Shown here one piece after another: positions 1-64,000 of a DNA stretch of 64,000 nt; position 1 is the stretch's first letter, and the number at the start of each line of letters is the position of its first letter. Origin of the DNA: Rhodospirillaceae bacterium (GTDB lineage Bacteria; Pseudomonadota; Alphaproteobacteria; Rhodospirillales; Rhodospirillaceae). Made by a program: the position numbers and the translations under genes. Location of the stretch: contig CANJSF010000009.1 in NCBI GenBank assembly GCA_947476925.1, positions 62,001-126,000 of the forward strand, given 5' to 3'. Under the pieces are notes generated by a model. The model saw nothing but the letters and a program-made list of their open reading frames with translations, was not told the DNA's origin and did not search any database.

Positions 1-234
1 AATGGTGCGATCCGGCAATTCCGGCGGTAGCGCTTTGATCGAGGTAATGTCGTCTTGCGGTTTGAGCTCGGGAATTTCTTCTGGTTCCGACGGCGGCGGC
101 CCGCCGCCAATGTCCCCGCCTTCTAAATCAGCGGCTTCTGGCGGTGGCTTACGAACTTGCTGCGCAATGGCATGGTTGGCCGTTAGCGCGAGTGCGCTGG
201 CCAAGATAATTGCAATTGCGGTTGTTCGGCTCAT
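1..234 (-). CDS. Secreted proline-rich protein, 3' end outside window (partial)
   Basis: The reverse strand reads from an ATG at 234 to the window edge without a stop. The first 25 or so residues form a signal peptide with an Ala-rich hydrophobic core ending in AIAQ, so the product is probably periplasmic. The mature part is rich in Pro and acidic residues, with a GGGPPP run. The ATG overlaps the TGA of the upstream FAD oxidoreductase (ATGA, 231-234), which suggests translational coupling. I recognise no family from the 78 visible residues. Confidence 0.6.
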   Translation of the reverse strand, partial: MSRTTAIAIILASALALTANHAIAQQVRKPPPEAADLEGGDIGGGPPPSEPEEIPELKPQDDITSIKALPPELPDRTI

Positions 235-1337
235 AGTCGTTCGGCTACGTAATCGGCAATGGCAAGGCTCGAGGTCAACCCGGGTGACTCAATACCGTAT
301 AGAGCCGCATATCCTTTAACACCGGTCTCGTGTTCCGTCTGTATCATGAAATCGCGCGTTGGTTCGCCCTTAGCCTGAATTTTGGGCCGGATGCCGCTGT
401 AGCCAGGCCGCAGGGCATCATCGGGCAGGTCGGGCCAATACTTCCGGATCGCGGCATAAAAGCTTGGCCCCCGAGCTTCATTGACGTCGTAGTTAATTTT
501 CTCGACCCATTCGACATCGGGGCCAAAACGGCCCTGGCCTGCAAGATCTAAAGTGTAATGCAGCCCCAAGCTATGGGCACCGGGAAGCGGATAGATCAGG
601 CGTGAAAACGGCGCTTTACCCGACAAGTAGAAATAATTGCCCTTGGCGTAGTGTTGCGGCGGAATACTGGGCGCGCCAACGCCCCTAATCGACCGGCTAA
701 TGTTTTGCGCCGAGAGTCCTGCGCAATTGATAACGGTTTTCGCCTTCAGCGACATGGGCGCGGGGCCGCCTGCATGAATAATGACGCCGTCATCGGCGGC
801 CTCGCCGCTAACCACGGGGCTGTTATAGGCAATGACAGCGCCGTGTGCTTCGGCGTCGCCTAAGATTGCGAGCATAAAGCCATGGCTATCGATGATGCCC
901 GTTAACGGTGACAATAGCGCTGCCGCGCATACCAAGTTGGGTTCGAGCTTCTTGGCCTCACTGGCTTGCAAATAGGTCATGTACACGCCGCTATCTGCCG
1001 CATGGGCCTGAAGCTTTTTTAAGCCTGCGACTTCGCTGTCGTCGGCGGCAAACACAACTTTAGTCGTGCGCTTATAGGTCACGCCATAGGCATGACAAAA
1101 CGCATAAATCTTGTCACGACCCTCAATGCACAGCCGCTCTTTCAGGCTGCCATGGGGGTAGTAGATGCCCGCATGAATCACTTCGCTGTTGCGCGCGCTG
1201 GTAATCGAGCCAAAAGCCTCTTCGGCCTCGAGGATTAAAACCTCACGGCCTTTTCGTGCCATGGCCCGCGCCAACGCCAGCCCGACAACTCCGGCGCCAA
1301 TGACCACACAATCAACAGACTCAGGGGACGATGTCAT
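231..1337 (-). CDS. FAD-dependent oxidoreductase, L-2-hydroxyglutarate oxidase-like (DAO family)
   Basis: A 368-residue protein with an N-terminal Rossmann dinucleotide-binding motif (VIGAGVVGLALARAMA, about residues 11-26) followed by a Glu ending strand 2 (ILEAEE). The segment SARNSEVIHAGIYYP is typical of the LhgO/YgaF branch of the DAO fold, whose members oxidise L-2-hydroxyglutarate or related 2-hydroxyacids and pass electrons to quinone. The C-terminal GIESPGLTSSLAIA segment, which closes the FAD site in this branch, is present. An in-frame ATG 12 codons upstream is possible, but the chosen start sits directly before the conserved fold. The exact substrate is inferred. Confidence 0.8.
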   Translation of the reverse strand: MTSSPESVDCVVIGAGVVGLALARAMARKGREVLILEAEEAFGSITSARNSEVIHAGIYYPHGSLKERLCIEGRDKIYAFCHAYGVTYKRTTKVVFAADDSEVAGLKKLQAHAADSGVYMTYLQASEAKKLEPNLVCAAALLSPLTGIIDSHGFMLAILGDAEAHGAVIAYNSPVVSGEAADDGVIIHAGGPAPMSLKAKTVINCAGLSAQNISRSIRGVGAPSIPPQHYAKGNYFYLSGKAPFSRLIYPLPGAHSLGLHYTLDLAGQGRFGPDVEWVEKINYDVNEARGPSFYAAIRKYWPDLPDDALRPGYSGIRPKIQAKGEPTRDFMIQTEHETGVKGYAALYGIESPGLTSSLAIADYVAERL

Positions 1338-1424
1338 AGGGCTAAGTGTGGCGGCGGGCGGCGGTTTGGTCAAGAATCGTGTTTGGAATCAATGGCTTTA
1401 AGGCAGATTTTGGCCCCGTACTCA

Positions 1425-1453
1425 TTGTCCTGGCGACTCCGGGCAGGTAGAAT
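1425..1453 (+). promoter_or_regulatory. Putative sigma70-type promoter for mipZ
   Basis: TTGTCC (1425-1430) and TAGAAT (1448-1453) are separated by 17 bp and lie about 40 bp upstream of the GTG start of mipZ. The spacing is ideal and each hexamer matches the consensus at four or more positions. This is based on sequence only. Confidence 0.4.
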
Positions 1454-1492
1454 GCAGGTTCATTTTTAAAAATCTTAACTCCCAGGTCGCGC

Positions 1493-2350
1493 GTGAGCCC
1501 CAAGGTTATTGTTTTCGGCAATGAGAAAGGCGGCACCGGCAAGTCAACGCTGGCCATGCATTTGGCCGTGGCTTTGATGGTGCGCGGTCTGAAGGTCGCC
1601 ACATTTGATCTCGATGCCGGTCAGGGCACGATGTCGCGCTACGTGGCCAATCGTGCCGCCTACGCCCAACGCACGGGCAAAAAAATTCCGCAGTCAGTAC
1701 ACACAGCGATTTTGCCCGCTGATTTTCAAGACGCGGGCGAGGCGGAGCTAAGCAAAGCGTTGGGTAATTGCGGGGCATGCGATGCAGTGATTATTGACAC
1801 GCCCGGTCATGATTCTGCGTTGTCGCTGGCAGGGCATTCGTATGCCGATATTATTGTAACTCCGTTGAACGATAGCTTGATTGATCTTGATGTCTTGGCC
1901 GACATCGACCCCATCAAAAAAATCATTGCGCGTCCTAGCCGTTTTTCCGAGCGCGCCTGGAAAGCCAAACAATTAAGGGCCCGCCGCGACGGCGGCCGGG
2001 TCGACTGGGTCGTCGTGCGCAATCGGTTAGGTCAGTTAGATGCACGCAACAAGCGCTTGGTGGGTGAACTAATTACCGCGCTGGCAAAACGTATTGGCTT
2101 TCGTGTGGCGCAAGGTATTGCCGAGCGCGTGATCTATCGCGAGATGTTTTTGGATGGGCTGACGGTTGAAGATTTACCTTCGCTCAACGCCGATGGCCAG
2201 CTTTCCATGTCGCACGTGGCCGCGCGCGCGGAGCTTCGCACACTTATGCAAGCCCTGGGTTTGCCTGATACATTGGCGACTTGGAATGCGACCTTCGCTG
2301 ACCCTATATCACACCCTCAAACATCGTACCCAGTTCATGCCGCCCCCTGA
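1493..2350 (+). CDS. mipZ: Division-plane positioning ATPase MipZ
   Basis: A 285-residue ParA/MinD-superfamily ATPase. The deviant Walker A motif GNEKGGTGKST is at residues 9-19, and IIDTPGHDSA is the Walker B-like/switch II region. The segments TPLNDSLIDLDVL, WVVVRNRL and the C-terminal VIYREMFLDGLTVEDL are characteristic of MipZ rather than ParA or Soj. In Caulobacter, MipZ binds the ParB-origin complex, forms a bipolar gradient and inhibits FtsZ away from midcell. The start is GTG. The 3' end overlaps the next gene by 14 bp, and the next two genes are also overlapping, so these are probably co-transcribed. Confidence 0.93.
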   Translation: MSPKVIVFGNEKGGTGKSTLAMHLAVALMVRGLKVATFDLDAGQGTMSRYVANRAAYAQRTGKKIPQSVHTAILPADFQDAGEAELSKALGNCGACDAVIIDTPGHDSALSLAGHSYADIIVTPLNDSLIDLDVLADIDPIKKIIARPSRFSERAWKAKQLRARRDGGRVDWVVVRNRLGQLDARNKRLVGELITALAKRIGFRVAQGIAERVIYREMFLDGLTVEDLPSLNADGQLSMSHVAARAELRTLMQALGLPDTLATWNATFADPISHPQTSYPVHAAP

Positions 2351-3071
2351 TAAGCCTGCGTTCAACATACCTGCGCACCGCCCGGTGGGCGGCGGTGTCG
2401 CCGCGTTTTTGAAGCAGGTGGCCAACTCGCCAGTCCCAGTGGTGACAGGTGATCGCGGTCGTTTGATTTTTGCAATGGATGCCACGGCCAGCCGTGGGCC
2501 GACGTGGCATCAGGCTATCGGTATTCAAGCCGATATGTTCAAAGAGGCCGCAACCGCTGGCGGTCTTGATGTGCAGCTTGCGTACTATCGCGGAATGATG
2601 GAGTTCGAAGCCACAGCCTGGACGGCAGATGCGAACCGAATGGTTGAGCAAATGCGCCGAGTGAGTTTTCTGAGCGGGCATACGCAAATCGAGCGGATAC
2701 TCAATCACGCCAGCGATGAAACACGGCGCAAAAAAGTCAACGCCATGGTTTTTATTGGCGACGCCATGGAAGAAAGCGCCGACTTAATTGAAGCCGCATC
2801 TGGCAAGTTAGCCGTGTTGGGCGTGCCAGTGTTTGTGTTTCACGAAGGCGGCGGCGAACCTGCGGCCAGCACATTCAAACGCATCGCAACGCTGACGCGC
2901 GGAGCTTACGCCGCCTTTGACGCCTCAAGCCCACAAAGATTGCGCGACTTGTTAAAAGCTGTTGCGGTGTATGCGGCCGGTGGCGCGCGGGCGTTAGAGG
3001 ACTTTAGCAAACGCACCGGCGGCGACGTATTGCGGCTGACCTCGCAACTGACTTCGAGACCAAAACCATGA
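2337..3071 (+). CDS. VWA-domain protein coupled to mipZ
   Basis: A 244-residue protein with a von Willebrand factor A-like fold. LIFAMDATASRG (about residues 42-53) is the first strand with a DxTxS-type MIDAS motif, and a later strand reads VNAMVFIGDAMEE. There is no signal peptide, so it is likely cytoplasmic. An open frame extends upstream inside mipZ, but the ATG at 2337 is the sensible start because the fold begins shortly after it. The gene overlaps mipZ upstream and the J-domain gene downstream (ATGA). I know no characterised homologue; a chaperone- or envelope-related role with the next gene is inference from position. Confidence 0.75.
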   Translation: MPPPDKPAFNIPAHRPVGGGVAAFLKQVANSPVPVVTGDRGRLIFAMDATASRGPTWHQAIGIQADMFKEAATAGGLDVQLAYYRGMMEFEATAWTADANRMVEQMRRVSFLSGHTQIERILNHASDETRRKKVNAMVFIGDAMEESADLIEAASGKLAVLGVPVFVFHEGGGEPAASTFKRIATLTRGAYAAFDASSPQRLRDLLKAVAVYAAGGARALEDFSKRTGGDVLRLTSQLTSRPKP

Positions 3072-3802
3072 TTTTCAGCTTGTTGTTGGGACTTTTGGCC
3101 TTATTCGGCGGCTTGTATTTCTTGAGCTGGTACGGCAAAGCCAAAACTGAAGACATAAAAAAAACGATGCGTTGGACGGGCGTTGGGTTGGGTCTGCTGG
3201 TCGTTGCGGTTCTGGCGGTGACGGGGCGGTTGGGCGTTGCGTTGGCGTTTCTCACAGGCCTCATGGCCTGGGCCTGGCGGGTGTTCAATATGATCCAGAT
3301 GGGTCACCAAATGAGCGGCATATTCCGAAATTTTACGCGCGGTTTTGCCGGCTCGACGGCGCAACAATCGTCCCAGGTCCAGTCCGCATTTTTCAAGATG
3401 ACCCTTGATCACGGTACCGGCCATTTAGATGGCGAGGTGATTCAGGGCGCTTTTGCCGGGCGCAAGCTCGCGGCCATCGAATTCGACAATTTGATGAAAC
3501 TTTTGGTCGAGGTGCGCGCAGACGCGGAGTCGGCTGCTTTGCTCGAATCCTATCTCGATCGTGCCCATCCCGATTGGCGGGCGCAGGCTCACCAGGCCGG
3601 GCCGAGCAGTTCGGGGCCCGCGCCAGGGGCTATGCCCGAGGACGAAGCCTTGATGGTGCTGGGTTTGACCAAAGGAGCGAGCCGCGACGACATTAAAGCC
3701 GCCTATCGCCGGTTGATGACCCAGTTGCACCCAGACCGGGGCGGGTCGGACTATTTGGCCGCGAAAATCAACGCAGCGAAGGACGTTCTGCTGGGGCCAT
3801 AA
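3068..3802 (+). CDS. Membrane-anchored J-domain (DnaJ-like) co-chaperone
   Basis: A 244-residue protein with an N-terminal membrane segment (about residues 1-20), one or two further hydrophobic stretches (about 37-75), a helical middle region reminiscent of TerB/DjlA linkers, and a C-terminal J domain (about 198-244). The J domain contains the HPD tripeptide within LHPDRGGSD, which stimulates Hsp70 (DnaK) ATPase. The order (TM, helical, J at the C-terminus) resembles DjlA or Tim14-like proteins more than DnaJ; there is no Gly/Phe or zinc-finger region. The ATG overlaps the stop of the VWA gene. Confidence 0.85.
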   Translation: MIFSLLLGLLALFGGLYFLSWYGKAKTEDIKKTMRWTGVGLGLLVVAVLAVTGRLGVALAFLTGLMAWAWRVFNMIQMGHQMSGIFRNFTRGFAGSTAQQSSQVQSAFFKMTLDHGTGHLDGEVIQGAFAGRKLAAIEFDNLMKLLVEVRADAESAALLESYLDRAHPDWRAQAHQAGPSSSGPAPGAMPEDEALMVLGLTKGASRDDIKAAYRRLMTQLHPDRGGSDYLAAKINAAKDVLLGP

Positions 3803-3885
3803 CAAACCGTTGTGGGCGTTGCAGCAAAGCGACGCCCGTGGCACAAAGCGGCCGCTCAACTCGACGTGTTTTTGAGGAACTTTGA

Positions 3886-4767
3886 ATGCCGCAGCGTGTT
3901 CGCAAAGCTGTATTGCCCGTGGCCGGTTTAGGCACGCGCTTTCTGCCCGCCACAAAAGTCATCCCCAAAGAAATGATCCCAGTGATCGACAAGCCGGTGG
4001 TGCAGTACGCCATCGAGGAAGCCCGCGCTGCTGGCATTGAAGAATTCATTTTCGTCACTGCGGATGGCAAGGAATCCATCGCGAACCATTTCTCGGTTCA
4101 TCCGGTTTTAGAATCGATGCTGGCGGAGAAGAAGAAGTTTGCTGAACTGAAGATCGTGCAAGACACCACGCTTCCGTCGGCCAATTTGCACATGGTCAAA
4201 CAGCACGATCCGTTGGGACTTGGCCATGCGGTATGGTGCGCCTGGCAACTTATTGGCGATGAACCATTCGCCGTGATTTTACCCGATGACATGGTGCTAT
4301 CGGGCGTGCCTTGCCTGAAGCAACTCATCGATGCCCATGCCCAAGTTGGTGGGCACGTGGTGGCGGTTGAAAACGTCGCGCGCGACCAGACGAACCGCTA
4401 CGGCATCCTCGATGTTCAATCCGAAGATGGTCGTCTCGCAAAAGCCAAAGGTTTGGTCGAAAAACCCGACCCCGCCAAAGCACCGTCAACGCTGGCTATT
4501 ATTGGCCGCTATATTCTCGACCCCATTGTCTTCAAAGAACTTGATAAGCGGACGAAGGGCGCCGGCAACGAAATCCAACTGACCGATGCGCTGAATCGAA
4601 CGATCGGAGCGGTGCCATTTCATGGCCTGAAATTCGACGGCAAGCGATATGACTGCGGCACTCGCGTGGGCTTCATTGAAGCCAACGTGGCGTTTGGCTT
4701 GGCGCACCCCGAGTTGGTCGACCGCTTGCGCCCGATTATCGAGCGCCTGCTGGCCGATACAAAATAA
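3886..4767 (+). CDS. galU: UTP-glucose-1-phosphate uridylyltransferase
   Basis: A 293-residue nucleotidyltransferase. The signature GLGTRFLPATK at about residues 15-25 and PKEMIPVIDKP just after it form the nucleotide-binding loop; later VEKPDP and DCGTRVGFIEAN are conserved in GalU. It makes UDP-glucose from UTP and glucose-1-phosphate. The next gene, 24 bp downstream, oxidises UDP-glucose, so the pair supplies UDP-glucose and UDP-glucuronate for envelope polysaccharide. Length and start (ATG after TTTGA) are normal for the family. Confidence 0.95.
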   Translation: MPQRVRKAVLPVAGLGTRFLPATKVIPKEMIPVIDKPVVQYAIEEARAAGIEEFIFVTADGKESIANHFSVHPVLESMLAEKKKFAELKIVQDTTLPSANLHMVKQHDPLGLGHAVWCAWQLIGDEPFAVILPDDMVLSGVPCLKQLIDAHAQVGGHVVAVENVARDQTNRYGILDVQSEDGRLAKAKGLVEKPDPAKAPSTLAIIGRYILDPIVFKELDKRTKGAGNEIQLTDALNRTIGAVPFHGLKFDGKRYDCGTRVGFIEANVAFGLAHPELVDRLRPIIERLLADTK

Positions 4768-4791
4768 CGATTTAAACCTAAGGAATTCACG

Positions 4792-6117
4792 ATGCGTATT
4801 GCGATGATTGGATCGGGCTATGTCGGCCTGGTGTCTGGGGCGTGCTTCTCAGAATTCGGTGTTGAAGTTGTTTGCATGGACAAAGACGCCGGCAAAATCG
4901 AGCGCCTGCGCCGTGGCGAAATTCCGATCTTCGAGCCGGGCCTTGAAGCCTTGGTCAAAAGCAATGTCGAGGGGGGGCGCCTATCGTTCACCACCGACCT
5001 CGCCGCCGCTATGAAGGGGGCTGACGCTGTATTCATTGCGGTGGGCACGCCAAGTCGCCGTGGCGACGGCCATGCTGATTTGTCCTACGTGTATCAAGTC
5101 GCAAAAGACATCGCTGGTGTGATGGATCACTATACTGTCGTCGTGACGAAATCGACCGTGCCGGTGGGCACAGGGCGCGAAGTGCAACGCATCATTCGCG
5201 AAGCCCGCCCCGATGCCGAGTTTGATGTCGTTTCGAACCCCGAGTTCTTGCGTGAGGGCTCGGCCATCAACGACTTCATGCGCCCCGATCGCGTTGTGAT
5301 AGGCGCCGAGTCAGATCGCGCCCGCGAAATGATGCGCAAGTTGTACCGCGTGCTTTACATCATCGAAACGCCGATATTGTTTACCAACCGCGAAACCTCA
5401 GAGCTGATCAAGTACGCTGGCAACGCGTTCCTGGCCACCAAGATCACCTTTATCAACGAAATCGCTGACCTTTGCGAAAAGGTTGGGGCAGATGTTCATG
5501 ATGTCGCCAAGGGCATCGGACTTGATGGCCGAATTGGCAAAAAATTCTTACACCCGGGGCCCGGTTACGGCGGCAGCTGCTTCCCCAAAGATACGCTGGC
5601 ATTGACCAAAACTGCGCAAGACTACAACTCGCCCATCCGCATTGTTGAGACGGTGGCCCAGGTGAACGATGAACGCAAAGTGCGCATGGCGATGAAAATT
5701 ATTACGGCATGTGGCGGCAGCGTGCGTGGCAAAACCATCGCGATTTTGGGCCTGACCTTCAAGCCGAACACCGACGACATGCGTGACAGCCCCAGCCTTG
5801 ATATTATTCCAGCGCTTCAAACTGCCGGGGCCACGGTACGCGTGTTCGATCCCGAGGGGATGCACGAAGCCCAGAAAATGTTGCCGGGCGCAGTGTTCTG
5901 CAAAGATGCTTACGATGCCATGGAGGGCGCTGACGCGGCCGCCATCGTCACGGAGTGGAACCAGTTCCGCGCGCTTGATCTGAAGCGCGTAAAGACCCTG
6001 CTGAAATCACCGATCATTGTTGATATGCGCAATATCTACACGCCGGCTGATATGCTCGCAGCGGGTTTCCAATATACGTGCATCGGTCGACCCAGCGCAG
6101 CGCTGGGATCGAATTAA
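4792..6117 (+). CDS. ugd: UDP-glucose 6-dehydrogenase
   Basis: A 441-residue enzyme with the N-terminal NAD-binding motif GSGYVGLVSG (residues 7-16), the dimerisation segment with TSELIKYAGNAFLATKI, and the catalytic Cys in GPGYGGSCFPKD. The C-terminal UDP-binding half contains GLTFKPNTDDMRDSPS. It converts UDP-glucose to UDP-glucuronate with two NAD+. AAGGAATTC before the ATG supplies a ribosome binding site. It follows galU closely and probably shares its transcript. Confidence 0.95.
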   Translation: MRIAMIGSGYVGLVSGACFSEFGVEVVCMDKDAGKIERLRRGEIPIFEPGLEALVKSNVEGGRLSFTTDLAAAMKGADAVFIAVGTPSRRGDGHADLSYVYQVAKDIAGVMDHYTVVVTKSTVPVGTGREVQRIIREARPDAEFDVVSNPEFLREGSAINDFMRPDRVVIGAESDRAREMMRKLYRVLYIIETPILFTNRETSELIKYAGNAFLATKITFINEIADLCEKVGADVHDVAKGIGLDGRIGKKFLHPGPGYGGSCFPKDTLALTKTAQDYNSPIRIVETVAQVNDERKVRMAMKIITACGGSVRGKTIAILGLTFKPNTDDMRDSPSLDIIPALQTAGATVRVFDPEGMHEAQKMLPGAVFCKDAYDAMEGADAAAIVTEWNQFRALDLKRVKTLLKSPIIVDMRNIYTPADMLAAGFQYTCIGRPSAALGSN

Positions 6118-6265
6118 GCAGCCATAATCTCAGGTGGGACTTGTCCCGCCACCGGGCGATAGGGCCGAGACAGGCCCACTTTCGTCTGCTAGCTTGGCAT
6201 GACGAGCTGTGGGTTTGCGCGGGGGCGCACACCTCAGATTGATCGGCAACGAGGGGGATTTCGAT

Positions 6266-7627
6266 ATGGCTGGACCAATGCCAACGGCAGACGCGGCGGC
6301 TGATGCCGATGCTGCAGGATACCCGAACCAAACCTACGCTTGGTATGTGGTCTCGGTCATTTGCATTGGCTACATCTTCGCCTTCATCGACCGCATTGTT
6401 GTTGGTCTGCTGACCAGCGCCATCCAAAAAGATTTGCTGCTGACTGATACCCAAATGGGCGTGCTGCAGGGCATCGCCTTTGCGCTCTTTTATGCGCTGT
6501 TTGGTATACCAATTGGCTGGCTGGTCGACCGCTGGCATCGCAAAACCATTTTGACGATCGGCATGACGGTGTGGAGCGTGATGACGGCGGCGTGTGGTTT
6601 TGCCGGAACGTTCTGGACATTTTTCTTCGCGCGTGTCGGCGTGGGCATTGGCGAAGCGACGCTGAACCCCTGCGCGTCATCGATTATTGGTGATTACTTC
6701 CCCGCCAAAACCCGCGCCAAAGCTTTTGGTGTGTATGTCATGGGCACGGCCATTGGCACGGGCATGACGTATTTAGGTGGCGGCATCGTGTTTGGCTTTT
6801 TGGCCAAATACCAAGTGGTCGACCTCGCATTTTTCGGAGAAATGAAACCGTGGGAGGCGATGTTTCTGTTTGTCGGCCTCGGCGGCCTTATCCCCGCGCT
6901 GATCTTCCTCTTCACGGTCAAAGAGCCCGCACGCAAAGACTTGGCGGCAAAAAACAAAGGCAAGGCCAGCTGGGACGAAATCAAAACGTTTTTTAAGCTC
7001 AACCGTCGTGCGCTCATTTGCCATCATGTTGGTATTTGCCTCACCATCATGAGCATCTATGCCTGGGTGAATTGGATGGCCGTATTTTTTGACCGCATTC
7101 ACAGTTGGGGCCCAGCGAAGTTTGCGATCTCCTATGGCATTCCCGGGTTGTTCATGGGCGTCATCAGCGCACTGTCGTGCGGATGGCTTGCGGTAAAACT
7201 GAAAGAACGCGGCCAAGTCGATGGCACAATGCGCGCGTGTCTTTATGGTTGCATGGGCGTTGTCATCTTGGGCACCATAGCTCCGCAGATGCCAACGCCT
7301 GAATTAGCACTCACTGTCTTTGTGCTGGCCGGATTGTTCTCGAATTATCCGTCAGTGTTGGCTCTTACCGCTATTAGCGAAATCACACCCAACGAAATGC
7401 GCGGGTTCGTGACCTCCACATATATTTTTATGGTCGGCCTCGTTGCTTCGGGCCTTGGGCCCTTGCTGACGGGTGTGGTGACCGACCGCGTGTTCGGCGA
7501 CAAAATGCAAATTGCCAATTCGCTCAGCTTAGTAACCATTGTCACCGGAATCGCGGGTTCTCTGATTATCGCGTACGGCATGAAAGGCTACCGCGAGAGT
7601 TTGTCGCGCGTGACGTGGGGTAAGTAA
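6266..7627 (+). CDS. MFS transporter, spinster-like (first of a tandem pair)
   Basis: A 453-residue major facilitator permease with about 12 hydrophobic helices. The motif A region between TM2 and TM3 reads GWLVDRWHRK, and GVGIGEATLNPCA lies in TM4. An upstream in-frame start at 6209 exists, but the ATG at 6266 has GAGGGGGA eight bases upstream. Strong block identity with the next gene (DTQMGVLQGIAFA and MTVWSVMTAACGF segments) shows a tandem duplication. Substrate unknown; spinster-family members carry lipids, organic acids or aromatic acids. Confidence 0.85.
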   Translation: MAGPMPTADAAADADAAGYPNQTYAWYVVSVICIGYIFAFIDRIVVGLLTSAIQKDLLLTDTQMGVLQGIAFALFYALFGIPIGWLVDRWHRKTILTIGMTVWSVMTAACGFAGTFWTFFFARVGVGIGEATLNPCASSIIGDYFPAKTRAKAFGVYVMGTAIGTGMTYLGGGIVFGFLAKYQVVDLAFFGEMKPWEAMFLFVGLGGLIPALIFLFTVKEPARKDLAAKNKGKASWDEIKTFFKLNRRALICHHVGICLTIMSIYAWVNWMAVFFDRIHSWGPAKFAISYGIPGLFMGVISALSCGWLAVKLKERGQVDGTMRACLYGCMGVVILGTIAPQMPTPELALTVFVLAGLFSNYPSVLALTAISEITPNEMRGFVTSTYIFMVGLVASGLGPLLTGVVTDRVFGDKMQIANSLSLVTIVTGIAGSLIIAYGMKGYRESLSRVTWGK

Positions 7628-7643
7628 AAACAGGAGCGCCGAT

Positions 7644-8993
7644 TTGACCGCTCAAACGTACCCCGCTCCACGCTACGCTTGGTACGCGCTGGGCGTTATT
7701 TGCTTCGGCTACGTCTTCGCGTTCATTGATCGACAGATTGTCGGGTTGCTTGCGCCTGACATTCAAAAGCATTTCTCGCTCAACGATACGCAGATGGGCC
7801 TGTTGCAAGGTATTGCGTTCGCCATTTTCTATACGATCTTTGGCATTCCACTGGGTTGGTTTGCTGATCGCTTCAATCGTAAATGGCTGCTGACGGCCGG
7901 CATGACGGTGTGGAGCCTGATGACGGCAGCGTGCGGTTTTGCACCAGGGTTCATGCCGCTGTTCGTCATGCGTATGGGCGTCGGTGTGGGCGAGTCCACT
8001 CTGAATCCCTGCGCTTCATCCCTGATATCGGATTATTTTCCACCGGCCAAACGGCCACGCGCGTTTGGGTTCTATGTCATGAGCACCGCATTTGCCGGCG
8101 TTTTATCCAGCGCAATCGGCGGGACGGTCATCGCCGCACTGCGTGGTTATGAATACGTCTCCATTCCGCTGCTCGGTGACTTCAAGCCATGGCAAGTTGC
8201 TATGCTGGTGGTTGGCCTTTTGGGCTTGTTGCCAGCTATCCTCTTAGCTCTGACCGTCAAAGAGCCGGCCCGACTTGGCTTAGCTGCGCAAAATAAGGGT
8301 AACGCCACCTGGTCTGAGACGCGCGCTTTTCTTTTGAGCAATCGAAAGTCGCTCGGTTTGTTTCTGTTGGCCGCGTCGTTAGTAATCTTAGAAATTTATG
8401 GCGGTGCCTATTGGCATCCGAGTGTCCTCATCCGCGTCTACGGTTGGAGCGCTCCCGACGTCGCATTTTATTACCTGGTCCCATCAGGATGCATCGGCAT
8501 TTTCAGCGCCTACACGTCGGGCTCAATCACCAACTATTTTAAGAAACGCGGCATGGGCGAGGGTGTTTGGATGACCGCCTTGCTGGGGTGTGTCGGTTGC
8601 ACGTTTTTTGGCGCGCTGGGGCCGATTATGCCCACGTCGGAGTTGGTATTGGCCATGCTTCTGATGAAATCTGTTTTCATCAATTACCCTTCGGCGGCGG
8701 CCATGACCGCCATCAACGAACTCACACCCAATGAGCAACGCGGCTTTACCACCGCACTGTATGTGATACTCACGGGGTTAGTGGCGCAAGGGTTAGGCCC
8801 CTTGTCAGTTGGCATGACCACAGATTTTGTTTTCGGCGACCCCAAGATGATCGGGTATTCCATGGCGGTGGTCGTTTCGGTTACGGGTGGTCTCGCGGCC
8901 ATTTGCCTGCTGTGGGGGCGCTCTGCTTACCGCGAGGCCCTAGGGCGGGTGACTTGGGAAGCCGGAGCAAAGCCTGCAACAGCAGCGGCTTGA
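7644..8993 (+). CDS. MFS transporter, spinster-like (second of a tandem pair)
   Basis: A 449-residue permease similar throughout to the preceding gene, with GWFADRFNRK at motif A and GVGVGESTLNPCA in TM4. The start is TTG at 7644, chosen because GGAG lies eight bases upstream and the protein then begins just before the first helix, as in its neighbour. The 16-bp gap implies one transcript. The two copies differ mostly in the second half, which in MFS permeases often shapes the substrate cavity, so they may carry different compounds. Confidence 0.83.
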   Translation: MTAQTYPAPRYAWYALGVICFGYVFAFIDRQIVGLLAPDIQKHFSLNDTQMGLLQGIAFAIFYTIFGIPLGWFADRFNRKWLLTAGMTVWSLMTAACGFAPGFMPLFVMRMGVGVGESTLNPCASSLISDYFPPAKRPRAFGFYVMSTAFAGVLSSAIGGTVIAALRGYEYVSIPLLGDFKPWQVAMLVVGLLGLLPAILLALTVKEPARLGLAAQNKGNATWSETRAFLLSNRKSLGLFLLAASLVILEIYGGAYWHPSVLIRVYGWSAPDVAFYYLVPSGCIGIFSAYTSGSITNYFKKRGMGEGVWMTALLGCVGCTFFGALGPIMPTSELVLAMLLMKSVFINYPSAAAMTAINELTPNEQRGFTTALYVILTGLVAQGLGPLSVGMTTDFVFGDPKMIGYSMAVVVSVTGGLAAICLLWGRSAYREALGRVTWEAGAKPATAAA

Positions 8994-9047
8994 TCCGGTT
9001 GGCCTAATCCGCCATAAGCCTGCGCAATTCGACCAGAAGAACGGCGC

Positions 9048-10463
9048 ATGACCATGTCCACGACCCATACCTTCCACCCCACGATCTTACGCGAGTACGA
9101 CATTCGCGGCATTGTCGGTGAAACACTATTTGCCGCTGATGCGCGGGCCATTGGCCGCTGCTTTGGCTCGCTCGTGCGGCGCAAGAACCCCGGGAAAGCC
9201 GATCTACTAGTGTGCGTTGGCTACGATGGTCGCCTCAGTTCGCCCGACATGGAAGCTGCGGTGGTCGAAGGCCTGACGGCGGCTGGCGTGAATGTGCAGC
9301 GCGTCGGGCGAGGGCCCACGCCGATGCTGTACTTTGCGGCCAGCGAACAGAACGCCGACGGCGGTATCATGATTACCGGTTCGCATAATCCGCCCAATCA
9401 CAATGGCTTTAAAATGATGATGGGGCGCAAGCCCTTTTTCGGCGAAGACATCCGCGCGCTGGGCCCCCAAGCGGCCAAGGGCGATGTCGAAAGCGGGCAG
9501 GGTAAGGTCACAAGCCGCGAAACACTCACGCGTTATGTGGCGCGCGTGCTTCATGATTTTATCGGCACGCGGGCGCTGACCGCCGTGTGGGATCCGGGCA
9601 ATGGTGCAGCCGCTGAAGCGGTGAAATTAGCCGTGGCCAAATTACCCGGCACACACACAGTGCTCAATGACACAATCGATGGCACGTTCCCCAACCATCA
9701 CCCCGACCCGACAGTGCCTAAAAACTTAGTGCAGTTGCAAGATGAAGTTGCCAAACAAAAGGCCGATGTGGGTTTTGCGTTTGATGGCGACGGCGACCGC
9801 GTAGGTATCATCGACGGCAAGGGGCGCATCTTGTGGGGCGACCAGATCATGCAAATCCTCGCCGAAGATGTGCTCAAAACCCGCCCCAAGGCGGCCATCA
9901 TTGCCGATGTGAAAGCCAGCCAAGCGTTTTTCGATGAAGTCGCGCGCATGGGCGGCACGCCCATCATGTGGAAAACCGGCCACTCGCTGGTGAAAAACAA
10001 AATGGCCGAAACCGGCTCGCCGCTTGCGGGCGAAATGAGCGGCCACATCTTTTTCGCCGACACCTATTACGGCTATGACGACGCGCTATATGCCGCCGTG
10101 CGCTTTCTCAGCATCATGAGCAAGACGCCAGGTTACGATTTGGTCAAGCGCTTCGACGCCATGCCGGTGATGATCAATACCCCCGAGTTGCGTTTCCCGT
10201 GCCCCGACGAACGCAAATTTGCGGTGATTGATGAAGTGAAGGCGCGGCTAGAAAAATCCGGCGCGAAAGTTTCGGCCATCGACGGTGTTCGCGTTTCCGA
10301 CCACGGTGGCTGGTGGCTGCTGCGCGCATCTAACACACAAGCCGTGTTGGTAGCCCGCGCCGAAGCGGGCACCGAGGCGAATTTGGAAAAGCTCAAAGCC
10401 AGCTTGGCCGATCAGCTCAAAGCGAGCGGGCTCGATTTACCGACGGAATCGGTAGGGCACTAG
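9048..10463 (+). CDS. Phosphomannomutase/phosphoglucomutase
   Basis: A 471-residue alpha-D-phosphohexomutase of the AlgC/ManB type. The phosphoserine loop is in [16 protein letters not shown], the metal-binding loop is [10 protein letters not shown], the sugar-binding loop is GEMSGHIFF, and the C-terminal phosphate-binding loop is [15 protein letters not shown]. It interconverts hexose 1- and 6-phosphates and would feed GalU or GDP-mannose synthesis. Its stop codon overlaps the stop of the convergent carboxypeptidase gene by four bases, leaving no room for a separate terminator. Confidence 0.93.
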
Positions 10464-11719
10464 CGCTTCGCCGTGCGTTGTAACTTCACTGGCGGCACCG
10501 ACTTGCAGCCCACTTTGGTTTGAACATCGGCCAGCTGGCAGGCCATTGCCACGTCGTTCTGCGTCATGCCGACCACCTGGGCACGATAGAGTGTGCGCCC
10601 CTTGTTGTCGCTCGTAGGCTCGACCAACACATCGGCGTTGGGGTAAAGCGTAACCATACGGCTCAGCGCCGTGCTTGCCTGTTCCATGGCCCTTTCACGA
10701 GAGCCGAACGCACCAACTTGTATGCCCCAAGTGGCCGCAAGTTCTGCGCGGCGCGCTTTCGATAACTTCTTGATAGCGGGCGCCTGGGCTGGGAAGCTAT
10801 TTTCGTCGATGTCACCCACGGCAGTCTTGTCGGCGGCGTCTAATGGCGGCGCGTCATCAAGCATTGGCGCGGCGATCAATGTTTCAGGCTGACCATTCAG
10901 GCGGGCAAAACCGTTATCGAGTAGATTGGCCATATGCGCATCGCGGGCACGGGCCGTATTACCACCCATCACAACACCAATCAGGCGACGCCCATCGCGT
11001 TTAGCCGAGGTGGCAAGGTTGAAGCCCGAAGCGGCTGTGTATCCGGTTTTCAGACCATCCGCGCCTGGGTAGTTCTCAAGCATGTGGTTGTGCGTCTGAA
11101 TTTCCTGGCCGCGAAAGATGAAACTGCTCTGGCTGAAAAAATGGTAGTGCTGCGGGAAATCGACCATCAGGCGGCGCGATAAAATCGCAAGATCGCGCGC
11201 CGACGAAATCTGCGACGTATTGGGCAAGCCCGACGCATTTTTAAAATTCGTCCGTAACATCCCAAAGCTGCGCGCCTTGGTGGTCATGGTTTGGGCAAAG
11301 CGACCTTCGCTGCCCCCTAAGTTTTCGGCAACCACTGCCGCCACGTCATTGGCCGACTTTGTCACAAGGGCCAATATGGCATCGCGCACAGAAATGGTTG
11401 TGCCTGGCGCTAGGCCCAGTTTCGAGGGCGCCATGGTGGCGGCACGTTTGGACACTTTCAAGGGCGAGTCCATGCTCAGTCGATTGTGCTGCACAGCTTC
11501 AAACAGCATATACAGCGTCATCATTTTGGTCAGCGAGGCGGGGTGGTTGCGGTCGTCGGCATTGGCTTCGTGCAGCACTTTGCCGGTATCGGCATCAACA
11601 ATAATGGCGGCATATTTCGCCAGGGCGGGCAGGGGCAAAGCCAGCAAAATGGCTGCCAAAAGGCCCGAAAATACAGTGAAAGGAATACGCCCACGGGCGC
11701 ACCGGGAAACCATCGTCAT
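10460..11719 (-). CDS. D-alanyl-D-alanine carboxypeptidase with C-terminal SPOR domain
   Basis: A 419-residue exported penicillin-binding protein of the PBP5/DacA type. After a signal peptide ending PALA, the three active-site motifs are intact: SLTK, SAN (in [10 protein letters not shown]) and KTG (in [11 protein letters not shown]). The C-terminal 80 or so residues (from [14 protein letters not shown]) form a SPOR domain, which binds denuded septal peptidoglycan. The enzyme trims the terminal D-Ala of peptide stems, probably at the division site. The start at 11719 has GAGGGG about ten bases upstream; an upstream ATG at 11755 has no such site. Confidence 0.92.
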
Positions 11720-11839
11720 CAAGAAAAACCCCTCATATATCAAGGCCTTACCCAAGGCCTCTGATTATCCGATACTGTTCGGTCTCTCTTCGGTGACCTG
11801 GTTTATCCAGGTTCTTGAGGATGCAGGATAGGAAGTTCC

Positions 11840-11855
11840 GGTGGACAAGTCCACC
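11840..11855. promoter_or_regulatory. Perfect palindrome in the dac-clpS divergent intergenic region
   Basis: GGTGGAC-AA-GTCCACC, a 7-bp perfect inverted repeat with a 2-bp centre, about 120 bp upstream of the carboxypeptidase and about 300 bp upstream of clpS. The region between the two divergent genes (11720-12148) holds no credible gene. The palindrome is a candidate protein-binding site; its regulator is unknown. Confidence 0.3.
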
Positions 11856-12148
11856 ATCTCCTTGAATCGTATTAAGAATCCCATTGTGCCGGTAGCCATT
11901 GTCCGCCATGGGCCTTAAGGCTTTGTGAATCTTTTGGGCGTTTCATGGAACCCTTGCTTGAAGCGCAAAAAGGGCGAGTTGCGAGAAAATGAGTCAACCC
12001 CCTGGCGTAACACAATTTTTAAACCAATATGTGGGCGGTATTTGGTATTCTAAGCCAGCAGTATTGAGTGTCTCGACCCAAGGCCTTTAGCGCAGCATCC
12101 ATGACCACCACCGCGTTCACCACTGATCAGTTCGAAAGCATCGTTCGC

Positions 12149-12484
12149 ATGGCCGACGAAGATAAGAACGGCGGCAATGATGATGGGCGTTCAAATACCG
12201 GCGTTGTGATTAAAACGCGCCCGAAGGTTAAGAAACCGTCGCTCTACAAAGTGCTGATGCTCAACGACGACTACACGCCTATGGAATTCGTGGTTCACGT
12301 GCTCGAACGCTACTTCAGCAAAACCACCGAGGAAGCCACCCGCATTATGTTGCATGTGCATCAAAAGGGCGTGGGCATTTGCGGTGTGTTTACCTTTGAG
12401 GTCGCTGAAACGAAGGTCACCCAGGTCATGGACTTGGCGCGGAAAAACCAGCACCCGCTGCAATGCACGCTGGAGAAAGAATAA
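12149..12484 (+). CDS. clpS: ATP-dependent Clp protease adaptor ClpS
   Basis: A 111-residue adaptor that docks on the N-domain of ClpA and delivers N-degron substrates. The core matches the family closely: [19 protein letters not shown], the helix with [11 protein letters not shown], and ENQHP-like [13 protein letters not shown] at the end. The residues that bind the N-terminal amino acid (Asn-Asp in [10 protein letters not shown] and the His of HVHQKG) are present. An open frame extends upstream to a GTG at 12068, but the start at 12149 gives the usual alphaproteobacterial N-terminus. clpA follows 53 bp downstream. Confidence 0.92.
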
Positions 12485-12537
12485 CCCCCTTCACAGGCGG
12501 GCACGACCTAACAAAAACGAACAAAGGATAAACGCCC

Positions 12538-14886
12538 TTGTCAATGTTGTCACAGAATCTGGAAAAAACACTTCATCGAGCATTGGCCTCCGCCACGGAG
12601 CGTCGCCATGAATATGCTACGCTTGAGCACTTGTTGCTGGCGCTTTGCGATGACGCTGACGCAATTGCGGTGATGAAAGCATGCAACGTCAGTGTTGACC
12701 AACTGCGCCAAGTCTCGAAACAATTTGTCGATGATGATTTAAAGGGGCTGATCAGTGGGGCCGGCGACGACCCCAAGCCAACATCTGGTTTCCAGCGTGT
12801 CGTGCAGCGCGCGGCGATTCACGTGCAATCGTCAGGTCGTGAAGAAGTGACCGGTGCCAATGTGCTGGTGGCTTTATTCTCGGAACGTGAAAGCCACGCA
12901 GTGTATTTCCTGCAGTCGCAGGAAATGACGCGGTTGGATGCGGTCAACTATATCTCGCATGGAATCGCAAAGCGCCAGCCCACGGCTGAACGCCGCCCGC
13001 CATCTGGCGCGGATGCGGACGCAAAACAAGAAGAGGTGGTCAAAAAAGGCCAAGAGGCGTTGACGGCTTATTGCGTCAACCTGAACGAAAAAGCCAAGCA
13101 AGGTAAAATTGATCCGTTGATCGGTCGCGACAGCGAAATTGAACGCACGATTCAAATTCTCTGCCGCCGCACCAAAAACAACCCCCTGTATGTGGGTGAT
13201 GCAGGGGTTGGTAAAACAGCCATTGCTGAGGGCTTGGCACGGCGCATTCTCAACAAAGAAGTGCCTGAAGTGCTTCACGATGCTGTGGTGTTTTCGCTCG
13301 ACATGGGCGCACTGCTAGCTGGCACCCGATATCGCGGCGACTTCGAAGAACGCCTGAAGGCGGTATTGTCGGAGTTGGAAGCCACCAAAGGTGCGGTGCT
13401 ATTCATTGACGAAATTCACACCGTGATTGGCGCAGGCGCTACATCGGGCGGTGCAATGGATGCGTCAAACTTGCTGAAGCCTGCATTGGCTTCGGGCGCA
13501 TTACGCTGCATGGGCTCCACGACATACAAAGAATACCGCAGCCATTTCGAGAAAGACCGCGCACTGGTGCGTCGATTCCAAAAAATCGATGTGAATGAAC
13601 CATCGATCGAAGACGCTATTAAGATCCTCAAAGGACTGAAGCCCTACTACGAGGCGCACCATAAGGTTCGCTATACCGCAGAGGCAATTCGCACAGCTGT
13701 TGAACTGGCGGCACGCTATATCAACGACCGCAAGTTGCCCGACAAAGCCATCGACGTGATCGATGAAGTCGGCGCGTCGCGGATGTTGCTGCCGGTGAAT
13801 AAGCGCCGCAAAGTCGTGACCGTAAAAGATGTCGAGGAAGTCGTGGCGAAAATCGCCCGCATTCCAGCCAAGACCGTCACGCGCGATGACAAAACCGCGT
13901 TGCAAAATTTGGAACGCGATCTCAAAACCATGGTGTTTGGCCAGGATGCGGCAATTATTGCGTTGTCGAGCGCTATAAAACTTGCGCGTGCTGGATTGCG
14001 CGAACCAGAGAAGCCCATCGGCAGTTATGTGTTCTCCGGCCCCACGGGCGTTGGCAAGACCGAAGTGGCCAAGCAATTGGCAAAAAGCTTAGGAATCGAG
14101 ATCCACCGCTTTGATATGTCGGAATACATGGAGCGCCATTCGGTCTCGCGTCTGATTGGAGCGCCGCCGGGCTATGTGGGCTTTGATCAAGGCGGGTTGC
14201 TGACCGATGCCGTTGATCAGCATCCGCATTGCGTTTTGTTGCTCGACGAAATCGAAAAAGCTCATCCGGATTTGTTCAATATCTTGTTGCAAGTCATGGA
14301 TCATGGCAAGTTGACCGATCACAATGGCAAGTCGGTCGATTTCCGCAACGTGATTTTGATTATGACGACCAATGCTGGCGCGTCTGAAATGGCCAAGCAT
14401 GCGATCGGCTTTGGTCGTGACATGCGTGAAGGCGAAGATACGGCAGCGATTGAGAAGATGTTCACACCGGAATTCCGCAACCGGTTGGACTCGATCATTG
14501 CGTTTTCGAATCTGCCGCCCGAGGTTGTCTGCCGCGTCGTTGACAAGTTCGTTATGCAGCTCGAGGCCCAGCTCGCCGACCGCAACGTGACGATTGAATT
14601 GACCCAAGCCGCCCGCGATTGGCTTGCGACGAAGGGTTACGATAAGCAAATGGGTGCGCGTCCGCTGGGCCGTGTCATTCAGCAAGAAATCAAGAAGCCT
14701 TTGGCCGATCAGTTGTTGTTCGGTGATCTCATCACCGGCGGCCATGTTAAGGTCGACGTGAAAGATGGGAAGGCCGTGTTCGACGTTACCGCGGCGAAAG
14801 CTGCTCCCAAGAAAACCGAAGAGGCCGACGAGGACGAAGCGGTGATTGCCGATGAAACGCCGAAAGAACCTGTCGACGTACGATAG
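12538..14886 (+). CDS. clpA: ATP-dependent Clp protease ATP-binding subunit ClpA
   Basis: A 782-residue Hsp100 unfoldase. It has the ClpS-binding N-domain repeats (about 1-145), a first AAA module with Walker [10 protein letters not shown] and Walker [10 protein letters not shown], and a second with GPTGVGKTE and [12 protein letters not shown]. The ClpP-docking loop is IGF (in [10 protein letters not shown]). The C-terminal tail is Glu/Asp-rich. It unfolds substrates for ClpP. The start is either TTG at 12538, well spaced from AAAGGA, or ATG at 12544. A strong terminator follows. Confidence 0.95.
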
Positions 14887-14910
14887 AATTTCGCAAATCT
14901 TCAGATACCA

Positions 14911-14942
14911 AGCCCCTGCCAATTGGCAGGGGCTTCTTTTTT
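14911..14942 (+). terminator. Rho-independent terminator after clpA
   Basis: A perfect 10-bp stem, AGCCCCTGCC / GGCAGGGGCT, closes a 4-base AATT loop (14911-14934) and is followed by TCTTTTTT. It lies 25 bp past the clpA stop and only 20 bp before the methyltransferase start, so that gene probably has its own promoter or depends on read-through. Confidence 0.9.
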
Positions 14943-14961
14943 GTGCGATGGTGTAACGACC

Positions 14962-15687
14962 ATGAGCGCCATGCCCGCAGAAAAGGCTTTTTACCAACGC
15001 CACTACAATGGCAAAATCGACGCGCAAAAAGGCATCGATGTTGCGCGCGTGTATGCCGACTTGTTCGCGCCCGGCCGGCGCTATCATTTAGTTGAAAAAA
15101 TGCTGCCCGAGCTTTCCAAGCGTGACACCCTGCTGGAACTCGGATGCAGTTCGGGCCAATCGGTGCGCTATTTGGCAGAAAAGTATCAATTCCAAAAAAG
15201 CGTTGGCGTCGACATCGCATTTGAGGCGCCGGTGGTTATGAGCGGCCCACCTGCCGTCGAATTCATGGCCGCGAACCTCAATGACGTTTTACCTTTCGCT
15301 GATGGTTCCATCGACTTGCTCGTGGCGATGATGGTGATCGAGCATCTTTTTGACCCTTTCCAGGCCTTTAGCGAGATTCGCCGCCTGCTCACGGCAAATG
15401 GCGTGGCGGTGGTCAACTTACCGTTAGTCACTAGCGTAAAAAACCGCCTGCGGCTTCTGGCTGGTGAATTGCCCATCACCAGCGAGCCTTTTGCGCGGTG
15501 GATGAACACCCGCGAATGGGACGGCAATCACCTCCATTATTTCAGCGTGGCGTCGATCCATCGTTTAAGCGCAGCCTGCGGACTAAAGTTGGTTGCAACC
15601 AGCGCCGTGGGCCGCTTACATCGCATAAAAGGGCTATGGCTGTCGGCGCTCGCCTCGGAACTCACGTTTGCGTTAAAGCGTATCTGA
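14962..15687 (+). CDS. Class I SAM-dependent methyltransferase
   Basis: A 241-residue protein with the SAM-binding motif I LLELGCSSGQS, an acidic residue after strand 2 (VGVDIAF), and motif IV-like DLLVAMMVIEHLFDPFQAF, as in methyltransferases acting on small molecules or lipids. There is no membrane segment. The open frame begins inside the clpA terminator; the ATG at 14962 is the likely start. It opens a run of envelope-related genes. The substrate cannot be read from the sequence. Confidence 0.75.
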   Translation: MSAMPAEKAFYQRHYNGKIDAQKGIDVARVYADLFAPGRRYHLVEKMLPELSKRDTLLELGCSSGQSVRYLAEKYQFQKSVGVDIAFEAPVVMSGPPAVEFMAANLNDVLPFADGSIDLLVAMMVIEHLFDPFQAFSEIRRLLTANGVAVVNLPLVTSVKNRLRLLAGELPITSEPFARWMNTREWDGNHLHYFSVASIHRLSAACGLKLVATSAVGRLHRIKGLWLSALASELTFALKRI

Positions 15688-15762
15688 TTCCCATCTTTTA
15701 AGTCCCATAACGGGTGGGTTACGGCTATGCTTCCCATAGTTTAAAGTTAGGGGAGGCTATCC

Positions 15763-16632
15763 ATGCAACGTCGTTCAATGATGAAATTGGTCGGGTCGGG
15801 TGTCGGGGCCGCGCTCGGTGCGCCAGCAATATTTTCGCGTGCCCAGGCGGCGACGGTGGCAGCCTTTGATCCCAAAAATGCTGATCATATCGCCTTGGCA
15901 CACCGCAAGCTTGCCTATTCCGCTGACGGCAGCACGACGTTTAGCTGGATTCGCGCCATGCGCTATGCGCTGATCGACAGCGCCTATACGCCGATGTGGG
16001 AATTGCACTCGGGAACTATTTTCCGCACCGTCGACAAGCCCGATGGCAATTACGAAGTCCACGCGATCAACGCTATCTACTACACCGAGTTGGAAACTGA
16101 GAAATACATCGAGACAATCAAAAACCCCTTTACGGGCCAGACTGTCACATTCCCGTATGCTCTGCCGTCGGCCGCAAAACCAAAAGTGCGCGTCACACTG
16201 TTTGAAAAAACTGGCCCAAAGGAAGAGTTCGTCACTTCTCCCGGATATAAACTCCTCTCGCGTGGTAATCGGTTGGGCCCGGCCTGGGTGGTAGGTGATC
16301 AGGTGTGGATTCGCGGGGACTCATCGGCGCGCCTGGAACCCACTGAACCCGGCAAGCGCTTGTCGCAGGTCAACGATTGGACAACGCACACCGGCAGCGT
16401 GAAACACGTGATGGACGCGAGCATCAAGAACCCTCCGTCAACGCACGCTTTCAACGACACCAACACGTTCCCGGCGTGGTTTGGCATGGAAGATAGGCCC
16501 GGCAACTACGTGTCACGTGGTTATGGTCAGAAAGCTTTCAAATACGACGACATGCCCAAAGTTTGGCGCGATTTGTTTACGGCTAAAAACCCAGATATCG
16601 CCAAAGATCCCAAGGCGGCATTAGGGGCGTAA
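15763..16632 (+). CDS. DUF1838 family protein, exported
   Basis: A 289-residue protein. The N-terminus (QRRSMMKLVGSG, then a hydrophobic stretch ending AQA) looks like a Tat-type signal peptide. The mature part has the DUF1838 hallmarks NPFTGQTV and a Trp/Tyr-rich beta region. GGGGAGG precedes the ATG by six bases. Function of the family is unknown. A second, diverged member lies at 39565-40482. The next gene starts 7 bp downstream. Confidence 0.7.
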   Translation: MQRRSMMKLVGSGVGAALGAPAIFSRAQAATVAAFDPKNADHIALAHRKLAYSADGSTTFSWIRAMRYALIDSAYTPMWELHSGTIFRTVDKPDGNYEVHAINAIYYTELETEKYIETIKNPFTGQTVTFPYALPSAAKPKVRVTLFEKTGPKEEFVTSPGYKLLSRGNRLGPAWVVGDQVWIRGDSSARLEPTEPGKRLSQVNDWTTHTGSVKHVMDASIKNPPSTHAFNDTNTFPAWFGMEDRPGNYVSRGYGQKAFKYDDMPKVWRDLFTAKNPDIAKDPKAALGA

Positions 16633-16639
16633 TCGGCGC

Positions 16640-17596
16640 GTGTCAGTTTCTCGGTCGTCTGTCTCAGTCGTTATTCCGCTGTTCAAAGAGGCTGGTTCTT
16701 TGAGCGAATTGTTGGCGCGCCTCGACAGTGTTGCCGCAAACGCGCCCGAGAAATTCGAGTTTGTCTTTGTCGATGACGGCAGTCCTGATCAGACGTGGGA
16801 GACGATCAGCCGCCTCACACGCGATCGGGCGAACTGTACGACTATTCGCCTCTCGCGCAACTTTGGCAAAGAAACCGCACTGAGTGCAGGAATCGATGCG
16901 GCCACGGGTGATGCGGTGGTGCTGATGGATGGTGACTTACAACATCCCCCTGAGTTGATTGCGGAATTTCTGGGGCACTGGCGCTCGGGCCAAGATGTTG
17001 TTTACGGCGTGCAGCGTCGACGTGATGCCGATGGGGCGGTTCGGCGCACGTTGTCGCGAATGTTCTACCAAATATTCAACTCTCTCTCGGAAACGCAAAT
17101 CACGCCAGATGCAGGCGACTTTCGCCTCATGAGCCGCCGTGTGGTCGATGCTATCCGCCTGCTGCGTGAACGCTCGCGGTTCATGAAGGGGATTTATTCG
17201 TGGGTAGGGTTCGAGGGCATCGGTGTGCCGTTCGACGCACCACCGCGCAAACATGGTCAAAGCTCCTTTTCGCTGGCGCGGTTATTCAAGTTTGCCTTCG
17301 GTGGGTTGATGTCGTTTTCAACCGTGCCATTGAAGCTTGGCATTATTATGGGCGTGATCGCGGCTTCATTAGCCCTGCTTCTGGGACTGTTTTATTTTAC
17401 GCGTACGGTGATGTTCGGTATCGACGTGCCCGGTTATGCGTCGATCATTGTGTCGGTGCTGGCGTTGGGCGGGCTAATTTTGTTGCAACTTGGCCTTGTC
17501 GGACTCTACGTGGGCCGGGTGCTCGAAGAAGTGAAAGGCAGACCGCTGTACATTGTGCGCGATCAATCGCCGCCGCGCTCTGGTACTGGCAGCTAA
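16640..17596 (+). CDS. GT2 glycosyltransferase, polyprenyl-phosphate sugar synthase type
   Basis: A 318-residue family 2 glycosyltransferase of the DPM1/ArnC/GtrB type. The catalytic domain shows VVIPLFKEAGSL, FVDDGSPDQTW, LSRNFGKETALSAGID and the DxD-type MDGDLQHPPEL. Two C-terminal membrane helices (about 230-255 and 265-292) anchor it. Such enzymes move a sugar from a nucleotide onto undecaprenyl phosphate at the inner leaflet. The start is GTG. Next to a YdjC-type deacetylase and an ArnT-like transferase, it parallels FlmF2 of Francisella; this role is inferred. Confidence 0.88.
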   Translation: MSVSRSSVSVVIPLFKEAGSLSELLARLDSVAANAPEKFEFVFVDDGSPDQTWETISRLTRDRANCTTIRLSRNFGKETALSAGIDAATGDAVVLMDGDLQHPPELIAEFLGHWRSGQDVVYGVQRRRDADGAVRRTLSRMFYQIFNSLSETQITPDAGDFRLMSRRVVDAIRLLRERSRFMKGIYSWVGFEGIGVPFDAPPRKHGQSSFSLARLFKFAFGGLMSFSTVPLKLGIIMGVIAASLALLLGLFYFTRTVMFGIDVPGYASIIVSVLALGGLILLQLGLVGLYVGRVLEEVKGRPLYIVRDQSPPRSGTGS

Positions 17597-17605
17597 TCGT
17601 TTGCG

Positions 17606-18421
17606 ATGACCCGTTCTTTTGTTCTTTGCGCCGATGACTACGCGCTTTCAGAGGGCGTTAGCCAAACCATCGTCGCGCTTGCCTCGCGCGGGCGCTTATC
17701 TGCCGTCAGTTGTATGACCTGCACGCCATATTGGGCCCAACATGCTGAGTGGCTTAAGCCGCTGATCGGCAAAGTCGATATCGGTTTGCATGTGACTTTG
17801 GTTGATGAAGTACCTCTCGCGGCAATGCCCAAAACTGCGCCCAACGGTAAGCTCCCGAGCATAAGCGCACTCATTTTGCGCAGTCATTTAGGCTTGATTG
17901 ATCTGACTGAAATCAAGGCGGAAGTGACAGCGCAATTTACTGCTTTCGAGCGCGTCTTAGGCGTAGCCCCGTCGCATGTGGATGGACACTTACACGCGCA
18001 CATTCTACCGGGCATTCGCGACATTGTTTTGCAACGCGCGGCAGCGTGTAACCCCAGGCCATGGGTGCGCAATGTGACGGAGCCGTGGCCAAGCGTCCGT
18101 CGCCGTGGCATTGCCATACCGAAATCGATCGTTTTGAACGTCCTGGGCCGCGCATTGGCAAAAATGCCAGCACGTACGAACGACGGCTTTTCCGGGTTGT
18201 ACGGCTTGGTCGGCGACGAGAATTACCCAGCAATGTTTGAAAAGTTTGTCGACTCTGATGCACAGCGATTAGTGGTGATGTGTCACCCTGGTTCAATATC
18301 GCCCGAAAGTGTTGCGTGTGCGCAATCACGTGCAAACGAAAGCGCCTTTTTTGCCAGCGATAATTTTACTGAAATGCTGGCACGCAAAGACTTACGGCTT
18401 GGGCGGTTCGATGATCTGTGA
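17606..18421 (+). CDS. ChbG/HpnK (YdjC-like) carbohydrate deacetylase
   Basis: A 271-residue metal-dependent deacetylase fold. The metal-binding Asp pair is in LCADDYALSEGV (about residues 6-17), a His is in IGLHVTLVD, and further His residues are in HVDGHLHAHILPG; VMCHPGS lies near the C-terminus. Family members remove N-acetyl groups from chito-oligosaccharides or, as NaxD, from undecaprenyl-phosphate-GalNAc. It starts 9 bp after the GT2 gene. Its last 30 bp overlap the end of the convergent glycosyltransferase gene. Confidence 0.85.
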   Translation: MTRSFVLCADDYALSEGVSQTIVALASRGRLSAVSCMTCTPYWAQHAEWLKPLIGKVDIGLHVTLVDEVPLAAMPKTAPNGKLPSISALILRSHLGLIDLTEIKAEVTAQFTAFERVLGVAPSHVDGHLHAHILPGIRDIVLQRAAACNPRPWVRNVTEPWPSVRRRGIAIPKSIVLNVLGRALAKMPARTNDGFSGLYGLVGDENYPAMFEKFVDSDAQRLVVMCHPGSISPESVACAQSRANESAFFASDNFTEMLARKDLRLGRFDDL

Positions 18422-20044
18422 TTGCCGCAATGAGCGAAGATCGACCACATAACTGAGAATCACACCGCGCTGATAGACGTCTGTGATAACCTTGCCGCGA
18501 TCACGCAGGCTCCAATCGCACGCGGGCCCATTATAAGCGACATAAAAGTCGGCCTTTTTGATGTCCCAAGTGACAATAAAATTTGGCGTGAAATAGTACT
18601 CGGCCGACCACGGTCTGCCACACACCAGCACGTTATAAGGTGGCGTGACCCCATCAGGTTTAGGTTCGTTCGCAATGGCCGCGATAAGGCGTCGCGTGCC
18701 TTCGGCCAGCGACGTTCCCCAGTAGTCCAACTCAAAGCGGCCCTCGGCCCCGACTAAGTCACCAGCAAATGCATTGTAGGCCACATACTGGTTAGGATGG
18801 GAATCAATGGAAATCCAGATTTGTCGGCCCACCGCCAAGGCAATACACGCGCTGCCTATGACGCCCCAAACCGCGCGGCGTTGAGCCAACCAGTTCAAGG
18901 CCTGATCTAGGCCGATACCGGCAAAAATGCCCAGAATCGGCACCACAAACAAAAAGTGGCGCATGCCGTTATACAGCGTCGGACGCATGAGCATGCAGGC
19001 GACGATTGGGATGACGGCGATTGCCGCAACGAACACCTTGGCTGTGGAATTCGATTGCGCAAAAACACCTAAACGCCGTCGCGCAATACTGCTAACCGCG
19101 CTTATACAAGCCAATACCAGCCCGATCAAAATAATTTCCGGCAGCATGTTCCATAGGAGTACAGGCAAGTAGTCCCACGGCAGTTTGGTGGACAAGACCA
19201 TCTGTCCGTTCCACAAAATCTCGCTGACCCACGGGAAGTCGATAAATTCCTTTACGGCGCGTTCGATGTTGGTGATGGCCGTGACCGACCAGGGCCAAAA
19301 AATAGCCATCAAGACCAGGGCAACGGGCAGCGCCCACAACAAGCCTTTGCTGCGCGCCCAAAATTCACGCGGCCAGTGTTTGAAACCGGTTGGTTGAGTG
19401 GCGACGACACTTAAAGCCAATGCACCCAGCAATGCCATCAGCCATGCGCCCGCCAATACGCGCGAGCCCAAGGCCAAGCCCAACGCAATGCCGAAGCCGG
19501 CCACCGTGCGTCGCTGTAAGGATGGTCCCTCGAGTATCGCGCGCGTGCCAAAATAGGCCACCCAAACCGTCAGCCAGGCAAATGGCGCATCTTTGGGGTT
19601 GATGTAATTGTGCCCATAAACCAGCGGGGCTGTGGCGAGTATCGCTAGCGCAATCAGTGCTGCGCGCTCACCGGCCAACAATCGCGTGAGCCGCCATGCG
19701 CCGAAATATCCCACCACGCCCATGAGGGCACCCAGCAGGTGTCGCGTTTCGTATTCGCCGAAAGGCGAGGCCAGGTTCACGACAGCGGCGACTAAATCGA
19801 AAAACCCGCCGTAGTAAATCAAGTTCATATACTCGAACGCGGACTGGTCGCGCAGACCCGACGTGTAAAGGGCGAGCAACTTTTTCCCGTATGTGTTTTG
19901 AACTTCTTCATCCCAGCTGATGCCGTAATCGCCAAAGGTGGCAAACGCCAAAATCACTAGGGTGGCTAGGACGACGTATGACGCAAAATCTGCATAACTT
20001 GAGGTCAGAACAAAATCTTTGCGCGTGGCGCTCGGCTTACTCAT
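18392..20044 (-). CDS. ArnT-like membrane glycosyltransferase (GT39/GT83 type)
   Basis: A 550-residue protein with about ten to twelve membrane helices and a periplasmic C-terminal domain. The first loop has the acidic motif GISWDEEVQNTYGK, typical of GT-C enzymes that use polyprenyl-phosphate sugars, and a second loop reads GHNYINPKDAPFAW. Such enzymes transfer a sugar from a lipid carrier to lipid A, protein or polysaccharide on the periplasmic side. It converges on, and overlaps by 30 bp, the deacetylase gene. The acceptor is unknown. Confidence 0.75.
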   Translation of the reverse strand: MSKPSATRKDFVLTSSYADFASYVVLATLVILAFATFGDYGISWDEEVQNTYGKKLLALYTSGLRDQSAFEYMNLIYYGGFFDLVAAVVNLASPFGEYETRHLLGALMGVVGYFGAWRLTRLLAGERAALIALAILATAPLVYGHNYINPKDAPFAWLTVWVAYFGTRAILEGPSLQRRTVAGFGIALGLALGSRVLAGAWLMALLGALALSVVATQPTGFKHWPREFWARSKGLLWALPVALVLMAIFWPWSVTAITNIERAVKEFIDFPWVSEILWNGQMVLSTKLPWDYLPVLLWNMLPEIILIGLVLACISAVSSIARRRLGVFAQSNSTAKVFVAAIAVIPIVACMLMRPTLYNGMRHFLFVVPILGIFAGIGLDQALNWLAQRRAVWGVIGSACIALAVGRQIWISIDSHPNQYVAYNAFAGDLVGAEGRFELDYWGTSLAEGTRRLIAAIANEPKPDGVTPPYNVLVCGRPWSAEYYFTPNFIVTWDIKKADFYVAYNGPACDWSLRDRGKVITDVYQRGVILSYVVDLRSLRQSQIIEPPKP

Positions 20045-20223
20045 AACGTCGCGCGCCGCCGCTTGTCGTGAATGTCCAGCCCGTTTTGCGCGGCGATTTC
20101 GACCAGCCAGATATTGGTGGCGGTATAATCAGAGGTCTCGACGAAAATCCGCTGGCGATCGTTGCGCTGTCGGACGATATGCTTCGACACACCCGGCACA
20201 AACCACCGACCTATCCGCGCCAT
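20041..20223 (-). CDS. Small hypothetical protein coupled to the ArnT-like gene
   Basis: Sixty residues, mostly polar and basic, with no signal peptide or membrane segment. Its TGA overlaps the ATG of the membrane glycosyltransferase (ATGA), and AGCAGG lies about eight bases before the ATG at 20223; a TTG at 20259 is also open. It could be a genuine small gene or the remaining 3' end of a decayed one. I recognise no family. Confidence 0.35.
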   Translation of the reverse strand: MARIGRWFVPGVSKHIVRQRNDRQRIFVETSDYTATNIWLVEIAAQNGLDIHDKRRRATL

Positions 20224-20353
20224 GCGAAGACCTGCTGGAAGATATGATGACAGTGCCAAAGGTAGGCGGGCAGGGTGATGATGTCGATGAGTTTTTATTC
20301 TTACATCAATAGCGTCTCTGGCTCGTGTCAGTTCAAGTCACGTGTGCAAGAAC

Positions 20354-20689
20354 TTACAATTGTGGAGGAGCCGGAGTTCGGCTTTGATCGTCGGGTGTGA
20401 CAGGCTCAACTGTGACAGTGCCGCTTCGTGAATCTGGCGGCGGTTGCCATTCGTCTGGCGTGGTGCGCGCTTTGACTAGCGGAAGTTCGCTCAGTGGAAC
20501 CAGCCCAGGTACCTCGGGATCGATGGCGACGCCAAGCGTTGGTTTTGGCAAACCCATTGCCGGTACGCAACCCGCCGGAACATTTCGATAAAGACAGGGG
20601 CGACGCTCTTGCGCCCCTGCCGCGGAACTCCACATCAAAATGATGATAATCGGAACCGTTATGGCGAATGAGAGCGGGGGCGGTTTCAT
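20354..20689 (-). CDS. Small secreted protein of unknown function
   Basis: A 111-residue product with a signal peptide of about 27 residues (a run of Ile/Leu, ending SSAAGA) and two Cys in the early mature part (RPCLYRNVPAGCVPA), possibly a disulfide. The rest is Pro-rich and probably unstructured. The start at 20689 is supported by GAGGTG five bases upstream; the frame stays open further upstream but without signal-peptide character. No recognised family. Confidence 0.6.
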   Translation of the reverse strand: MKPPPLSFAITVPIIIILMWSSAAGAQERRPCLYRNVPAGCVPAMGLPKPTLGVAIDPEVPGLVPLSELPLVKARTTPDEWQPPPDSRSGTVTVEPVTPDDQSRTPAPPQL

Positions 20690-20910
20690 CTTACACCTCA
20701 GGTTGGCTGAATAGGCGTAGACGAGAACCTTATCCCAAGCGGCAGTTGGGGGCGTCTGACACAGATCAAGTCTTTTAGCGAAAGTAACCGAGAAAGTTGA
20801 AATGACCGCGTTGGCATGGGCCAAGCATGCTGCGGTCGGGATAGCCATGATTCATTGATTATTTATTGGCGTGGCAGTCGATGAAAGATAAGTCCGGCGC
20901 CGATTTCAGC

Positions 20911-20944
20911 AAAAAGCCCCCGACCTTTCGGCCGGGGGCTTTTG
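20911..20944 (-). terminator. Rho-independent terminator after glnA
   Basis: The stem AAAAGCCCCCGACC / GGCCGGGGGCTTTT with a TTTC loop is flanked by A-runs on the left and T-runs on the right, so it can work on both strands. It lies about 75 bp past the glnA stop. Confidence 0.85.
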
Positions 20945-21019
20945 TAGCTCTTTCTTGGTCAAATTTTTCGCGCCAAGCGGAAGACCACTTCTCGGGAAAA
21001 TTCGACGCCGCCCTTAAAC

Positions 21020-22429
21020 TTACGCCGAGTAGTAGTAGAAGTACTCGAGCGGATGCGGCGTGATTTCCAGGCGCTTTTGTTCGGCCATCTTCAGGTCGAT
21101 GTAGCCATCAATGAAGTCGTCGGTGAACACGTCGCCGGCTTTCAAGAACTTGCGGTCCTTGTCGAGGTTTTCCAGCGCTTCACGCAAACTGCCGCACACC
21201 GTGGGCACTTGCTTGAGTTCTTCTGGTGGCAGTTCGTACAAGTTCTTGTCCATCGGGTCGCCCGGATGGATCTTGTTTTTGATGCCGTCGAGGCCAGCCA
21301 TCAACATCGCCGCAAAGCCCAAGTAGGGGTTCGACGCTGGGTCGGGGAAGCGCACTTCAACACGCTTGCCTTTGGGGCTGGCCACGTAAGGAATGCGGCA
21401 CGACGCCGAGCGGTTACGTGACGAGTAGGCCAGCAACACCGGAGCTTCATAGCCTGGCACCAAACGCTTGTAGCTGTTGGTGGTGGCGTTGGTGAAGGCG
21501 TTGATCGCCTTGGCGTGCTTAATGATGCCGCCGATGTAATACAGGCAGGTGTCCGACAAGTCGGCGTAGCCCGACCCTGCGAACAGGTTCTTGCCGTTCT
21601 TCCACAAAGACTGGTGAACGTGCATTCCCGATCCGTTATCGCCGAATACGGGCTTGGGCATGAACGTTGCAGTTTTGCCGTATGAGTGTGCGACCATGCT
21701 GACCACATACTTATAAAGCTGCATGTTGTCGGCGCACTTGATCAGTGTGTCGAATTTCATACCCAGTTCGTGCTGGCTGGGCGCGACTTCGTGATGGTGC
21801 TTTTCCATCACAACGCCCATTTCTTGCAATACGGTTACCATTTCGGCGCGCAGATCTTGCGCACCATCAACGGGGGCGACTGGCAAATAGCCGCCTTTGG
21901 GGCGTGGGCGATGGCCCATGTTGCCTTCGTCGTAACGCTTGCCCGAATTGTAGGGGCCTTCTTCCTGATCGAAAGAATAGAACATGTTGTTTGGTTCGAT
22001 GGAGAAGCGCACATCATCGAATACAAAGAACTCGGCTTCGGGGCCGACGAACACAGTATCGGCAGTGCCCGTGCTGTCGAGGTAAGCAACGGCCTTCTTG
22101 GCGATCGAGCGTGGATCGCGGTTATATGGCTGACCCGTGCTGGGCTCGATCACGTCGCAGAACACAAGCATCAGCGGCTGAGCCGCGAATGGGTCCATGG
22201 TGACGGTCGACAAATCCGGCTTCAACTGCATGTCGGATTCGGAAATATCTTTCCAGCCTGCGATTGATGAGCCATCAAACATAATGCCGTCGGTCAACAT
22301 TTCTTCGTCGACGGTGCCAACATATTGGGCGATGTGGTGGGTCTTGCCGGAGGGATCAGTAAAGCGGAAGTCGACGTACTTTACGTCCTTCTCTTTGATC
22401 ATCTGCATGACTTTTTTAACGTCCGACAT
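21020..22429 (-). CDS. glnA: Glutamine synthetase, type I
   Basis: A 469-residue GSI-beta enzyme making glutamine from glutamate, ammonia and ATP. Visible motifs are [17 protein letters not shown] near the N-terminus, metal/glutamate-site segments such as [11 protein letters not shown] and [25 protein letters not shown], and [10 protein letters not shown], whose Tyr is the adenylylation site. Length is standard for the dodecameric form. AAGGA precedes the ATG. It follows glnB on the same strand, the usual arrangement in this class. Confidence 0.96.
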
Positions 22430-22471
22430 GGTCCTTCTTCCTTACTTTTAGTGATTGTGGTTGAAAACGAA

Positions 22472-22498
22472 CTCTGCCCCACGGCGTCCGCCGCAGAG
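22472..22498 (-). other. Hairpin in the glnB-glnA spacer
   Basis: An outer CTCTGC / GCAGAG pairing encloses an inner CGGCG-TC-CGCCG palindrome in the 137-bp gap between glnB and glnA. No T-run follows on the coding strand, so it is more likely an mRNA-processing or stability element than a terminator. Confidence 0.35.
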
Positions 22499-22566
22499 TA
22501 TCCAGTAGATGTTGATGCCGGTGTTCTTGTTGTGCATCCCGGCTCTGTGGTGTCCGAAGGCGGGCC

Positions 22567-23187
<621 letters not shown>

Positions 23188-23214
23188 TTGACGCTGCCGG
23201 GACAGGGGTATAAG
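23188..23214 (+). promoter_or_regulatory. Putative promoter for tRNA-His
   Basis: TTGACG (23188-23193) and TATAAG (23209-23214) are separated by 15 bp, about 55 bp before the tRNA. The hexamers are good; the spacer is slightly short. Confidence 0.45.
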
Positions 23215-23270
23215 AACCGCTCTCTGGAGCCGAAACCGGCAAGGTTTAAGCTTTAGGAACGCAAGTTACG

Positions 23271-23347
23271 GCGGGTATAGCTCAGTTGGTTAGAGCATCT
23301 GGTTGTGGTCCAGAGGGTCGTGGGTTCGAGTCCCATTACTCGCCCCA
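23271..23347 (+). tRNA. tRNA-His (anticodon GTG)
   Basis: A full cloverleaf: acceptor GCGGGTA pairs with TACTCGC, the D-arm is GCTCAGTTGGTTAGAGC, the anticodon stem CTGG/CCAG flanks TTGTGGT (anticodon GTG), and the T-arm is GTGGGTTCGAGTCCCAT. CCA is encoded. A G at 23270 can serve as the His-specific G-1, opposing C73. Confidence 0.97.
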
Positions 23348-23400
23348 CTTGCCGCAAAAATGTCGACTCGGTTAGCTCCAGCAATTGGGAGGCTCGGCTC

Positions 23401-24618
23401 ATGACATCTGAAGCCCCCACGTCCGCTACGGCGATTATCGGCTTCTCCTCAATAGGCCATTTTTATAACCATCTGTTCGAGCCCATGTACTTCGTGGTGG
23501 CTCTGGTATTGCCGCCAATTTTGGGCGTGCCCTACGAGCAAGTGCTGACCCTAATCATTGTCGGCAAACTACTGACGGGTCTTTTCGCACCGGTATCGGG
23601 TTGGTTGGCTGATCGCTGGTCGGCACTGGGCATGATGGTGATTTATTTTTTTGGCTTTGGTCTCAGTGCCGTCGCCGTGGGCTTGGCATCAACGCCGATG
23701 CAAATCACGGCGGCACTGGCAGCACTCGGAACATTTGGGGCCATCTACCATCCCGTCGGCATCGCCTGGATGGTGCAAAATAGCAAAAACATCGGCAAGG
23801 CGCTCGGAATCAACGGCATGTTTGGTGGGTTGGGCCCGGCGTTGGCTGGAGTCTTTGCGGGTGCTTTGCTGGAATGGTCGAGTTGGCGCACGGTGTTTAT
23901 CGTGCCCGGCATTATTGTCATGCTCACTGGCGTGGTGTTTGTTTGGGCCATAGTTGCAGGCAAACTAAAAGACGTGAAAATCGCGCCTCGCCAAGAGCAT
24001 CCGCTCAATATGGGTGACACTGTTAAAGTCTACGTCATCCTGACATTTGCGATGATCGTCGGCGGCATGTTTTACAACGTTGCGCAATCGTCACTGCCCA
24101 AAGTGTTTGAACAAGGGCTTGGCGGCGTGCTGGGTGAGGGCACGTCCAGTGTCGGTACCGCCATCATGCTGGCCTATGGCGTGGGCGGAGTGATGCAAGT
24201 GTTCACCGGCAATATGGCCGATAGATATCCGCTGAAGTGGGTCTATGCGCTGTTCATCTTCCTGCAAGCTCCATTTATTTTTATGGCGACACAGACCACT
24301 GGTCTTGCCCTGTTGGTGGCGGCTATCGCCATGGTGACGTTCAATATCGGTGCGCTACCGGCTGAAAATGGACTCCTCGCGCGCTATACGCCAGGTAAGT
24401 GGCAAGCCACCGCCTATGGAATGAAGTTCATTATTTCGTTTAGCTTCTCGGGCCTTGGTATTTTTCTTACGGCCAAAGTGAAAGAAGCCACTGGCAGTTT
24501 TGATGGTATTTATCTCGCGATGGCAGTGGCCTTGTTGGTGATGTCGATGGTGACATTAACGTTGCCTAGCGAACGAACCTCACAAAAGACACCTCCATTG
24601 CCATTACCTGCCGAGTAA
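23401..24618 (+). CDS. MFS transporter
   Basis: A 405-residue major facilitator permease with about 12 helices; motif A is GWLADRWSALG. The N-terminal HFYNHLFEPMYFVVALVLPP helix recalls the fosmidomycin-resistance-like group, but the substrate cannot be assigned. The frame is open back into the tRNA; the ATG at 23401 is the right start because GGGAGG lies eight bases before it and the first helix follows. Confidence 0.8.
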   Translation: MTSEAPTSATAIIGFSSIGHFYNHLFEPMYFVVALVLPPILGVPYEQVLTLIIVGKLLTGLFAPVSGWLADRWSALGMMVIYFFGFGLSAVAVGLASTPMQITAALAALGTFGAIYHPVGIAWMVQNSKNIGKALGINGMFGGLGPALAGVFAGALLEWSSWRTVFIVPGIIVMLTGVVFVWAIVAGKLKDVKIAPRQEHPLNMGDTVKVYVILTFAMIVGGMFYNVAQSSLPKVFEQGLGGVLGEGTSSVGTAIMLAYGVGGVMQVFTGNMADRYPLKWVYALFIFLQAPFIFMATQTTGLALLVAAIAMVTFNIGALPAENGLLARYTPGKWQATAYGMKFIISFSFSGLGIFLTAKVKEATGSFDGIYLAMAVALLVMSMVTLTLPSERTSQKTPPLPLPAE

Positions 24619-24645
24619 GATTGCTAACCTTTGAAGGAGTTCGCG

Positions 24646-25122
24646 ATGATGTCACGATGTGTCGTCTTGCTATTGTCGCTGGGAATGTTGGCATTTCCAG
24701 CTCTGGCGCAGCAAAAGAATAACTCTGTCACGGCAATCCCAAAAGTGCTGGTTCGTTCTCCCAACCCCGCAAAATTGGCTGAGTTCTACAAGGCGTTAGG
24801 ATTTTCGGAGACCTCGCGGACCCCATTTTCTGTGAATTTCTATTTGGAAGGCGATGTTGGCGCGTTTGAAGTGTTGAAGATGGACGAGGGGACTCAACCG
24901 TCAGGCCCCAAAACGTCGCGCACGCAGCAGGGCGTGGTCGCAATTTTTGAGGTCGCCGATCAAGAAGGGCTTGTTGCACGCGCCAAAGCGGCTGGGGCCA
25001 CACTGATCGAGCGTTGGGATGCGCCGGAACGCCCCGCGACAATCTACTACATCGGCGACCCAGAGAATAACATTTTGGGATTTGCTGCGCGCCATCATCA
25101 TCCGCGCATCAAAACGCCATAG
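24646..25122 (+). CDS. Exported VOC-fold (glyoxalase-like) protein
   Basis: A 158-residue protein: a signal peptide (ending ALAQ at about residue 22) and one vicinal-oxygen-chelate module pair. VLVRSPNPAKLAEFYKALGF opens the first beta-alpha-beta unit and YYIGDPENNILGF closes the second, where the Glu of the usual metal site is part of PENN. VOC proteins include lyases, dioxygenases and resistance proteins, and are seldom exported. GAAGGAG lies seven bases before the ATG. Confidence 0.75.
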   Translation: MMSRCVVLLLSLGMLAFPALAQQKNNSVTAIPKVLVRSPNPAKLAEFYKALGFSETSRTPFSVNFYLEGDVGAFEVLKMDEGTQPSGPKTSRTQQGVVAIFEVADQEGLVARAKAAGATLIERWDAPERPATIYYIGDPENNILGFAARHHHPRIKTP

Positions 25123-25130
25123 CGACAAAT

Positions 25131-25940
25131 TCAGCGGTTTGCGGATTTGTCGAGTGAGCGTGCGAGCCGCATGCCAACAAAGGTGCCGCGGCTACCAGCT
25201 CCCATCTTGTGGCGATGGTCAGACCGCAAGTTCATGGCAGAATTCACCCACGAACCGCCTCGATTATTGCGCTGGCACGATCCCAACTTTGTAACGGCGC
25301 TGCCGTCGATTGGCGCGCCGTCGTAGTTGGCCTGATAACAATCTTCGACCCACTCCCAAACATTACCATGCATGTCATGGACCCCAAATTTGTTTGGCTC
25401 TTTTGTTCCGACAGAATGAATGTGCCCGCCTGAATTTGAGTTGTACCAGGCATATCGCCCGAGCTCGTTAACGTCGTCGCCAAATGAAAAAAGAGCACTA
25501 CTCCCGGCGCGCGCTGCATATTCCCATTCAGCTTCGGTCGGCAGCCGATATGTCTTGCCGGTCTTGGCTGAGAGTCGTTTCGCATATTCCTTTGCTTCGT
25601 TCCACGACACCGTTTCGACTGGCAGATTTTTATCTCCGTCGATGTAATCGCTTGGATTTTCGCCCATGAGGGCTTGCCATTGGCCTTGCGTGACTTCGTA
25701 TTTCCCTAAGGCAAACGCTGGAACCGAAACACTGCGCTGCGGAATCTCGTCGGGCTCGGGCTTGTATTTCAGCGCCGGATCCGCCTTGCCGCCCATCACA
25801 AAACTGCCGCCGGGGATTATCACCATCTCGGGGCAGTCGGCGCAGTCTTTGAAAACGCGACCGGGTACTTCCGCCAAAGCCCCGTTGTTCAGAGCAAACA
25901 TTTGCGCTATCGCGATTGCCGCAGCCAAAGTGGTTTTCAT
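25131..25940 (-). CDS. Secreted SUMF1/formylglycine-generating-enzyme-fold protein
   Basis: A 269-residue protein with a signal peptide ending ALA and a full FGE-sulfatase domain: MVIIPGGSFVMG, YEVTQGQWQALMG, LPTEAEWEYAARAG, HDMHGNVWEWVED and RGGSWVN. The C-terminal region that in true formylglycine-generating enzymes holds the catalytic Cys pair (CxRxxAR type) reads LRSDHRHKMGAG, with no Cys, so sulfatase activation is unlikely. Start is at 25940 or 25949. A divergent paralogue begins 98 bp away. Confidence 0.85.
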   Translation of the reverse strand: MKTTLAAAIAIAQMFALNNGALAEVPGRVFKDCADCPEMVIIPGGSFVMGGKADPALKYKPEPDEIPQRSVSVPAFALGKYEVTQGQWQALMGENPSDYIDGDKNLPVETVSWNEAKEYAKRLSAKTGKTYRLPTEAEWEYAARAGSSALFSFGDDVNELGRYAWYNSNSGGHIHSVGTKEPNKFGVHDMHGNVWEWVEDCYQANYDGAPIDGSAVTKLGSCQRNNRGGSWVNSAMNLRSDHRHKMGAGSRGTFVGMRLARSLDKSANR

Positions 25941-26038
25941 GCCCGACATTCTCCGAGGCGATTCCATCAGGCAGTAGCCGATGGCACTAAGGCTGAGTAT
26001 GGTGATCATAAGTTCAAGGTCAATGCCGACGGAGTTCC

Positions 26039-26767
26039 ATGAACATGAAAAAAGCTTGGGTCCCTGTTTTACTGCTTCTGGCATTCAGTGCCCCTGCGCG
26101 TACGCAACCTGATCATGGTACCTTCAAGGATTGTCCAGACTGCCCGGAAATGGTCGTCATTCCGCAATCACCCCAAGGCGCGGCGAAAATAAAGTCATTT
26201 GCGCTTGGTAAGTTTGAAATCACCCAAGCAGAGTGGCTGGCGGTCATGGGCGATCGGCCAAGCGAGTTTGTCGGCGACGATTTGCCAGTTGAAACGGTGT
26301 CGTGGAATGACGTTCAGGGTTTTATTCGCAAGCTGAATGCGAAAACAGGCAAGCAATACCGACTACCGACCGAAGCGGAGTGGGAATACGCAGCACGTGG
26401 CGGAAGTGTCTCAACATACTCATTTGGCGATAATGTCGCCGAGTTGGCAGAGTATGCGTGGTTCCTCGACAATGCTGGCGATACTACTCACCCCGTTGGA
26501 CAGAAGCGACCGAATGCCTTTGGACTCTATGACGTGCACGGGAATGTTTGGGAGTGGGTCCAAGATTGCGCCACCGCCGAATCAAATAGTGCTGCCCCAA
26601 AAGAAGACGATACGGTTGCAAAGTATATCCGCGATTGTCATCGCAGCTACCGCGGCGGATCAATGGCTAATAAATCATCGAGTCTTAAGCTGACTTTCAG
26701 CCAGTCCAGTGGCGTCGGGGACCGCTATTTTGCAATGGGCTTTCGCATTGCACGAACGCTGCCATAG
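26039..26767 (+). CDS. Secreted SUMF1-fold protein, shortened paralogue
   Basis: A 242-residue protein with a signal peptide and the same fold as its divergent neighbour. Shared blocks include FKDCPDCPEMVVIP, FEITQAEWLAVMG, YRLPTEAEWEYAARGG and YDVHGNVWEWVQD. It lacks the GGSFxMG turn near the start and the catalytic Cys residues at the end. GGAG lies five bases before the ATG at 26039. The pair arose by duplication and inversion. Confidence 0.8.
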   Translation: MNMKKAWVPVLLLLAFSAPARTQPDHGTFKDCPDCPEMVVIPQSPQGAAKIKSFALGKFEITQAEWLAVMGDRPSEFVGDDLPVETVSWNDVQGFIRKLNAKTGKQYRLPTEAEWEYAARGGSVSTYSFGDNVAELAEYAWFLDNAGDTTHPVGQKRPNAFGLYDVHGNVWEWVQDCATAESNSAAPKEDDTVAKYIRDCHRSYRGGSMANKSSSLKLTFSQSSGVGDRYFAMGFRIARTLP

Positions 26768-26806
26768 GCAACGTCGCCTCCGCCCTGCAGCTTACTAATA
26801 GCGAGA

Positions 26807-28372
26807 CTAATGGGAACGGCGAATGTAGCTTTTTACTTTCGCGGCATCGCCTTGACCTTTGTAGGTCAGGGTGTCGGGGTAGGGCGCAAAGGGCCGCTCT
26901 GATTTAACCGTGCCGGGATCAATAGGAAAGCGAACCTGGTTCGGCAGTTTCGGTTCTTCCACGACCTCGTAGCCGGTAATGATATCCATCGGCACGCCAT
27001 CCTCTACCCAACGTTCCATCATCGAAAGCGAGTCAAAATGTCGGCCTTCCGGAATGCCTGATGTGCAATGCATATCACCGGGAATCATATACATGCGGAA
27101 GAATTCTCGGGCAGCTTCAACACTTCCGACCTCTTTGGCGAGTTTGTTGTAAAACTGAATCGGGTATGAACCCGGCATCGCCGATTCATTCCACCCATGC
27201 ATGGCCAATAGTTTGCCCCCCCGCGCGCGAAATGCGGAGAAATTTGTACTGTCGGCGCTGACCAGGTTTTCTGTTTCGTTGAATGTCGAAGGTGGGGCGT
27301 TGAGGTCGAAGTCTGTAAGTTGAAACGTCGGTCCCTTCGACGTTGGGTATAGAAAGTAGCGCATAATCTCGACGCTAAACTTCGCGTAGTTCGGATTGGC
27401 GCCGAAAAACGCATTCGGCCAACGTAATTCAGACCCCAACGACATGCCCGGATAAATATGAGTGCCGTTGTCTTGAGTCGGGCCTGCATACATCTTTCGT
27501 GCTACGGCGACCTTGGCGGGAGTCAGGCATGCTTCTGTTTTGGATGTGCCGCAGGATAAACTTTCTGGGTCGAAAGAGCATTTGTTGGGATTGGCAATGA
27601 TCCCGTCAGATAATCCGTCCTGGGCATCGCATTTCTTGATCACGGCGCCATGGAGCAACTCGACATCAACGTTTGAAAGAATTTGATTGCCATCGGCGTC
27701 GACATTGGCGCGAACGCTCCAGGCCATAAGGTAGTTAAGTTTGGTGAAGTCAAAGACGATGCCGCCATTGGCAATAATTCCATCAAAGTCATTTGGATAG
27801 CGCTGGGCTTCGACCACCGCTTGCCGCCCGCCCGTGCCGCAGCCGCGGAAGTAATTTGACTTGGGTTTTGTGCCGTAGAAGCGCGCGATGAGTTCTTTCG
27901 CAGCCAGAGCGGTGACATGTGTAGCGCGGTGGCCGAAGTCGATTTTGCTTTGGGTGTTGTTGACTGCCCAAATACCTGATTGGCTGGTGACGGCCTTGTG
28001 ACCCATATCGGTGGTGCCAACTGCGTAGCCGCGCGCTAACGCATCGTTGGTGGCATCTGATGGGATAAAGCCGCACATCCCGCGGCAACCCTGTTGCAAA
28101 TAACGTCCGTTCCAATTGTTTGTTGGTAAACGTAGTTCAAACCCAACCTGCGGCGCGACAAAACCAGAGATGGAGCAGTGGGCGGGTGAGGTTTGGCTTT
28201 CCGAGTTGACCCGTGCTGTCGCGACGGCCGCAGGCGTCGAGTTTTCGACTATGATGGTCTGGCCACTGATGGACTTACACACGTCTAAGTCGGCCGCCAT
28301 CGCAACATTGGCTATCGCAGTTAATGCGGCGCTGACCACAGAACGCAGAATGCACTTTCGATTGACCGTCAT
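26807..28372 (-). CDS. Tannase/feruloyl esterase family protein with altered active site
   Basis: A 521-residue exported protein (signal peptide ending AMA). The family layout is intact: an N-terminal Cys-containing part, NNWNGRYLQQGCRGMCG, the nucleophile-elbow region, YPNDFDGIIANG and the C-terminal DMHC. But the elbow, normally GCSxGGRQ, reads GCGTGGRQ: the catalytic Ser is Gly (codon 27836-27838, residue 179). The usual Asp after HGW is replaced (HGWNES). His-Cys is kept. Either the protein is not a classical esterase or the base is wrong. The start at 28372 overlaps the stop of the oxygenase gene (ATGA). Confidence 0.8.
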   Translation of the reverse strand: MTVNRKCILRSVVSAALTAIANVAMAADLDVCKSISGQTIIVENSTPAAVATARVNSESQTSPAHCSISGFVAPQVGFELRLPTNNWNGRYLQQGCRGMCGFIPSDATNDALARGYAVGTTDMGHKAVTSQSGIWAVNNTQSKIDFGHRATHVTALAAKELIARFYGTKPKSNYFRGCGTGGRQAVVEAQRYPNDFDGIIANGGIVFDFTKLNYLMAWSVRANVDADGNQILSNVDVELLHGAVIKKCDAQDGLSDGIIANPNKCSFDPESLSCGTSKTEACLTPAKVAVARKMYAGPTQDNGTHIYPGMSLGSELRWPNAFFGANPNYAKFSVEIMRYFLYPTSKGPTFQLTDFDLNAPPSTFNETENLVSADSTNFSAFRARGGKLLAMHGWNESAMPGSYPIQFYNKLAKEVGSVEAAREFFRMYMIPGDMHCTSGIPEGRHFDSLSMMERWVEDGVPMDIITGYEVVEEPKLPNQVRFPIDPGTVKSERPFAPYPDTLTYKGQGDAAKVKSYIRRSH

Positions 28373-29307
28373 ATCAGTTTGATTTCCGACAATCGTTGCT
28401 GCAAATAACCGTTGGCCGTGATCGGCGTGGGATATCGGTTCGGGTGCTGTGCCGAAATACACGACGTCAGAGTCTCGATTAAAAAGTCCGGCGCAAAATG
28501 CTGAAAAAACGGCATCGAGTAGCGCGGGTGTGATGCGCGTTCTGGTTTAGGGTTGACGACCCGGTGCGTGGTGGACGGCAGCACATGATTGGTGAGGCGT
28601 TGCAGCATATCGCCGATGTTAACCACAACGCAATTGGGCGGAGGATCGATGTCGAGCCAGTGGCCCTCGCGATCCAGCAATTGCAGACCTGCTTCCTCCG
28701 CACCCAACAACAACGTGATTAGGTTGATATCTTCATGCGCACCAGCTCGCACGCCTTGCGCTTGGGCCGACACCGGTGGGTAATGCAGCAATCGTAAAAT
28801 GCTATTTCCATCTTTTACGGCGTTGTCGAAGTAGTCAGTTCTCAAATTCAAATATCGCGCGAGGGCGGAAAGTAACCGCAAGCCTAAAGTGTCCATGGCG
28901 TCATATAGCCGATAGGTTGCGACGTCGAAATCGTGAACCTCGGCGACGTGCAAATTAGAAGGCATAATTGGTGTAAAGCGATGTCCAGGCGTCAAGTTGC
29001 GGCCCACATGCCAGAACTCTTTTAGGTCGGCACGGTCGGCTCCCTTGGCGGTTTCGATTCCGAAGGGCGTGTATCCGCGCTGCCCGCCGCCACCAGGCAC
29101 CAGGTACTTTCTCTTTGTTGTATCAGGGAGCGCAAAAAATTGCCGCGTGAGATCAAACGCGTTGTCGATGATGTTGGTCGCAACACCGTGCTCGGCAATC
29201 ACAGCAAAGCCATACCGCTCGAAGCAAGCGCCCAAGGCGCGCGCAAACTTCTCGGGGTTTTGCGCGCTGTCAGCAATAGAAAGTGGCGTGATCGGTGGTT
29301 GGGGCAT
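28369..29307 (-). CDS. 2-oxoglutarate/Fe(II)-dependent oxygenase, isopenicillin N synthase-like
   Basis: A 312-residue oxygenase. The iron triad is visible as HED in GAHEDINLITLL and the distal His in PSTTHRVVNP; the Arg of RYSMPFF binds 2-oxoglutarate. GYTPFGIETAKG and the N-terminal domain match the IPNS/DIOX family, which hydroxylates or desaturates small molecules. It starts 2 bp after the reductase gene and overlaps the tannase-family gene, so three genes form one operon, probably for an aromatic or other plant-derived compound (inferred). Confidence 0.87.
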   Translation of the reverse strand: MPQPPITPLSIADSAQNPEKFARALGACFERYGFAVIAEHGVATNIIDNAFDLTRQFFALPDTTKRKYLVPGGGGQRGYTPFGIETAKGADRADLKEFWHVGRNLTPGHRFTPIMPSNLHVAEVHDFDVATYRLYDAMDTLGLRLLSALARYLNLRTDYFDNAVKDGNSILRLLHYPPVSAQAQGVRAGAHEDINLITLLLGAEEAGLQLLDREGHWLDIDPPPNCVVVNIGDMLQRLTNHVLPSTTHRVVNPKPERASHPRYSMPFFQHFAPDFLIETLTSCISAQHPNRYPTPITANGYLQQRLSEIKLI

Positions 29308-29309
29308 TG

Positions 29310-30473
29310 CTATTCGTTTTCGGCTTTCTCGTCTTGTAAGCGAATGACTACTTTTCCACGGGCACGGCCAGCTTCCACGTAAGCAATCGCCGCAGGCACC
29401 TCGCTGAGAGTGTAAGTTCTGTCGATCACCGGTGTGACTTTACCAGAATCCATCAGCTCTTTCAAAACCAGCAAGTCGCTTGTGGTGATGTTTGCCAGCA
29501 TCATGCCGACGTCCTGGCTCAAAAACGGCGACAAGATCAATGCCTTGATCGCACCGATCATCGGACCCAGCCACTTTCCGTCATTTGGTCCGCCAGCGCC
29601 GCCGATCAGAACGTAGCGCCCATCGGGTTTCATGACGCGCGTGATGTCCGAGAGCGCATGATTGCTGACGTTATCTATAATCACGTCATAACGCTCGGTG
29701 CTTTGGGTGAAATCTTCCCCGGTGTAGTCTATGACATGGTCGGCACCCAGCGCCCGCACCATATCGACATTTCGTGTGCTGCACACACCCGTTACTTCAG
29801 CACCCAATGACTTGGCAATCTGCACAGCGAACGTGCCCACGCCGCCTGACGCGCCATTGATCAAAACCTTTTGGCCCGGTCGAAGTCGCCCGTTGTCACG
29901 CAAACTTTGCAGCGCGGTAAGGGCGGCGATTGGCACGGCCGCAGCTTGTTCAAAACTCATATTGCCAGGTTTCAGCGCGATTCTATTTTGCCCTGCTAAG
30001 ACGTATTCGGCAAACGCGCCTGGCCCCGCGCCGAATACTTCGTCCCCTGGCTTGAATTGCGTAACGTTAGTGCCGACAGTTTCCACAACGCCGGCCACAT
30101 CGCTGCCGAGGCGAGAATTCTTCGGTTTAAGAAATGCCGATCCATCTATGCGCATCAGATAAGGTTTGCCGTGCATGTAATGCCAGTCGAGCGGGTTGAC
30201 GGATGCCGCGCGCACTTTGATGAGAACTTGATTGTCATTGGGCAGCGGTTTGTCGACTTGCTCAAGCCGCAGTACGTCCGCCGCGCCATACTCTCGATAA
30301 ACGATAGCCTTCATCGGCTCACCGCTGCTGCGAGGCGGTGTGGGCGCAGGTGGCGCGGGCCAGAATGCCCATAGGGCCGCGGCGAGCAGCAAGAGGGTGA
30401 GCGAAATTCGTGTCGATGTACGCTCGAGCAGTGCGCGTTTGGTGGATGCATTGGCACTCGTATCAGCGGTCAT
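29310..30473 (-). CDS. Membrane-anchored NADP-dependent MDR reductase (quinone-reductase type)
   Basis: A 387-residue protein whose catalytic part, from MKAIVYREYGAADVLRLEQ at about residue 54, is a medium-chain dehydrogenase/reductase with GSDVAGVVETVG and the nucleotide motif GASGGVGTFAVQIAKSLGAEV. Catalytic zinc ligands are absent, as in quinone oxidoreductases. An extra N-terminus has a membrane helix (about residues 23-42) and a Pro-rich linker, which is unusual. By the positive-inside rule (Arg/Lys before the helix) the catalytic domain might even face the periplasm; this is uncertain. Confidence 0.82.
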   Translation of the reverse strand: MTADTSANASTKRALLERTSTRISLTLLLLAAALWAFWPAPPAPTPPRSSGEPMKAIVYREYGAADVLRLEQVDKPLPNDNQVLIKVRAASVNPLDWHYMHGKPYLMRIDGSAFLKPKNSRLGSDVAGVVETVGTNVTQFKPGDEVFGAGPGAFAEYVLAGQNRIALKPGNMSFEQAAAVPIAALTALQSLRDNGRLRPGQKVLINGASGGVGTFAVQIAKSLGAEVTGVCSTRNVDMVRALGADHVIDYTGEDFTQSTERYDVIIDNVSNHALSDITRVMKPDGRYVLIGGAGGPNDGKWLGPMIGAIKALILSPFLSQDVGMMLANITTSDLLVLKELMDSGKVTPVIDRTYTLSEVPAAIAYVEAGRARGKVVIRLQDEKAENE

Positions 30474-30529
30474 ACTTCGCCTGCGTTCTGCGGGTAAAAC
30501 AGACGGATGCCTTGGCTATACCCGCACTA

Positions 30530-32296
30530 TCATTGTTTGCCGTTGATTATATCACTCTCGTCGAGGCGGCGGTATATTTTGAAATACTCATCGGATGCAG
30601 GCACGAGCGAAAACCGCGCATCGGAAATGAGTTGTTGCGCCACAGGTAAGGATATTTTGTTAACGAAGTCGGGCTTATCTTGGCGTTCTGGAGCAACGGT
30701 TACCACGTATTTCACCCCAGCGTAACCGAGCCAATCCATCGACATCGCTAAATCATCTTGCGGCAGTGATAAATACGTACACTGAATTCCCGAGCGCAAA
30801 TAGTGTTTTGCGCCAAAGTAACTGGCTGTATTGGCATTCAGTTCAGGGTAGGAAACGCCGATAACTATCGGTTTATTGCCAGTATTCTGGTCACACGTTG
30901 CGGCAGTCACGCGATCAATTGCCTCCCGGCGATCGACAGATTCATATGCTTGCCACAACCAAACATATGGCATTTTGCTTGGCGGGAGCGTGCCAAGTGT
31001 GACGGCATTCGCAATCGCGGCATTTGCGGTAAAAAGCGCAAGAATTGATAGTGAGAGAACTTGCCGATCGAGAACCGCAAGGCTCCAAGCAACAAGGCCG
31101 CTGACAATCGGGATTAACGGCAATAGGAAACGCTGGTCTTGGTTGATCTGCAAGGAATAGGAAATCACGATCGCCGTGATCGTTCCTGCGAGATAAATGC
31201 CAAATAGTGCGCCGCTCGTCACGAACTGTCGAACAATATTGCCCGTGCGCTTGCCGAACTGCCGACGATAGGAAACAACCACTGCGACAGTGATGACGGC
31301 GATTAAGACAATTGGCGTAAGCTGAAATGCTGCAAGTGCTTTCGCTAATTCGCCGCTCCAATACTTCAATTTTTCACCAAGGATGACCGGTGAGCCATAA
31401 TTGAGCGCCACATCGCCAACAGTAGCGCTGAGGAAGTGTTCAGACATCGTGACCCAATTTGTCGCGTACCAAGTCACTGCCAGCGCTGCAATCACGAGCG
31501 ACAAAACAAACCACGCTAGATCTGAGTGCGTTGACCGGGGGCGGGTATCGCCGCGGGTGGCGTAAAGGGCTACTGCGATATAAACCAGCGCCGGCAAAAC
31601 AAAAGTTCCACTGGACGATTTTGCGAGCAATGAGACGGAGATCAGCAGGATGACAAGCGCTGTGTTTCGCATTGCCGATCGTTGCTCACTGCGCCACGCA
31701 ATAACCATTGATGCGGCAGCGCATGCCGTTTGGAGTGGTTCGGTAAAATAATGGCGACTTAATCCGATAAAAAGTGTTGCGCCACCGCAAACTGTGACCG
31801 CGGCTAACCTGCCAGCGAGGTTGTTGCCTAAAGAGCGCGCGAGCCAATACAGCAAAGACAGCGTGGCGGTTGCGGCGCAAATGTTTACAATTAAAAGCGC
31901 AGAGTCGATGCTGCCGGTCAAATGGCGCAACGGGACTAAAAACTGCCCGAGCCACACCAATAATGTCGGCATGAGGCGCAAGGCATTGATGTTTGCGGCC
32001 CACCACGATCCAAGGCCATCGTCAGCGCTTTGCCAGATGCGTAGCGTTTGGTCCCCATAATAAGCAGGGTCCCACGCCCAAACTCTTTGATCGATCTGAG
32101 TCCAAATCAGGCTTGGGACGATCAGCAGGCCAATCCAGATGATAGGTAGAACCGGCGAAGCCCGCCGCTGAATAATATGTTTAAAAATGTGACACCTAAT
32201 GTGACGTAATAAAATTAGCCGGTATTTGTTAGTCGAAATTTTCTGCGCGAGTAAGTTTTGTTTTGGCGCATTCCATGGTTGTGGCCCGGGATGCAA
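30530..32296 (-). CDS. Polytopic membrane glycosyltransferase (GT39-like)
   Basis: A 588-residue protein with about 11 membrane helices and a C-terminal soluble domain. After the first helix comes an Asp-containing loop (VWAWDPAYYGDQTLR), as in GT-C enzymes using lipid-linked sugars. I see no closer family. The start is TTG at 32296 without a clear ribosome binding site; no other in-frame start precedes the first helix. The 5' portion is noticeably richer in A/T than neighbouring genes, which may point to acquisition by transfer. Confidence 0.65.
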   Translation of the reverse strand: MHPGPQPWNAPKQNLLAQKISTNKYRLILLRHIRCHIFKHIIQRRASPVLPIIWIGLLIVPSLIWTQIDQRVWAWDPAYYGDQTLRIWQSADDGLGSWWAANINALRLMPTLLVWLGQFLVPLRHLTGSIDSALLIVNICAATATLSLLYWLARSLGNNLAGRLAAVTVCGGATLFIGLSRHYFTEPLQTACAAASMVIAWRSEQRSAMRNTALVILLISVSLLAKSSSGTFVLPALVYIAVALYATRGDTRPRSTHSDLAWFVLSLVIAALAVTWYATNWVTMSEHFLSATVGDVALNYGSPVILGEKLKYWSGELAKALAAFQLTPIVLIAVITVAVVVSYRRQFGKRTGNIVRQFVTSGALFGIYLAGTITAIVISYSLQINQDQRFLLPLIPIVSGLVAWSLAVLDRQVLSLSILALFTANAAIANAVTLGTLPPSKMPYVWLWQAYESVDRREAIDRVTAATCDQNTGNKPIVIGVSYPELNANTASYFGAKHYLRSGIQCTYLSLPQDDLAMSMDWLGYAGVKYVVTVAPERQDKPDFVNKISLPVAQQLISDARFSLVPASDEYFKIYRRLDESDIINGKQ

Positions 32297-32398
32297 ACTT
32301 AAATAAATTATAGCTACGCTACGCGCAGTTACAGAGCGGCCTCTAATTGAGGTATCATTATACCGTCAATAAAACCCCTCTAAACTGTGCCTTTGCGG

Positions 32399-32426
32399 TT
32401 GACGGCAGGGGGCCCATGGCTATAGT
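32399..32426 (+). promoter_or_regulatory. Promoter of the rplM-rpsI operon
   Basis: TTGACG (32399-32404) and TATAGT (32421-32426) are spaced by 16 bp, about 80 bp before rplM. Both hexamers are close to the sigma70 consensus, as expected for a ribosomal-protein operon. Confidence 0.65.
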
Positions 32427-32437
32427 CCGCGCCTCTC

Positions 32438-32457
32438 GGTCGGGGGGTAACCCGGCC
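32438..32457 (+). promoter_or_regulatory. Hairpin in the rplM leader
   Basis: GGTCGGG / CCCGGCC with a GGGTAA loop lies a few bases past the predicted transcription start. In E. coli, L13 binds its own mRNA leader and represses the operon; this hairpin may serve the same purpose, but no sequence match to a known leader was tested. Confidence 0.35.
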
Positions 32458-32503
32458 ATAAAAATCACCACTACGCACAGCCGGACCTTGAAGCGAGAAC
32501 ACC

Positions 32504-32965
32504 ATGAAGACCTACCACGCCAAACCGACCGACGTGCAGAAGAAGTGGCTTTTGATTGATGCCGATGGCCTGATTTTGGGCCGCTTGGCTGTCATCGTTG
32601 CCAACATTCTGCGCGGGAAACACAAGACGATGTACACCCCGCACATCGATACAGGCGATAACGTCATTATCGTCAATGCCGAGAAGGTGAAGATGACCGG
32701 GCGTAAGCTTGAGCAGAAAACCTATCCTTGGTACTCGGGCTACACCTCGGGCCTGAAAGATCGCCCGGCCAAACGCATTATTTCTGGCCCGTTCCCACAG
32801 CGCATCATCGAAGAAGCGGTTAAGCGCATGATGCCCAAAGACAGCCCTTTGGCGCGCCAGCAATTCAGCAAGCTGAAGGTCTATAAAGGCCCCACGCATC
32901 CGCACGAGGCGCAAACGCCCGAAGTGCTGGATATCGCCAGCCGCAATCCGAAGAACAAGCGTTAA
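32504..32965 (+). CDS. rplM: 50S ribosomal protein L13
   Basis: A 153-residue protein with the L13 signature: [16 protein letters not shown] near the N-terminus, [17 protein letters not shown], then [21 protein letters not shown] near the C-terminus. It is an early assembly protein of the large subunit. rpsI follows after 9 bp, the normal pairing. Confidence 0.97.
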
Positions 32966-32974
32966 GAGTCACAA

Positions 32975-33448
32975 ATGTCCGAACAAACCAGAACACTCGC
33001 CGATTTGAAAACTGCCGTTGTTGCGACTGCAGCAATTGTGCGTGAGCCCAAGCGTGACAAGCAAGGCCGCAGCTATGCCACCGGAAAGCGTAAAAATGCT
33101 ATTGCCCGCGTTTGGATTAAGCCCGGCAAAGGCAAAATCACGGTCAATACCCGCGAAGTGGAAAGCTACTTCTCACGGCCGGTGTTGCGCATGTTGATTA
33201 CGCAACCATTCGTGGCGTGCAACCGCCTGGGCGAATTCGATGTTGTTTGCAAAGTTATCGGCGGTGGCTTGTCGGGCCAAGCCGGTGCGGTGCGCCATGG
33301 CATTTCCAAAGCGCTGACGTATTTCGAGCCGGGCTTGCGTCCGGTGTTGAAGTCGGGCGGCTTCCTCACGCGTGACTCGCGCGTTGTTGAACGTAAAAAG
33401 TTCGGCAAAAAGAAAGCCCGCCGCAGCTTCCAGTTCTCGAAGCGCTAG
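32975..33448 (+). CDS. rpsI: 30S ribosomal protein S9
   Basis: A 157-residue protein with an alphaproteobacterial N-terminal extension of about 30 residues and the S9 core: [35 protein letters not shown] and the C-terminal [12 protein letters not shown], whose final Lys-Arg contacts P-site tRNA. A terminator follows about 23 bp downstream. Confidence 0.97.
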
Positions 33449-33470
33449 GCTTTATCTTACTTTCTGCTCA

Positions 33471-33500
33471 AGGGCCGGTCGAAAGATCGGCCCTTTTGCT
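33471..33500 (+). terminator. Rho-independent terminator after rpsI
   Basis: The stem AGGGCCGGTC / GATCGGCCCT (one G-T pair) with a GAAA loop is followed by TTTGCTTT. It ends the rplM-rpsI transcript. Confidence 0.85.
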
Positions 33501-33553
33501 TTGCGGGGGAACCCTGCCTGTGGTTTGCTTGCTCATGGCGGGTAAGGTGGGGC

Positions 33554-35488
33554 ATGGCCAAACGTAAAAGCAACTCCAAGGTCGAACGGCGCGGGTTCTT
33601 TAAAAGCATTGCCACAGTCGGTGCGGCAAGCGCGGTAGGGGCGGCGGGTCTGGCTTCGGCCGCTGATACGCCGCGTCAAACAGGCGTGAGCGCTCCGACC
33701 CACAATCAAATCGCCGCTGAGACTGCGCCACCCAAAGGCGTGGCGCCTTCAGCGCAGCAATGCGGTGCGGATTTCATGGTCGATGTCATGAGTTCTCTGG
33801 GCATTGACTACGTGGCGTCCAATCCCGGCTCGAGTTTTCGCGCGTTACAAGAGTCGGTGATTAACTATGCCAACAACACGGCGCCAGAATTTCTGACGTG
33901 CCTGCATGAGGAATCGTCGGTTGCCATGGCGCATGGTTACGCGAAAGTCTCTGGCAAGCCCATGGCGGTTTTCGCGCATGGAACTGTTGGCCTTCAGCAT
34001 GCTTCGATGGCGCTTTACAATGCGTGGTGCGACCGTGTGCCGGTAATTGCCGTGTTGGGTAACATCACCGACAGTGCAAAACGCAGGCCAGGTGTTGAGT
34101 GGCTGCACACCGCCCAAGACCCCGCTGTCATCGTTCGCGACTTTGTGAAATGGGATGATCAGCCTGGTTCGTTGCAACACTTTGCCGAGTCCATGGTGCG
34201 CGCCAAAAAAGTGGCGCTGACACCACCAATGGCTCCGGTTGTGATTGTTGCTGATGCTGAATTGCAAGAAGCCCCAATCGAGAATCTTGCCGCGTTGAAC
34301 ATTCCAAAATGTGTTCCTGCTGCGCCCCCGCAGGGTGATAGCGGCGCGGTGAAAGAAGCTGCGCGACTTTTGGCATCTGCGAAAAACCCGGTGGTTGTTG
34401 CCGATCGGCTCGCGCGCACACCCGCAGGCATGGGCTTATTGGTCACATTGGCTGAGGCACTCAACGCGCCGGTCATTGACTTGGCGAGCCGAATGAATTT
34501 CCCCAATTCGCACTATTTGTCGCAGAGTGGTCGTGCGAAAGCCTTGATTGCCGAAGCCGATGTGATTCTGGCACTTGAAGTTAATGACGTGTGGGGCCTG
34601 ATTAACGAATACATCGACAACGAAGAGCGTACATCATTTCCGAAAATTCAAAGTGATACGAAAGTTATAAGCATCACTTCGGCTGACCTTTACTTGAAAT
34701 CGAACTACCAAGACTTTCAGCGTTTTGCTGCGGCGGATGTTCCTATTGCAGGTGATGCTGAAGCCACCCTTCCAGCACTTATCGAAGCGTTGGAGCGTTC
34801 TTTGCCGACTTCAATCAGCATTGCAGCGCGTGGCGACGCTATGCACAAAGCCTATGCAGCTTCCCGTGCACGTGCGCTGAAAGATGCGACCTATGCTTGG
34901 GATGCCAGCCCCATCAGCACGGCTCGGCTGGCGGCTGAATTAGGCGAGGCGATTAAAGCCGAGGATTGGGCGCTCGTCTCACCCGACAATTTTATCAGCG
35001 GTTGGGCGCGTCGGCTTTGGACGTTCGATAAACCGTACCAATACATTGGCACATCTGGTGGGCAGGGCGTTGGCTACGGCTTGGCAGCGGCTGTCGGCGC
35101 CGCGCTTGCCCATAAAGCCGCTGGGCGGCTGGCGGTCAACATCCAAACCGATGGCGACCTTATGTATGCGCCTGGCAGCATTTGGACGGCCGTGCACCAC
35201 AAAATCCCGCTGCTATCAGTTATGCACAATAATCGCGCCTACCATCAAGAAACGATGCATATTCAGCGGATGGCCGCTCGTCGTAGCCGGGGTATTGACC
35301 GCGCACACATTGGCACAGCGATCGACAGCCCGTTTATCGATTACGCAATGCTGGCAAAATCTATGGGCATGTGGGCCGAAGGGCCGATCAGCGATCCTAA
35401 AGACCTTGGCCCGGCATTGCGACGCGCACTTGCTGTTGTGAAACGCGGTGAGCCCGTGCTGCTCGATGTTGTTACGCAGCCGCGTTAA
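33554..35488 (+). CDS. Tat-exported thiamine-diphosphate enzyme, acetolactate-synthase-like
   Basis: A 644-residue protein. The first 40 residues carry a Tat signal, with ERRGFFK followed by a long Ala/Gly/Val segment ending ASAAD. The rest is a complete ThDP enzyme of the acetolactate synthase/benzoylformate decarboxylase fold. The cofactor-activating Glu is in LHEESSVAMAHGYAK, and the ThDP/Mg motif runs from TDGDLMYAPG to SVMHNN. This fold is normally cytoplasmic. The next gene, 10 bp on, encodes an exported cytochrome c, suggesting that the decarboxylation intermediate is oxidised in the periplasm. Substrate unknown. Confidence 0.85.
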   Translation: MAKRKSNSKVERRGFFKSIATVGAASAVGAAGLASAADTPRQTGVSAPTHNQIAAETAPPKGVAPSAQQCGADFMVDVMSSLGIDYVASNPGSSFRALQESVINYANNTAPEFLTCLHEESSVAMAHGYAKVSGKPMAVFAHGTVGLQHASMALYNAWCDRVPVIAVLGNITDSAKRRPGVEWLHTAQDPAVIVRDFVKWDDQPGSLQHFAESMVRAKKVALTPPMAPVVIVADAELQEAPIENLAALNIPKCVPAAPPQGDSGAVKEAARLLASAKNPVVVADRLARTPAGMGLLVTLAEALNAPVIDLASRMNFPNSHYLSQSGRAKALIAEADVILALEVNDVWGLINEYIDNEERTSFPKIQSDTKVISITSADLYLKSNYQDFQRFAAADVPIAGDAEATLPALIEALERSLPTSISIAARGDAMHKAYAASRARALKDATYAWDASPISTARLAAELGEAIKAEDWALVSPDNFISGWARRLWTFDKPYQYIGTSGGQGVGYGLAAAVGAALAHKAAGRLAVNIQTDGDLMYAPGSIWTAVHHKIPLLSVMHNNRAYHQETMHIQRMAARRSRGIDRAHIGTAIDSPFIDYAMLAKSMGMWAEGPISDPKDLGPALRRALAVVKRGEPVLLDVVTQPR

Positions 35489-35498
35489 GGAGGGGCCG

Positions 35499-35840
35499 AT
35501 GAAAAGACTTCTCATTTTGGTACCGCTCATTTTTTCAGTGTCTGCGAGCGCCTTCGCAGCGTCGCCGACCGAGCAAGGGCGCGCGCTCTTTTTAAAGATT
35601 GGCTGTTCTCAATGCCATGGCACCGTGGGCCAAGGAGGAGCTGCGGGCCCGCGTTTGGCACCCGAGCCCATGGAGTGGGAAGCATTTGCGCAATTTGTTC
35701 ACAATAGTTCAGATGCCATGCCGGCCTATCGTGAGAAAATTTTGCCCGATCTGCAATTGAAGCAGATTCACTCCTACTTGCAGTCGATTCCGCCGCCGTT
35801 ACCCGTTGATCAGATACCGCTCCTACGCGGAAAGAAATAA
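35499..35840 (+). CDS. Single-haem cytochrome c
   Basis: A 113-residue protein with a signal peptide ending AFA and one haem-binding motif CSQCH (about residues 33-37). A Met in SSDAMPAYREKILPD is the likely sixth ligand, giving a class I cytochrome. The ATG has AAGGAGGGG seven bases upstream and lies 10 bp after the ThDP enzyme, so the two are almost certainly co-translated and probably exchange electrons. Confidence 0.9.
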   Translation: MKRLLILVPLIFSVSASAFAASPTEQGRALFLKIGCSQCHGTVGQGGAAGPRLAPEPMEWEAFAQFVHNSSDAMPAYREKILPDLQLKQIHSYLQSIPPPLPVDQIPLLRGKK

Positions 35841-35917
35841 GACCTATTCGATCAACTCTTTTCACAGATTGGTCACGTAGATACGATTTTGAATTCGCTT
35901 TTCTGCTGGAGTTTCGT

Positions 35918-36556
35918 TTGAGTGTCGATCACCAAAAATCGCCATCCGAAATGATCGGTGAGATCGCAACGTGGTGGCCGGGGCACTACACAACCCGGCG
36001 CCAAGTTGCCGCCGATAGCGCTTGGGTGCGACCCGGCGCTAAACCCGCACCAGAACTGACCATCGTGGCCAGGCGCATCATGGCCGTGAAGCTAGACGCC
36101 CCTCAACTGGGCGATCATGTCATTTATTTCGAAGAGTTTCGCGACACCGAGCCCGAAATTGCGGCGCGCCAGCGGGTCACGGTGCTGGTGTGGGACCAGC
36201 CCACCGCCTGCGTGCGCTCGCTGCAATATTTTTTCAAGTCCGGTCCGACCTACGACCGCAAGTCGTTACCCGCAGGCTCCGTGGCGAAGATGACCAAAGA
36301 CGATTTCATGCATCAAGCCGCTTGCGACGTGTATTTCAAGTGGGAGGCTGAGCATCAACGCTACAAAGGCGGCATGCAACCACGGTCATGCGAGTACGAA
36401 CATCCCGGAGATGGCTTGGTCTATGCTGAATTCGATATGATCTTGTGGTCGGATGCGCTGTGGTATCGCGACCGCAGCCGGCGTGTGGCCAATCACACTA
36501 TTCGCGGCGAAATCGACGGGTTCAGTTGGCTGAGGTTCGATAAGATTGAAGTTTAG
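35918..36556 (+). CDS. CpcT/CpeT-like protein (chromophore lyase family)
   Basis: A 212-residue protein aligning along its length with cyanobacterial CpcT/CpeT: HYTTRRQVAAD near the N-terminus, VIYFEEFRDTEPEIAARQRV (the EQ..YRxR region), CDVYFKWEAEHQRYKGGM, RSCEY, and the end RDRSRRVANHTIRGEIDGFSW, matching the DRGxD...WGSxxGxF pattern. CpcT attaches phycocyanobilin to phycocyanin. No phycobiliprotein is visible here, so a different ligand is likely. The start is TTG with TGGAG seven bases upstream. Confidence 0.75.
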   Translation: MSVDHQKSPSEMIGEIATWWPGHYTTRRQVAADSAWVRPGAKPAPELTIVARRIMAVKLDAPQLGDHVIYFEEFRDTEPEIAARQRVTVLVWDQPTACVRSLQYFFKSGPTYDRKSLPAGSVAKMTKDDFMHQAACDVYFKWEAEHQRYKGGMQPRSCEYEHPGDGLVYAEFDMILWSDALWYRDRSRRVANHTIRGEIDGFSWLRFDKIEV

Positions 36557-36577
36557 TCGTTTGAGGGGGAGGGGCTA

Positions 36578-39562
36578 ATGCTGCGCATGTTTTGTCTCGT
36601 TTTTTTCGCGATTGTGGCCGCTTTCGGCCCTGCTCATGCGCAGCCCCTGACGCTATCGCAAGGCACCAACATCGCTGCGGCGGTTTCGCCCGACGGAAAA
36701 CAAATCGTGTTTGATTTGCAAGTTACGCTGTGGGTGATGCCTGCGGCGGGCGGTGAGGCCAAGGCCATCACGCCGCCAATGGCCGATGCGCGTCAGCCGC
36801 AGTGGTCGCCCGACGGCGGCAAAATTGTATTCCAATCGTTCATGGACGGCGGCTGGCACATTTATACGGTCGGGCCGGACGGCGTAAATTTCGCGCAAAT
36901 CAGCAGCGGCGGTTTTGATGAGCGCGAGCCTGTGTTCTCGCCCGACGGCGCTTGGATTGCGTTTTCATCCGACCGCAGTGGCTCATACGATATATGGGTG
37001 ATGGCCGCTGATGGGTCAGAGCCGCGGGTTCTCACAACATCACTTGGCAACGATCACAGCCCGACATGGTCGCCTGAAGGCAAACGCATCGCGTTTGTGT
37101 CTGACCGCGAAGGCGGAGCAGGTTTGTATTCGATTACTTTCGAAGGAGTCAGCGAACGTTTGATGGCGCCACTGGAAGGCGCAATCGCCGGGCCGTCATG
37201 GAGCAAGGATGGCCGCCAAATCGCATTTGTAGAAACGACGCGCGATGGCAGTCAACTAAAACTGATGGACGCCTCCAGCAATGTCATTTCAACATTGAGC
37301 GCCAAGAACGAAGATGTGTTTCCGTTCCGCGCCGGGTGGATGGGCAACGAAGTTTTTTATACCGCAGATGCGGCGATTAAGCGCCTTTCGACCAGCAAGC
37401 CAAAAGCCAAGCCGACAGAGATTTCATTCTCCGCCATCGTGCCGATTTCGCGGCCTGCGTACACGCGCAAGACATTCGATTTTGCCTCGACGGCCCAACG
37501 CCAAGTGAAGGGCGTGCGTGGTCCGCAAGTCTCGCCCGACGGCCGCCGCGTCGTATTCTCGGCTTTGGGTGACATCTGGCTGACGGATGCTACTAAATCC
37601 AAAACCAAGCCCGAGCGCATGACCAACGACGCCTTTTTAGATTTTGATCCGGCGTGGTCGCGGGACGGCAAATTTATCGTTTATGTTTCGGATCGCAGCG
37701 GCAAGACGGAACTATGGCTGCGCGATTTGAAAGCCAATCAAGATCGTCAACTGACCAATCTTGATGCCGAAGTTCAACGCCCCGTGTTTTCGCCCGACGG
37801 CTCGCGGGTTGCCTTCTTCAAAGTGCAGGGCCTAGCTGGGCTTGGCGGCGGTGCCTTGCATGTGATCGATGTCATCACCGGTGAAATCAAACAGGTGCGT
37901 GCCAGCATTTGGTCGCCGAGTCAGGTGAGTTGGTCGCCGGACGGCAAGCACATCGTGTTGTCGGCACTGTCGGCGGCTTCGTCACGCTTTCGCGAAGGCC
38001 TCAGTCAGTTTCTGGTCGTCGCTGTGGATGATGAACCCAAAGCCGACCGCAATGTCACGCCACACCCTGATCATTCGCTGGCAATGCGCGGTGATGATGG
38101 CCCCGTGTGGTCGCCCGATGGTAAGGCGCTAGCTTACATATTTGACGGCCGGCTATGGACGGTACCCGTCACACCAGACGGCACAATCAACGGCTCTCCC
38201 AATCGCATCACCGATGAATTGAGCGATGCTCCCAGCTGGAGTGGTGACTCCAAATCGCTAGTGTATGTGGCAACCGACCGGCTGATGCGCATTGGCGTGG
38301 ATGGGAAGGTCAAAGATATCCAGCCTAATTTCACCTGGGTGCCCGCGATCCCGAAAGATCGCTACGTGCTGCGTACTGCCAAATTTTTCGACGGCGTTAA
38401 GAACGCCTATGCCGAAAACATAGATGTCCTCATCGAAGGCAATCGCATCACGGCCATTTCGTCACGCAAGGAGTGGCCCGCAGATGTGCGTATCGTTGAT
38501 GTCGGCGGCAAGGCGGTCATCCCGGGCCTCATCGAATCTCATACGCACCAAACATCGGTCTTTGGCGAGCGCTTAGGGCGGCTGTGGTTGGCGATGGGTG
38601 TCACCTCGGTGCGTGAGCCTGGGGCCGATCCGTATGATGCAATTGAACGCCGCGAGGCGTGGTCATCGGGCCAACGCTTAGGGCCGCGCGAATTTTTTGC
38701 CGGCGGCCTGACTGATGGCACGCGCGTGTTCTACGGCTTTGCAAATAGCGTGACAACGCCGGAACATTTAGATTTGGAGATGTCGCGCGCCAAGCGGCTT
38801 GATTACGACATGATCAAAACCTACGTGCGAATGCCCGACGAACGGCAGAAAACTATCGTCGCCAAGGCGCACGAAATCGGCATCCCTGTTTCCTCCCACG
38901 AAATTTATCCCGCCGCCAGCTATGGCACCGACGCGGTTGAGCATTTGCGTGGCACCAGCAGACGCGGCTATTCGCCCAAACAAACCGAGATGGGTTTTTC
39001 TTATAACGATGTCGTTGATCTACTGGCACGCACCGGCATGACTGTTACGCCGACGATGGGGTTGTCGGGTGGATTTACTCGCGCCGTGCTGCGTGATGCA
39101 ACCTTGTTTCAACATCCAGCCTATGTCGCGATTTATCGAAGTGCAGAACGTGCACAAACGGCAATTTTTTCCGAGCGCTCGCGGCCCACTGCGTCGTCGC
39201 TTGATTTCACAGTTGCGGCCATGCAAAAGGCCATCAAAAACATCGTTGATCGTGGTGGGCGTATTACGGCAGGAACCGACTCACCCTTTGTGCCCTATGG
39301 TCTCAGCTTCCAAATTGAGCTGGAGTTATACGAGGAGGGGGGGCTGACGCCGTTTCAGGTTTTACAGTCAGCGACGTCCTGGCCTGCCGAGCGCTTGGGC
39401 TTGAGTCCGCATTTAGGCACGCTCGAGGTCGGCAAGCTTGCGGACATCGCCATCATCGATGGCGACCCCCTGGCGCACATCAAAGACATTCGCAATGTGA
39501 ATGCGGTGGTCACCAATGGCCGCTACATCACACGCGATCAGTTGCTCGCTGTGCCGAAATAG
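36578..39562 (+). CDS. Secreted TolB-propeller/amidohydrolase fusion
   Basis: A 994-residue protein with a signal peptide ending AHAQ. Residues about 25-590 form TolB/PD40 beta-propeller repeats, each with a (F/W)SPDGxxIxF(S/V)SDR-like core. Residues about 600-990 are an amidohydrolase: metal site GLIESHTHQ, HEIYPAASYG with its His, and the late Asp in TAGTDSPFVPYG, then an ADIAIIDGDPL end. These fusions are annotated as imidazolonepropionase-like amidohydrolases or peptidases; substrates are mostly unknown. Confidence 0.9.
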   Translation: MLRMFCLVFFAIVAAFGPAHAQPLTLSQGTNIAAAVSPDGKQIVFDLQVTLWVMPAAGGEAKAITPPMADARQPQWSPDGGKIVFQSFMDGGWHIYTVGPDGVNFAQISSGGFDEREPVFSPDGAWIAFSSDRSGSYDIWVMAADGSEPRVLTTSLGNDHSPTWSPEGKRIAFVSDREGGAGLYSITFEGVSERLMAPLEGAIAGPSWSKDGRQIAFVETTRDGSQLKLMDASSNVISTLSAKNEDVFPFRAGWMGNEVFYTADAAIKRLSTSKPKAKPTEISFSAIVPISRPAYTRKTFDFASTAQRQVKGVRGPQVSPDGRRVVFSALGDIWLTDATKSKTKPERMTNDAFLDFDPAWSRDGKFIVYVSDRSGKTELWLRDLKANQDRQLTNLDAEVQRPVFSPDGSRVAFFKVQGLAGLGGGALHVIDVITGEIKQVRASIWSPSQVSWSPDGKHIVLSALSAASSRFREGLSQFLVVAVDDEPKADRNVTPHPDHSLAMRGDDGPVWSPDGKALAYIFDGRLWTVPVTPDGTINGSPNRITDELSDAPSWSGDSKSLVYVATDRLMRIGVDGKVKDIQPNFTWVPAIPKDRYVLRTAKFFDGVKNAYAENIDVLIEGNRITAISSRKEWPADVRIVDVGGKAVIPGLIESHTHQTSVFGERLGRLWLAMGVTSVREPGADPYDAIERREAWSSGQRLGPREFFAGGLTDGTRVFYGFANSVTTPEHLDLEMSRAKRLDYDMIKTYVRMPDERQKTIVAKAHEIGIPVSSHEIYPAASYGTDAVEHLRGTSRRGYSPKQTEMGFSYNDVVDLLARTGMTVTPTMGLSGGFTRAVLRDATLFQHPAYVAIYRSAERAQTAIFSERSRPTASSLDFTVAAMQKAIKNIVDRGGRITAGTDSPFVPYGLSFQIELELYEEGGLTPFQVLQSATSWPAERLGLSPHLGTLEVGKLADIAIIDGDPLAHIKDIRNVNAVVTNGRYITRDQLLAVPK

Positions 39563-39564
39563 AC

Positions 39565-40482
39565 TTACCCTGCCTTGGCAAACTTGCTCATATCAACTTT
39601 GAGCAACTCCGGGTGGTCTGCCTCGGCGCGGTCAAAGTACTCTTTGGGCAATTGATGCACGCCATCAAGCTTGCGCCCGCTCCAAATTGCAAACATATGG
39701 CCCTTGATGTCACCCATCTCCAGCCATTTGGGGAAGGGGTACACGTAGCCCCCGCTGGTGCCCATCGGGAGACGCTTGATCTTTTGATTGTCAAAAAGCG
39801 CTTTGGGCGTCCAGTTATGTGATGTCTCGATGAACGGCGTAAACCAACCATCGGGCGGTACGCGAATTTCTTCGCACTTCACCAAGCCATCTTCGATGCG
39901 AAACAGCGAATAGCGCGGCGAGAATTCTGGCGTCTTTCGGTCCAACGGGCGCTTGCCCTCGGGCCCATACAGCATGCCGGGGTCCTGGGTCAGGATCGTT
40001 GGCTCAACTTTTATTTTGCGGCCCGTGATCGGGTTGGTCATGGCGTCGATGAACGCGCCAGTATTCAGGTCGCGCGGGTAAGACGCGTTGTGGCCATGGG
40101 CCATGTAAATGTTCTCGCCTATTTTTTTATGATGCGAGAATTCAATGCCCTCATAACGCACCAAGGGTTGGACTTTGAGGCCATCGGCCACAATGAACAT
40201 CGTGAAATAATACCAAAGCAGTACATCGGCCTCGTCGGACAGTTCGCGGTAAAGGCGCATCTCTGCGTTAAGGATGGCCACATTGTCCGTGAAGCTCATT
40301 TGTCGCGATTCGAGGCGGCCTTTTGGGACAGAAAAGCTGTCGCCCAGTGGTGGGGTAGCCGCCAACGCTGGCGCAGCTCCCAACGCGGCCACCGGTATGG
40401 CGGCACCTGCCATAGCCTGCCGTCGGGTAACGATGGGTGTTTCACTGTCTTGGCTAAAGGCGTGTTTCATAATGTCGAGCAT
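39565..40482 (-). CDS. DUF1838 family protein, exported (second copy)
   Basis: A 305-residue protein with a Tat-like signal (TRRQAMAGAAIP and an Ala-rich stretch ending PALA). The mature region has NPITGRKI and Trp/Tyr-rich segments, matching the DUF1838 protein at 15763-16632, though the two are well diverged. AGGAG sits seven bases before the ATG. It converges tail to tail with the amidohydrolase gene, only 2 bp apart, with no terminator between them. Function unknown. Confidence 0.7.
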   Translation of the reverse strand: MLDIMKHAFSQDSETPIVTRRQAMAGAAIPVAALGAAPALAATPPLGDSFSVPKGRLESRQMSFTDNVAILNAEMRLYRELSDEADVLLWYYFTMFIVADGLKVQPLVRYEGIEFSHHKKIGENIYMAHGHNASYPRDLNTGAFIDAMTNPITGRKIKVEPTILTQDPGMLYGPEGKRPLDRKTPEFSPRYSLFRIEDGLVKCEEIRVPPDGWFTPFIETSHNWTPKALFDNQKIKRLPMGTSGGYVYPFPKWLEMGDIKGHMFAIWSGRKLDGVHQLPKEYFDRAEADHPELLKVDMSKFAKAG

Positions 40483-40572
40483 GGACCGACTCCTGTTGTG
40501 GTCCGCAATTGTACCTTGCTCCGCAGGTTTGTGGGGAGTAATCAGACGCAGAAATCAAATTGGGCGAACGGC

Positions 40573-41523
40573 GTGAAACCCTCAATTTTCATCGATGGAG
40601 AGGCAGGCACAACCGGGCTGCAGTTGCGGCAACGGCTGGAAGGCCGCGCGGATTTGGCGTTGCTCTCGATCGACCCCGCCAAGCGCAAAGACCCAGCCGA
40701 GCGGGCGCGGCTGCTCAACGAAGCTGACGTGGTTTTCTTGTGCTTGCCCGACGATGCGGCGCGCGAAGCCGTGGCCCTGATTGGCAACCCTAAAGTTAAG
40801 GTCATCGATGCATCTACGGCTCACCGGGTGAATGACGCCTGGGTGTTTGGCTTCCCTGAACTCGCGACAGGCCATCGCGATAAAATCGCTGCGGCGACAC
40901 GGGTTTCAAATCCCGGCTGTTATTCCACGGGATCCATTGCGCTGATCAGGCCGCTGGTGGATTCGGGCCTCTTGAATTCAAACTACCCGGTCACGATCAA
41001 CGGCGTCAGCGGCTATTCTGGCGGGGGTAAGGGAATGATCTCGGAGTTTGAGAACGAGAATGACCCGACCTACACGACGGTACCGTACCGCATTTATGCG
41101 CTGGAGTTGCAACACAAACACGTCCCAGAAATTCAGAAGTACGGCAAGCTGTCGCTTCGCCCGATTTTCACGCCTGCTGTTGGTCGCTATGCACAGGGCA
41201 TGATAGTGGAAGTGCCATTGCATCTTTCATTGCTAGCGGGCGGGCCGACTGTGGCCGATGTTCACGGCGTTCTCACTGCTGCTTATCAAGATGCACATTA
41301 TATAACCGTTGTCCCGCTTGCGCAGTCCACAGCCATCAAAACACTGCCGCCTGAGCAACTCAATAACACCAACCACATGCGGCTCTACGTTTTTGGCTCG
41401 GGGACTGGTCAGCAGGCCCGTTTGGTTGCTCAGTTTGATAACTTGGGAAAAGGCGCCTCGGGTCAGTCGGTACAGTGCTTGAACATAATGCTGGGACTGC
41501 CTGAAAACACAGGGCTACCATAA
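40573..41523 (+). CDS. argC: N-acetyl-gamma-glutamyl-phosphate reductase (type 2)
   Basis: A 316-residue short-form ArgC. The N-terminal segment FIDGEAGTTGLQ is the NADP-binding turn of the type 2 group, the catalytic Cys is in VSNPGCYSTG (residue 116), and NGVSGYSGGGKGM follows. It reduces N-acetylglutamyl phosphate to the semialdehyde in arginine synthesis. The frame is open far upstream across the antisense DUF1838 gene, but the GTG at 40573 is the proper start. Confidence 0.93.
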   Translation: MKPSIFIDGEAGTTGLQLRQRLEGRADLALLSIDPAKRKDPAERARLLNEADVVFLCLPDDAAREAVALIGNPKVKVIDASTAHRVNDAWVFGFPELATGHRDKIAAATRVSNPGCYSTGSIALIRPLVDSGLLNSNYPVTINGVSGYSGGGKGMISEFENENDPTYTTVPYRIYALELQHKHVPEIQKYGKLSLRPIFTPAVGRYAQGMIVEVPLHLSLLAGGPTVADVHGVLTAAYQDAHYITVVPLAQSTAIKTLPPEQLNNTNHMRLYVFGSGTGQQARLVAQFDNLGKGASGQSVQCLNIMLGLPENTGLP

Positions 41524-41525
41524 TA

Positions 41526-42059
41526 ATGGCCGCGATCATTCTGCCCTGGAAAGGCATCGTGCCAACCCTGGCGGCGGACGCGTTTATTGCGCCCAACGCC
41601 ACGCTGATTGGCGACCTTGTTGTCGGTTCTCGTTCGAGTGTGTGGTTTAATGTCGTAATGCGCGGCGATGTGAACTGCATCCGTGTGGGCGAACGCACCA
41701 ATATTCAAGACGGCACCATTGTCCATGTTGCTACGAACCATGGGCCGACGCTCATCGGCAGCGACGTGTTGATTGGCCATGCGGCGATTATCCACGGCTG
41801 TACGCTCGAGGACGGGTGTTTTGTCGGCATGGCAGCGACCGTAATGGACCATGCTGTGGTGGAAAGTGGTGCCATGGTTGCCGCCGGTGCGTTGATCACG
41901 CCTGGCAAGCGTGTCAAATCGCGGCAATTGTGGGCGGGCTCACCTGCTAAGTTTATGCGCGAGTTGACCGATGCTGAAGTGGCACAAATGAAGGTACAAA
42001 CCGACCGCTATGCTGATCTGTCGGATGGTTACCGGGCCATGCTGGCGGCCCAAAAATAG
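41526..42059 (+). CDS. Gamma-class carbonic anhydrase family protein
   Basis: A 177-residue left-handed beta-helix protein with repeated hexapeptides. NVVMRGDVNCIRVGERTNIQDG is the family signature, and the zinc-ligand His residues are visible in VHVATNH and IGHAAIIHG. It may hydrate CO2; many members are untested. It starts 2 bp after the argC stop, so the two genes share a transcript. Confidence 0.9.
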   Translation: MAAIILPWKGIVPTLAADAFIAPNATLIGDLVVGSRSSVWFNVVMRGDVNCIRVGERTNIQDGTIVHVATNHGPTLIGSDVLIGHAAIIHGCTLEDGCFVGMAATVMDHAVVESGAMVAAGALITPGKRVKSRQLWAGSPAKFMRELTDAEVAQMKVQTDRYADLSDGYRAMLAAQK

Positions 42060-42075
42060 CCGCCATGCGGCTTCT

Positions 42076-42112
42076 AAGTCACGGGACTGTCATTTGCACC
42101 CAGCGCTTTAAG
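42076..42112 (+). promoter_or_regulatory. Pho-box-like direct repeat and -10 upstream of the phn-type operon
   Basis: AAGTCAC (42076-42082) and CTGTCAT (42087-42093) lie exactly 11 bp apart, the PhoB half-site period; the second is a perfect CTGTCAT. A -10-like TTTAAG starts 9 bp past the 22-bp box, where a PhoB-activated promoter would have it. No -35 hexamer is visible, as expected for PhoB-dependent promoters. Confidence 0.55.
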
Positions 42113-42129
42113 CCTTACATTTCAATTCA

Positions 42130-43107
42130 ATGACTGTGTTCCCGCCTTTACGACTGATCGTATCGCTCATTCTCTTGAGTTGGTTTGGCGCCGGTGTGGC
42201 GTATGCCCAAACCCCTTGCGCCCGTGGCGCACTGGATGCCAAATATTGCGACGTCGATGGCGATATGCTTGCAGATGTGCCGACTGCTCCGAAATCCCTC
42301 ATCGATCCCGACACATTGATATTCTCTTATACGCCGCTCGAAGACCCCGCAGTGTATGCCAAGATGTGGGACGACTTCATCGCCCATATCGAAAAAGCAA
42401 CAGGCAAGAAAGTAAGGCTGTTCCTCGTTCAGTCAAATGCCGCGCAACTGGAAGCTCTGCGCGCCGGGCGTTTGCACATAACGGGCGTAAACACGGGCAG
42501 CGTTCCCGTCGCTGCGAATTGTACTGGGTTCATCCCGTTCTCGATCATGTCAGGGCCGGCCGGCCCTTATGGGTACCATATGGAAATGATCGTCCCGGCA
42601 ACGTCGAAGGTCACCGAGCCTCGAGGGCTGAAAGGCAAAACGATTGCGTTTACATCTCCAACGTCAAATTCAGGATTTAAGGCCCCTGCGTTTATCTTGC
42701 AGTCGGAATTCGGCTTGAAGCCAGATATCGACTACAAAACAATTTTTTCAGGCAAGCATGACAACTCGATCTTGGGGGTCGTGAACGGCGACTACGAGGC
42801 TGCGGCGGTCGCCAGCACAGTCCTTGATCGCATGGCCGCCCGGCAGGCTTATGATTCATCTGCGATTCGCAGTATCTATAAGTCGAAAACGTTTCCGACC
42901 ACGGCGTATGGCTATGCCTACAATCTCAAGCCGGAATTGGCTGAAAAGATACGCCAGGCGTTTTTCTCGTATAAAATTGATAGTGACAAAGCGATGGCTG
43001 CGGAATTTCCAGGTCAGTCGCGATTCGTTCCTATGACGTACAAAACTGATTGGGAAATGATTCGCAACATTGATGCGGGAACCGGCGTAACATACGATTG
43101 TAAATGA
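42130..43107 (+). CDS. phnD: PhnD-type substrate-binding protein of an ABC importer (copy 1)
   Basis: A 325-residue periplasmic protein. A signal peptide ending AYAQ is followed by CARGALDAKYCDVDGDMLAD, a Cys-pair plus DxDGD acidic motif, then a PhnD-like core: AGRLHITGVNTGSVP, LKGKTIAFTSPTSNSGFKAP, and SGKHDNSILGVVNGDYEAAAVAS. PhnD proteins bind phosphonates or phosphite. No ribosome binding site is clear, and the leader from the predicted promoter would be only about 10 nt. The next gene encodes a paralogue. Confidence 0.88.
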   Translation: MTVFPPLRLIVSLILLSWFGAGVAYAQTPCARGALDAKYCDVDGDMLADVPTAPKSLIDPDTLIFSYTPLEDPAVYAKMWDDFIAHIEKATGKKVRLFLVQSNAAQLEALRAGRLHITGVNTGSVPVAANCTGFIPFSIMSGPAGPYGYHMEMIVPATSKVTEPRGLKGKTIAFTSPTSNSGFKAPAFILQSEFGLKPDIDYKTIFSGKHDNSILGVVNGDYEAAAVASTVLDRMAARQAYDSSAIRSIYKSKTFPTTAYGYAYNLKPELAEKIRQAFFSYKIDSDKAMAAEFPGQSRFVPMTYKTDWEMIRNIDAGTGVTYDCK

Positions 43108-43133
43108 CACACATGAAAGCCGGGGGGCTATCG

Positions 43134-44102
43134 ATGCGTAACCTGTTTCATACAACAGCGGTGCTGTTGGCGCTGGGTTATTACACGCCGGCTTTTGCGG
43201 CCGATGACGGTTGCCCGCGCGGGACACTCGACAAAAAGTATTGCGACCGCGATGGCGACTTGGTGGCCGATACGCCAACCGGTGCCGATGACATTCTCGA
43301 TCCGAAAACGTTGATTTTTTCATACACGCCAATCGAAGACCCAGCCATGTGGCAAGACGTTTGGGCGCGGTTTCTTGACCATCTCAAAAAGACAACTGGA
43401 AAAAACGTCACTTTCTTTCAGGTGCAGAACTACTCGGCGCAGCTTGAAGCACTTCGTTCCGGCCGATTGCATATCGCTGGAATCAATGCAGGCTCGACAC
43501 CCGTTGCTGTGAACTGTGCTGGGTTTGTGCCGACAGTGCAATTGGGAACCGAGCAAGGCCCTTGGGGCTATACGATGGAAATCATCGTTCCTGCTAAATC
43601 AGCTGTAAAATCGGTGCCCGACTTGAAGGGCAAAACGATTGCGTTTGTCTCGCCAACCTCGGCGACGGGTTTCAAAGCGCCGACCATATTGCTGAAAAAC
43701 AAATTCGGGATGGAACTTGATCGCGACTATAAGTCGCGGTTCACCGGCAAGCATGAAACCTCGATTATCGGCGTGGCCAACGATGATTATGAAGCAGCAG
43801 CCGTTGCGGGCGACTTAATCAAACGCATCTCTGACCGCAAAGTGATCGATATCAATAGCGTGAAGATCATTTACGAATCTGAACCATTCCCAGGAACCGC
43901 CTTCGGCATCACCAATCGCCTCGCCCCGACGCTTGCCGGGAAAGTGCGCGAAGCGTTTCTAACCTACGACTGGGCGAATGACCCGAAGCTGAAGCGCGAA
44001 CTTCCTGATGTGACGCGATTTGTGCCCACCGATTACAAAGCCGCGTTTCAAATGATCCGCGATATCGATACGCAAAGCGGCGTAAAGTACGATTGCAAAT
44101 AG
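43134..44102 (+). CDS. PhnD-type substrate-binding protein (copy 2)
   Basis: A 322-residue paralogue of the preceding protein, with the same layout: signal peptide ending AFA, Cys-rich DxDGD motif (KKYCDRDGDLVAD), then SGRLHIAGINAGSTPV and a SPTSATGFKAP loop. GGGGGG lies six bases before the ATG at 43134; an earlier ATG at 43104 overlaps the stop of copy 1. Pocket segments differ between copies, so they may bind different ligands for one transporter. Confidence 0.86.
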   Translation: MRNLFHTTAVLLALGYYTPAFAADDGCPRGTLDKKYCDRDGDLVADTPTGADDILDPKTLIFSYTPIEDPAMWQDVWARFLDHLKKTTGKNVTFFQVQNYSAQLEALRSGRLHIAGINAGSTPVAVNCAGFVPTVQLGTEQGPWGYTMEIIVPAKSAVKSVPDLKGKTIAFVSPTSATGFKAPTILLKNKFGMELDRDYKSRFTGKHETSIIGVANDDYEAAAVAGDLIKRISDRKVIDINSVKIIYESEPFPGTAFGITNRLAPTLAGKVREAFLTYDWANDPKLKRELPDVTRFVPTDYKAAFQMIRDIDTQSGVKYDCK

Positions 44103-44222
44103 GGTGAATTCTCCGGCGCTATAGGATTTATCCACAGCCTGGGGGTAACTCGCAGACACTGATTGCAATGACGTGGACCGACCGGCAGCATGCGCCCGTT
44201 TATCGCATCGTGAAATGAGTTC

Positions 44223-45065
44223 ATGCCCGTCCTTCGTCTTGAAAAATTGCTAAAACGCTATGAGCGCACTGGCTACGATGCGCTTAAAAGCATTTCATTT
44301 ACTGTCGAGCCCGGCCAAATCGTCGCGCTGATCGGTCCGTCGGGCGCTGGCAAAAGCACGCTGATCCGCTGCGTCAATCGGCTGGTCGAGCCAACATCGG
44401 GCAAAGTGCTGTGGGGGGATGTTGATCTTGTTGGTCTGAACTCAAACGAATTGCGCGGCGCGCGCCGCAAGATCGGTATGATATTCCAAGAGTTCGCGTT
44501 GGTTGATCGCCTGAGCGTGATGGAAAACGTGCTGTCGGGTCGATTGGGTTACGTGAATTTCTGGCAAAGCCTCACACGGCGTTTTCCACAAAAAGATATC
44601 GACGAAGCGTTTCGGTTGCTCGATCGCGTTGGCCTAATGGACCACGTTGATAAGCGTGCCGATAAATTATCAGGTGGTCAACGCCAACGCGTCGGCATTG
44701 CGCGCGCACTGATGCAAGACCCAGACTTGTTGTTGGTTGACGAGCCCACCGCGAGCTTAGACCCCAAAACTTCACGTCAGATCATGCGCCTGATCGCCGA
44801 GCTATGCCGCGAGCGCAAACTCACCGCGATCATCAATATCCACGACGTGCCCCTGGCGAAGATGTTTGCCGAACGCGTGATTGGTCTGAAAGACGGGGCT
44901 GTCGTGTTCGACGGCCCGGCCGATCAATTGGCCGGCGAAGTGCTGACACGCATTTACGGCGAAGAAGATTGGGAAGAGGCTGGCCAACGGGCGCTGATGA
45001 AGTTTGTGCAACTGGGTGACGGCGGCCCCAGCGTCGACCCCACGCGTTTGGCTGGTTTGCGTTAA
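44223..45065 (+). CDS. phnC: Phosphonate-type ABC transporter ATP-binding protein
   Basis: A 280-residue ATPase: Walker [10 protein letters not shown], signature [15 protein letters not shown], Walker [14 protein letters not shown] and the switch His in NIHDVPLAK. It matches PhnC, which energises uptake. Its stop overlaps the start of the first permease (TAATG). A 120-bp gap without a gene separates it from the second binding protein. Confidence 0.92.
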
Positions 45066-45877
45066 TGGCCGAGGTGGCGCCTTCCGTATCAGGTCGTGCG
45101 TGGACGCGACCGCCGATGATAGCCAGCGCAACGCTACGCTGGTGCATTTTAGTTGGTACCATCGTCTACCTCATTGCCGCGTTTATAACGCTTGATGTGA
45201 ATTGGCAGCGCATTGCTCAGGGGTGGGAGCGCGGACAACGCTTTTTGGGCGGATTTGCTCCGCCCGATTTTGTCACACGAGGCGATGCGATTTTTGATGG
45301 CGTGCTCGAAAGTTTGTGGATGGCCTTTGCCGCAACCGTCGTTGGAATCATTCTCTCCATTCCAATCGGTGTGGGTGGCGCGCGCAACCTTGTGCCGCCG
45401 CCAGTTTACATCGTCTGCCGCTCGTTTATGGCGATCACGCGCACCTTGCCTGAAATTCTGGTGGCAATCTTATTTGTGAAGCTCTTCGGTTTTGGCACGT
45501 TTGCGGGTTTCGTTACGCTCACTTTCGCCACCATTGGCTATTTTGGAAAATTGCTTGCGGAAGACATTGAGGCGGCCAACCAAGCGCCGTTGGAAGCGAT
45601 GCGGGCCGCAGGTGCATCGTGGTTGCAACGTCTTAATTATGCCGTGCAGCCGTTGGTGATGCCTCGCGCCATCGGCATTGCAATTTATCGGCTCGACATG
45701 AACTTTCGCGAGTCTGCCGTCATCGGCATTGTCGGCGCGGGCGGCATTGGCGCGACGCTGAATACCGCGTTTGATCGCTACGAGTTCCCATCGGCTGCGG
45801 CCATTTTGCTGGTGATTATCATCATCGTTTTGGGTTCGGAGTATCTTTCCGCCTTTTGTCGCCGGTTGGTACGCTGA
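45065..45877 (+). CDS. phnE: Phosphonate-type ABC transporter permease (first)
   Basis: A 270-residue inner-membrane protein of the PhnE family with about six helices. The EAA-type loop that contacts the ATPase is seen as EDIEAANQAPLEAMRAAGAS. GESAVIGIVGAGGIG-like residues (RESAVIGIVGAGGIGATLN) form the conserved late segment. The stop overlaps the start of the second permease (TGATG). Confidence 0.9.
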   Translation: MAEVAPSVSGRAWTRPPMIASATLRWCILVGTIVYLIAAFITLDVNWQRIAQGWERGQRFLGGFAPPDFVTRGDAIFDGVLESLWMAFAATVVGIILSIPIGVGGARNLVPPPVYIVCRSFMAITRTLPEILVAILFVKLFGFGTFAGFVTLTFATIGYFGKLLAEDIEAANQAPLEAMRAAGASWLQRLNYAVQPLVMPRAIGIAIYRLDMNFRESAVIGIVGAGGIGATLNTAFDRYEFPSAAAILLVIIIIVLGSEYLSAFCRRLVR

Positions 45878-46692
45878 TGTCGGTGCAAACAACCAATGGC
45901 TTGCGCGAATGGCAGCGGTACGACTCCAAGCAAGGCCTGCTGCGCTGGACGCTGTGGCTGCTGGGCGTGGCCGTTTTTGTTTGGTGTTTTCAGAAAATTT
46001 CTGCGGGAACAGAATGGTCGTTTGTTCTCGACGCGCCTGAACAGGGCGCTGACATTTTTGATCGCATGATTCCGCCCGATTGGGAATACGCACGCGTATT
46101 GGGGCGGCCGCTGTGGGATACGCTGAACATGGCTACACTTGGGACCATGGGGGCGGTTATTTTTGCAGTGCCGCTGGCATTTATGGCGGCTCAGAACACG
46201 ACACCGAGTGTCAGGTTTGCGCGGCCCTTCGCATTATTTTGTATTGTCGCCTCGCGCTCGATTAATTCTGTCATTTGGGCATTAGTGCTGGTGATGATTC
46301 TGGGCCCTGGGGTGCTGGCAGGCACTATTGCCATTGCGTTCCGGTCCATCGGCTTTATCGGCAAGCTTCTATATGAAGCCATCGAGGAAACCGATCATCG
46401 CCCCGTCGACGCCATTGCCTCAACAGGGGCAAGCTCAGGTCAAATCATTGCTTACGGCGTCGTACCGCAGGTCACGCCTGTGTTTGCAGGCATTGCGGTG
46501 TTTCGCTGGGATATCAACATCCGAGAGTCTACGATTTTGGGGCTGGTCGGTGCGGGCGGCTTGGGCCTGGAACTCAATGCCTCGATCGGCAATTTAGATT
46601 GGTCTCGCGTATCGGTCATTTTGCTCGCGATCTTTGCCACTGTGATCGTCAGCGAGTGGGTCTCCGCTCGAATCAGAAAAGCCGTGACTTAA
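45877..46692 (+). CDS. Phosphonate-type ABC transporter permease (second)
   Basis: A 271-residue PhnE-family permease, diverged from the first. The coupling loop reads EAIEETDHRPVDAIASTGAS, and RESTILGLVGAGGLGLELN matches the first copy. Two different PhnE proteins suggest a heterodimeric channel. The start overlaps the upstream stop; an earlier ATG at 45856 lies inside the first permease. No C-P lyase or phosphonatase gene is in the window. Confidence 0.88.
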   Translation: MSVQTTNGLREWQRYDSKQGLLRWTLWLLGVAVFVWCFQKISAGTEWSFVLDAPEQGADIFDRMIPPDWEYARVLGRPLWDTLNMATLGTMGAVIFAVPLAFMAAQNTTPSVRFARPFALFCIVASRSINSVIWALVLVMILGPGVLAGTIAIAFRSIGFIGKLLYEAIEETDHRPVDAIASTGASSGQIIAYGVVPQVTPVFAGIAVFRWDINIRESTILGLVGAGGLGLELNASIGNLDWSRVSVILLAIFATVIVSEWVSARIRKAVT

Positions 46693-46696
46693 CGGC

Positions 46697-47494
46697 TTAG
46701 TGACTCGCAAGCCTGTAATCAGTGAACTGTCCGGCTGCCTTGAAGCCAATGCGCTCGTATATTGGTTTGCTCGCGGCATCGGCCTGCACAAAGGCTGTGG
46801 TTTGGCCGGTTCGTTTGGCATCGCGTAAAGCGGCGATCAGAAGGGCAGGTGCATAGCCTTTGCCTGACAGTGCGGCATCTGCGACGATGTTCGATAAACC
46901 CACAACGCCGTGTGCATAGTATGTTTCAGCCGTCGCTACGGCCTTGCCGTCGACATACCCCACATACAATTTCATCGGCGCATTCGGTGTGACAATGGCG
47001 ATGCTGGCATCGGTGTAAAAATCGACCAAGTGCGGGTTGGGTGGCTTAATGGCCCCCGACACGAGCCCGGCAAAATCGGTCACACCTTGCTTGTTCGAGA
47101 CTTGTTTGATGTCTAGGCCGTCAACGGCGTTCCCCGATAGGCGCAAGTCTTTCAGAGGTAAGATCATGCCCCAGGTTTGGTTGGCCGGAGTCATGCCAAG
47201 CTCGGTCAATGTCGCATCAAGGGCCCCGCGACCTGATAACGTACCAAGCGTCCAGGTGAACGCAGATGGCGTGCTCTTTTGGCGGAAGTGATTGATCGCC
47301 GCTTCAATGCGCGCTGCCCCAAAACGGGGGTGTAACGCGCAACGGCCAATTTTGTTGAAATGATCGGACGGCAAGCCACTATCGACGAGCAGCAAGTCAG
47401 GGGTGTCTTGCACCACAGCGTCCTTGCGGCCCTTCGCCAAGAAGGCGAAGTGATCCCACAAATTTGCTTCCATTGCTTTTGCAGCCGCAGACAA
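46697..47494 (-). CDS. GNAT family N-acetyltransferase
   Basis: A 265-residue protein. The C-terminal GNAT domain shows VDGKAVATAETYYAHGVVGL, the acetyl-CoA loop region DAALSGKGYAPALLIAALRDA, and YERIGFKAAGQFTDYRL. The N-terminal half is a divergent GNAT-like repeat. The TTG start at 47494 is preceded by AGGAG eight bases upstream; the ATG at 47473 has none. It converges on the transporter operon. Substrate unknown. Confidence 0.78.
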   Translation of the reverse strand: MSAAAKAMEANLWDHFAFLAKGRKDAVVQDTPDLLLVDSGLPSDHFNKIGRCALHPRFGAARIEAAINHFRQKSTPSAFTWTLGTLSGRGALDATLTELGMTPANQTWGMILPLKDLRLSGNAVDGLDIKQVSNKQGVTDFAGLVSGAIKPPNPHLVDFYTDASIAIVTPNAPMKLYVGYVDGKAVATAETYYAHGVVGLSNIVADAALSGKGYAPALLIAALRDAKRTGQTTAFVQADAASKPIYERIGFKAAGQFTDYRLASH

Positions 47495-47647
47495 AGTGCT
47501 TGCTCCTATTTAGTTTCGTCTCAAAACTATATAGTGTTTTGCGGTCAAGGTGCAATACGAACGACGCCGCAGCGCCGTTGGTTGCCGATGACAACGTCGA
47601 TTCATCTTAGATTTGAAGAGGTTAACAAACTTCTACGGCAGCGTTGG

Positions 47648-49459
47648 TTATTCTACCAACCGCGCTTTCACAAAGCTTCCGGGTGCGTCTTCGATTACCT
47701 TCAGCTTGCCGCCTCCGGGTGTACGAGCGGGAACTTGTGCGCCGGATTGCGGGGCCAGCCACGCATGCCAATCGGTCCACCAAGAGCCTGCATGGTCTTT
47801 GGCGCCGGCCAGCCACTTATCAGCGGTAGCAGGCAGTTTGTCGTTGGTGGCGTAGCCGTATTTGTTCGCAGCCGGCGGGTTCACGACGCCTGCGATGTGG
47901 CCCGAGCCCGATAACACGAAGCGCCTGGGGCCCTTCAACAGCTGCGTGCCGAGGTAGGTCGAGGCCCAAGGGGCAATGTGGTCTTCCTTGCAGCTGACAA
48001 AGTAGGAAGGCACATCAATTGTCGTCAGATCAATCGGCACGCCGCCCACCGTAATGCCACCGGGTTTCACCAAGTTGTTTTCCAAATACATGTTGCGCAG
48101 ATAGAAGCTGTGCATGGCGCGCGGCATGCGCGTTGAATCAGAATTCCAATATAGCAGATCGAACGGGAAGGGCTCTTTACCCAGCAAGTAGTTATTGACC
48201 ACAAACGACCAAATCAAATCGTTCGACCGCAGCATGTTGAAGGAGGTGGCCATATCAGAGCCCTCCAAAAACCCGCCAGCTTCGTCCATGCGGTGTTCAA
48301 GGCTTTCGACTTGCTTGTCGTCGATGAACACGCGGATATCGCCTGCTTCTTTAAAATCGGTGAGGGCGGTGATGAACGTCGCCGAGGCGATACTGTCGTC
48401 TTTCTTAGCCTTCAGATAGGCCAGTGTAATGGCAAGCAGCGTTCCGCCGATGCAATAACCCGCGATATTGATTTGCTTTACGCCGCAGGCTTTTTTTGCG
48501 GCTTCAATGGCGCCGATGGCGCCATCGATCATATAGTCGCCAAAGTTTTTGCCAGCCAGCGCTTCGTTGGGATTCACCCACGACACAATGAAGGTCGTGT
48601 AGCCCTGGTCAGTCAGCCATTTCACTAGGGAGTTCTTGGGGCGAAGATCGAGAATGTAATACTTATTGATCCACGGCGGCATCACGACGATGGGCAGCTC
48701 GTGCACCTTCTCGGTCGTTGGATTGTATTGAATGAGCTGGATCAGGTCGTTCTGGAAGACCACCTTTCCGGGCGTGACAGCGACGTTCTCTCCCACCTTA
48801 AAGGCGGACTCGTCGGTCATCGAAATGCGCAGACGGCCTTTGCCCTTTTCCAAATCCTCCAACATGTGTTGGAGCCCTTTAACCAGGTTCTCGCCTTTGG
48901 TCTCGGCGGTGACGCGCAGGACCTCGGGGTTGGTCAAGGCGAAGTTGGTGGGCGCGATCGCGTCGGCAAATTGCTTGGTATAGAAATCGACCTTGCGTTT
49001 GGTCTGCTCATCTAAGCCTTCGACCTCAGCCACCGTGTTTTGCATCCACTGCGACGTCAGCAAATAGGACTGCTTCAGGTAGTCAAACACACCATTGTCG
49101 GACCATGCCTCATCCTTAAACCGGCGGTCGGCTTTGTCCGGGGCAATTACCGGGTCGGCCTCTTGGCCCATCATGCGCAAGGTGGTGTTGCGCCATAAAT
49201 CCATGTAGCCGCGCCACAGGTTTGTTTGCGCTTCGATCATCTGGGCCGGGTTAGCCATCATTTTGGCCGTGAGTTCCATGAAGGCTTGGCCGATATTCAT
49301 GGGGTCACCCATGCCCACACCGCCTGAGGTGGGGTTCCGCGACATGAACTCAGACAATATGCGCTGCGAGCGCTCGGCGATGTCGGACATGATTTTGGCC
49401 ATATCAGCGCTCGAGGCGGTAGCACCGGCGTCGTTGGATGTCTTGCTGGGGTCGGCCAT
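47648..49459 (-). CDS. phaC: Class I poly(3-hydroxyalkanoate) synthase
   Basis: A 603-residue polymerase that joins (R)-3-hydroxyacyl-CoA units into storage polyester granules. The lipase-box-like GYCIGG holds the catalytic Cys (about residue 336); the Asp is in YWNSDSTRMPRAMHSFYLRN and the His in SGSGHIAGVVNPP. Length matches class I enzymes. The start could also be 49507; neither site has a clear ribosome binding site. No phaA/phaB or phasin gene is adjacent. Confidence 0.93.
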   Translation of the reverse strand: MADPSKTSNDAGATASSADMAKIMSDIAERSQRILSEFMSRNPTSGGVGMGDPMNIGQAFMELTAKMMANPAQMIEAQTNLWRGYMDLWRNTTLRMMGQEADPVIAPDKADRRFKDEAWSDNGVFDYLKQSYLLTSQWMQNTVAEVEGLDEQTKRKVDFYTKQFADAIAPTNFALTNPEVLRVTAETKGENLVKGLQHMLEDLEKGKGRLRISMTDESAFKVGENVAVTPGKVVFQNDLIQLIQYNPTTEKVHELPIVVMPPWINKYYILDLRPKNSLVKWLTDQGYTTFIVSWVNPNEALAGKNFGDYMIDGAIGAIEAAKKACGVKQINIAGYCIGGTLLAITLAYLKAKKDDSIASATFITALTDFKEAGDIRVFIDDKQVESLEHRMDEAGGFLEGSDMATSFNMLRSNDLIWSFVVNNYLLGKEPFPFDLLYWNSDSTRMPRAMHSFYLRNMYLENNLVKPGGITVGGVPIDLTTIDVPSYFVSCKEDHIAPWASTYLGTQLLKGPRRFVLSGSGHIAGVVNPPAANKYGYATNDKLPATADKWLAGAKDHAGSWWTDWHAWLAPQSGAQVPARTPGGGKLKVIEDAPGSFVKARLVE

Positions 49460-49656
49460 AAATTGGGCGTTTTTTTGATGTCTTAGGGGTGGGTTCAGGG
49501 TATGCATTAGTAGTGCGCTTATGGAATGTCCAGCATGCGTTTTGCATGTGCGAACAAGACCGTTCGATGATCTTGAGCAGTATTCTGAAAGCGCATGAAC
49601 TGTTAAAGCTAAATACCTGAAAACACTAATTTTTGACCAAACTGAGTCGGGCTGCC

Positions 49657-50823
49657 ATGAGCATCAATCGCCATTCGGATTTCGCACGCAAAATCCCTTA
49701 CGCTTTGGTTGGATTGGCCTTGGCTATGGGGCCCCTTTCGGCGTGCTCGACGGTGGAGAAAGGTTGGAAAAGCACAAAAAGCACTGTTGGTGGAATTTTT
49801 GGCGGCAAGAGCGATAAGGCCGCACCGCCGCCTGCTGATGACGCGACATCAACGACTTCGCCACCGGCTGAGACGGCGCCACCCATCACAACTGGCGGCG
49901 GCGGGCTTTTCATGGGATCTGGCGGAACCTCTGGCGCATTCCGCTCACCCGATGCGCCGCCGTCGGGTTTGTCATCAGCCCCCGCAACTCCGGCAAAAGC
50001 TGCGGCAGCATCGCCTGCGCCCAAGAAAACTACAGAAGGCTTGGTTGCAGATCACAAGTCTGAATACTCCGAACAAGTCGGACGCCAAGCCCCCGTGACT
50101 GTGCGTCCCTTGAACGACAACCCAGCGGTTGCTGATGCCAACGTTGGCGGTCCGCCACGCCCTCAGGCCGCACCCACCGAGCGCGTGACACGGTTGGCCG
50201 AAGTGCCGCCGACACCAGCACCAAGCGAGCCAGATCAAGCATCTACCCCTGCGCGAACGACGGCTTTGGCTGACCGCCTTGGCGCGGCACCTCCGCCGCA
50301 ACCTGCCTCAACACCGCCAACCTCGCCCATGGCAGCGCCAACTACTCCCATGGCCGTTACGCCGACTGTTCCCGCGACACCTTCAGCTCCGGCACGCATC
50401 CAGCCACTGATCCCATCCAACACTCAAATAGCCAGCTATGGAAATGATACGGTCGTTGTCGATGGCTCGGGTGTCCGCGGGGGACGCAATGTTTTGCGGC
50501 CACAACAAATGGCGTCAGTTCCTCGTGCGAGCTTTGATCCGGGCAATGCGTCGGTCTCCAGTGAAGTTGGGACTATTTCATTCGGCATGGGCAGCGCCGC
50601 ACTATCGGCACAGGCCAAAGCGGTTCTGTCCGATGTCGCGAAGCTGCGGGCTCAAGTTGACGGCGCGATCCGCATTGTCGGGCGCGGCGATCAAGCCTCG
50701 GCGCGAGCCGCATCCATCAGTCGCGAATTACGCCGCTTAGGCGTTCCGTCCACGCGCCTTTACGATGGGGGTGCCGATAACACCATGCTTGGCGACGAGG
50801 CTGATATTTACCTCGACTACTAA
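49657..50823 (+). CDS. OmpA-like C-terminal lipoprotein with Pro-rich linker
   Basis: A 388-residue protein. The N-terminus ends in the lipobox LSAC, predicting a lipoprotein. Residues about 35-270 are low-complexity Pro/Ala/Thr linker with PTSPMAAPTTPMA-type repeats. The last 90 or so residues (FGMGSAALSAQAKAVLSDVAKL, then GRGDQASARAASISRELRRLGV) look like a diverged OmpA-type peptidoglycan-binding domain. It could tether the outer membrane to the wall. A TTG at 49633 is an alternative start. Confidence 0.72.
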   Translation: MSINRHSDFARKIPYALVGLALAMGPLSACSTVEKGWKSTKSTVGGIFGGKSDKAAPPPADDATSTTSPPAETAPPITTGGGGLFMGSGGTSGAFRSPDAPPSGLSSAPATPAKAAAASPAPKKTTEGLVADHKSEYSEQVGRQAPVTVRPLNDNPAVADANVGGPPRPQAAPTERVTRLAEVPPTPAPSEPDQASTPARTTALADRLGAAPPPQPASTPPTSPMAAPTTPMAVTPTVPATPSAPARIQPLIPSNTQIASYGNDTVVVDGSGVRGGRNVLRPQQMASVPRASFDPGNASVSSEVGTISFGMGSAALSAQAKAVLSDVAKLRAQVDGAIRIVGRGDQASARAASISRELRRLGVPSTRLYDGGADNTMLGDEADIYLDY

Positions 50824-50994
50824 ATCGTACCGTTTACTAAATATCTTGACGAATCGGCCCGGCAAGCGCACCCCTTCCACCGCTGAGGCCTTTCAATCAC
50901 AGAGGGATTTCAACGCCTTGGGGCACTGTCGGCCTCATTCGCGCCGTTAAGGTTCGGTACAAAGAGTTATTGGTTCAAAGCAGAAGGTCGACCC

Positions 50995-52218
50995 ATGGAG
51001 TCCGAGTTTCACCGCATTAAACGCCTGCCGCCCTATGTGTTCGCGGAAGTGAACGCACTGAAGGCCAAGGCGCGAGCTGCGGGCAAGGACATCATCGATT
51101 TCGGCATGGGTAACCCCGATCTGCCCACGCCACAGCATATCGTCGATAAGCTGTGTGAAGTTGCCCAAGACCCCAAGGCGCATCGCTACTCGGCCTCGCA
51201 AGGAATCAAAGGTCTGCGCAAGGCGTTCGTGAACTATTACCAACGCCGCTTCAATGTTGGGCTCGATGCCGACAAAGAAGTTTGTGTCACTATCGGATCA
51301 AAAGAAGGCTTGGCGAATTTGGCCTCGGCCATCACCGGGCCTGGCGACATTATTCTCACGCCCAACCCTGCGTATCCCATTCACCCATTCGGATTCATTA
51401 TCGCCGATGGCTCTGTGCGCTTTTTGCCTTACGAGCCCGGCCCCGAGTTTATGGCTGCCCTTGAGCGTGCCGTGCGTTTGACGGTACCAAAACCAAAAGC
51501 GCTCATTCTCAATTATCCATCCAACCCAACCGCATGCGTGGCTGACTTGGATTTCTACGGCCAAGTCGTCGATTTTTGCCGCTTCCATGGCATTTATATC
51601 TTGTCGGATCTCGCTTACGCCGAGATTTATTTCGACGGCAATCCTCCGCCGTCGGTTCTGCAGATCCCGGGCGCAAAAGATATCTGCATCGAGTTCACGT
51701 CCATGAGCAAAACATACAGCATGGCCGGTTGGCGCGTCGGCTTTGCAGCGGGAAATCGCCAGCTCATTTCGGCGTTGGTCAAAATTAAATCCTACCTTGA
51801 CTACGGCGTGTTCACGCCGGTTCAAGCTGCAGCCGCATTAGCCTTGAATGGCCCGCAAACGTGCGTAGAAGAAATGCGTCAGATTTACAAAGAACGCCGC
51901 GATGTTCTGGTCGAAGGGTTGGCACAGGCGGGCTGGGTTATCCCGTCCCCTAAAGCGTCGATGTTTGCCTGGGCACCCATCCCCGAACCATTCAAGCATA
52001 TGGGCTGCATGGAGTTCTCGAAACTGCTGCTGACCGAGGCTGACGTCGCTGTAGCGCCAGGCACTGGTTTTGGCGAACAAGGTGAGGGCTTTGTGCGCAT
52101 CGCGCTGGTGGAAAACAAACACCGCATCCGTCAGGCCGTGCGCAGCATCCGCACCTTCTTCGATAGTGCTGGCGGCGCGTTGAAAAACTATGATGCAAAG
52201 CGAGCGGCAAACTCGTGA
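50995..52218 (+). CDS. PLP-dependent class I/II aminotransferase (alanine/DAP aminotransferase-like)
   Basis: A 407-residue fold-type I aminotransferase. The cofactor Lys is in SMSKTYSMAGWRVGF (residue 239), with NYPSNPTA and DLAYAEIYF for PLP contacts and FVRIALVEN containing the carboxylate-binding Arg. It resembles AlaC and the enzymes annotated as LL-diaminopimelate aminotransferases upstream of hom in alphaproteobacteria. Its stop overlaps the hom start by four bases (GTGA). Confidence 0.9.
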   Translation: MESEFHRIKRLPPYVFAEVNALKAKARAAGKDIIDFGMGNPDLPTPQHIVDKLCEVAQDPKAHRYSASQGIKGLRKAFVNYYQRRFNVGLDADKEVCVTIGSKEGLANLASAITGPGDIILTPNPAYPIHPFGFIIADGSVRFLPYEPGPEFMAALERAVRLTVPKPKALILNYPSNPTACVADLDFYGQVVDFCRFHGIYILSDLAYAEIYFDGNPPPSVLQIPGAKDICIEFTSMSKTYSMAGWRVGFAAGNRQLISALVKIKSYLDYGVFTPVQAAAALALNGPQTCVEEMRQIYKERRDVLVEGLAQAGWVIPSPKASMFAWAPIPEPFKHMGCMEFSKLLLTEADVAVAPGTGFGEQGEGFVRIALVENKHRIRQAVRSIRTFFDSAGGALKNYDAKRAANS

Positions 52219-53516
52219 GTGCGCCGCTGAAAATTGCTGTCGCTGGCCTTGGAACAGTTGGGGCCGGAGCCCTAAAGTTGCTGCAGGCCAATGCCGATTC
52301 AATTGCAGCCAAATGTGGCCGGTCGATTGTCGTCACGGCGGTAAGCGCGCGTGACCGGAAAAAAGATCGCGGTGTGGATGTTGCGTCGGCTGCCTGGTTC
52401 GACGATCCGGTGGTCATGGCCAATCAGGCCGATGTTGATGTGTTTGTGGAACTTATTGGTGGGTCCGAAGGCCAGGCGCGTCAGTCAGTTGAGGCAGCGC
52501 TGGCCAAGCAGCGCCACGTCGTTACCGCCAACAAAGCATTGCTGGCGCACCATGGTGTGATGTTGGCAACCACTGCCGAAAAAGCCGGCGTGACGTTGGC
52601 CTATGAGGCTGCCGTGGCTGGAGGCATTCCAATCATCAAAGCATTGCGTGAAGGCTTTGCCGGCAACTCCATCCAGCGCATTTATGGAATTTTGAACGGT
52701 ACCTGCAATTACATCCTCACGACCATGCGGGCCACAGGCCGCGATTTTGGCGATGTGCTGGGCGAGGCGCAAAAATTGGGCTATGCTGAAGCCGACCCTG
52801 CGTTCGATATCGACGGTGTCGATGCAGCGCATAAGTTGGCCATTCTGGCTAGCGTGGCATTTGGCACCGAAGTTGATTTCAAAAATGTGCACATCGAAGG
52901 CATTCGCCGCATCAGCGCGCTTGATATCACGTACGCCGAGCAATTGGGTTTTCGCATTAAACTTATTGGACTCGGCGCGCGCGCCGACGGCGGAATTGCC
53001 CAGAGCGTCTACCCCTGCTTGATTGCCCCTGACTCACCGCTGGCCGCCGTCGAAGGCGTCTTCAATGCTGTTGTGACAGAAGGCGATTTCATGGGCCGCT
53101 CGGTGCTTGAAGGTCGCGGCGCCGGTGAGGGGCCAACCGCCTCGGCGGTTGTCGCCGATCTCGTCGATATTGCCGCGGGTCGTCGCGTGCCGACGTTTGG
53201 TGTTCCGGTCGCGCATCTCAAAAAATCGCCGTCCGTTCCTGTCGCTGAACGCATCGGTGCGCATTATGTGCGATTGGTCGTTGTTGATCGTCCAGGTGTG
53301 TTTGCCGATATCGCGGCCGCTTTCCGTGATGAGTCGGTATCGATGGAGCAAGTATTACAACGGGGCCGCGATGTTAATGCGAGGGTCAATGTTGTGATCA
53401 TCACGCACGATACAAAAGAAGCTGCACTTGTGCGTGCGCTTAAAAAACTTGAAGCCAATGCTGCCGTCGTTGAACCGCCCCATATGATCCGCATCGAGCG
53501 GTTCCCGGCACCGTAA
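52215..53516 (+). CDS. hom: Homoserine dehydrogenase
   Basis: A 433-residue enzyme reducing aspartate semialdehyde to homoserine, for threonine and methionine. Motifs: Rossmann VAGLGTVGAGALKLL, VTANKALLAHHG, GILNGTCNYILTTM, and a conserved DIDGVDAAHK active-site segment. The C-terminal ACT domain begins at VVDRPGVFADIAAAF and likely mediates feedback by threonine. The GTG start overlaps the aminotransferase stop. Confidence 0.95.
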   Translation: MSAPLKIAVAGLGTVGAGALKLLQANADSIAAKCGRSIVVTAVSARDRKKDRGVDVASAAWFDDPVVMANQADVDVFVELIGGSEGQARQSVEAALAKQRHVVTANKALLAHHGVMLATTAEKAGVTLAYEAAVAGGIPIIKALREGFAGNSIQRIYGILNGTCNYILTTMRATGRDFGDVLGEAQKLGYAEADPAFDIDGVDAAHKLAILASVAFGTEVDFKNVHIEGIRRISALDITYAEQLGFRIKLIGLGARADGGIAQSVYPCLIAPDSPLAAVEGVFNAVVTEGDFMGRSVLEGRGAGEGPTASAVVADLVDIAAGRRVPTFGVPVAHLKKSPSVPVAERIGAHYVRLVVVDRPGVFADIAAAFRDESVSMEQVLQRGRDVNARVNVVIITHDTKEAALVRALKKLEANAAVVEPPHMIRIERFPAP

Positions 53517-53534
53517 CGAACTGGAGAATTCAAA

Positions 53535-54524
53535 ATGTCGCTGCAACTCGATTCAACTTTTGCCAACGTTCTTGAACGAAATCTGGCACTTGAGACCGTT
53601 CGCGTAACCGAAGCGGCGGCGTTGTCGGCCTCGCGCCTGATGGGGCGCGGCGACGAGAAGGCTGCCGACCAAGCCGCTGTCGACGCGATGCGTAAAGCGC
53701 TCAATAGTCTCAACATTGATGGCACGGTGGTGATTGGCGAGGGTGAGCGAGACGAAGCGCCCATGCTTTATATTGGCGAGAAGGTGGGCTCGGGCGAGGG
53801 CACAAAAGTTGATATTGCGCTCGACCCGCTGGAAGGGACCACCATTACTGCAAAGGGCGGCGCGAACGCCTTGGCTGTTATTGCTATGGCCGAGTCTGGA
53901 AATTTCCTGAATGCACCCGACGTTTACATGGACAAAATTTCAGTCGGCCCGGGCTTGCCGGCTGGTGTGGTTGATTTGGATGAAACGCCCGAGAAGAACC
54001 TTAAAAACTTAGCCAAGGCGCGCAGCTGTGACATTTCTGATTTGCTGGTGTGTATCCTCGACCGCCCGAGACATTCTGATTTGATTGCCAAAGTTCGCGC
54101 ATCGGGCGCGCGTATCATGTTGATCACAGATGGTGACGTGTCGGGCGTGATTGCCACGGCGCAGCCGGATTCGGGCGTTGATATTTATATGGGCTCGGGC
54201 GGCGCGCCCGAAGGCGTGCTGGCCGCCGCTGCCCTCAGATGTATTGGTGGGCAAATGCAAGGCCGCTTGTTGTTTCGCAATGACGATGAAAAGGGCCGTG
54301 CACGCAAACTTGGTATCACGGACCTGAATAGAAAATATTCAATGCTCGATCTCGCCAAAGGCAATGTCATGTTTGCCGCGACGGGCGTCACGAACGGCGC
54401 AATGCTGAAGGGCGTTCGCCGCACACCACACGGTGCTGTAACGCATTCGCTGGTGATGCGTTCGAAGTCGGGCACTGTGCGTTACGTTGAAGCCCACCAT
54501 CGCCTCGATGGCGACATCAAATAA
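53535..54524 (+). CDS. glpX: Class II fructose-1,6-bisphosphatase
   Basis: A 329-residue GlpX-type phosphatase. The metal site motifs GEGERDEAPMLYIG and DPLEGTT are intact, as are LITDGDVSG and YMGSGGAPEGVLAAA. It removes the 1-phosphate of fructose 1,6-bisphosphate in gluconeogenesis. GGAGAATTC precedes the ATG. Position between hom and recJ is conserved in many relatives. Confidence 0.95.
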   Translation: MSLQLDSTFANVLERNLALETVRVTEAAALSASRLMGRGDEKAADQAAVDAMRKALNSLNIDGTVVIGEGERDEAPMLYIGEKVGSGEGTKVDIALDPLEGTTITAKGGANALAVIAMAESGNFLNAPDVYMDKISVGPGLPAGVVDLDETPEKNLKNLAKARSCDISDLLVCILDRPRHSDLIAKVRASGARIMLITDGDVSGVIATAQPDSGVDIYMGSGGAPEGVLAAAALRCIGGQMQGRLLFRNDDEKGRARKLGITDLNRKYSMLDLAKGNVMFAATGVTNGAMLKGVRRTPHGAVTHSLVMRSKSGTVRYVEAHHRLDGDIK

Positions 54525-54536
54525 TCTCGCGGTTGC

Positions 54537-56321
54537 ATGACTGCCGGGGCCGCGCCGAGTCTGTTTGATAACGCAACGTCGCTGTGTGGCCGTCAGTGGT
54601 TGCTCAACGCCGTTGATAACCGCTTGGTCGAAAGTTTGTCGCGCCAAGCCGGCATCAATGACGTACTTGCGCGTGTTCTGGCCGCTCGCGGCGTCACACT
54701 CGACACCGTTCAAGATTTTCTCCACCCGACGCTAAAAAATCTCATGCCCGACCCCAGCACTTTGGCCGGCATGGATGAGGCCATTGAGCGAATTGTATTG
54801 GCAATTGAAGCCAAGGAAAAAATTGGCGTCTTTGGCGATTACGACGTCGATGGCGCCACGTCCTCGGCGTTATTGCGGCGATTCTTTCGCAGCATTGGCA
54901 TCAACGCTGTCATTTATATCCCAGACCGTATGAAAGAGGGCTACGGCCCCAACGTTCCTGCCATGCGCGCCTTAGCCGAGCAGGGCGTGCGTGTGCTAAT
55001 CACTGTTGATTGCGGCATTGCGGCATACGAACCGTTGAAGGTTGCCAAAGACGTTGGAATTGATGTGATCGTCGCTGACCATCACAAGGCTGAACCAAAC
55101 CTCCCATTGGCCGCCGCTGTCGTGAACCCAAATCGTTTGGATGACACTAGCAAGCAAGGGCACTTGGCTGCCGTTGGTGTGACGTTCTTGCTGATTGTTG
55201 CCCTCAATCGGCGGCTTCGCACATCGGGTTGGTATCGCGACATGGCGCGCGCCGAGCCCGACTTGCGCCAGTGGCTGGATATTGTTGCGCTGGGAACTGT
55301 TGCAGATGTTGTTCCATTGATCGGCTTGAACCGCGCGTTTGTGATTCAGGGGCTGTCAATTTTGGGGCGCGGCGCCAATGCCGGCCTGGCGGCGATGCGT
55401 AAAGTTGCAGCCATTGATGTCGAGCCAAGCGCGTATCACTTGGGCTTTATCTATGGTCCCCGCGTGAATGCGGGCGGGCGCGTGGGCCAGGCCGATTTGG
55501 GAATGCGGATTTTGTCTACCGAAGATGCTGACGAGGCTACCGCGTTGGCAATCCGGTTGGATGATTTCAATCGCACGCGCCAAGATATCGAGGCGGCTGT
55601 GCTGGCCGAGGCGATTGAGCAGGTCGAGACGCGCAACAGCGATGAACCTATCGTTTTTGCCATGGGCAATGGGTGGCATCCGGGCGTGATAGGTATTGTC
55701 GCAAGCCGCCTGAAAGATCGCTATGGCCGCCCCGCATGCGTTATTGCGCTCGATGGCGGCATGGCAAAAGGCTCGGGCCGCTCAGTCAAGGGTGTTGATT
55801 TAGGTAAGGCTGTATTGGCCGCGCGCGATGTCGGTCTTCTGTTTAATGGCGGCGGTCATGCGATGGCCGCAGGTTTTACCGTGGAAGAGCCAAAAATATC
55901 GCCGTTTGTTGAATTCATGAACAACCATGCCGCTGCACAATTGAAATCTGGTGTGTCGTCCATCGCTCATCCGCTTGATGGCGTGTTGTCGGTGAACGCA
56001 GTCACGACTGAATTTGCAACCATGTTGGGTGATCTGGCCCCCTATGGAGCGGGCAACGACGAGCCGCGGTTCGCCATCCTCGACGCCGATATTGGCAAGG
56101 CCGATATCGTTGGTTCGGGCCATGTGCGCTGTTTCCTCAGCGGACGCAATGGGGGCCGATTGAAGGCTATTGCCTTCCGCAGTGCCGATTCAGACCTGGG
56201 CGTGGGATTGCTGAATTCCAGGGGCCGAGCCATGCATCTGACCGGAACGGTGCGTTTAGAGACCTGGCAAGGGCGCACCAGTGCGCAATTGGTCATCGAT
56301 GACGCTATGTTCGTTGTGTAA
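54537..56321 (+). CDS. recJ: Single-stranded-DNA-specific exonuclease RecJ
   Basis: A 594-residue 5'-3' exonuclease. DHH-family motifs: FGDYDVDGATS, VADHHKAE, PRVNAGGRVG and, in the DHHA1 domain, NGGGHAMAAGF; a C-terminal OB-type domain binds single-stranded DNA. It acts in RecF-pathway recombination and mismatch repair. The gene starts 12 bp after glpX. Confidence 0.95.
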   Translation: MTAGAAPSLFDNATSLCGRQWLLNAVDNRLVESLSRQAGINDVLARVLAARGVTLDTVQDFLHPTLKNLMPDPSTLAGMDEAIERIVLAIEAKEKIGVFGDYDVDGATSSALLRRFFRSIGINAVIYIPDRMKEGYGPNVPAMRALAEQGVRVLITVDCGIAAYEPLKVAKDVGIDVIVADHHKAEPNLPLAAAVVNPNRLDDTSKQGHLAAVGVTFLLIVALNRRLRTSGWYRDMARAEPDLRQWLDIVALGTVADVVPLIGLNRAFVIQGLSILGRGANAGLAAMRKVAAIDVEPSAYHLGFIYGPRVNAGGRVGQADLGMRILSTEDADEATALAIRLDDFNRTRQDIEAAVLAEAIEQVETRNSDEPIVFAMGNGWHPGVIGIVASRLKDRYGRPACVIALDGGMAKGSGRSVKGVDLGKAVLAARDVGLLFNGGGHAMAAGFTVEEPKISPFVEFMNNHAAAQLKSGVSSIAHPLDGVLSVNAVTTEFATMLGDLAPYGAGNDEPRFAILDADIGKADIVGSGHVRCFLSGRNGGRLKAIAFRSADSDLGVGLLNSRGRAMHLTGTVRLETWQGRTSAQLVIDDAMFVV

Positions 56322-56458
56322 AGGTCTGAAAATAGCGGCAATTTGCCATATTTCATGCCGTTGACGGGTTGCGTCCTGGCGTGTCAGTTTCGACTTTCCG
56401 CCGAGGCTGGTGATAGTCAGTTGGCCCGGTGTAACCGCTTTCCGACAGGGGGGACGTA

Positions 56459-57100
56459 ATGTCCGCAATCAAGAAAATTTTGTCTGGTGTGGCGCTTGCA
56501 GCGTCAATGGTTTTGGGGGCCACCGCTGCGCAAGCCCAAGGGGCCGAATTCGACGGCACCAGCTTTACGTGCCTGCAATTCACAAGCAGCATCGCCGACA
56601 ATTCATCGACAAAAGCTCAAGGTGGCTTGGCCAAAACCTGGGTGATGGGTTATTTGGCAGGTTACTATAAAGCCGCGAATACACTGCAAGTCGTGGACGA
56701 CGCCAAAGCTGGTGAAGCCATCGCATCCGCGCTGGCTGCAAAATGCAAAGAAGCACCTCAAGTTTCGGTTTGGGCCGTGGCGAAATTTTTGGCCGAAACA
56801 CCGCGCAAAGTTCCCAAGATGGCCACGGAGACAATGGACCTGAATGCATACACATGCGCCGGCCATACGGCTGCGAAGTCAGGCTCGGCGTCTGAGATGA
56901 TGCGCTCGGACGTGGCAGACTTGTGGGCCTTTTCCTTCATTCAAGGCTTCAAGAACTTCACCGACAAAGACATGGTCATCACCATGGACAACAAGCCAGT
57001 GTTGACAGGTGCAGTCTCGCGCAACTGCGCCAAGATGGCAGATAAGACTTTCCTGGAATTGACCGGTATGGTCGCACAGGCTGTGAAACTCGGCGGTTAA
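56459..57100 (+). CDS. Secreted protein with two HdeA-like repeats
   Basis: A 213-residue protein with a signal peptide ending AQA. Two similar halves each carry a Cys pair: FTCLQF...GYLAGYYKA...KCKEAPQVS and YTCAGH...FIQGFKNF...NCAKMADK. The (Y/F)TC...GYxxGY...C pattern is that of HdeA/HdeB, the acid-stress periplasmic chaperones, here as a tandem fusion (a single HdeA domain is about 90 residues). A GGGGGGA tract lies before the ATG. Function inferred from fold. Confidence 0.72.
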   Translation: MSAIKKILSGVALAASMVLGATAAQAQGAEFDGTSFTCLQFTSSIADNSSTKAQGGLAKTWVMGYLAGYYKAANTLQVVDDAKAGEAIASALAAKCKEAPQVSVWAVAKFLAETPRKVPKMATETMDLNAYTCAGHTAAKSGSASEMMRSDVADLWAFSFIQGFKNFTDKDMVITMDNKPVLTGAVSRNCAKMADKTFLELTGMVAQAVKLGG

Positions 57101-57120
57101 TTATCGACCGCATGCAAACG

Positions 57121-57153
57121 AAAACGGGCCCAGTGATTCGGGCCCGTTTTTAT
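57121..57153 (+). terminator. Bidirectional rho-independent terminator
   Basis: AAAACGGGCCC / GGGCCCGTTTT (11-bp perfect stem, AGTGATTC loop) followed by TATTTG. It lies between the convergent HdeA-like and acetyltransferase genes and its A/T flanks allow termination in both directions. Confidence 0.88.
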
Positions 57154-57158
57154 TTGTC

Positions 57159-57749
57159 TCAGCGTGTTCGCTTGCGTTTACGAGGCTGGCCCGGCGGCAG
57201 TGTGCTGTCGCCGTCGCCAAGGCTGCGCTGCATGAGCACGGCATCGGCCCAGCGCCCGAACTTAAATCCGCTGGAACTCAGCGCGCCGATCACACGAAAG
57301 CCATGACGGCTGTGAATGGCGAGCGAGGCGGCATTGGTGCTGTCGCCAATCACGGCAATCATTTGCCGGTAACCCAGAGCAGTACAGCGCTTAATTAGTT
57401 CTTCCATCAATGCGTTGCCGATGCCACGCCCTAGCATATCGGGCGCGATGTAGATGGAGTCTTCAATAGTGTAGCGGTAAGCCGAGCGCTCGCGGTAAGG
57501 CCCGCCGTAGGCGTAGCCCGACACGCGTTTGCCAACCACGGCCACCAGGAACGGCATTTTGCGAGATTGGATTTTCTGCAAACGCGCGGTCATTTCGGCA
57601 GCCGTCGGCGCTTCCTCTTCGAACGAGGAACTGCTTTTTAAAACATAGTGAGCATAAATCTCTTGGATCGCTGGGATGTCATCTTCGTCAGCGACGCGGA
57701 CGCGTACTTTGGCATTCATCGATGGAACGTGGGATGTGGCTGCGGACAT
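57159..57749 (-). CDS. Phosphinothricin-type GNAT acetyltransferase
   Basis: A 196-residue PAT/Bar-like acetyltransferase: IQEIYAHYVLKSSSSFE near the start, GYAYGGPYRERSAYRYTIEDSIYI, the acetyl-CoA loop LGRGIGNALM, and NAASLAIHSRHGF. Relatives acetylate phosphinothricin, methionine sulfone or sulfoximine. The true start may be ATG at 57719, ten codons in. An extra C-terminal tail is rich in Pro/Arg/Lys. Confidence 0.85.
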   Translation of the reverse strand: MSAATSHVPSMNAKVRVRVADEDDIPAIQEIYAHYVLKSSSSFEEEAPTAAEMTARLQKIQSRKMPFLVAVVGKRVSGYAYGGPYRERSAYRYTIEDSIYIAPDMLGRGIGNALMEELIKRCTALGYRQMIAVIGDSTNAASLAIHSRHGFRVIGALSSSGFKFGRWADAVLMQRSLGDGDSTLPPGQPRKRKRTR

Positions 57750-57834
57750 ATCACAACAACGCTGACAACACCTGAGGTCTTGGCTATTTCCAAGACCAAT
57801 GAAGCTATTGACCTAATGGGGTTCACACCACTCG

Positions 57835-58611
57835 TCAATGTTGCGGTTCGTTCTCGGCCGGGCGGCCAAAGCCCAATGTCTCAACTTCGGCCAACAGGGC
57901 AGTTGCGATCATGTCTTGCTTTTGTTTCATGCGGTGGGTGGGCCCGGCGACCGTCAGCAATGTGGGGCGTACGGCGAGTTCCGTAGGGACAGGCACCGAC
58001 ATGGCTGATGCTTCGGCGACAAACCCACCGCTGGCATAGGCATAGCCTTGCCGCCGCGCGTCGCTCACCAGGCGCAATACTTTCTCTAAGGGTTCCGTTG
58101 GTGCAAAACCTTCGGGGGCTGTCATGCATCGGTCATAAAGCGCTTTAATGGAAGGGTTCGGCAAGGTGGTGAGATATGCCGTGCCGACGGCGCTGCCCCA
58201 TAGCCGCACTTTTGCGCCGGGCTCGATATTAAATGAGATTGGTAGCGTACTACGTTCCACCGCAAACAACTCGGCCCAAAGCCCCGTAACCGACGCCAAC
58301 GTGACGGTCTCGAACGTGGCCGCCTGCATGCGCTTGGCGGCATCCAGCACAGCTGGCGCCACAGTCATACGATCGTTGAGCCACGCTGCCAGGCGACCGA
58401 ACCGCGCTGTTGGCAAATAGGTCATCGTGCGGCGCTCGAAGGCCAAAATCGACATATCCACCATGCTGCGCAGGAGCGCCGCAATGCTCGAGCGTGGGGC
58501 TCCTATCGATTCGCCGATATAGCCGCTGCTCAAGGGTTTTTGCTCGCGTTCGAAGAGTTCAAGAACCTTGACGAGGCGCACAACGGACTGGCTAACTGAT
58601 GGCGGGGGCAT
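57835..58611 (-). CDS. IclR family transcriptional regulator
   Basis: A 258-residue regulator. The N-terminal winged helix-turn-helix (about residues 8-65) reads SVVRLVKVLELFEREQKPL and continues with GAPRSSIAALLRSMV; the C-terminal effector domain contains LWGSAVGTAYLTTLP and a conserved GYAYASGGFVAEASAMSVPV. It is divergent from the fused E1 gene with AT-rich inverted repeats between them, so it most likely regulates that operon in response to a small carboxylate. Confidence 0.9.
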   Translation of the reverse strand: MPPPSVSQSVVRLVKVLELFEREQKPLSSGYIGESIGAPRSSIAALLRSMVDMSILAFERRTMTYLPTARFGRLAAWLNDRMTVAPAVLDAAKRMQAATFETVTLASVTGLWAELFAVERSTLPISFNIEPGAKVRLWGSAVGTAYLTTLPNPSIKALYDRCMTAPEGFAPTEPLEKVLRLVSDARRQGYAYASGGFVAEASAMSVPVPTELAVRPTLLTVAGPTHRMKQKQDMIATALLAEVETLGFGRPAENEPQH

Positions 58612-58623
58612 ACTTTTTCATCA

Positions 58624-58661
58624 AATCTATTATCATAGACGCTTTACTAGATATATAGATT
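58624..58661. promoter_or_regulatory. Inverted repeats in the iclR-E1 divergent promoter region
   Basis: AATCTAT (58624-58630) and ATAGATT (58655-58661) are perfect inverted arms 24 bp apart; within them, TCTAT-TATC-ATAGA (58626-58639) is a second palindrome. The stretch is much more AT-rich than its surroundings. It is a likely IclR operator and promoter zone. Confidence 0.5.
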
Positions 58662-58717
58662 GAAATGAAGGGTCAAGGTCCCTATGGATTCAACTGAGAC
58701 GGAGTAAGGGTGGGAAT

Positions 58718-60748
58718 ATGGCTTCAACAATCGCAGCGGCGCTCGGCAATGACCGAGCAGTTAAAATTTATCAAACCATGGTGCGCATCGCGGCTTGCGA
58801 TCGACGCATTCAACAAGGCTTAGCCGCCGGCGAGTTACAGTTTCAGTACTACCCGTGTCAGGGCCAGGAAGCGATTCCGGCAACCATCGCCAGCTGCATT
58901 AAATCCGATGACTATGTTGTGACAACTTATCGCGGCATTCACGACATCGTCGCGAAAGGCACGCCGATGACTGAGATCATCGCCGAAATGTACGGGCGTG
59001 TAACTGGAACATCCAAAGGCAAGGGCGGGCCAATGCATCTGTCCGATCCCAATACGGGATTGATGGTGACAACCGGCATCGTCGGCGGCGGCGCGCCTAT
59101 TGCCAATGGGCTAGCGCTCGCTGAACACCTTAAAGGTACCGGTCGAATTGTTGTTTGTAATTTTGGTGACGGTGCAGCCAACATTGGCGCGCTTCACGAA
59201 TCCTTTAACCTGGCAGCGCTGTGGCAGCTTCCTGTTGTGTTTGTCTGCCAAAATAATTTGTATGCTGAGTACACGTCTTTTGCGGCATCAACGCGCAGCA
59301 AAACCATTGCACAACGCGCTGCTGGTTATGACATGCCTGGCGTGCGCGTCGACGGCAACAGCCCCGAAGCGATGATCGAAGCTGTCGAGGCTGCGGTGAA
59401 GCGCGCGCGTACAGGCGGCGGACCGACTTTGCTCGAATGTGTTGCGCAACGTCTTCAGGGTCATTCCTATGGCTCGGAAGAAACGCACATGGACAAGGCG
59501 CTGCTCGACGAGGGCCGCAAAAATTCACCCATCGTTGTGTTCCGCAAACGCCTGATCGATACCGGTGCGGCCAATGAGGATCAGCTGAAAAAGATTGAGC
59601 AATCGGCCGAAGACGAAGTTTCTGCCGCGCAAAAATTTGCGCAATCAAGTCAGGCTCCGGCCGCGCATGAACTTTACACCGATATCTTTGCTGATGCTGG
59701 CTTGGTGCCTGACAGCGGCGTGGCGGCGAAAGCGGTCGTGGCGACGCCTATTCCTGCTGGCGGTCGTAAGTTGACCTATGGCCAAGCTGTGACCGATGCG
59801 CTGGACATTGCACTGGGCAAAGACAGCAAAGTAATTCTGATGGGCGAGGACATCGAAGATCCCGCCGGCGGCGTTGTGAAAGCGACCTATGGCCTGTCGA
59901 CCAAGTACGGTCGCGAACGAGTCCGAGGCACGCCAATTTCCGAGCAAGCCATTGTTGGCGCGGCTATAGGAGCTTCGCTTGCAGGCTTTAAGCCCGTCGC
60001 TGAAGTCATGATCTGTGATTTTGCCATGGTCTGCATGGATCAAATTGCCAATCACGCTGCCAAGCTGCGCTATATGTCGGGCGGTCGGACAAGTGTGCCG
60101 ATTACCATTCGCATGCTCACTGCAGGAAATGTTGGCAGCTTCGGCGCGCAGCATTCGCAATCTTTGGAGGCATGGTTTGCACATACACCGGGCTTGAAGG
60201 TCGTCATGGCCAGCACGCCCGCTGATGCGAAGGGATTATTGCTGTCGTGCATCGACGATCCCGACCCCTGCATTTTCATCGAACCGATGCGCTGCTATTT
60301 CGGTGCTGATACCGTGCCCGAAGGCGACTACCGCATTCCGCTGGGCTCGGCGGCTATCCGCAAGCCCGGCAAAGATATCACGCTCGTCTCGTACGGCTGG
60401 GGTATGCAAGAAGTGGGCGCGGCTGCGCAAACGTTGGCGGCCGAAGGCATTGATGCAGAAGTTATCGATCTGCGTTCGATCATGCCGTTTGATATGCCCA
60501 CCGTTCTTGCCTCCGTTCAAAAAACCGGCCGCGCCGTCATTGTTCACCCGGCCGTCGAGTTCTGCGGCTTCGGTGCAGAACTGGCTACGCGTTTGAATGA
60601 CGCCATGTTTGGCAAACTCAAGGCGCCTGTGGGCCGTGTTGGCGCGCGCTACACACCAATCGCGTTTTCGCAAACGCTGGATGCGCTGCACTTCCCCAAC
60701 GCAGGTCGCGTGGTGGAGAAGGTCAAATCGTTAATGGCATTTAAGTAG
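58718..60748 (+). CDS. Fused alpha/beta E1 component of a 2-oxoacid/acetoin-type dehydrogenase
   Basis: A 676-residue ThDP enzyme with both E1 chains in one polypeptide. Residues about 1-320 are E1-alpha (HGG-like GKGGPMHLSDPN; ThDP site GDGAANIGALHESFNLA with Asn in VCQNN). Residues about 350-676 are E1-beta (LTYGQAVTDALD, VILMGEDIEDPAGG, RVRGTPISEQAIVGAAIG). Such fusions occur in branched-chain and acetoin-type complexes. It would decarboxylate a 2-oxoacid or cleave acetoin and pass the acyl group to lipoyl. No full E2 or E3 gene is visible. Confidence 0.9.
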   Translation: MASTIAAALGNDRAVKIYQTMVRIAACDRRIQQGLAAGELQFQYYPCQGQEAIPATIASCIKSDDYVVTTYRGIHDIVAKGTPMTEIIAEMYGRVTGTSKGKGGPMHLSDPNTGLMVTTGIVGGGAPIANGLALAEHLKGTGRIVVCNFGDGAANIGALHESFNLAALWQLPVVFVCQNNLYAEYTSFAASTRSKTIAQRAAGYDMPGVRVDGNSPEAMIEAVEAAVKRARTGGGPTLLECVAQRLQGHSYGSEETHMDKALLDEGRKNSPIVVFRKRLIDTGAANEDQLKKIEQSAEDEVSAAQKFAQSSQAPAAHELYTDIFADAGLVPDSGVAAKAVVATPIPAGGRKLTYGQAVTDALDIALGKDSKVILMGEDIEDPAGGVVKATYGLSTKYGRERVRGTPISEQAIVGAAIGASLAGFKPVAEVMICDFAMVCMDQIANHAAKLRYMSGGRTSVPITIRMLTAGNVGSFGAQHSQSLEAWFAHTPGLKVVMASTPADAKGLLLSCIDDPDPCIFIEPMRCYFGADTVPEGDYRIPLGSAAIRKPGKDITLVSYGWGMQEVGAAAQTLAAEGIDAEVIDLRSIMPFDMPTVLASVQKTGRAVIVHPAVEFCGFGAELATRLNDAMFGKLKAPVGRVGARYTPIAFSQTLDALHFPNAGRVVEKVKSLMAFK

Positions 60749-60761
60749 AGCGGGAACAGTT

Positions 60762-60998
60762 GTGGCGAAGATGACGTTAAAGCTGCCAAAGGCAGCAGTC
60801 TCGATGCAAGAAGGCAAAATCGTCGAGTGGTTTGTTCCCAATGGCGGCCAAGTTGTCGTGGGGCAAAAGCTCTACGCGCTGGAGACTGAAAAAACCACGA
60901 TGGAAGTGGATTCACCATTTGCGGGAACGGTCACGTATTTGGGCGAGGTCGGCACGACATACGCGGTTGGCCACCCGATTGCCGAGATTAACACGTAA
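60762..60998 (+). CDS. Free-standing lipoyl domain protein
   Basis: A 78-residue protein consisting only of a biotinyl/lipoyl barrel. The modified Lys is in ETEKTTMEVDSP (residue 44), and the PNGGQVVVGQ turn and SPFAGTV hairpin are typical of lipoyl carriers. There is no subunit-binding or acyltransferase domain. The start is GTG at 60762, or ATG at 60771. It follows the E1 gene by 13 bp and is presumably its substrate. Confidence 0.9.
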   Translation: MAKMTLKLPKAAVSMQEGKIVEWFVPNGGQVVVGQKLYALETEKTTMEVDSPFAGTVTYLGEVGTTYAVGHPIAEINT

Positions 60999-61033
60999 AA
61001 ACAAACATTAGACTTCAACTGGAGGGTAAAATC

Positions 61034-63283
61034 ATGACACATCTAAACAAAACTTGGAGCCTCAAGGCGGCTCTGCTGGGCACAGCAATTTTGCTGCCAG
61101 GGGCGGCCATCGCCCAGCAACAGGCGCAAGCCGTGCTGGAAGAAATTGTCGTCACGGCTGAAAAGCGTGAGCAGTCACTCAAAGACGTCTCGGCGTCGAT
61201 CACGGCCATTAGTGCGGCTAGCCTAGCGGCTGCGGGTATCCAAGATACGCAGTCACTGGCAAATCTCACGCCTGGACTGATCGTGCAACGCTCGATCATT
61301 GGTAAAATTCACATTCGCGGCGTTGGTAACGAAAACTACACCATCGGCGGTGACCCCTCGGTTGCCGTTCACTCTGATGGTATTTATGTCGCGCGTGCCG
61401 CTGCCGGCCTGTTCGACCTGTACGACGTCAGCCGCGTTGAAGTGTTGCGCGGACCTCAAGGCACACTATACGGCCGAAATGCTTCGGGCGGCGTGATCAA
61501 TGTCATCCCGACTGCGCCCACCGAAAAAGCCGGCGGCTATGTCAAAGCCGAATACGGTAACTACAATAAAATCCGCGTTGAGGGTGCTGCCGGCGGCGCG
61601 TTGGGTGATAGCGGCCTGTCAGGTCGCGTGGCCATGCTTGGCGCTTGGCGCGACGGTTACACCACCAATATTTTCCCCGGTGCGAAAGCGCGCGGAGTGG
61701 GGGACCTCGACAATCAAGATTTGTGGTCGGGTCGTGGTCAGCTTGCGTTCGACAACGGCGGAGCGTTCACCGCCCGCGGCTCAGTGGAGTACATCCACGA
61801 TAACAGCGTGCCACCGCCCTACAAGTACGTGACTCAACCCCCGTTCCCGGCAGTGGGGATCAACCCGCCGGACATCCGCACGGTTAACCAAGGCTTCGAG
61901 CTCGGCTTGCCGACCCTGCCGCCAACGCCCAGCACGCGCTCGTTTAAGTCTGACGCGGATTTGTTCAAGTCCAATCAGCTCGGCCTCGGTTTGCACATGG
62001 CCTACGATGCAGGTTCTGTGACTCTAAAATCTATCACTGGTTACCGCGATACTAAGTTTAACTACCTCAATGATGGTGATGGGGTCAGCACGTTCTACGT
62101 TAACTACGGCCAGCAAGACGACAGCAGTCAATGGTCGCAAGAAGTTCAGATTGCGTCTGATCCGAATGAAAAGGTCAGCTACCTCGTCGGTGGCTTCTTC
62201 TTCCATGAAACGGGCGATGAGTTCATCGGTCTGCCCATCCGCTTGTCGACCTTTGGTCCGGCCGCTGGTTTGCCTGATGATTCGATCATCGTCGATGGTA
62301 CCGCAAAAACCAACGCGCAAGCGGCCTTTGGCGAAGTCTATTTCCAGGCGACCGAGCAGTTGAAAATCACGGTCGGTGGTCGTTATAGCCATGAAAAGCG
62401 CAGCTCATCTTACAAGTATGACGCGTTGTTCCTGGCGCCGACACAAGAAGGCGGTCGTGCGACGTTCAATAACTTCTCACCCAAGTTTGTGCTGTCGTAC
62501 ACGGCGAGCGAGGAAGTGAACCTCTACGCCAGTATCTCGCGTGGTTTCAAATCGGGCGGGTTTAACTTGCTCGCGAAACAACCCGGATTTAAGCCCGAGA
62601 AAGTTTGGACCTATGAAGCGGGCATTAAATCGGCCACGGCTGATGGTCGTGTTCGCGCTAATGCCTCGGCTTTCTATTCTGACTTTAAAAACCTGCAAGT
62701 GGGCCAAATCGTTAATCTGCAATCGGTCATCACCAACGCCGCAGCTGCCAGATTGTATGGTGTGGAAGCTGACATCGCTGCCAAGCCTGCCGATCAGGTT
62801 GAGTTGGGCGGAACCATGGCTTACACGCATGCCGAGTTTACGGCGTTCTGCACAGGCGATCCGACCAAGCCGACCGCAACGGCTCAAGCGGGCTGCACAG
62901 CAACGGCGCCGATCAACCTGAAGGGCTTTACGTTGCCTCGCGCACCGCGCCTGACGGCCTCAGCGTACCTCAGCTTCACCGCTCCGCTCACGGGCGGCAG
63001 CTCGATCAATCTGCGCACCGATGTGCGCCATCAGTCGAAAACCTACTTTACCCAGTTCAATCGTCCGTCGGTGGCTCAAGGCAGCTATCAGACCGCCAAC
63101 GCGCGCCTGACTTGGAACTCGGCTGATGAAACTTTCTCGGTCGGAGCGTGGGTCAACAACATCTTCGACAAGACGTACTTCAATGAACTTCTGGAATCGG
63201 GTGCGTTCAACCCGGCGCTGGTCGTGCAAGGCTACGTGGCACCGCCACGCACCTATGGCCTCAGCACGTCTGTGAAGTTCTAA
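61034..63283 (+). CDS. TonB-dependent outer-membrane receptor
   Basis: A 749-residue receptor. A signal peptide ends AIAQ; EEIVVTAEKREQSLKDV is the TonB box and start of the plug; VEVLRGPQGTLYGRNASGGVINV is the plug signature. The rest is a 22-strand barrel ending in STSVKF with a terminal Phe. It takes up large or scarce ligands. Its place inside a ThDP-lipoyl operon links it to uptake of that pathway's substrate (inferred). Confidence 0.94.
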   Translation: MTHLNKTWSLKAALLGTAILLPGAAIAQQQAQAVLEEIVVTAEKREQSLKDVSASITAISAASLAAAGIQDTQSLANLTPGLIVQRSIIGKIHIRGVGNENYTIGGDPSVAVHSDGIYVARAAAGLFDLYDVSRVEVLRGPQGTLYGRNASGGVINVIPTAPTEKAGGYVKAEYGNYNKIRVEGAAGGALGDSGLSGRVAMLGAWRDGYTTNIFPGAKARGVGDLDNQDLWSGRGQLAFDNGGAFTARGSVEYIHDNSVPPPYKYVTQPPFPAVGINPPDIRTVNQGFELGLPTLPPTPSTRSFKSDADLFKSNQLGLGLHMAYDAGSVTLKSITGYRDTKFNYLNDGDGVSTFYVNYGQQDDSSQWSQEVQIASDPNEKVSYLVGGFFFHETGDEFIGLPIRLSTFGPAAGLPDDSIIVDGTAKTNAQAAFGEVYFQATEQLKITVGGRYSHEKRSSSYKYDALFLAPTQEGGRATFNNFSPKFVLSYTASEEVNLYASISRGFKSGGFNLLAKQPGFKPEKVWTYEAGIKSATADGRVRANASAFYSDFKNLQVGQIVNLQSVITNAAAARLYGVEADIAAKPADQVELGGTMAYTHAEFTAFCTGDPTKPTATAQAGCTATAPINLKGFTLPRAPRLTASAYLSFTAPLTGGSSINLRTDVRHQSKTYFTQFNRPSVAQGSYQTANARLTWNSADETFSVGAWVNNIFDKTYFNELLESGAFNPALVVQGYVAPPRTYGLSTSVKF

Positions 63284-63303
63284 AACACACGGGTTTCCTG
63301 TTG

Positions 63304-63343
63304 CGCGCGGGCGGTTTCAAAGCCGTCCGCGCGTCAGGATTTT
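63304..63343 (+). terminator. Strong hairpin between TonB receptor and hydrolase
   Basis: CGCGCGGGCGG / CCGTCCGCGCG (11 bp, one G-T pair) with a TTTCAAAG loop, followed after a short gap by TTTT. The T-run is short, so it may attenuate rather than fully stop transcription into the hydrolase gene 30 bp on. Confidence 0.5.
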
Positions 63344-63362
63344 ATGCGAGGAGAGGGTTGTA

Positions 63363-64000
63363 ATGGCTTATCTATCACTCAGCGACGAGACGCCCATTTA
63401 CTTTACAGACGAGGGCAAGGGTAAAACCATTGTGTTGCTGCAAGGCCTGATGCTGACAGCCGGATATTTTTGGCAAAAAAATCGGACCGAGATTGCCAAG
63501 ACCAATCGACTCATCACCTTCGACCATCGTGGACACGGGCTTTCCGGCAAGCCATTGAACGGACATACCATCAAACAAGGGGCCATGGACCTGAAGGAAG
63601 TCCTCGACAAGCTCGATTTGAAAGACGTGACCCTGGGCGGCGTTGCTTATGGCGCCATGGTCATGTTTGAATACCTACGTCATTTTGGCCCACATCGACT
63701 AGCGAAGCTTGCCGTCATCGAAGCACAAGTGCGCCTCACGAACGCTGCAGGCTGGGATCACCCAACGTTCGGAAATTTTCCTGCCGAAGCGGGGGCTGGC
63801 TTTGTTGCCGGCTGCCGTCAAAGCCGCGCCCCATTGAAGGGGTTCCTCGGCGGGGCGTTTTCAACGCCGCCTTCAGCCGACGTCATGAACGAAATGCAGA
63901 ACGAAACATGGCTGACGCCGACCGGTGCGGTCATCGAATACATCGAAGACATGTTGGCCGCCGACTATCGCGCCGACGTGGCCAAAGTACCCGTGCCCAC
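63363..64000 (+). CDS. Alpha/beta hydrolase-fold protein lacking the nucleophile Ser (partial)
   Basis: The frame is open from the ATG at 63363 to the window edge (about 212 residues). LITFDHRGHGLSGKP and the upstream IVLLQGLMLTAGYFWQ match the fold's oxyanion and strand regions. The elbow, where GxSxG is expected, reads GGVAYGAM: Ala at residue 95 replaces Ser. Acid and His lie outside the window. In acetoin dehydrogenase systems the E2 (AcoC) is a lipoyl domain plus an alpha/beta hydrolase; here those parts are separate genes. GAGGAGAGGG precedes the ATG. Confidence 0.8.
   Translation, partial: MAYLSLSDETPIYFTDEGKGKTIVLLQGLMLTAGYFWQKNRTEIAKTNRLITFDHRGHGLSGKPLNGHTIKQGAMDLKEVLDKLDLKDVTLGGVAYGAMVMFEYLRHFGPHRLAKLAVIEAQVRLTNAAGWDHPTFGNFPAEAGAGFVAGCRQSRAPLKGFLGGAFSTPPSADVMNEMQNETWLTPTGAVIEYIEDMLAADYRADVAKVPVP

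Follow-up and report, generated by a model that had tools for sequence, protein, structure and literature searches.

By textbook accounts ThDP enzymes work in the cytoplasm, and those that we know to catalyse oxidations use lipoamide, flavin or iron-sulphur acceptors. In E. coli, the ThDP enzyme PoxB oxidises a 2-oxoacid and feeds the respiratory chain with the electrons; a natural ThDP enzyme that hands electrons directly to haem c is not known to us. Among flavin amine oxidoreductases, as described in one study (PMC12224317), the combination of a Tat signal and an operonic cytochrome c predicted cytochrome-using dehydrogenases, a prediction backed by kinetic data, while enzymes with a Tat signal but no nearby cytochrome are oxidases. 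NicA2/Pnao and CycN, in the same study (PMC12224317), likewise join a Tat enzyme and a Sec cytochrome c in one operon, are predicted to be periplasmic and pass electrons to respiration. The locus described here presents this hallmark of the NicA2/CycN type, a Tat signal and an adjacent exported cytochrome, in a pair built on a ThDP enzyme. The likeness is one of working and not of membership: the NicA2/CycN type comprises FAD amine dehydrogenases, with another fold and another chemistry than the ThDP enzyme.

The pair lies in a window of 64,000 nucleotides (the whole stretch of Rhodospirillaceae DNA that was analysed), and its sequence features give good support to Tat export of the ThDP enzyme and to a dedicated cytochrome partner. 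The features are as follows.

33470–33495, plus strand: terminator-like hairpin 3' of rpsI, with an 11-pair stem (7 G-C) and a T-rich tail; a consensus match only
33554–35488, plus strand: ThDP enzyme gene, 644 aa, bearing a predicted Tat signal (ORF list, Pfam)
33554–33661, plus strand: predicted twin-arginine signal peptide, residues 1–36, with ERRGFFK; cleavage site read by eye
33662–33754, plus strand: linker, residues 37–67, mostly without confident AF2 modelling
33764–34081, plus strand: TPP_enzyme_N domain (Pfam), residues 71–176, holding S93, E119 (catalytic-Glu equivalent) and H142
34349–34780, plus strand: TPP_enzyme_M domain (Pfam), residues 266–409, without the FAD-binding loop of PoxB/IlvI/Gcl
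34997–35470, plus strand: TPP_enzyme_C domain (Pfam), residues 482–639, with the D533 and N560 cofactor-metal motif
35489–35493, plus strand: GGAGG run resembling a ribosome-binding site (from the sequence), 5 nt 5' of the cytochrome start
35499–35840, plus strand: partner cytochrome c gene, 113 aa, Sec-type N-terminus, single haem
35604–35618, plus strand: haem-binding CSQCH, residues 36–40, the sole haem site of the cytochrome ORF
35718–35723, plus strand: M74-P75, probable axial methionine, in 55/55 aligned partners
35796–35837, plus strand: conserved C-terminal tail, residues 100–113, with IPLL; L109 in 55/55 partners

The enzyme begins with MAKRKSNSKVERRGFFKSIATVGAASAVGAAGLASAADT, in which a twin-arginine motif is accompanied by a stretch of weak hydrophobicity and by ASA, which resembles a cleavage site. 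The sequence-only reading of this DNA had claimed a Tat signal on the ThDP enzyme and an exported single-haem cytochrome c 10 bp downstream, and both claims hold at the level of predicted features. The stop codon of the ThDP gene occupies 35486–35488 and the cytochrome ATG is at 35499, so the two genes are separated by 10 nt; the cytochrome has a Sec-type N-terminus and one CSQCH. The hairpin after rpsI suggests that the pair forms its own transcription unit; consensus matching found no sigma-70-type promoter in 33400–36000. TatC, haem-maturation and oxidase genes are present in the same genome, as is a second enzyme and cytochrome pair (a paralogue). Five other ThDP homologues of this genome (L003–L007) have no Tat motif.

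The relatives examined were the best 80 of the search, made up of an exported group of 41 and 39 others. Tat calls were made by motif scan and inspection by eye. The motif was found in all 39 readable N-termini of the exported group, and no signal was accepted in the 35 readable N-termini of the others. Inspection accepted L046 and L102 against the regex label and rejected L052, in which no start codon precedes the RR run; the unreadable N-termini were L032 and L040 in the exported group and L056, L063, L081 and L086 in the other. On the strength of this signal, the enzyme is predicted to be located in the periplasm.

A cytochrome c gene lies downstream on the same strand in 35 of the 40 readable 3' sides of the exported group; three of the remainder have a cytochrome nearby and two have none. 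The other 39 relatives are without such a cytochrome, one of them carrying a different cytochrome-like ORF. The arrangement recurs in a further 18/18 pairs (the window, its own paralogue, 14 family loci and 2 plasmid loci), with a median intergenic gap of 12 nt over 53 pairs (start sites picked by script). Of 73 family genomes, 15 carry both enzyme and cytochrome and none has just one; 20 of the 22 cytochromes in family genomes adjoin an enzyme, and the other two sit at contig ends beside a ThDP C-terminus. Among 794 other script-called ORFs flanking the same loci, 4 resemble a small exported cytochrome c, all four near a pair, which argues that the pairing is not due to chance. Conservation of the pair had been named beforehand as one point on which the proposal could fall, and it proved strong (35/40 relatives; 15 family genomes). 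A Terriglobia sub-clade (L047, L049) has the Tat signal yet no adjacent cytochrome, although both genomes encode further family cytochromes elsewhere, five each at E 1e-15 and eight each at E 1e-6. Carriers comprise Rhodospirillaceae MAGs, Bradyrhizobium, Oxalobacteraceae, Terriglobia and Caballeronia. Named sequenced strains with the pair are Bradyrhizobium spp. and Caballeronia zhejiangensis, on whose plasmid p3 the genes are annotated merely as 'thiamine pyrophosphate-binding protein' and 'c-type cytochrome'.

With the signal region left out of the tree, the Tat rows form a single clade (SH-aLRT 97). Distances between enzymes and between their partner cytochromes are correlated (r=0.80 over 47 pairs), as joint inheritance alone would also predict. 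Trees and alignments left out loci with broken or truncated frames (L032, L040, L063, L081, L086, L091), L054 (contig end) and L056, together with near-identical or duplicate loci, among them L030, L035, L037, L038, L048, L073, L077, L079, L092, L093, L095, L100, L105 and L107.

TPP_enzyme_N, _M and _C all score above their Pfam cut-offs in the 644-aa ORF, giving the three-domain architecture. The cofactor residues E119, D533 and N560 are each present in 50/50 Tat rows of the alignment; we take E119 to be the cofactor-activating Glu and D533...N560 to be the Asp...Asn metal motif. Clade-specific residues of the TPP_enzyme_C domain are H558, Q565, E566, M568 and Q571. The AF2 model of the enzyme has a mean pLDDT of 88.0, with values below 50 at residues 1–46 and 58–66. 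Its predicted fold is nearest to benzoylformate decarboxylase (BFD): the top 42 VIA-align rows are all BFD types, and the best structural match to the model is P. putida BFD (1bfd and variants; Z 37.6, rmsd 2.6 Å, 509 residues, 25% identity). With BFD residue numbers counted from the alignment, S26, E47 and H70 have kept equivalents in S93 (45/50 Tat rows), E119 (50/50) and H142 (49/50), and no His stands at the position aligned with His281, where the alignment is loose. In contrast to what is proposed for the exported enzyme, BFD is cytoplasmic, non-redox and without a cytochrome; it is also FAD-free.

Curated models place the enzyme outside the named families. The BFD model NF005485 gave 147 bits against a cut-off of 493, and the acetolactate synthase model TIGR00118 gave 119 against 538. 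The best family model, NCBIfam NF006203/PRK08327 'thiamine pyrophosphate-requiring protein', reached 249 bits, below its cut-off of 456. The nearest sequence relatives outside the exported group (39–46%) form a cytoplasmic sister clade without Tat signal or partner cytochrome, of which the three scanned gave 287–291 bits with NF006203, also below 456. Searching the PDB by profile with a threshold of E 1e-50, which was too strict, gave no match. The earlier label 'acetolactate-synthase-like' is loose, as TIGR00118 fails, the predicted fold is BFD-like and the FAD site is apparently absent.

The partner cytochrome matches Cytochrome_CBB3/Cytochrom_C above the Pfam cut-off. Residues C36, C39, H40 and G41 are kept in 55/55 aligned partners; the L036 homologue, which has CxxCL and not CxxCH, stands outside this alignment. 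M74 is presumably the axial ligand, the role of this methionine in class I cytochromes. CxxCH, distal Met and helical fold identify a class I cytochrome c (Pfam, alignment, AF2, VIA-align). The AF2 model has a mean pLDDT of 88.4, and of 90 at residues 101–110 and 74 at 111–113 within the tail, which is possibly a docking element. With this model, the best Foldseek match, at E 1.4e-3, fell short of E 0.001. VIA-align matched it to PchC, a subunit of p-cresol methylhydroxylase (1dii/1diq; 72 residues aligned, Z 10.1, 32% identity), and the sequences also match (E 3.4e-4). Both are small cytochromes dedicated to one enzyme; PchC is an acceptor, and its partner is a flavoprotein. The PchC alignments end short of the conserved tail, and bc-complex cytochrome domains score slightly above PchC (Z 11.0–11.2).

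From these sequence features, we consider it likely that the pair is a two-gene respiratory module, a periplasmic ThDP dehydrogenase whose adduct would pass electrons to the dedicated cytochrome, probably without a flavin. The enzyme would take up ThDP and Mg2+ while still in the cytoplasm and be exported in folded form through Tat to the periplasm. There it would bind a small 2-oxoacid or aldehyde and form the usual ThDP carbanion/enamine adduct. The co-encoded cytochrome c would oxidise this adduct in two one-electron steps with release of the free acid, and the reduced cytochrome would deliver its electrons to cytochrome oxidase. As the FAD loop is missing, electrons probably pass directly from thiamine adduct to haem. 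Reduction of the cytochrome by the adduct, a 2-oxoacid or aldehyde as substrate and actual residence in the periplasm are points that we infer. Against this reading stand the Terriglobia sub-clade with no adjacent cytochrome, given that Tat enzymes lacking one nearby were oxidases in PMC12224317, the CxxCL of the L036 partner, the weak Foldseek result for the cytochrome, the lack of a known natural precedent for ThDP-to-haem c transfer and the lack of a conserved third gene that would name a substrate. A more specific proposal is tentative, and we give it slightly less than even odds: that the enzyme is flavin-free, that haem c takes electrons directly from its thiamine enamine/acyl radical, and that it represents, to our knowledge, the first ThDP class built for the outside of the cytoplasmic membrane.

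The enzyme could be a non-redox decarboxylase, lyase or carboligase, with the cytochrome serving another dehydrogenase that oxidises the aldehyde product and the two genes joined by pathway only. The top 42 VIA-align rows are of a type that is non-redox, and S93 and H142 match BFD active-site positions. A di-haem cytochrome lies 3' of the pair in three Acidobacteriota loci (L033, L038, L045), and L038 and L045 carry a gene that clusters with the PQQ-dehydrogenase-like protein of L045 (a Pfam reading made on L045). The cytochrome, however, accompanies the ThDP gene across differing neighbourhoods and in all 15 family carrier genomes, whereas no third partner gene recurred beyond 6 of the 42 Tat loci when 962 script-called ORFs were clustered. 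Since this coarse clustering picked up even the cytochrome in only 19 of these loci, it may have overlooked a third partner that is small or diverged. One cluster, of solute-binding proteins, is shared by 4 Tat loci and 5 further loci. Among 30 chosen neighbours, Pfam found scattered functions, namely gltX, citrate synthase, solute-binding proteins, UbiD, FAD_binding_2, MFS, LysR, NrfD, acetate kinase and one PQQ dehydrogenase, and gave no match for 9; with functions so scattered, the context names no substrate. On this balance we regard the non-redox explanation as unlikely.

Less probable still is a PoxB-like flavin oxidative decarboxylase in which the FAD site is kept or re-made and electrons run from ThDP through FAD to cytochrome c. 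The single-chain oxidative members of the fold, PoxB and POX, use FAD, and FAD-type enzymes are near in fold: AHAS 6wo1 scores Z 35.3, and in the Foldseek top 50 glyoxylate carboligase and AHAS stand among FAD-free enzymes. Against it, the 7-column loop common to PoxB, IlvI and Gcl, which we take to contact FAD, is gapped in 50/50 Tat rows, and the preceding G-x-G run reads DR in the five Tat rows inspected there. Oxalyl-CoA decarboxylase, which is FAD-free, retains 1/7 of these columns. PoxB also differs in working on the cytoplasmic side with FAD and a quinone acceptor; with the loop missing and 20% identity to PoxB, assignment as a PoxB-like pyruvate oxidase was rejected. We give little credence to the cytochrome being a redox or haem sensor, an assembly factor or an oxygen protector of the enzyme: nothing specific speaks for these roles, the invariant tail being a conserved feature and no more, while the His/Met arrangement is the standard class I one of electron carriers. 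In PMC12224317, moreover, neighbouring Tat enzyme and Sec cytochrome pairs are dehydrogenases. Least probable of all is an unused Tat motif and an enzyme that stays in the cytoplasm; the weak hydrophobic stretch could be read that way, though it is typical of Tat signals, and the motif is found throughout the readable exported group and was accepted in none of the readable sisters, coupled to an exported cytochrome.

Among the matches listed from a collection of open-access papers, there is no report of an exported ThDP enzyme with a cytochrome. The pair suggests an undescribed route in which oxidation takes place outside the inner membrane and electrons go directly to respiration. If the proposed dehydrogenase is real, direct transfer from a thiamine radical to haem would be testable with two small soluble proteins. 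ThDP chemistry would have a respiratory outlet beyond lipoamide, FAD and iron-sulphur clusters, and carriers could oxidise 2-oxoacids or aldehydes for respiration in the periplasm, with no need to take them up.

The ThDP enzyme and its partner cytochrome c lie on contig C9, part of a genome of 3.8 Mb, and are arranged as follows.

Upstream, by our own reading: rplM-rpsI
33470-33495: terminator-like hairpin between rplM-rpsI and the enzyme gene
33554-35488, + strand: ThDP enzyme ORF, 644 residues, with three ThDP-enzyme Pfam domains above cut-off
35499-35840, + strand: cytochrome c ORF, 113 residues, exported, with a single CSQCH site

The twin-arginine signal of the enzyme reads ERRGFFK, and the cytochrome ORF begins ten nt past the enzyme stop, with a GGAGG run in between. 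The sequence-only reading had described a Tat-signalled ThDP enzyme followed after 10 nt by an exported single-haem cytochrome c; its coordinates and content are correct on the ORF and Pfam reading. Directly after the pair (35918-36556, + strand) lies a CpeT/CpcT-family protein (PF06206, 52 bits against a cut-off of 21), a family named from cyanobacterial phycobilin lyases. No called ORF of this cluster stands alongside the pair of a close relative (L014). The window holds further genes of note. Behind a PD40 beta-propeller is an amidohydrolase that is probably exported (36578-39562, + strand), and a possible second Tat-type protein was seen by eye at 39565-40482 (- strand; weak DUF1838 match, under cut-off). 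A tannase/feruloyl esterase family protein (26807-28462, - strand) adjoins a 2OG-Fe(II) oxygenase gene. Two divergent formylglycine-generating-enzyme-like (FGE-sulfatase) ORFs, 25131-26084 (- strand) and 26039-26767 (+ strand), have overlapping called 5' ends; their true starts are probably further in.

The enzyme and cytochrome genes form a real unit. The same genome has a second pair, likewise adjacent (57% identity for the ThDP gene, 50% for the cytochrome), flanked by an E/Q-class tRNA synthetase gene and a citrate synthase gene; none of the five other ThDP homologues found in this genome has a Tat motif. Among bacterial and archaeal genomes, 131 relatives of the enzyme turned up; the counts are of the best 80, and these split into two groups. 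In the first (41 loci, L012-L051 and L054; 50-76% identity), 39 of 39 readable N-termini have an RRx[FL] motif with a hydrophobic stretch after it (L046 read by eye), and 35 of 40 readable 3' sides have a same-strand downstream cytochrome whose CxxCH lies no more than 264 nt from the enzyme stop. Among the remaining loci, L027 and L029 have a nearby cytochrome on the opposite strand, L047 and L049 have no adjacent cytochrome, and L036 has a cytochrome homologue directly upstream of the enzyme (L036:1-399, + strand) with CFSCL replacing CxxCH, either a sequencing error or a variant with a lost haem ligand. The second group (39 loci, L052, L053 and L055-L091; 39-46% identity) showed no accepted export signal in 35 readable N-termini and no CxxCHG cytochrome within 3.4 kb of any enzyme gene, an absence less firm than its count because several of these contigs end soon after the gene. 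At L066 the only CxxCHG is in a 23-residue ORF 3443 nt off, and at L061 a different exported ORF with CxxCHN lies 213 nt downstream.

The Tat motif and the adjacent cytochrome are both present in all 18 further pairs (that of the window, its paralogue in the same genome, 14 family pairs, and those of Caballeronia and Novosphingobium; duplicates removed, L102 read by eye), and the median gap across 53 same-strand pairs, with starts chosen by script, is 12 nt. As background, 4 of 794 other flank ORFs of the same loci resemble small exported cytochromes, all four beside such pairs. The survey of gene-pair conservation proposed by the sequence-only reading thus finds the pair conserved.

Of 73 genomes sampled from the family, 15 have the enzyme at E up to 1e-150, and exactly these 15 have the cytochrome family at E up to 1e-15 (Fisher p 7e-16, kinship left uncorrected). 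Twenty of 22 family cytochromes adjoin the enzyme; the other two are at contig ends with a C-terminal piece of the enzyme alongside. When the best few candidates per genome were scored, only the window's own genome had the enzyme among 199 genomes of the order sample (E 1e-180) and among 398 of the phylum sample (E 1e-170), so that the enzyme is rare beyond the family in the samples drawn. Relatives belong, by record title, to Acidobacteriota, Betaproteobacteria and Bradyrhizobium, so the distribution looks patchy, which suggests transfer or loss. Partner protein distances correlate (r 0.80, 47 pairs, 0 of 2000 permutations), as is also expected from joint inheritance. In a tree of the enzyme core (85 rows, signal and linker removed, quick method, with PoxB, IlvI, Gcl and Oxc as outgroup), a branch separates the 50 Tat rows (SH-aLRT 97) from the 31 other rows (96). 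This fits a single gain of export and cytochrome, on a tree whose long outgroup branches were flagged by the tree tool.

The Terriglobia genomes that are the source of L047 and L049 carry several copies of the enzyme gene. Match positions distinguish six ThDP genes in G250 and five in G251 (seven and six match rows, one gene per genome being split into two matches), of which four in each genome have an adjacent cytochrome. Family cytochromes number five in each genome at E <=1e-15 and eight at E 1e-6. The Tat motif is present in nine of the 11 ThDP genes, the other two being cut at the N-terminus. This expansion perhaps serves different substrates.

The AlphaFold2 model of the enzyme has a mean pLDDT of 88.0 and is confident beyond about residue 67. 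Benzoylformate decarboxylase (BFD) types fill the top 42 rows of VIA-align, the best with Z 37.6 and rmsd 2.6 A over 509 residues, followed by HKA synthase (36.1), ancestral acetolactate synthase (35.4), AHAS and oxalyl-CoA decarboxylase (both 35.3). BFD is also nearest by sequence comparison. The exported enzyme is thus built on a BFD-like ThDP fold but falls outside BFD itself by the curated score (147 bits against a cut-off of 493). E119, D533 and N560 are each kept by all 50 Tat rows, while Ser26 and His70 of BFD have their counterparts in S93 (45 of 50) and H142 (49 of 50); the exported protein is therefore probably an active ThDP enzyme. The fold alone leaves the flavin undecided, because the Foldseek top 50, headed by 4-hydroxybenzoylformate decarboxylase, mixes FAD-free and FAD enzymes. 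All 50 Tat rows have a gap where PoxB, IlvI and Gcl share a central-domain loop that is part of their FAD site, and in the five Tat rows printed the preceding G-x-G run is DR, which argues for a flavin-free enzyme. Positions separating Tat from other rows include H558, Q565, E566, M568 and Q571; they adjoin the ThDP-binding loop and may serve substrate or cytochrome.

The cytochrome model has a small, helical, class I-like fold. Foldseek gave nothing at E 0.001 or below, its best hit being at 1.4e-3; VIA-align placed bc-complex cytochrome domains at the top (Z 11.0-11.2), and next the p-cresol methylhydroxylase subunit, first of the stand-alone cytochromes (Z 10.1, 32% identity). CxxCHG, M74-P75 and L109 of the tail are invariant in 55 aligned partners, an alignment that left out the CxxCL homologue of L036. 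Past the last helix the tail, modelled with pLDDT 90 at residues 101-110, is a possible docking element for the enzyme. At L112 (Caballeronia zhejiangensis plasmid p3, 9950-10570) the partner is a longer cytochrome, probably di-haem since it has a second CxxCH; this pair is close to an aromatic dioxygenase cluster.

No substrate can be named from gene context, since neighbours vary between loci in a coarse clustering of ORFs. A di-haem cytochrome behind the pair at L033, L038 and L045, with a PQQ-dehydrogenase-like gene next at the latter two, is a hint that alcohols or aldehydes are oxidised in the periplasm of these bacteria. In Oxalobacteraceae (L042, L044), another ThDP gene, which clusters with that of the exported pair, lies a few kb from it along with a solute-binding protein.

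Tat export of the folded enzyme would fit cofactor loading inside the cell, and the genome encodes TatC, haem-maturation genes and cytochrome oxidase genes. ThDP adducts can be oxidised by one-electron acceptors, among them ferricyanide and the iron-sulphur clusters of pyruvate:ferredoxin oxidoreductase. For flavin amine oxidoreductases, PMC12224317 reports that a Tat signal with an operonic cytochrome predicts cytochrome-using dehydrogenases well, that these are largely specific to their own cytochrome, and that Tat enzymes without a nearby cytochrome react fast with oxygen. By analogy with these enzymes, a 2-oxoacid or aldehyde would form a ThDP adduct that the cytochrome oxidises in single-electron steps, with the acid then released; the L047/L049 sub-clade may differ. 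The exported pair would work like NicA2/CycN but is not a member of that system, and our search of the open-access literature found no description of a system of this kind. The bold reading of the pair is direct electron transfer from thiamine to haem.
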